A stretch of DNA of 22,188 nucleotides from a virus. The notes below the pieces were generated by a model. That model was not told the origin of the DNA, searched no databases, and worked only from the letters and a program-made list of their open reading frames with translations. The stretch covers positions 1 through 22,188 of the IMG/VR virus record IMGVR_UViG_3300024257_000061. The stretch is one strand, 5' to 3'. Below, piece after piece: positions 1 through 22,188 of the stretch (positions are counted from its first letter, which is position 1; the number at the start of each line of letters is the position of its first letter). Both the position numbers and the translations under genes were made by a program.

Positions 1-850
1 CCACCTTTATTGCTAAAGCTTCAAGCTGTGACTCTTTTAAAGCAAAGTCAGGATCATTGGCTCTAAACTGATTAACCATGTTTTGAATTGCACCACCTTG
101 CTCTTGCACTGCCCGCTCTTGATCTTGCTTCTGCCTCTCCTGTTGTTGAGCCTCATGCTGGCGCTGGTTATCTTGAACTTGCGCCTGAATGCGTCTTTGT
201 GCCTCCTTGTTGGCATAATCTTCATTCAACTCACCATCTTCATAGTCCTTCTTTAAGTCATCAAAGCGCTCGTATGCGTCAGGCGTATCACCAATACGAT
301 CAGTCAGGGTTTTGTCTAAACTTCTAACAAAATCTCTAGCCTGTTTAACCTTATCAATGTCTGTTGAGTTTGCCATAGCCATCATGTCAACTGTTTGACT
401 GAAGTCGGAGCTATTCATGCCAGTGCTTTGCACCTGCTGTCTAAAGTTATCAATCACCTGCGTCTGTTGTGCGCTAGCCTCAATCAATTCTTTATTCTTG
501 TGTGACAAAGACTGGAAGCGCTCACGAGTACGCTCATTAGTAATTGACTCCATAATCTCAGCATCATCAGCCTCTTGCTTTTTGGCTTCTGCTTCAGGGT
601 CTGCCTCAACCTCAGCTCCTGCTTTAGGCTCAGTAACAGGCTCATCCGCAACCTCTTCAGGCGCAGGCTCTTCTTCAGCTGGCTCATCTTCACCAGCCAA
701 AATGGCCAGTGCGTCATCTCCAGTTACCTCGGCATCATCATCAATCTCATCAGCAACAACCTCTTCTTCTACTGGTGTGACCTCATCAACAACAGCCTCA
801 ACCTCAGGCTCGTTCAACACTTCTTCGTTTCCTTGTCCTTCTAAATCCAT
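1..850 (-). CDS. Scaffolding-like protein (partial, runs off left edge)
   Basis: Open frame from an ATG at 850-848 through the left edge; 283 codons are visible and the 3' end is missing. The start is supported by an AAGGGG Shine-Dalgarno about 7 nt upstream. The first ~100 residues are extremely acidic (Glu, Asp, Ala, Val, Pro), then a Gln/Arg/Lys-rich, helix-forming stretch suggests coiled coil. The gene lies 17 nt after the portal gene. Terminase-portal-scaffold-coat is the P22-type head order, and an acidic, helical, non-globular protein here is what a scaffold looks like. Scaffolds fill the procapsid, guide coat assembly and leave before packaging. Function is inferred from position and composition; I see no diagnostic motif. 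The coat gene should lie beyond the left edge. Confidence 0.75.
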   Translation of the reverse strand, partial: MDLEGQGNEEVLNEPEVEAVVDEVTPVEEEVVADEIDDDAEVTGDDALAILAGEDEPAEEEPAPEEVADEPVTEPKAGAEVEADPEAEAKKQEADDAEIMESITNERTRERFQSLSHKNKELIEASAQQTQVIDNFRQQVQSTGMNSSDFSQTVDMMAMANSTDIDKVKQARDFVRSLDKTLTDRIGDTPDAYERFDDLKKDYEDGELNEDYANKEAQRRIQAQVQDNQRQHEAQQQERQKQDQERAVQEQGGAIQNMVNQFRANDPDFALKESQLEALAIKV

Positions 851-867
851 CTCTTAACCCCTTCTTA

Positions 868-2790
868 TTAAATTTGTGGCATTTGCTGTGGCATACCTTG
901 TGGCATTCCCATTGGCATTTGCATTTGCTGTTGCTGTGGTGCTTGCATTTGTGGGATAAACTTACTTGAGTCTCCATCAATACCAAAACGCTCTAGCGTC
1001 TCTTTCAGGTACTCTTCCAAGTAACTAACATCCATGTTTTGCGCTTGACCTTGTGCAATTTGCATCGCAAGGTTTTGTAATACTGGTAGCAACTCAATCC
1101 ATGTGCTTCTGTCTTCCATCTCATCAGGCTTGCCAGTTGATCCAGCACGCACCGAAACATTACAGTAGTTGTAAATCTTGTCAGCTTTTTGCTTGATTGA
1201 GCAATTAGGCATGTATGAATCGTCATACCAAGTTGCACCCTCGCCAGCAATCTCTTTAACCATACCAACATCACAACCCAGTAAGAAACACTCAGCTGTG
1301 TAATTAGCAATGGCTGAAATGAAGTCCTCTAGTGTGTCGCGTTGCTCAGAAACTCTAGTCGCACGACCATTGTTCATGATTGATGCTTCTGTTGCTGTCT
1401 TAGCCTTCACAACACTGCCCATATCAGCTTCTTGCAAGCCTGATACGATCTGCAAGTCACGCATGATCTGCGTTGTGTCGTATGATTTTGGATCAATCGG
1501 AATGTGCACACCCTTTTGTAACGCCTGATCAATTGGCCTGCCTTCAGTATCAATCGCTAGTATCTCTGCTGTCTCTGATACAGTGAACTTCTTAATATCA
1601 CCTTCTTTTAGGCCGTTAGCCACATAGTGCGGTTTGTTCATCTCTCTGTGCTTTTTAAGCTTGGTACGCGTGTCTGTGTACTCATCCTGCAAAGGCAACC
1701 ACTGTTCTAGGTCTGTTAATGGCTGGAACTCATCTTCAAGCTGGTTAAACGCCAAACCAAAGAATGGATACCACTGCTCACCAACATTTTCAGGCGTCCA
1801 AGATAGTAGAGGCGTTTCAATACCCTTAACAATCAAGTGAACACGATTCTGATCTTTATCCCAAACTTCATACACTGCGACTGGCTTTTGATTCTCATTA
1901 CCTTTAAGCGTGTTATTGCCAACACTGTTGTTTAAGTTGCTGTCTGCGATAGAGTTGTAATCGTTGTCCTTCTTATCTTTACCCCACTCGTGCGTTGATA
2001 CACCTGACCAGTTAGCATCAGGAAACTCACCCATCAATTCACTCTTAGACTTCCAAATACGCTGGAATATGCGACCAGCTTTATGTAAATCCGAGAAGCG
2101 ACCAACACTAGGAGAAACAAACACATCTTCAAAATCAATATTGTCAATCACCAAGCCTTTGCTCAATACAATCTCAGGTGTATTTAATAAGCCTTCTTCA
2201 ATCTGCTCTAGGCGTGCCTTTTGCAATTCGTTATTCTCATCAGCCTCCAGCTCTTTCTCAATACCATGAGCCATGTGCAAGTTGTCGCGAGTATCAGCCA
2301 GCGCTGTTGTTGCTTTAGGGTTTGGGCCAGTTACATTCTGCAAGTGGACTTTCACCCAGCCAATTGAACAAACCTTAGAGCTTCTTACTGCGTTCTTGAA
2401 GATGTGCTTGGTGTTGGCTTCGTTGAATTGCTGATTTAGTACAATCTCTAGCGTTTTAGCTAGGTTTTTCTTGCCATCACCTTCATACATACCTGACTCA
2501 GGGTTTGAGGCCAGCTTCTCATTTACATCCACTGCAATCTCAGGTGATTTTGCATAGACATGAGGAATCAATGACTGCAAGGTTGAGTTAACCAAGTTAG
2601 TTTTTACATTGTCCTCTTTAAACTGTTCGCCTTTGATATATTGACGATTCTTTTTGATCTTGGAATAAATACCATTCTCATCATCGTTAATCTTGTTAAT
2701 TTCATCAATCTCTTTGAAATACTGAAGGACTAGCGCCTTGTCCTGCGCTGGGTCTTTCACCACGTTTACTACTTCTGCTTCTATTTCCAT
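868..2790 (-). CDS. Portal protein, P22-like podovirus type
   Basis: 640 aa, close to the size of large podovirus portals. It would form the dodecameric ring at the capsid vertex through which DNA is packaged and ejected. Visible features are a helical, charged N-terminus, a central region with a long stretch around LEQWLPLQDEYTDTRTKL, and the segment AKTATEASIMNN, of a kind common in this portal family near the crown helices. The last ~28 residues are almost only Gln, Met and Pro, a low-complexity tail that may be disordered. It follows terminase large with a 23-nt gap holding an AAGGG ribosome site and precedes the scaffold-like gene. Assignment rests on family resemblance plus order; I am confident of portal, less so of the exact subfamily. 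Confidence 0.85.
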   Translation of the reverse strand: MEIEAEVVNVVKDPAQDKALVLQYFKEIDEINKINDDENGIYSKIKKNRQYIKGEQFKEDNVKTNLVNSTLQSLIPHVYAKSPEIAVDVNEKLASNPESGMYEGDGKKNLAKTLEIVLNQQFNEANTKHIFKNAVRSSKVCSIGWVKVHLQNVTGPNPKATTALADTRDNLHMAHGIEKELEADENNELQKARLEQIEEGLLNTPEIVLSKGLVIDNIDFEDVFVSPSVGRFSDLHKAGRIFQRIWKSKSELMGEFPDANWSGVSTHEWGKDKKDNDYNSIADSNLNNSVGNNTLKGNENQKPVAVYEVWDKDQNRVHLIVKGIETPLLSWTPENVGEQWYPFFGLAFNQLEDEFQPLTDLEQWLPLQDEYTDTRTKLKKHREMNKPHYVANGLKEGDIKKFTVSETAEILAIDTEGRPIDQALQKGVHIPIDPKSYDTTQIMRDLQIVSGLQEADMGSVVKAKTATEASIMNNGRATRVSEQRDTLEDFISAIANYTAECFLLGCDVGMVKEIAGEGATWYDDSYMPNCSIKQKADKIYNYCNVSVRAGSTGKPDEMEDRSTWIELLPVLQNLAMQIAQGQAQNMDVSYLEEYLKETLERFGIDGDSSKFIPQMQAPQQQQMQMPMGMPQGMPQQMPQI

Positions 2791-2813
2791 TTTTGGTTTA
2801 CCCTTGTTATTAT

Positions 2814-4316
2814 TTATCCGTAAAGGTGCGCAAAGCTACCTTCAACCACTCTTCCTTCTTGTATTTCCTTCTTTGGTTTCGTCCTTCTACTAACTAACGA
2901 ATCTGTAACGCTATCCCACATGTGATCTTCCTGTGTGGTATCAATATCTTCTCCATTCTTGGGGTCTCTCATCATCACTGGCACTGTCCTAATAAAGTGT
3001 TTACATGTGTCAAACACAAAGAACCCATCACCACCAACAACCTTTCCTCTCGCATCTGTCTCTGAATTGTTCAGTCTTACGACCAGCTCATGCGCTTTAT
3101 CAACACGATAACCATGTCCGCTATTTCCCTTCTTGGCTGGCTTGTTAAAGTAAATACCAGCTCTAATAAAATGTTCACTCACGCCAATTGTTGCGCCATT
3201 GCTCGAAGGCAAGTCACCAATATTGTTTTTAAACTCAACACCCTTGTCTCTCTCGGCTTTGTCTAGTTTTAATATCTGTTCAGCAACTTGCATCGCTGTT
3301 TCATGTGTGCCAACGTTAGGCTCTCCACCCCAGCCATACAACTCACGATATAAATAAACATTGCCATCAAAATCTTGTGCGAACCAGCATAACGAATATG
3401 GCTTATCAAAACCCCAGTCCAATCCTCTCCAGCGTTTCCAGCCAGTGGGAATAGGAAAGGGTTTAAGCAGGTGTATCTCAGGCTTCCAAATACCATGAAG
3501 GTAAGCACCACCAATCGCACTTAAAGGCTTTTGCTGGTATAAACTCTCCCAGTCTCTACTAGGTAGTGACTTGCGTATCTGCTGTAACTTAGGCAAAGGG
3601 TATCGTTCAGTCCATAGCGCATCGCCTGATTTACGCCCTAATTCGTCTTTACCCTCAGCAATGGCTGGCAAAGTAATAACCTCCCAATTCTCGTGCTGTT
3701 TCTCTCGAAGTAGGTAGCCAATCAGATCGTCTTCATGCCAACGTGTGCCAATCAATATGATCTTGCCATCAGGCATCAGTCTTGTATATGCGTCAGCGTT
3801 GTACCAATCCTTTGTACTTTCTCGGAATGTATGCGACTCAGCTTCTGCCCTTGATTTAACTGGATCATCAATCAACAACAAGTCAGCACCTTTACCAGTG
3901 ATCGCACCACCAACACCAACCGCACTTAAAGAACCACCCTCTTTTGTTTCAAATTCACTTTTAGATTGTGAATCATCGCTCAGTATTGAGCCAAAGATAG
4001 TTTTGTAAGTGTTTGTCTTGAGTAAATTACGCACTCGTCCACCAAATCGCTGGGCCAGTGAAGAACCGTAAGCACTAAGAATAACCTGACGCTCAGGGTT
4101 ACGACCTAAAAACCAAGCAGGCATCAGCTCACTAACGATCAGTGACTTAGAGTGTCTTGGTGGCATTGAGATAATCAAACGACTAATCTCTCCACGTTCC
4201 ATCGCCTCAAGCTTATCGAACACCAGTCTATGGTGATCGGCCACTTCAAACTTTGGAAAACACATAACGCTAAACGCGCCTAGAGAAGTACGCGCAAAAT
4301 CATTCATATCACTCAT
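2814..4316 (-). CDS. terL: Terminase large subunit (packaging ATPase/nuclease)
   Basis: 500 aa, normal for the family. The N-terminal ATPase has a Walker A-like MPPRHSKS near residues 51-58, Walker B LLLIDDP near 146-152, and a coupling-type motif GTRWHEDD near 190-197. The C-terminal RNase H-fold nuclease begins near WRGLDWGFD (Asp about 300), with a late acidic candidate in DHMWDSVTD. The protein would dock on the portal, pump DNA into the procapsid using ATP and cut the concatemer. Its ATG overlaps the terminase small stop by 4 nt (ATGA), indicating translational coupling. The variant P-loop (PPRHSKS instead of GxxGxGKS) is usual for this terminase group. Confidence 0.95.
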   Translation of the reverse strand: MSDMNDFARTSLGAFSVMCFPKFEVADHHRLVFDKLEAMERGEISRLIISMPPRHSKSLIVSELMPAWFLGRNPERQVILSAYGSSLAQRFGGRVRNLLKTNTYKTIFGSILSDDSQSKSEFETKEGGSLSAVGVGGAITGKGADLLLIDDPVKSRAEAESHTFRESTKDWYNADAYTRLMPDGKIILIGTRWHEDDLIGYLLREKQHENWEVITLPAIAEGKDELGRKSGDALWTERYPLPKLQQIRKSLPSRDWESLYQQKPLSAIGGAYLHGIWKPEIHLLKPFPIPTGWKRWRGLDWGFDKPYSLCWFAQDFDGNVYLYRELYGWGGEPNVGTHETAMQVAEQILKLDKAERDKGVEFKNNIGDLPSSNGATIGVSEHFIRAGIYFNKPAKKGNSGHGYRVDKAHELVVRLNNSETDARGKVVGGDGFFVFDTCKHFIRTVPVMMRDPKNGEDIDTTQEDHMWDSVTDSLVSRRTKPKKEIQEGRVVEGSFAHLYG

Positions 4317-4654
4317 AAAAGCTTCTTGAGATTCTCCCTTTGTGTATCGGTTAAGTCATCAGCCAAATCAATACTGGTTACTTCTGCGATCATCTCTACT
4401 GCCTTACGCTTAGGTGCAACATACTGGGCCAACTCTTTACAGGCGTTAAACTCCATCACCTTGTCTTTACTGTCCTCAGCTTCTTGCGCCAACCTAACTA
4501 AAGACTCGATAGGGTCATAGCCAAGCGCGTTCAGCTTATCGATAATGTTTTGTGTTTTCTTGTTAGGCGTTCCTTTTTGTCTTCCACCTCTACGTTCACC
4601 CTTCTTAGATCCTCCACGCGAAGACTTGCCACTACTATTTGCTACTTTAGCCAT
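4313..4654 (-). CDS. terS: Terminase small subunit
   Basis: 113 aa. It starts with a Ser/Gly/Lys/Arg-rich basic tail containing GRQKGTPNKKT, typical of small terminases. A helical section follows with ALGYDPIESL and ELAQYVAPKRKA, which resembles the conserved core of a widespread small-terminase group. It should recognise the packaging site and recruit the large subunit. It ends in an ATGA overlap with terL. No separate pac or cos site could be identified by eye. A frame read in reverse across this gene is an antisense shadow. Confidence 0.88.
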   Translation of the reverse strand: MAKVANSSGKSSRGGSKKGERRGGRQKGTPNKKTQNIIDKLNALGYDPIESLVRLAQEAEDSKDKVMEFNACKELAQYVAPKRKAVEMIAEVTSIDLADDLTDTQRENLKKLL

Positions 4655-4662
4655 CTCTACCC

Positions 4663-4830
4663 TTATTTATCATTATCAGGATGTGATTCATTCAGCAGGT
4701 AATTAGCCTCTTGCAATATCTGCTCAAACTTGTAAATCTCATCAATCTCTCTCGCATCTGCAACGCCTTGCTCTGAGATAACCTTGATCACTTCTAGCTT
4801 TGCCCTACAGTCTTTCATTGAATGGATCAT
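4663..4830 (-). CDS. Small hypothetical protein, 55 aa
   Basis: ATG at 4830-4828 overlaps the NinB-like stop as ATGA, and TAA lies at 4665-4663, 8 nt before the terS start. The 55-residue product is charged and helical, starts MIHSMKDCRAKLEVIK and ends in an acidic tail (HPDNDK). I recognise no domain. The precise stop/start overlap and the way it fills the only gap in a tightly packed operon are the evidence that it is translated. A DNA-packaging accessory role is possible from position only. Confidence 0.6.
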   Translation of the reverse strand: MIHSMKDCRAKLEVIKVISEQGVADAREIDEIYKFEQILQEANYLLNESHPDNDK

Positions 4831-5246
4831 GGCGCTTTAATTCCCATTGCTAACCAGTAATAATCAGGATAAGGCAACTTTATTCCTAGCCCTGCACAAA
4901 GCCTGTCAACTTCCTCTAGGTAACGTGCGAACTCAGCTACTTTCATATCCTTAGTTTCTTTCAAGCTTGTAATCTCTTTTTCATTAAAACCAGTAGTTAC
5001 GTCATACCCTAGCAATTCTTCAACTAAAGCTTTGTGCGTCTCTTTTTTGGAATAACCTAGCTCCTGCTTAATGTAGTCATCAATCCACATAAAGTACAGT
5101 TTGTTTTGTGCGCCACTGCGTGTAAGTTTGTCTTCTTTAATCTCTACCATCGCTTTATCAACCTTTGGATTCTCTAAGAAGTAATCTTGTACCAGTGTCT
5201 TGAAGATCATCTCTTTAGGTTTGGTTCGTTCAATTACTCTTCTCAT
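4827..5246 (-). CDS. ninB: NinB-like recombination protein
   Basis: 139 aa, close to lambda NinB length. The family pattern is visible: a basic segment with SGAQNKLYFMWIDD (compare the QNRxLW region of NinB) near 43-57, then MKVAEFARYLEEVDRLCAGLGI near the C-terminus, matching the family's EFAExLExI...G pattern. NinB (lambda Orf) binds single-stranded DNA and SSB and promotes phage recombination at the annealing/loading step. Here the partner SSB and an annealing protein are encoded in the opposite arm. ATGA overlaps join it to both neighbours. Assignment is by motif memory, so homology should be treated as likely rather than proven. Confidence 0.75.
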   Translation of the reverse strand: MRRVIERTKPKEMIFKTLVQDYFLENPKVDKAMVEIKEDKLTRSGAQNKLYFMWIDDYIKQELGYSKKETHKALVEELLGYDVTTGFNEKEITSLKETKDMKVAEFARYLEEVDRLCAGLGIKLPYPDYYWLAMGIKAP

Positions 5247-5458
5247 ACATTCTCATAAGGAAAATCACTCATCAATCCAAACCAACACCAACCTTCTAAG
5301 TCAGCAGGTTTTTGTCTTCTAATCTCTACATCTAGTTTTTTTGTATCCCCTGTCCAAAGCTTAATAACATCTTCGTTTTTAATCCAAACCTCACACAGAT
5401 CAATGTCGTACCCTTCCTCGTCAACACTGCCAAGGTTTTTCTTTAAGTATTTACTCAT
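5243..5458 (-). CDS. Hypothetical protein, 71 aa
   Basis: 71 residues, mixed charge, with an unusually Trp-rich C-terminal half (W in EGWCWFGLMSDF and in IKLWTGD). No signal peptide or membrane helix and no domain I recognise. It has ATGA overlaps at both ends (with the 88-aa gene upstream and ninB downstream), so it is translated as part of the nin-like block. Function unknown. Confidence 0.65.
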   Translation of the reverse strand: MSKYLKKNLGSVDEEGYDIDLCEVWIKNEDVIKLWTGDTKKLDVEIRRQKPADLEGWCWFGLMSDFPYENV

Positions 5459-5721
5459 TGCAACGTCTCAATGTGTTCATGCCATTCTCCAACACCACCA
5501 TAACCAAGCGTCTTCATGCTTTTAACATGATCTTTTTCATACTGCTCAAAGTCACTCTCTTCGATCACCAGTCCAACTGGGGTTTCATCTGACATTGAAG
5601 AAATTTGTGCAATGTTATCTCTGCTTTCCAAATATTCAGCAAATTCAATCTCCGCTTCATCTTTAGAATTAGCTCTAACAAAAAGTGTTTTCTTTACTTC
5701 TATCTCTAACTTGTAATACAT
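5455..5721 (-). CDS. Hypothetical acidic protein, 88 aa
   Basis: 88 residues, strongly acidic (FEQYEKDHVK, EWHEHIE). The N-terminal pattern YYKLEIEVKKTLFVRANSKD looks like two beta strands, then a helix (AEIEFAEYLES), suggestive of a small alpha/beta fold. I recognise no family. It starts immediately after the TAA of the upstream 55-aa gene (TAAATG) and ends in an ATGA overlap. Its place in the nin-like block is the only functional hint. Confidence 0.65.
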   Translation of the reverse strand: MYYKLEIEVKKTLFVRANSKDEAEIEFAEYLESRDNIAQISSMSDETPVGLVIEESDFEQYEKDHVKSMKTLGYGGVGEWHEHIETLQ

Positions 5722-5889
5722 TTACTTATTAAACCTCTGTGCGTGTTTTTTAATTGCTCTTACTGTCATCAGGTGATTTCTAGCCTGTCGTTTTTGATCT
5801 TCGGTTAGTGTTGCGCCATATTCTTTTAGCGCTACTTGGTCTTCTTCGTCCAGTCTTACAACCTTTGCATTTATTTGTCCTTGGCTCAT
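5722..5889 (-). CDS. Small hypothetical protein, 55 aa
   Basis: ATG at 5889-5887 lies 6 nt after the ybcO stop, and TAA at 5724-5722 abuts the next ATG. The product is 55 residues, starts MSQGQINAKVVRLDEED and ends with a basic helix rich in Arg/Lys/His (RAIKKHAQRFNK). No domain recognised. The frame is open and exactly spaced between two genes, which supports translation. The basic C-terminus could contact nucleic acid, but this is only a guess. Confidence 0.6.
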   Translation of the reverse strand: MSQGQINAKVVRLDEEDQVALKEYGATLTEDQKRQARNHLMTVRAIKKHAQRFNK

Positions 5890-5895
5890 TTCGTT

Positions 5896-6180
5896 TTAGA
5901 TCAGCCCCTTTTCAATCATCTTCTCTTGAGTTTTAATCACGCCTCTCAAGTGGATAAGCTCCAGCCACTCTTTTTCATAGCTACTAGGTTTGCGACCATC
6001 AAGCACGTCATGGCATGAATAGCATGAATATGCACCATGAATATCATGAGCTTTTAAAGCTAAACCAGCGCCATTCAAGTGAGCCAAGATAACTGTTTCG
6101 TTATTAGGTCCAGCATTACAACCCTCTAACCTGATCATGCAAGGTTCACCCCTTGCGCTCTTGGTTAGTTGACTAGACAT
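5896..6180 (-). CDS. ybcO: YbcO-like (DUF1364) putative HNH-fold nuclease
   Basis: 94 aa from the ATG at 6180-6178, chosen because it overlaps the previous stop (ATGTCTAG) and begins right before the conserved LTKSARGEPC; an upstream ATG at 6201 is possible. DUF1364/YbcO proteins are small zinc-binding nucleases of lambdoid phages. Candidate metal ligands or catalytic residues are Cys14, Cys21, His34, Cys53, Cys56 and His57, in the pattern SARGxxC...C...LAH...CYSCHDVLDGR. It probably handles branched DNA in phage recombination, alongside the RusA resolvase encoded upstream. Family assignment is strong from the motif; activity is inferred. Confidence 0.82.
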   Translation of the reverse strand: MSSQLTKSARGEPCMIRLEGCNAGPNNETVILAHLNGAGLALKAHDIHGAYSCYSCHDVLDGRKPSSYEKEWLELIHLRGVIKTQEKMIEKGLI

Positions 6181-6706
6181 CCAGACCTTTTGCAATATCA
6201 CTAACGCCTGTTAATTTATTCCACCTAGCCCTGCCTTCTTTGAAATTGAGCCTCATAACCTTAACCAGACTTTCATCTTCAAGTCCTCTGACCCAATCCA
6301 TAACAAATTTTGGTACTGCGTTTTCAGGACAGCCACACGTTAACCAGCCAGTAGCTTTATCAACCTGATCAGTAAAACTCATGGACAAAAACTCCCTCTC
6401 CCAATGTGCTTTAAGCTGTGAGCCACTAAGATCCTGCTTCTTATCTTCAAGCATGTGACTGTCTAGCACGCTGTTAGTATTTTTAATAAACTCAAGTAGC
6501 CCGCCAATGCCTTCATCAGCTGGCATGGTAGGCACTGACTTTATTACTTTCTCATTTTGAAATCTGTTGTAGTCTTTTTTTTCATCAATCAAGAAAGAGA
6601 TAATCTTTTCAGCCCAAATATTCTTAACACCCATCTTGATCTTGTTATAACAAATTAGCTCATTAACCAGTTCATTAGCCCACTGTTCTGCTTCTTGCTG
6701 TGTCAT
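6173..6706 (-). CDS. Hypothetical protein in the helicase-loader (lambda P) position
   Basis: 177 aa, soluble, helix-rich at the N-terminus (QQEAEQWANELVNEL), with a more polar middle and a CGC pair near residue 125. No domain I recognise and no Walker motif, so it is neither a helicase nor a DnaC-type ATPase. Its ATG overlaps the initiator stop as TAATG, so it is translationally coupled to that gene. In lambda the gene after O is P, which brings the host DnaB helicase to the origin. The position suggests the same role, but sequence evidence is lacking. Confidence 0.6.
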   Translation of the reverse strand: MTQQEAEQWANELVNELICYNKIKMGVKNIWAEKIISFLIDEKKDYNRFQNEKVIKSVPTMPADEGIGGLLEFIKNTNSVLDSHMLEDKKQDLSGSQLKAHWEREFLSMSFTDQVDKATGWLTCGCPENAVPKFVMDWVRGLEDESLVKVMRLNFKEGRARWNKLTGVSDIAKGLDV

Positions 6707-7578
6707 TACGCCATCTCCAGTAATTTACTTTTAATGTTGTTGGTGTTGTGAGCGTCAAGCGCCCATTGCTGAATACTGTTGCCATCGCTTGTCCAAACTT
6801 CATTAGGCTGATAGCCAGCTCTTTCAAATGATCGCCAAATAATTCCAAGCTTCGCGCCATCGCTAACATTCGCAAACGTGCCTTTTTTCTTGTGCTGTTC
6901 ATCGTTAGTCGTATCAATAACAGAAGGCTTAACCCAGCCACTGCGAACATGGTTTCTAAATTGAGACTGAATGTCTTTCCAAGGAGCTTTCCTATCATTC
7001 ATTTTGTCTTTGAATGCTTCAATCATATCTAGCGCCTGTCGTTTACTTATCTTTGGACACTTTGTTCTCAATACGTTCGTTGAAGTTTCATTTGGATAAA
7101 ACGAATTAATAATTTCAGCTTGAGTCTGAGCTTGCTCAGTGTGAATATCTTTATTACTAATTGAATCTTTATTACTACTTGGTTCTTTATTACTAATACG
7201 GGCCTGTTTCGGCTTCTTGGCGTTTCGGCTTCTAGGCGTTTCGCACTTTAGGGGCTGTGAAGCCTTATGTCCATTTCGCACTTTAGGGTGCTTTACAGTA
7301 CCAACATGTATTTTTAGGTGATATGTTCCTGTACCATCTTTATGTTTTTCATACTCAATATAACCAAGGGCTTTTAATTCTTTAATACCTGATTTAATTG
7401 CTTTCTCTCCATCGCTAACTTGCTTGGACATTGAGCGGATTGTAAAGTTCCAGTTATCAGGCTTACCCATCATGAACGCATAGATACCTTTGGCTTTAAA
7501 TGAAAGCTCAGGACTGTTCAGTACCTCGTTTGCTATTTGTGTAAAAGGTACTACTTGTTTTTCTATTGTGTCGCTCAT
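6706..7578 (-). CDS. Phage replication initiator, lambda-O-like
   Basis: 290 aa. The N-terminal ~80 residues (PFTQIANEVLNS, LSFKAKGIYAFMMGKP, then SDGEKAIKSGIKELKALGY) look like the winged-helix domain of phage replication organisers. A basic, repetitive linker (about 95-145) follows, then a C-terminal helical region (KISKRQALDMIEAF, APWKDIQSQFRNHV) resembling DnaD/replisome-organiser ends. The linker DNA contains two families of short direct repeats (see origin entries), as in lambda O where ori lies inside the gene between the DNA-binding and loader-binding domains. It overlaps rusA by ATGA upstream and the 177-aa gene by TAATG downstream. The role is to bind ori and recruit the helicase loader and host replisome. 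Confidence 0.8.
   Translation of the reverse strand: MSDTIEKQVVPFTQIANEVLNSPELSFKAKGIYAFMMGKPDNWNFTIRSMSKQVSDGEKAIKSGIKELKALGYIEYEKHKDGTGTYHLKIHVGTVKHPKVRNGHKASQPLKCETPRSRNAKKPKQARISNKEPSSNKDSISNKDIHTEQAQTQAEIINSFYPNETSTNVLRTKCPKISKRQALDMIEAFKDKMNDRKAPWKDIQSQFRNHVRSGWVKPSVIDTTNDEQHKKKGTFANVSDGAKLGIIWRSFERAGYQPNEVWTSDGNSIQQWALDAHNTNNIKSKLLEMA
7146..7199 (-). repeat. AT-rich 18-bp direct repeats, candidate unwinding element
   Basis: Three 18-bp units share the exact 12-mer TCTTTATTACTA (plus strand) at 7148-7159, 7166-7177 and 7184-7195. They sit directly beside the GC-richer iterons. They also encode a SNK(D/E) peptide repeat, so selection at protein level cannot be ruled out for this set alone. 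AT-rich repeats beside iterons are the usual layout of a phage or plasmid origin. Confidence 0.6.
7206..7288 (-). repeat. Candidate initiator-binding iterons (four copies)
   Basis: Four related units lie inside the initiator gene. On the minus strand these are CCCTAAAGTGCGAAA (7288-7274), the same 15-mer plus C (7253-7238), GCCTAGAAGCCGAAAC (7237-7222) and GCCAAGAAGCCGAAAC (7221-7206). The last three are head-to-tail at 16 bp. Because 16 is not a multiple of three, the copies are read in different frames and encode different peptides, so the repetition is not explained by protein sequence. This suggests protein-binding iterons. Confidence 0.72.
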
Positions 7579-7922
7579 TCAATTCCTCTGATTGAAAAGT
7601 TAAGATAACCTTCGCCTTTCTTAACTGTGTTCTTTATCACTGTCGCTCTAACAACCCTTCTGTCGTTAAAGTCGTACTTCTTTTGTAAAATATCTTGTAG
7701 TGGTTTGATCGGGTTATCCCAGTCAGCCAACGTGTTTAATCCAAACTCAAAGTTAATCTCTAAATCACCCTCTACTGGCACTTCATACTTATTAGGCAGT
7801 AGTAGCATTAACTCTTGCTCATACGCCTTGTATTCAGGCGTTTTGAAGCGCTTACCCTGCCAAGCGTCATTAACACTAAGCGGTTTAATATGTATCTGTA
7901 CTGTTGCCATCTTCTTTAGCAT
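7575..7922 (-). CDS. rusA: RusA-like Holliday junction resolvase
   Basis: 115 aa from ATG 7922, or 111 aa from the internal ATG (MATVQIHI) at about 7910; either is possible because the gene overlaps the end of the upstream 58-aa ORF. RusA length is about 120. The family signature is visible: ADWDNPIKPLQDIL with Asp67, Asp69 and Asn70, then FNDRRV with Asp87, matching the three metal-binding aspartates of RusA. It cuts four-way junctions symmetrically and would resolve phage replication and recombination intermediates before packaging. It is followed by the initiator gene with an ATGA overlap. Confidence 0.9.
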   Translation of the reverse strand: MLKKMATVQIHIKPLSVNDAWQGKRFKTPEYKAYEQELMLLLPNKYEVPVEGDLEINFEFGLNTLADWDNPIKPLQDILQKKYDFNDRRVVRATVIKNTVKKGEGYLNFSIRGIE

Positions 7923-8061
7923 TCCAAAATAAAGGACATTCTTCTTCTAGCAAAGGCTCGCCATCGACTAGCTCATGATCACGAAAGCGAAGGTTAGTAG
8001 TTACTCTATGTGCTAAACAATAGTGAGCGCATTTACATACTGATTTACAAACTTGATTCAT
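7885..8061 (-). CDS. Cys-rich small protein, 58 aa
   Basis: ATG at 8061-8059 has a strong GGGGGA Shine-Dalgarno 5 nt upstream, and TAA lies at 7887-7885. The product has an N-terminal CxxxCxCxxxC cluster (Cys5, 9, 11, 15), His13 and His19 nearby, and Cys42 before an acidic tail. This looks like a small zinc-binding protein, perhaps DNA- or protein-binding; no family recognised. It fills the gap between the Cro-like gene and rusA and overlaps rusA by about 38 bp in another frame. The strong ribosome site is the best evidence that it is real. Confidence 0.65.
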   Translation of the reverse strand: MNQVCKSVCKCAHYCLAHRVTTNLRFRDHELVDGEPLLEEECPLFWNAKEDGNSTDTY

Positions 8062-8082
8062 GTATTCCCCCGAATATATTAG

Positions 8083-8310
8083 TTAGTCAGGATAGATGTC
8101 TCTGCGTAAATCCTTACCGCTGACTTCTCCACCTGTTATATTTTCAATTTTTAATACGTGTTTAGCACCAACTTCTCTATGACCTGTTACCCACTGTCTC
8201 ACAGAACCTGTGCCAACACCTAAACGAGCAGACATATCCTCGTAAACACGTTCCATACAGGCATATTTACCATTAAGTGTTTGCGCTACTACCCATTCTC
8301 TAAGTTCCAT
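8083..8310 (-). CDS. Cro-like (YdaS-type) HTH repressor
   Basis: 75 aa. A helix-turn-helix is visible around MSARLGVGTGSVRQWVTGHREVGAKHVLKIE in pieces: MSARLGVG, then SVRQWVTGHR as the recognition part. It ends in SGKDLRRDIYPD, a C-terminus common in Cro/YdaS-type phage regulators. It is the first gene of the leftward replication/head unit and faces the CI-like gene across the switch region. AAAGGTGA lies about 5 nt upstream of the ATG. Expected role: bind the shared operators and turn down repressor synthesis on lytic entry. Confidence 0.85.
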   Translation of the reverse strand: MELREWVVAQTLNGKYACMERVYEDMSARLGVGTGSVRQWVTGHREVGAKHVLKIENITGGEVSGKDLRRDIYPD

Positions 8311-8353
8311 TATTCACCTTTTGTATATTAAAAATACTTTATTTATTTAATAA

Positions 8354-8364
8354 TACATATTGTA
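8354..8364. promoter_or_regulatory. Candidate operator 1, TACATATTGTA
   Basis: Palindrome TACA-TAT-TGTA, 44 bp from the Cro-like start. The same TACA-N3-TGTA form recurs at 8434-8444. Likely a CI and/or Cro site over the leftward promoter; inference from symmetry and repetition. Confidence 0.55.
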
Positions 8365-8433
8365 ATGTAAAACAAGACAAAAAAGACCTTTTTTTTAAAA
8401 TAAATAAAATGTAATAAAAAATGTAATACAACG

Positions 8434-8444
8434 TACATTTTGTA
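8434..8444. promoter_or_regulatory. Candidate operator 2, TACATTTTGTA
   Basis: Palindrome TACA-TTT-TGTA, of the same form as operator 1. It lies where the -35 element of the repressor promoter would be, so the occupant could repress or activate that promoter. Confidence 0.55.
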
Positions 8445-8455
8445 TATATTTCATA

Positions 8456-8461
8456 TATAAT
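8456..8461 (+). promoter_or_regulatory. -10 box of the repressor promoter (PRM-like)
   Basis: A perfect TATAAT ends 6 nt before the repressor ATG at 8468, so transcription would begin at or within a base or two of the start codon. No good -35 is present at 16-18 bp spacing, as expected of an activator-dependent PRM-type promoter. Confidence 0.5.
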
Positions 8462-8467
8462 AAAAGA

Positions 8468-8887
8468 ATGAATTTAGACTGGACTAAAAGAGCAAGACGA
8501 CTAATGTCCGAGCAAGGTGTGACCCAAGGAGACCTTATATCGGTAATGGGCGTTAAGAGTGGTGGGGCAATATCCCACTATTTTACTGGAAGGAACTCGC
8601 CTACTATACCTGCTATTAATGCTCTCGCCAAATTCCTTAATGTATCTCCTCAATATTTACTCTTCGGTGGAGATAAGAATCGCGAAGTTGACGGAAAGCT
8701 AATAGCTTCATGCGCCACAACGATTCGTGAATTAAATGAAAAACACAATCTCAATCTATCTGAACAACAACAAATCCAACTGGTTGTTTTTATATACAAC
8801 CAATATCAAAAAGACGAAGGGGTTGAATCAATATCTGAAAAACAGATACTTGATACTGCCATGCTCTTGTCAGGATCTCTAGTCTAA
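8468..8887 (+). CDS. CI-like XRE-family repressor without peptidase domain
   Basis: 139 aa. The N-terminal ~68 residues are a classic XRE helix-turn-helix: MSEQGVTQGDLISVMGV, then GGAISHYFTGRNSPTI as turn and recognition helix, then LAKFLNVSPQYLLFG, the family's typical end. The remaining ~70 residues are helical and polar and contain no Ser-Lys LexA/S24 peptidase, so RecA-stimulated self-cleavage is not expected. It should bind the operators just upstream and keep the lytic unit silent. No Shine-Dalgarno is seen and the -10 box abuts the ATG, suggesting a leaderless mRNA as in lambda cI from PRM. A terminator follows at 8975-9024. Confidence 0.85.
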   Translation: MNLDWTKRARRLMSEQGVTQGDLISVMGVKSGGAISHYFTGRNSPTIPAINALAKFLNVSPQYLLFGGDKNREVDGKLIASCATTIRELNEKHNLNLSEQQQIQLVVFIYNQYQKDEGVESISEKQILDTAMLLSGSLV

Positions 8888-8974
8888 TAAATTCCCTTAC
8901 TAAAAGTTAGGTTCAATATAGACTTCTTTATAAATATATACTAAGATACCCTTTTCTAATACATTATGTATAAT

Positions 8975-9024
8975 ATCCCCCAAAATCGGCGCAAGTATCT
9001 TTAGGGGGATGTTTGCTTTTTTTT
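8975..9024 (+). terminator. Rho-independent terminator after the repressor
   Basis: ATCCCCC at 8975-8981 pairs exactly with GGGGGAT at 9004-9010 around a 22-nt loop, then GTTTGC and eight T (9017-9024). It ends the repressor transcript. The long loop lowers certainty slightly. Confidence 0.7.
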
Positions 9025-9045
9025 GTAAATAAAAAAGTACATAAT

Positions 9046-9051
9046 AAGGAG
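9046..9051 (+). promoter_or_regulatory. Shine-Dalgarno AAGGAG before a non-ATG start
   Basis: A perfect AAGGAG with no ATG, GTG or TTG at normal distance. ATC lies 5 nt and ATT 2 nt downstream, both in frame with the membrane protein. It decides the start proposed for that gene. Confidence 0.6.
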
Positions 9052-9056
9052 ATATT

Positions 9057-9404
9057 ATCAACAACTCAACTATCGAAGAAAGAGCATTAAATGTTATTAG
9101 AAGTGGTTTCATACCTCAAGATCACAAAAATTTACTAACTTGGTCTGCCTTAACTGCTTTGTTTATAATATCTAGCGCCAGCGCCTTTACACTTGGCTAT
9201 CAACAGTCAACCAATGCTAGTAAAAACAACATTCACTTGATCCAAAGCTATGCAGAAATGGAGAAAGCAATAATTGATAACTATGAAAAAGAACTTTATG
9301 AAAAAAAACTTGATACGCTCACAATACGAGAATCAGTCAATCCAAAATCAGTTAAACATCTCCGCTATTACGATAAAAACGGACTTCTTGTACGTGTTAA
9401 TTAA
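9057..9404 (+). CDS. Single-span membrane protein, probable ATC/ATT start
   Basis: 115 aa if translation begins at ATC 9057 (116 from ATT 9054). The only standard start in frame is TTG at 9159, which has no ribosome site and would cut into the hydrophobic segment. Reading from the AAGGAG gives a coherent protein: a charged N-terminus (STIEERALNVIRSGF), one membrane helix about residues 26-48 (LLTWSALTALFIISSASAF), then a polar, Lys/Glu-rich domain. The helix has basic residues on its N-terminal side (His23, Lys24), which favours N-in topology. No family recognised. Adjacent to the repressor, it could be a lysogeny-expressed exclusion-type protein, but that is a guess. A base change from ATG to ATT or ATC, or a sequencing error, is an alternative. 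Confidence 0.55.
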   Translation: MNNSTIEERALNVIRSGFIPQDHKNLLTWSALTALFIISSASAFTLGYQQSTNASKNNIHLIQSYAEMEKAIIDNYEKELYEKKLDTLTIRESVNPKSVKHLRYYDKNGLLVRVN

Positions 9405-9450
9405 GAGTAACACGCCTCACAATCACTAACCACTCCTCTTTTATATAGGA

Positions 9451-9469
9451 TTCTTAATTTATTTAAGAA
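9451..9469. repeat. Inverted repeat TTCTTAA-N5-TTAAGAA
   Basis: Perfect 7-bp arms around TTTAT, 18 bp upstream of the -35 of the promoter at 9487, followed by a T run at 9479-9484. It could be an operator for the rightward promoter or a weak terminator for the membrane protein gene. Confidence 0.35.
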
Positions 9470-9486
9470 AATATAGTCTTTTTTAG

Positions 9487-9515
9487 TTGCCTTAATACTT
9501 TTTGTAATATATAAT
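9487..9515 (+). promoter_or_regulatory. Sigma70-type promoter of the recombination/integration unit
   Basis: -35 TTGCCT at 9487-9492, a 17-bp spacer, and a perfect -10 TATAAT at 9510-9515. The first gene starts at 9547, giving a short leader. It is the best promoter in the window and is not obviously covered by the TACA-N3-TGTA operators. Confidence 0.7.
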
Positions 9516-9546
9516 ATGAAGTAAGTTAATAAGAAAAGAGTAGAAA

Positions 9547-9996
9547 ATGAACAATTTAAACCAAACAATAGACACTTTCCTAGCTGAGTTCAGAGTAGGT
9601 ATGGTGGAATATTACCAAGAGGTTCGTGATGAGCAGAAGGTGATGTATAAAGAAACTAAAGGCATGGACATCTACGACAAATACGACCACCCATTCTACA
9701 GTAAACACTCTAAGAAAGATGTTAGCCTAGCTACCCAATACAGTCAGAAAGACCTAGAAGAAATCATAGATAAAGACTTAGCATCTCGTAAAGTGAGATT
9801 CGTTTCTTCAATTGAAAACAAGCTAGAATCAGAACCTACAGAGTCTAATCTGACAATAGGTATAGACGGTTCTGTGAATGGCACTGTATCGTGTGCAACT
9901 AACACTGTGTCTGTGTACTCTATCTTAGCAGGTGGATACAATATTCAAAAGCTACACTACAGAGTTTTAGTCCAGTTAATAAGAAAAGGGAAATGA
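9547..9996 (+). CDS. Hypothetical protein, 149 aa
   Basis: First gene behind the promoter at 9487; AAAGAGTAG lies before the ATG. The N-terminal half is helical and charged. The C-terminal ~50 residues (LTIGIDGSVNGTVSC, YSILAGGYNIQKLHYRVL) look like a small beta-rich domain. I have an impression of similar endings in other phage early proteins but cannot name a family. The frame on the opposite strand (9744-9941) is a shadow. Function unknown; the operon position implies early expression. Confidence 0.65.
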   Translation: MNNLNQTIDTFLAEFRVGMVEYYQEVRDEQKVMYKETKGMDIYDKYDHPFYSKHSKKDVSLATQYSQKDLEEIIDKDLASRKVRFVSSIENKLESEPTESNLTIGIDGSVNGTVSCATNTVSVYSILAGGYNIQKLHYRVLVQLIRKGK

Positions 9997-9997
9997 A

Positions 9998-10261
9998 ATG
10001 AGACAAGAAATTAAACAAGCATTTAAAAAAGAAGCTATTGAGAATGTTCAAGCGTGGGATATGGATTCTGGGAATGTACATTTCCTATCGCAAGAATTTG
10101 ATATGTTTGTTGTAGAAACTGAAATGGGCAGAAAGGCATTTAAAACTTTCGATGGCGCTTTTAATAGATTCACGACAATTTCAAAAGGCATGGATATTGA
10201 GGTTATTTTGGAAAACTTTGACCATGTTGATATTGATACATTTTTAATGGAGGTAGCGTAA
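9998..10261 (+). CDS. Hypothetical protein, 87 aa
   Basis: ATG one base after the previous stop (TGAAATG), with AAAAGGGA upstream as ribosome site. 87 residues, soluble, acidic at the C-terminus (ILENFDHVDIDTFLMEV), with Phe-rich patches. No domain recognised. The stop overlaps the next start as TAATG, so this and the next gene are coupled. Small early phage proteins of this type often modify host functions, but nothing here shows what it does. Confidence 0.6.
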   Translation: MRQEIKQAFKKEAIENVQAWDMDSGNVHFLSQEFDMFVVETEMGRKAFKTFDGAFNRFTTISKGMDIEVILENFDHVDIDTFLMEVA

Positions 10262-10518
10262 TGGACACAATGACTACTATGAATTATGAAGCAGATGACA
10301 ATTATGCTGAAGAGGCTTATGACCGTCAACGTGACGCTTGCGCACACTTTCCTAAAGATATTTGGGATAAGGTATCACACATGAACCAAGCTCAAGCCTT
10401 AATGGTTGGTGAGGAACTACTCGCAATCAAAAAACAAACTGCTATCAATCGAGGGTTTGCAGAATCTATATATGGAAATTCTTTAGGCAAAGCGCCTGAG
10501 TCTCTTATCGCCTCATGA
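10261..10518 (+). CDS. Hypothetical protein, 85 aa
   Basis: Starts in a TAATG overlap with the preceding gene. The N-terminus is Met/Thr/acidic (MDTMTTMNYEADD) and the rest is helical with a basic patch (LLAIKKQTAINRGF). No family recognised. The reverse-strand frame here is a shadow. Confidence 0.6.
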   Translation: MDTMTTMNYEADDNYAEEAYDRQRDACAHFPKDIWDKVSHMNQAQALMVGEELLAIKKQTAINRGFAESIYGNSLGKAPESLIAS

Positions 10519-10561
10519 ACATACTAAAAGTATTTAACATTAGAATAGGTATTAACATATT

Positions 10562-10699
10562 ATGAAAAATAAATATCTAAGTGTTTTTAATACTGATGAG
10601 AATGGCGACTTTAAGGATGACCGCATTGTGTTTGTTATCTTTGGATTTGCGATATTAGGGCTAGGTTTAGCGGAAGCAATAGTGGAGATGATGTTATGA
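10562..10699 (+). CDS. Small membrane protein, 45 aa
   Basis: ATG 10562, stop TGA 10697-10699. A polar, charged N-terminus (NTDENGDFKDDR) is followed by one hydrophobic segment, IVFVIFGFAILGLGLAEAIV, long enough to span a membrane. The stop overlaps the next ATG (ATGA), which supports real translation. There is no strong Shine-Dalgarno. Function unknown. Confidence 0.5.
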   Translation: MKNKYLSVFNTDENGDFKDDRIVFVIFGFAILGLGLAEAIVEMML

Positions 10700-10872
10700 G
10701 CAAGATAGGTGATTGGATTATTGAAAAAGAAGAGTCAGGTGAGTTGATTCATGTTGAAGGCAGGGGCTATGTTAAGTCTGAAGATTATGCCCATGAATTA
10801 ATGATAACAAAGTCCTTTGAGGATGAATTTGATAAATCATTTAGAAGTGAAGAGGTGGAAGAATGCACTTAG
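10696..10872 (+). CDS. Small hypothetical protein, 58 aa
   Basis: ATGA overlap with the 45-aa gene; TAG at 10870-10872. The product is acidic (KSFEDEFDKSFRSEEVEE near the C-terminus), begins MSKIGDWIIEKEESGELIHV and is soluble. No domain recognised. The 3' end overlaps the next tiny ORF by 10 nt and carries its ribosome site (GAGGTGG). Confidence 0.5.
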   Translation: MSKIGDWIIEKEESGELIHVEGRGYVKSEDYAHELMITKSFEDEFDKSFRSEEVEECT

Positions 10873-10937
10873 GAGAAGTAGTAGTTGGCTTAGGCCTTAT
10901 ATTTCAAATATGGATGTTCTGGTTAGTTTTTAGATAA
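10863..10937 (+). CDS. Membrane microprotein, 24 aa
   Basis: ATG 10863, TAA 10935-10937, with GAGGTGG just upstream. The product is nearly all hydrophobic (VVVGLGLIFQIWMFWLVF) with one acidic residue near the N-terminus and an Arg at the end. It fills the space before the DUF1071 gene. It may be a real single-span microprotein or chance; the start overlap and ribosome site favour it. Confidence 0.4.
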   Translation: MHLGEVVVGLGLIFQIWMFWLVFR

Positions 10938-10950
10938 AAAGGAGATTGTT

Positions 10951-11619
10951 ATGAGTAAAAATAAAACGGTATTTGAAACACTATCAACAATTGATGTTAG
11001 TGGATTTACCAAAAAACTAGATACTAAGTATAGCTCATTGTCTTACTTATCATGGGCAGACGCTTGGAAGAACTTAAAAATTGCATACCCAAACGCAAGC
11101 TTTAAGATTATTAAAGATAGTGATACCAACCTACCTTATGTTGGCTCTGATATTGGCGCAATGGTGTTTACTGAAATGACTATTGAGGGAGTTACACATG
11201 AAATGTGGCTACCAGTCATGGACAACAACAATCAAGCGATGAAGAAGGTGGCTTATAAGTACAGGGTAAAAAACGGAGAGCGCGAAGTTAAAGCAATGAC
11301 AATGTTTGATATAAACACTGCGCTAATGCGTTGCCTGACCAAAAATATGGCGATGTTTGGACTTGGACTTAATATTTACACTGGCGAAGATCTACCACTA
11401 ACGCACGATGATTTTCTAACTGAAGTTGAAGTTGCAAAGCAAAAAGAGGAAGAGAAGCTGGAGATTGAGCAATACGTGGTCTCTATAAAAGAGAGGGTTG
11501 CTGGCGATGATGAACAAGGTGTTTCAGAGCTTAAAGCTGAACTTGATAATCAACAGAAGGTGCTGGTTGCAAAACAGCTAACGCCTACCGAGATTGACTA
11601 CTTAAAGAAAGTAGCCTAA
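10951..11619 (+). CDS. DUF1071/Sak3-type single-strand annealing protein
   Basis: 222 aa with AAGGAG 8 nt before the ATG. The N-terminal ~150 residues match the DUF1071 pattern: YLSWADAWKNLKIAYPNASF near 32-51, a central beta region (TEMTIEGVTHEMWLPV), then MFDINTALMRCLTKNMAMFG and the close GLGLNIYTGEDLP. The rest is a Glu/Lys-rich helical tail. This family belongs to the phage Rad52-like annealing proteins, which pair complementary strands in recombination. Gp157 and SSB genes follow, as expected of an annealing-based system; no partner exonuclease is seen in this window. Confidence 0.82.
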   Translation: MSKNKTVFETLSTIDVSGFTKKLDTKYSSLSYLSWADAWKNLKIAYPNASFKIIKDSDTNLPYVGSDIGAMVFTEMTIEGVTHEMWLPVMDNNNQAMKKVAYKYRVKNGEREVKAMTMFDINTALMRCLTKNMAMFGLGLNIYTGEDLPLTHDDFLTEVEVAKQKEEEKLEIEQYVVSIKERVAGDDEQGVSELKAELDNQQKVLVAKQLTPTEIDYLKKVA

Positions 11620-11656
11620 CAAATTGCACCCGACCATATTATTACAGGAGAAGAAG

Positions 11657-11929
11657 ATGAAGAATTTATTTCAATATAAAACTAGAGTTAGAAAATTAGA
11701 GAAGTCATTAGGACTTTCTCACTTGCCTGAACCATTCAAAAACGTTTATGCGTTTATTTCTTTTGAGTCAACCACCCGTTCAGCGATGATGCGTAGTGAC
11801 TTTTTAAAAGAATTATCAATGTCCACTATCAAAAGAGCGGTTGATCAGTTGACCGAAGAAGGCTTGATTAAATCAATCAAATGCGAAGTGGATGCTCGCA
11901 AGAGAATCTTGATTGCAACTAGAGGCTAA
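11657..11929 (+). CDS. Winged-helix protein, 90 aa
   Basis: Start taken at ATG 11657 because AGGAG lies about 6 nt upstream; an upstream TTG at 11624 lacks support. The sequence reads as a small winged helix: SFESTTRSAMMRS, then LKELSMSTIKRAVDQLTEEGLI as helix 2-turn-recognition helix, then a basic wing (CEVDARKRILIAT). It probably binds DNA. It sits between the annealing protein and Gp157, so it may be a local regulator or a recombination accessory. No precise family recognised. Confidence 0.65.
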   Translation: MKNLFQYKTRVRKLEKSLGLSHLPEPFKNVYAFISFESTTRSAMMRSDFLKELSMSTIKRAVDQLTEEGLIKSIKCEVDARKRILIATRG

Positions 11930-11932
11930 GAG

Positions 11933-12412
11933 ATGAATTTATTTGACCTAACCCAAGAAGCAAAACACATACTGGCCATGGATGACATGGATCAACAAAC
12001 GATCAGCGACACGCTTGAAGGCCTTGGACTTGAAGATAAGTTTGCCAATTACTCAGCCATTATCAAAACATTTAATGCTGACACTGACGCACTGGCCAAC
12101 GCTATTAAGCAACTGCAAGAGAAAAAGAAGCATGTTGAAAACAAGGTCACACGCTTAAAAGACATGGCGCTTCAGTCTATGCAAGACTTAGATATGACAA
12201 AGGCTGGCAACGCTGTTCATTCGATCACCTTACGCAAAGGTTCGGCAATGTCTAAGCTGGTGATTGATGATGGCACTGAGTTTCCGAAGTCTTTTATAAC
12301 AATGGTAGAAAAGCAAGATAACGCTGGCCTAAAGCAAGCGTTGAAAGCTGGTGAGTTTAACTGTGAAGGCGTACACCTTGAAGATGGTGAGCCAAGCGTA
12401 TTAATTAAATAA
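11933..12412 (+). CDS. Gp157-like phage protein
   Basis: 159 aa. The arrangement matches the siphovirus Gp157 family (PF05565): N-terminal [14 protein letters not shown], a long central coiled coil ([19 protein letters not shown] near 62-80), then a C-terminal beta section ([24 protein letters not shown]). Gp157 proteins usually lie beside annealing-protein and SSB genes in phages and have been linked to phage resistance or recombination; the molecular role is unclear. It starts 3 nt after the winged-helix stop and is followed by ssb 13 nt later. Confidence 0.8.
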
Positions 12413-12425
12413 AGGAGAAATAAAA

Positions 12426-12869
12426 ATGGCAGGAATTAACAAAGTAATTTTAGTGGGCAACTTAGGTAAAGAGCCTGAAGTTAAATACGCAAGCAATGGT
12501 AATGCTATTGCAAATATAACTATCGCAACCAGTGAGAGCTGGACAGATAAGAATACTGGCGAGAAGAAGGAACAAACAGAATGGCATAGAGTATCTATCT
12601 TTGGCAAGCTTGCAGAGATTGCTGGTAAGTACCTACACAAAGGCTCAAAGGTTTATGTTGAAGGCCAGCTTAAAACACGCAAGTGGCAAGATCAATCAGG
12701 CGCTGATCGTTACTCAACTGAAGTAAATGTCAGTGGCTTTAATGGTGTGCTTCAAATGCTAGATGGAAAAGCTAGTGGAGCGCAAACGCCAAATAACACT
12801 CCACAACAAACGCCAGTCGCTCAAGACACCCAAGGTGATGTGTCGTTTAATGATGATATTCCATTTTAA
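12426..12869 (+). CDS. ssb: Single-stranded DNA-binding protein
   Basis: 147 aa with AAAGGAGAAA before the ATG. The OB fold covers about residues 1-110 ([54 protein letters not shown]), all typical of bacterial SSB. A Gln/Pro/Thr linker leads to the acidic tip DDIPF, the motif that recruits SSB partners. It coats single-stranded DNA in replication and recombination and probably works with the DUF1071 protein and NinB. The short linker is usual for phage SSBs. Confidence 0.97.
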
Positions 12870-12888
12870 ATAATCCTTGGGGGGAAAT

Positions 12889-13356
12889 ATGCCAAAAACA
12901 GAACAATCTAAAGTATATACGCTTACTGATGGTAGTAAATGGACGGCTAGACAATTAGCTGATAAATTAGACTTAACAACAACCGCTTGTCGTTATCGAT
13001 TAGACCAGTCACTTGATGTTGACTTTGTTATGCGTGAACGTCATAAGACTTTGGGTAAAAAACCTAACTACGTGTGTCGCACCTTTAAGCTATCCGATGG
13101 CAGTGAGATGAGTTCCAAGCAAATAGCCAAGAAATTGAACGTGAATCAATCAACTATGTATGCCCGCCTATCAAGAGGCATTAGAGATATTGGTGAGTTA
13201 GCTAAAGCACCCGTACAAGGGAAGAAGAATAATAGTAACAGTGGCTATTCAGCACCAACGCTTTCAAGGTCTGTTAAAGAGGATATAAAGAAGCGTAACG
13301 CTTATTGTCCTATGAGTGCTTTGCTCTTGAAAATGGAAATAAAATGTTACAATTAA
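12889..13356 (+). CDS. Tandem helix-turn-helix protein, 155 aa
   Basis: Start at ATG 12889, 4 nt after a GGGGGG ribosome site; a TTG at 12877 is less likely. The protein has an internal repeat: YTLTDGSKWTARQLADKLDL...RYRL at about 10-38 and FKLSDGSEMSSKQIAKKLNV...YARL at about 66-93. Each half reads as a short beta hairpin with a DGS turn followed by a helix-turn-helix. Two copies suggest binding of a repeated or long DNA site. The C-terminal ~60 residues are basic. Placed just before xis and int and overlapping xis by 13 nt, it may regulate integration or excision. No family name recognised. Confidence 0.65.
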   Translation: MPKTEQSKVYTLTDGSKWTARQLADKLDLTTTACRYRLDQSLDVDFVMRERHKTLGKKPNYVCRTFKLSDGSEMSSKQIAKKLNVNQSTMYARLSRGIRDIGELAKAPVQGKKNNSNSGYSAPTLSRSVKEDIKKRNAYCPMSALLLKMEIKCYN

Positions 13357-13619
13357 AAACTGTCAAACAATTCTCCAAAGAAAGTGGCTATTCAGAAAAA
13401 GCCATAAGAATAAAGCTGGACAAAGGCGTTTGGGGTACTGGAATAAAATTTAAAGCACCTGATGGCAGAGTGCTAATAAGCATGGAGGGTTTCGAGCGAT
13501 GGGTACAGGGTACAGAGGTGTTTCAAAATACAGCGAGTCGTCTATCAGAATCAACTTCGTTTATCTCGGAAAGAGATGGTATGAAATTATCAAAGGCACG
13601 CCTTCCGACACTAACCTAG
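13344..13619 (+). CDS. xis: Excisionase-like protein
   Basis: 91 aa from ATG 13344, which has GGAAA upstream and directly precedes the conserved part; an ATG 39 nt earlier would add 13 residues. The core LKTVKQFSKESGYSEKAIRIK...GVWGTGIKFKAPDGRVLIS...FERWVQG matches small phage excisionases of the DUF1233/PF06806 type (winged helix ending in a WV motif). It should bind attP and drive excision with the integrase. It continues about 40 residues beyond the usual end, overlapping int by 121 nt in another frame; whether this tail has a role is unknown. Confidence 0.8.
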   Translation: MLQLKTVKQFSKESGYSEKAIRIKLDKGVWGTGIKFKAPDGRVLISMEGFERWVQGTEVFQNTASRLSESTSFISERDGMKLSKARLPTLT

Positions 13620-14698
13620 AGAAGGTCGCCCAGCTTCGAGAAGATATACTGGCTGAAATTAAGCTGGGTATTTTTACATACGAATTAACATTCCCTGATT
13701 CTTACAAAAACATACAAAAATCAAATGATCTTCTTGGTAGAAACTCAAATAAATTAACCACTGGTGAATACCTTCTTACTTGGCATGAGTACAACGCACG
13801 ATCTTTAGAGGAAACTTCCAAGAGTGAAAATCTAAGGATAATTCACACATCTTTATTGCCTGATCTTGGTCATATTCCACTGGCAGATCTTAGCTGGTCT
13901 GATATTAAGGCAATGGCTTTAAACTGGCACAACACCACTAAGACAATCAGAAACAAGCTTGCGCCTTTACGCAAAGCATTAAGGCACGCTTTAGATGATG
14001 GGCTGATTGAGTCCAACGTCCTACTGGGAAAGTCGGTTGACGGCATTCAAAAAGACTTCAACCCTGAAGAAGAAGAGATATCACCCTTTGACATGAGAGA
14101 AAGACAAGCTCTGCTGGATGCCTGCGTTCACCAACAGGATCATAATTTGTTCAAGTTTATTATGTGGACTGGCTTGCGCACGTCTGAAGTTGTTAGTCTT
14201 ACATGGAGTGACATAGACTGGCATAAAGGCACTGCTAGAATTAACAAAGCAAAACCACGCAAAGCCACGCACATCAAACGCCCAAAAACAAAGGCAGGTG
14301 TTAGGCAGGTCAAACTATTCCCTGACGCGCTCCAAGCCTTGGAAGCTCAAAAAGATCACACGTTATTAGTTGGCGATCAAATATTCAATAATCCGAACAC
14401 TAAAGAGCCTTGGAATGGCGATGGAGCGATTCGTGAACACTTTAGAGTTATTTGTAGAAAGGCCAAGGTTAGATATAGAAGACCTTACCAGTTGCGACAC
14501 TCTTACGCGACCATGATGCTAATGGCTGGCGAACCTGTTAGATGGCTATCAAAACAAATGGGCCACGCAACTCCAATGCAAACTATGAACGTTTACGCAA
14601 AATGGATTGATGAAGATTCACCTGATGCTGGAAGCAAAGCTGTCGAAATGTTTTCAACTGTCAAACCTCAAAATAAGACATCCTGCAAAACTGGATAA
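13499..14698 (+). CDS. int: Tyrosine recombinase integrase, arm-binding type
   Basis: 399 aa. The ATG at 13499 is preceded by GGAGG at 13484-13488. The N-terminal ~70 residues (SSIRINFVYLGKRWYEIIKG, then EIKLGIFTYELTFPDS) match the Min27-like/DUF3596 arm-type DNA-binding domain. A core-binding helical domain follows at about 85-185. The catalytic domain shows Arg227 (WTGLRTSE), Lys265 (PKTKAG), YQLRH with Arg333 and His334, His356 (QMGH) and nucleophile Tyr366 (NVYAKW). The Tyr at 330 replacing the first His of HxxR is normal in this subfamily. It integrates the phage at a tRNA gene through the attP lying 110 bp downstream, and its arm domain probably reads the ACGTGCTA repeats. Confidence 0.95.
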   Translation: MGTGYRGVSKYSESSIRINFVYLGKRWYEIIKGTPSDTNLEKVAQLREDILAEIKLGIFTYELTFPDSYKNIQKSNDLLGRNSNKLTTGEYLLTWHEYNARSLEETSKSENLRIIHTSLLPDLGHIPLADLSWSDIKAMALNWHNTTKTIRNKLAPLRKALRHALDDGLIESNVLLGKSVDGIQKDFNPEEEEISPFDMRERQALLDACVHQQDHNLFKFIMWTGLRTSEVVSLTWSDIDWHKGTARINKAKPRKATHIKRPKTKAGVRQVKLFPDALQALEAQKDHTLLVGDQIFNNPNTKEPWNGDGAIREHFRVICRKAKVRYRRPYQLRHSYATMMLMAGEPVRWLSKQMGHATPMQTMNVYAKWIDEDSPDAGSKAVEMFSTVKPQNKTSCKTG

Positions 14699-14755
14699 AT
14701 CCACCTCTCCAACACCTTCTTTTTACCTCTCAACATACCCCAAAAAAGAGGGCAA

Positions 14756-14775
14756 ACGTGCTAAAAAACGTGCTA
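14756..14775 (+). repeat. attP arm sites, Int side (two copies)
   Basis: ACGTGCTA at 14756-14763 and again at 14768-14775, 12 bp apart and in the same orientation, separated by AAAA. They match the three sites on the other side of the core. Likely binding sites for the N-terminal domain of the integrase. Confidence 0.75.
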
Positions 14776-14805
14776 CTCGCTCTACAGACCCTACTAAGAG
14801 TACAT

Positions 14806-14838
14806 GAGGTGCGGGTTCAAATCCTGCCAGCCCAGCCA
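14806..14838 (+). other. attP core: tRNA 3' end
   Basis: A T-arm (GCGGG, loop TTCAAAT, CCTGC), a 3' acceptor strand CAGCCCA, G73 and CCA form an exact tRNA 3' end. No 5' half is present, so it is not a gene. Integration here would restore a host tRNA 3' end. A U1-A72 pair with G73 hints at tRNA-Gln or tRNA-Asn, but this is a weak inference. Confidence 0.85.
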
Positions 14839-14846
14839 TTTTATTT

Positions 14847-14886
14847 CCTTAAATATCAATGACTTACATCATATTTAGGGATTTTT
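14847..14886 (+). terminator. Candidate terminator for the int transcript
   Basis: CCTTAAATAT (14847-14856) pairs with ATATTTAGGG (14871-14880), 10 bp with one G-U, around a 14-nt loop, followed by ATTTTT. It is AT-rich and thus weak, and lies between core and arm sites, so it could also be a structural part of attP. Confidence 0.4.
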
Positions 14887-14930
14887 ACGTCCAAAACCTA
14901 CCTCCCAGTACGCCTAGGTTGTAGCGTTTC

Positions 14931-14962
14931 GCGTGCTACAAAACGTGCTAAAAAACGTGCTA
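14931..14962 (+). repeat. attP arm sites, distal side (three copies)
   Basis: GCGTGCTA at 14931-14938, ACGTGCTA at 14943-14950 and at 14955-14962, each 12 bp apart and in the same direction as the pair near int. The last copy lies only 15 bp from the stop of the giant minus-strand gene. Confidence 0.75.
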
Positions 14963-14977
14963 CTTTTTTCTGGGTAA

Positions 14978-17900
14978 TTATTTCTGATTATAGAGCTTCA
15001 AAAATTGACGTTGCTTTTGGCTAATAGTTTCGATAAACTTTTTAGCTTCAGCATCTTTCCCTGACTTTTTAAGATTGCCATATCCCTTCCAATATTTACC
15101 AATCATCTTTTCAAACATAACTGCTTTTTGCCACATTACGCGATCTTTTGATTTATTTCTAATTGAAACATCAATAGCTTCGTTAAATCTATCAGTCAAA
15201 GAATAGTCTGTACGATTCTTAATTACACGTCTAACAAAAGGAATGTCATTAATCTTCGCGCTGTCATCTTGCAACTTCTCAGGCAAGTGTACTGCGCGTC
15301 TGATAAATGATCCAAAGCCACCTAGTAAATAGTCAAAAGTATATTCGAGAGATTCAGGGTGTATGTTTGCAAGCTTGCCAGTACCTGTGTGTGTTTCATC
15401 TCCGCCACTTAGGTGGTGTAAGAATTGAGACATTTCCACAGCCCATTCGTTTGTGCCTTTTTTATAATCATAAGGCGCTGGCGTTGGATGCTTGCTGTAC
15501 TTATCCTCTTTATAGATCTGACCACCATAGAAGTTTTTGTTGTCTTTAAGATCAACAAAAGGCAATTGCATGATCGTAGGCAACATTTCTTCCATTGGGT
15601 TTTCAGTTGAAATAATATCAACTGGTGCTAGTGAATACATAACACTACCCATCATTTCAATCATATCATCATAAGGGTCTAGCTTAACTTGAAACTCGTT
15701 GTCGACATCAATAGAGGCCAACGTGTATTTAGCAACCTGATTGGCCAAAGTATTAACCATAGCCAAGTTAAGAGGCAATGGAACATGTGCCATCTTATCC
15801 TCTGCAACCATAACGTTAAAGCCAGTGTTGCGTTGGTATGCTGGAATGTTCTGATAATCATTTTCACCATCATCATCGTCATCGCCCATTAGCATCATTT
15901 GCATCATAGCATTCATCGTCCAAACACCAAACGCTATATATAACGAGTGACGAACCTTCTTATGCTTGAATGATTCAATCGTTCTCTCTGCGCCCTGAAC
16001 TGCTGGGTTAACAAACAACCATGTAGCCTTCATCCAACCTGATTGATTACCCTTCATGTTGAAGTCTAACGATACATTCTTAGCGATAAATGACGCGCGA
16101 TCCATTACCTGACGCTCTGCTTTAGTTAGCTCACTAGGTTTGATATGATGGCCTTTAGGGAAGTTTTCATCTAACAAGGTTCTAAAAATAGCAAGTCTAA
16201 TGCCGTTCTCCATAACCTCGTTAGTTTTCTTAACTTGCTCCATTAACAATCTAACACCCTTTACTGGGTTGTAATTCGCACGAGATATGTTTTTAATTCT
16301 AGCTTGGATGTGTTTATTGGTTTTTTGGTAGTCTGTACTTACCACTGACCAGCCAGTCTTTCCACCAAATTCTCTTAGCAACGCAAAGTCACCAGTCTTA
16401 TCATCACCCCATTGATATTTAGCAATATCTTTCCATGCCTTAGGAAGGTTTTTCATTACCTTCTTCTTCCCATTTTTCATGTTTTGAAACTCAGGGTACT
16501 TGTCCATTTGGAACATCACTGTGCCAAAGTCACGCACTGGGTTGGTAAACAAGGCGAACTCAGGATTGTACATAGTTATCATAGAAGATAAAAATCTCAT
16601 ATACTGTGCCAGCCACTCACCAGCAGTGCCTTCTAAACTTTTAGTGCGCTCATTACGCAGTTGCTGAATAATTCTTTGAGCAACTTCAGTTTTAGGCTTA
16701 ACCAATACACGAACAGGTTTTCCATCTTTATTTTTGCGAGTGTTGTCATGTACAATAAAGTCATCTTTATCAATAGACCTATTGTAAACAACCTCAACCA
16801 AACCAGTTTCAGGATTAAGCTTCTCTTTGTAAGAGACAGGGTTCATGTCAAAGTCACGAGAACTGCCTTCATAAGAGTTAATCATATTAAGAAGACCACG
16901 CTCAATGTTAAGTTGTCCAACGCTCTTTAGTAGGTCTCCTGTCTCTCTTAGTAGGTTAGTAACAACATCACCTGATTCAGATTTACGTCCTAACGCCTGT
17001 TGTTGCTTGCGTTGTCCGCGACCAACACCACTTGGACTATCTGAGTAAGGATTGTAGAAAATGCCAGCATCTTCAATGTTTCCAAATTCTTTCCAAGAAA
17101 CGTAATTAGGCTCGCGCTTGTTATACATGTTAATGTTTGCTTGAGTATCTAAACCAAACTCAACTTTAAGCTTATTGTTTCTAGCGATAACTTTACGATA
17201 CCACGCTTCAACTTTTTTCAAGCCTGCTAGTTTTTCTGCTGAAAGACCATCAATATATCTAACGCCCTGAGCTTCCGTCCAGCCTGCGTATTCCTTGATA
17301 GATTTATCTTGTCTGCGATCACGCATCATTTTCAGTCTTGCGCCAATAGCTTTAGCTTTCATATAGCTATCAAAGTCTTTCATGGTTAGCTTGTTTGACT
17401 TTAGATTCTGCTTGTACTGATCTTCAAAAGACTCTAACAACATCTCTGTCATTTCCTTAACACCAGCATTCTGAGTTTTTAACTTCTCATACAAAGTGTT
17501 TTTTCCAGTCAGTTGTTTTTCATAGTGCTTCAAGTAATGATCAGTATTTTGGATATGCTCAATAGCATTACCAACTTTAGTTACCTCTACTTTTTTGCCA
17601 CCATCAAAATCTAATCTTTGTTTTGACGGACCACGCTTGGAAGCCTGCGGTTGATCTAAACCTTCAAGCTTCTTAGTATCGCGCTCCTTGGTTTTATCAT
17701 TAATCTTATTGCCAAAATCAAGATCATCATCACCTTGACCGATAACTGCTTTATTATCTTTACGAATAAAGCTATCTTTATTATCTTTTTTAGTCTTGTT
17801 GCTTTTGGTTTGAAATTTAACAGCGCCATTATTTAAAACATCTAAAGAAGTTTTGTCACCCTTTCTAGCCTTGATGTACTGACGCATAACCTTAGCCATT

Positions 17901-17980
17901 ATGTCTTGTGTCTTAATAAGATCGTCAGTAAAGAAAACAGCCTTAGATTCGCTTCTTAGCATATCATGCTGTCTTGTCAC
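14978..17980 (-). pseudogene. 3' part of a split giant polyvalent protein (1000 codons)
   Basis: Open frame of 1000 codons. Its first 44 residues repeat the end of the upstream frame because of a 121-bp tandem duplication, so it is best read as the C-terminal part of one gene. Its GTG start has no convincing ribosome site. Contents: a basic, low-complexity linker (about 55-130), helical regions, then TNPVRDFGTVMF near residue 470-485 in a segment resembling the LPD38-type domain of large polyvalent phage proteins. A hydrophobic patch (SLYIAFGVWTMNAMMQMMLM) is followed by a DDDDD run. It ends FLKLYNQK. Such proteins are thought to ride in the virion and enter the cell with the DNA. If the duplication is an assembly error, this is simply the end of an intact protein. 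Confidence 0.7.
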
Positions 17981-18100
17981 CCTTTCTAGCCTTGATGTAC
18001 TGACGCATAACCTTAGCCATTATGTCTTGTGTCTTAATAAGATCGTCAGTAAAGAAAACAGCCTTAGATTCGCTTCTTAGCATATCATGCTGTCTTGTCA
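17853..18100. repeat. Perfect 121-bp tandem duplication
   Basis: Bases 17853-17979 equal 17974-18100 over 127 bp at a 121-bp offset; the hexamer TTGTCA sits at the left end, the middle and the right end. No mismatch was found. 121 is not divisible by 3, so the second copy shifts the frame and creates the stop and restart that divide the giant gene. Confidence 0.95.
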
Positions 18101-21100
18101 TTTTTCCAGCTTTATCGAGCAATTTAGCAATCCAAGTGCCAATCCATCTAGCAATCTTTTTGTAAGTTGCCATGTTTTCAACAGCCACTTTTTTCCAAAA
18201 CATTTCACTGTTCCAGTTGTCAGCCATTAGATCAGCAACAAACTCTTCACGCACACCATCAAGATCAAGCAGTTTTATACCTATTTTTGTCATGTCTGCG
18301 TCTAGCTGGTTTTTGTATTTATTAAACCCTTTGTCATCAACAACAGATCTTAGCGACTTAACAATCTGATCGAACAGCTCAGGGTTATCTCTGCGCATCT
18401 CATGAACCATTTCATGACCGATCACTGAAATATGTTGTTGCTCTGAATCCTCGTTAACAAATATAGCGTTAGGCCTACTGCCTATTACAGCGCCATTAAA
18501 CCTATTTAATGCTTCATCAGTTTTGACTGGTGTGATTCTTTTATTGAACAAGATTTCAAGCTCTGTGCGCTCCTCTTGAGACATATCCAGTCTTCCTTGG
18601 GAGATTTGCACATCCTTGACTGGCTTTCTAAAGGCGCGTGCCAAAGCAAGTCTAAAGTGTTTGATGTCTTCTTTGTGCGCTTGAGTAAATTCAGTATCTT
18701 GTTCATTAGTTGAATCATGCTTTAAACTTTCCTTTGTTTTAGTTTGGAATAGTACAGTAGGTGAGCCGTCTTCAGGAGTAATGTCAGATTCATACCAAGT
18801 GTTGCCCTCGTTATCAGTAATCTCTCTAAGATCAGGCCTTAGTTTTTCTAGGTATTTATAGAACACGCCCTTGGTCTTTGTTTCAGGGTCATAACCATAC
18901 TTGCGAGCAATATCTTGATACCCGTTTCCATTAGGAACGTCAGAAAGTTTAAAGTTTTCCTTATCCATGCCAGTTGCGTATGACTCATCGTAAACATCCA
19001 AGTGTTCGCCATACTCCTGTGCAACCACCACATAATCTATACCATCGTAATCATATATGTAGTACGAACTATCAAAAACCGCCTCAAGTTGATCAGCAGG
19101 ATTGTCTTGTAAAGCCCCTTTGTATTCATCATAATATTCGTCACTAAGGGTTTGTCCTACTCCATATCCACCATATCCATAATTCATTAATTCTGTTATA
19201 TCAAGAGCTTCTAATTCAACCTTGACATTAGATAGATCGGTTTTCTTTTCGTCATTTTGCTCAATATAATCTCTGCGACCTACTATATCTTTAAACAATC
19301 TTTCTCTAAACTCATCCACATCAACATTGTATTCAAAGTCTTGATGCCAGTTTGACGCTTCTTCATCAATAAAATCTTCAAGACGAAACTCTCTAACACC
19401 ACTCTCTGCGCTTGCTATTTCATAGCCACCATCTTCACCATAATCATTTGTCATGATCGCGTCCATGCCTAGGTGTGTAGTTACAGTATCACCAATAGAC
19501 TGCTCTCCATGGACCAAAAATCCACCTTCTCCATCTTGCTCTACATAACCTTCAATATATGAAATTGTCTGTGGTGTTGGGAATCTAATCACTTTAGAGC
19601 CGTCTCTGTGAGCGCCCTTGATTGCTTCTTGAATTGTCACCTTATAATGGTCTTGCTTAAAGCCTGCGAATTGATCCGCTTTGTCAATTTCCAATTCTTG
19701 TTGCTTGGTAATATCTGCATTCGCATTTGATTTCTCTATTGCTTGTGCTTTTTCAATATGGCTCTCTATGATTTTAATATAAGGCGCTACATTTTCATTA
19801 GTCCAAAGTTCAACTTCTGTTGGTAATAGTCCACTAGAGGCGTGCTTCATTTCACGAAGCATAGAATTTATAGCTTTCTTTTGGTTGTTATCTGAGTTGT
19901 TATCTCTTTGGTAAGTTATAAGGCTTCCAAATTGAACCCCAGTATCTCCATTATCTAGCACTCTATGAAACGCTATTAGCTTCTCTGAAACAACAGGGAT
20001 ATTGTCACGATAGTAATTACCTTCACGCGCATATTTATTGTCAAGACGTTTAGTGATACCTTTTGCTTTCTTAGAAAGGTAGCCTAATCTTACTTTTTGG
20101 TTGTCAACAAATCCATCTAGTACACTAACAAGTTCATCTAAATTGCCAGCTGTTTGAACCCTGACAGGAACGCCAGCCTCTACAACTACAGGATCTGATT
20201 CAGAGCGCTTATACTTATAACTATCCAAAGTCAAACCGTATTCCTGAATTGAAGCTATACCACGATCTATATACCCACGCATTCCTAGATCCTTTAGATC
20301 AGCCAAAACCTTCACAGAGTTTGTATCAGTTTCCCTATTGTTTCTAGCGCCTGCTATCTGATGTAGATCGTAGTCAATAATACTTATAACCCTATCTATA
20401 TAGTCAGTTTCACCTTCAAACATTCCTGATATTTTTTCTAGGCCATTCAAGCGTTCGATTAGTGGTATCAAATCAACATTAGATATATCACCACTATTAA
20501 GGCTGTCCACTAGGTCAGCGACTGCATCTCTAATCTTAGTGTAATTTTCTTTACCAAGCTTGTTATTGTCTAAACTCCTAAGTGTTGTTGCATCATCATA
20601 AAGTTCAGAATCCCTTGTAAGATAGTTGTCTTTAGAGTTTTTAACAATTTCTTCTTCCTCTTGCTTACGAAGCTCTTTGTTAGATCGAGTAAGCGACTTT
20701 CTGACACTAGCCTTGTTAATATTTTGCATTGTGTCAGATTGATACTCAAGGACATGAGTGATTTGATCTTCATTCTTTTCAATACTCAATGTGCCTTTAT
20801 CATAAGCCAGCATCATTTCTTTAAGCTGTATGTTTGAAACTTTATTAATCTCTTCTCTAAGCTTTAAAACTTCATCATCTATCACATCTTTAGATAGTGT
20901 TGGTCCGTTTCCTAAAATCCTGTTAAATTTATGAATCCAATGATCGTAAAGATGACCGTCATGAGGTATAGTCTTTTCGCCATCCTTAATAATATGAACA
21001 TCGTCAACATTTAAAGTTCTTCTGTAATGCGATAGCATGCCAGCGTCTTCAGTCTTTCTATTTGCGAAGTTATCTATGTAGGTTTGTGCTTCTTCCTCAG

Positions 21101-22188
21101 TGTTGAAATCTGCGAACGTGCCTGATTCAAGGTTATCTGCGTTTAAATCTTTCAAGGTGACATAATACTTGTCTTGGTCAACATACTGTGCTTGTCCATC
21201 AACCTCATGTGAGCCAGCACTAATCTTTCTAATCTCTAAATCTTTACTGGTTGTTGTCTTATCAAAGTCACCACTAAAATGTCCTTTCTCACCATGATTA
21301 AAATCAGTATTTAAAATGATTGTTTTTGAGTTTTCGCTATTGGCATTTAGATCAATATTGTCAGTGCCATAAGTGCTATACGTGTCACTCTCAATAGTTT
21401 CAAACTGAAGTAACTTGCTTTCCATTGCTTTAATAAACGCAGGGATGCTAATCTTTTTCGCATCTTTAAACTCAGGCATTTGCATTACCTTATTAACTAT
21501 ATTTTTATCTCTTGTGGACGCTTGCTTCTTTCCACCAGCTAATAAGTTATCAAAATGTCCACGCTTAACAAACTCTTTACCGTTCGCCTGTTTTTCAAGA
21601 TAATCAATCATTCGAGTGGTGAACCTTCTACCACCACTTTTGACCGAGAAGTTAATGTCACCAGCTTTCTTATTGGTGTTATACCCCCACTCATGCAAAT
21701 CACCTGCTGTATTAAGCTCGCCTGCTTTTACTTGCTTCTCGATAATATCAAAACCTTCACCTAATACATGTTCACCATGTTTATTAGCATAGTCTTTACT
21801 TGTTGAAACCCAATCGCCATCATTAATACCTTTAGTGCCTATTGGTACTGCTCTGTAAACATTCACCTTAGCATTAGGATTTCCTTTTGAGGCCTTCATT
21901 ACAGAAATAGTTTGAGCGTCTGCATTGGCGTATTCACCACCCATTCCATAGTATCTAGCAAAGTTAGGGTCGCTTGCCTCGTCAGGGAATATCTCAGAGA
22001 AATCATCTAATGAGTTTTTACCTTCAGGTTTGGGTGCTGAGTGTGAGCCTTTGTAGTCTTTCACCGAGAAGTTAATGTCGCCATCAAACTCATCATCAAA
22101 TTCTTCAGCCAAATTGTCATTCTCTGATCTGCGAACGCCAACAAACCCACTGTCTTTTTCTACAATGTCATAGTTAGCAGTTAGGCCG
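17964..22188 (-). CDS. Giant polyvalent protein, N-terminal part (open at right edge)
   Basis: The frame is open from the right edge to a TGA at 17966-17964. A TTG at 22112 has been used as start below for numbering (1382 codons), but the frame continues upstream for at least 25 codons without a stop, so the true start is outside. Modules: an ART-like domain about 84-145 (YRAVP with Arg87, WVSTS at 101-105, Glu141 in HEWGY); twin linkers GDINFSVK at 11-18 and 151-158; long acidic/helical stretches; a segment KVTIQEAIKGAHRDGSKV like one seen in other polyvalent proteins; a boundary ending VLFQTK; and a zincin HEMVH (His1233, His1237) with Glu1290 downstream. The last 45 residues come from the duplicated 121 bp. 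It is probably a virion-delivered multi-enzyme protein; the family is known, the exact role is not. Confidence 0.8.
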   Translation of the reverse strand, partial: GLTANYDIVEKDSGFVGVRRSENDNLAEEFDDEFDGDINFSVKDYKGSHSAPKPEGKNSLDDFSEIFPDEASDPNFARYYGMGGEYANADAQTISVMKASKGNPNAKVNVYRAVPIGTKGINDGDWVSTSKDYANKHGEHVLGEGFDIIEKQVKAGELNTAGDLHEWGYNTNKKAGDINFSVKSGGRRFTTRMIDYLEKQANGKEFVKRGHFDNLLAGGKKQASTRDKNIVNKVMQMPEFKDAKKISIPAFIKAMESKLLQFETIESDTYSTYGTDNIDLNANSENSKTIILNTDFNHGEKGHFSGDFDKTTTSKDLEIRKISAGSHEVDGQAQYVDQDKYYVTLKDLNADNLESGTFADFNTEEEAQTYIDNFANRKTEDAGMLSHYRRTLNVDDVHIIKDGEKTIPHDGHLYDHWIHKFNRILGNGPTLSKDVIDDEVLKLREEINKVSNIQLKEMMLAYDKGTLSIEKNEDQITHVLEYQSDTMQNINKASVRKSLTRSNKELRKQEEEEIVKNSKDNYLTRDSELYDDATTLRSLDNNKLGKENYTKIRDAVADLVDSLNSGDISNVDLIPLIERLNGLEKISGMFEGETDYIDRVISIIDYDLHQIAGARNNRETDTNSVKVLADLKDLGMRGYIDRGIASIQEYGLTLDSYKYKRSESDPVVVEAGVPVRVQTAGNLDELVSVLDGFVDNQKVRLGYLSKKAKGITKRLDNKYAREGNYYRDNIPVVSEKLIAFHRVLDNGDTGVQFGSLITYQRDNNSDNNQKKAINSMLREMKHASSGLLPTEVELWTNENVAPYIKIIESHIEKAQAIEKSNANADITKQQELEIDKADQFAGFKQDHYKVTIQEAIKGAHRDGSKVIRFPTPQTISYIEGYVEQDGEGGFLVHGEQSIGDTVTTHLGMDAIMTNDYGEDGGYEIASAESGVREFRLEDFIDEEASNWHQDFEYNVDVDEFRERLFKDIVGRRDYIEQNDEKKTDLSNVKVELEALDITELMNYGYGGYGVGQTLSDEYYDEYKGALQDNPADQLEAVFDSSYYIYDYDGIDYVVVAQEYGEHLDVYDESYATGMDKENFKLSDVPNGNGYQDIARKYGYDPETKTKGVFYKYLEKLRPDLREITDNEGNTWYESDITPEDGSPTVLFQTKTKESLKHDSTNEQDTEFTQAHKEDIKHFRLALARAFRKPVKDVQISQGRLDMSQEERTELEILFNKRITPVKTDEALNRFNGAVIGSRPNAIFVNEDSEQQHISVIGHEMVHEMRRDNPELFDQIVKSLRSVVDDKGFNKYKNQLDADMTKIGIKLLDLDGVREEFVADLMADNWNSEMFWKKVAVENMATYKKIARWIGTWIAKLLDKAGKMTRQHDMLRSESKAVFFTDDLIKTQDIMAKVMRQYIKARKGDKTA

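Follow-up and report, generated by a model that had tools for sequence, protein, structure and literature searches.

Introduction

Reversible duplications inside genes are already known, and in S. pneumoniae sequence duplications in cap8E and tts control phase variation (Waite et al. 2003, as cited in PMC13410964). Among phages, polyvalent proteins that carry LPD38 and MPTase domains have also been described (Iyer et al. 2017, PMC5512222). Contigs from de Bruijn assemblers, for their part, may have ends that overlap by exactly k, and a JGI-style metaSPAdes run steps through k = 33, 55, 77, 99 and 127 (PMC11584781).

The locus considered here lies in a window of 22,188 bases, which is an entire IMG/VR record with the label linear, and bears a likeness to each of these systems. 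As in the pneumococcal genes, we see an apparently spontaneous duplication of coding sequence within a gene that could be lost exactly, but the pneumococcal duplications are tied to a switching phenotype whereas the present case is known from sequence alone; it would be a further example without evidence of function. It resembles the polyvalent proteins of Iyer et al. (2017) in encoding a giant phage protein with LPD38 above the Pfam cut-off and a mid-protein HExxH, and differs in that the gene is split by a duplication and the MPTase assignment is by motif only. With contig ends that overlap by k it shares a 127-bp exact repeat, equal to the k = 127 of JGI metaSPAdes, but here the copies are offset by 121 and lie within the contig, not at its ends.

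A 121-bp tandem duplication

Repeat comparison within the window showed that 17853-17979 and 17974-18100 are 127 identical bases at an offset of 121, with zero leftward extension of the match. The first-pass annotation had reported both this match and the presence of TTGTCA at its left, central and right ends, and both observations were reproduced. The duplication is made up of two 121-bp units and a common 6-bp border:

17853..17973: first 121-bp unit; the exact match continues to 17979
17974..18094: second 121-bp unit; the exact match continues to 18100
17853..17858: TTGTCA, left microhomology
17974..17979: TTGTCA, central, common to both 127-bp copies
18095..18100: TTGTCA, right microhomology
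near 17974: central junction sequence, GCTGTCTTGTCACCC

The units adjoin, are identical and have TTGTCA at all three borders, which is the form of a slippage-type tandem duplication. A chance repeat was ruled out because, the duplication aside, the longest exact direct repeat in the whole window at offsets of <3 kb is 24 bp. As a single strand, the unit is somewhat more prone to fold than its shuffled versions (z -2.49), a weak signal that was not used as evidence.

One giant gene in two reading frames

On the minus strand, the duplication cuts a single long gene into two ORFs, the first of 1407 aa and open at the contig edge, the second of 1000 aa. The parts of this gene are as follows, L002 being a related record:

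17964..22187, minus strand: N-side part, 1407 aa, open at the contig edge; ends at the new stop TGA 17966-17964
14978..17980, minus strand: C-side part, at most 1000 aa from GTG 17980; 68-73% identical to L002
17960..17962, minus strand: ATG in the C-side frame, one base past the new stop; possible restart site
15233..15865, minus strand: LPD38 domain, residues 706-916 of the C-side ORF; PF18857, E 6.7e-27
18402..18416, minus strand: HEMVH, HExxH motif of a zincin-like peptidase; motif only

The N-side frame reads through one full unit before it meets the TGA, and the C-side frame is open from TAA 18022-18020 with GTG 17980 and ATG 17962 as available starts; each ORF holds the complete duplicated segment, and there is no further break across the 1407 + 1000 codons. 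The stretch from 14978 to 22112 is 7135 bp, and subtraction of 121 leaves a one-unit frame of 7014 bp, or 2337 codons and a stop, which agrees with the restored frame previously calculated from TTG 22112. That frame had also been expected to run past the contig edge. Alignment with L002 bears this out: TTG 22112 is not the true start, about 830 codons lie farther upstream beyond the edge, and by homology the full gene exceeds 3000 codons.

L002 (IMGVR 3300001680_000663) is about 70% identical, is the only relative found to hold the giant gene and encodes one unbroken 3008-aa protein. The N-side ORF of the window matches its residues 829-871 and 864-2112 (67.9% identity over the long segment) and the C-side ORF matches residues 2068-3008 (68.4%), and both halves align with it almost end to end. 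The duplicated segment is single in L002, with zero trace of a second unit. Because this relative has the segment once in an unbroken ORF, one copy is very likely the ancestral state, as judged from one relative. The earlier view that a single gene had been split by the duplication is thereby upheld, and the unduplicated allele that was to be looked for in related phages is present in this relative. Whether the duplication is real or an artefact, the locus should be annotated as one split gene and not as two. A junction of circular contig ends was ruled out on two grounds: the alignment with L002 stays collinear across the site, and both ends of the window are unique sequence.

Other searches returned little. 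An exact 21-mer from the unit had no other match among viral contigs, so that this population is represented over the site by one record, no near-identical phage record was found, a scan of genome contigs gave no host or prophage relative, and a repeat search for more relatives gave only an already-found contig (as L270). A very close relative, record 3300025602_000116, matches 838-5050 at 99.6% DNA identity and is without the giant gene.

The PF18857 (LPD38) match scores 95.2 bits against a cut-off of 27, in keeping with a phage polyvalent protein. The HEMVH motif of the N-side ORF, which marks a putative zincin-like MPTase domain, is also conserved in L002 and has no Pfam match. Together, LPD38 and HExxH in the translated sequence fit an injected 'polyvalent' phage protein, and injection of the giant protein is probable. 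The predicted structure around the joint has low confidence (mean pLDDT 42.9) and was not used as evidence. Separately, about 58 charged residues that follow the duplicated segment (about 17620-17810) are missing in L002, and this stretch appears to be a variable linker between conserved parts.

Comparable repeats in IMG/VR

The comparison sample was drawn from IMG/VR by one arbitrary 14-mer scan and three targeted scans, in which a 9-mer had to recur at a fixed spacing; with the relatives it comprises 3.47 Mb among the matches listed, the targeted scans not being random samples. Among these matches, tandem or near-tandem exact duplications with offsets of 109-139 were present in four records:

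L203: offset 120, exact run 120
L280: offset 129, exact run 130
L317: offset 123, exact run 123
L351: offset 123, exact run 117

All four offsets are multiples of 3. Duplications of approximately this size occur in IMG/VR without a tie to k. For loci with an exact repeat of at least 50 bp at an offset of up to 1 kb, the offset was divisible by 3 in 57 of the 60 among the matches listed, a set that includes the window itself and some loci that are related to each other. Among the matches listed (3.47 Mb, three targeted scans included), no tandem duplication inside a contig showed a run of 127, although this is not enough sequence to exclude an artefact that is rare. Internal runs of 127 at an offset of 207 were found in L380 and L382, and these are one diverged repeat in two records. 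The L195 contig begins, from base 1, inside a 25-bp tandem array and shows an exact run of 127 there, which is what a contig that terminates at a k-sized repeat would be expected to show. The perfect 123-bp tandem duplication at L317:3013-3258 contains a terminator-like hairpin (GGCGCCGGGACCCCGGACACCCTCCGGGGCGTTTTTTT).

Origin of the duplication

We propose that a recent 121-bp tandem duplication arose in this phage gene through misalignment at TTGTCA. We place the probability at about 0.6; this value and the lower one that we hold for an assembly artefact are our own judgement and not computed posteriors. Misalignment at the 6-bp TTGTCA during replication or repair would have led to 121 bp being copied twice, with the duplication present in DNA molecules of the sample. 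Because 121 is not divisible by 3, this event would shift the frame by one base and split the giant polyvalent-protein gene into two ORFs, and deletion of exactly one unit through the 127-bp repeat would bring the frame back. A real duplication is supported by the 6-bp microhomology at an exact 127-bp run with an offset of 121, by the single copy in the unbroken ORF of L002 with which both halves align, by the lack of any other break in the two ORFs, and by the similar-sized near-perfect tandem duplications in L203, L280, L317 and L351. In addition, a walk through a de Bruijn graph uses only words that are present in the reads and, therefore, the junction should be in the reads unless scaffolding or gap filling made it. 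Counting against a real duplication are the length of the exact run, which is the last k of JGI metaSPAdes, the broken frame as compared to 57 of 60 loci in frame among the matches listed, and the single record of this population over the site (exact 21-mer, viral contigs). A broken frame is more readily explained by an artefact or by an allele that does not last long. If the duplication is real, the allele is probably young, perhaps a minority and transient one, and not an evolved switch; it would represent another tandem duplication that breaks a frame and was sampled before it could be lost or purged, in the gene for a probable injected protein. Of the two readings offered in the first-pass annotation, that of a recent duplication mediated by microhomology agrees with TTGTCA at the borders and with copies that are 100% identical, but the phase variation attached to it found no positive support.

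The other reading, an assembly artefact, is a serious possibility to which we give less weight. Under this explanation the unit is single in the phage and was written twice by a wrong 6-bp overlap, either when two contig ends with a common 127-bp word were joined or when a gap was filled. The run of 127 equals the final k of JGI metaSPAdes, which may not be the assembler of this record, the contig-end run in L195 fits k = 127 assemblies in the collection, and the duplication breaks a gene that is intact in L002. However, plain joining of ends gives an offset of 127, as had been remarked previously for untrimmed contigs, and not the observed 121. Joining could therefore produce an offset of 121 only from a 127-mer that has a border of 6 bp, and of the about 21,900 127-mers of the window outside the duplication, 19 (about 0.1%) have a border of this length or longer. 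A joiner capable of finding the 6-bp overlap should also find the 127-bp overlap, and since graph walks are confined to words in the reads, an artefact would have to stem from scaffolding or gap filling. The suspicion that 127 reflects an assembler's maximum k is in keeping with metaSPAdes and with L195, but an internal tandem run of 127 was absent among the matches listed (3.47 Mb of IMG/VR). Literature searches found nothing direct on such an assembly artefact or on such duplications in phages. Should the duplication prove to be artefactual, broken giant genes in metagenomic phage contigs would need checking against reads.

That the duplication is a reversible switch kept up by the phage, or a working fission of the injected polyvalent protein, is very improbable even when both are taken together. 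In an evolved switch, the population would retain alleles with one and with two units, and slippage would turn the giant protein on or off. The arithmetic allows this, as loss of one unit would restore the frame, and the pneumococcal capsule genes (Waite et al. 2003, as cited in PMC13410964) provide a precedent for phase variation by duplication. We nevertheless hold a switch to be highly unlikely: no second allele was seen with an exact 21-mer among viral contigs, L002 is without a trace of a second unit, and reversibility alone is no evidence of selection because any tandem duplication can be lost. Fission, in which both halves are separate working proteins and translational coupling starts the C half anew at ATG 17962 or GTG 17980, is the least credible of these explanations. 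One base separates the stop at 17966-17964 from the in-frame ATG that follows it, the split falls between the HExxH region and the ~58-residue stretch absent from L002, and zero residues are lost because both halves carry the duplicated segment. Against this, AGAAAGG is poorly spaced for either start, as it touches GTG 17980 without a gap and lies 18 nt from the ATG, the structure model at the joint is of low confidence, and selection is not readable because the copies are identical. If either a switch or a fission were true, particles with and without the full-length protein would coexist.

Phage setting and other repeats

The window is a fragment of a tailed, probably temperate phage because it encodes a terminase, a portal, an SSB, a Sak-like annealing protein and an integrase; no tRNA was found in it. 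A 24-bp repeat, AAACGTGCTAAAAAACGTGCTACT, is exact at 14754 and 14941 (sites 14754-14777 and 14929-14964) and sits in the interval that separates the integrase gene from the end of the giant gene. These sites are possibly arm or attachment sites of the integrase.

A 25-bp direct repeat (21639-21663 and 22059-22083, 92% identical) has a spacing of 420, equal to 140 codons, and flanks an in-frame stretch that is absent from L002, whose sequence here matches the outer side of each copy. This stretch resembles a module that the giant gene has either acquired or lost. Sequence searches of Pfam and the PDB gave nothing useful for it; it matches phrog_2579 (E 5e-31) and mycobacteriophage and Vibrio phage proteins, and from its motifs our guess is an ADP-ribosyltransferase fold.
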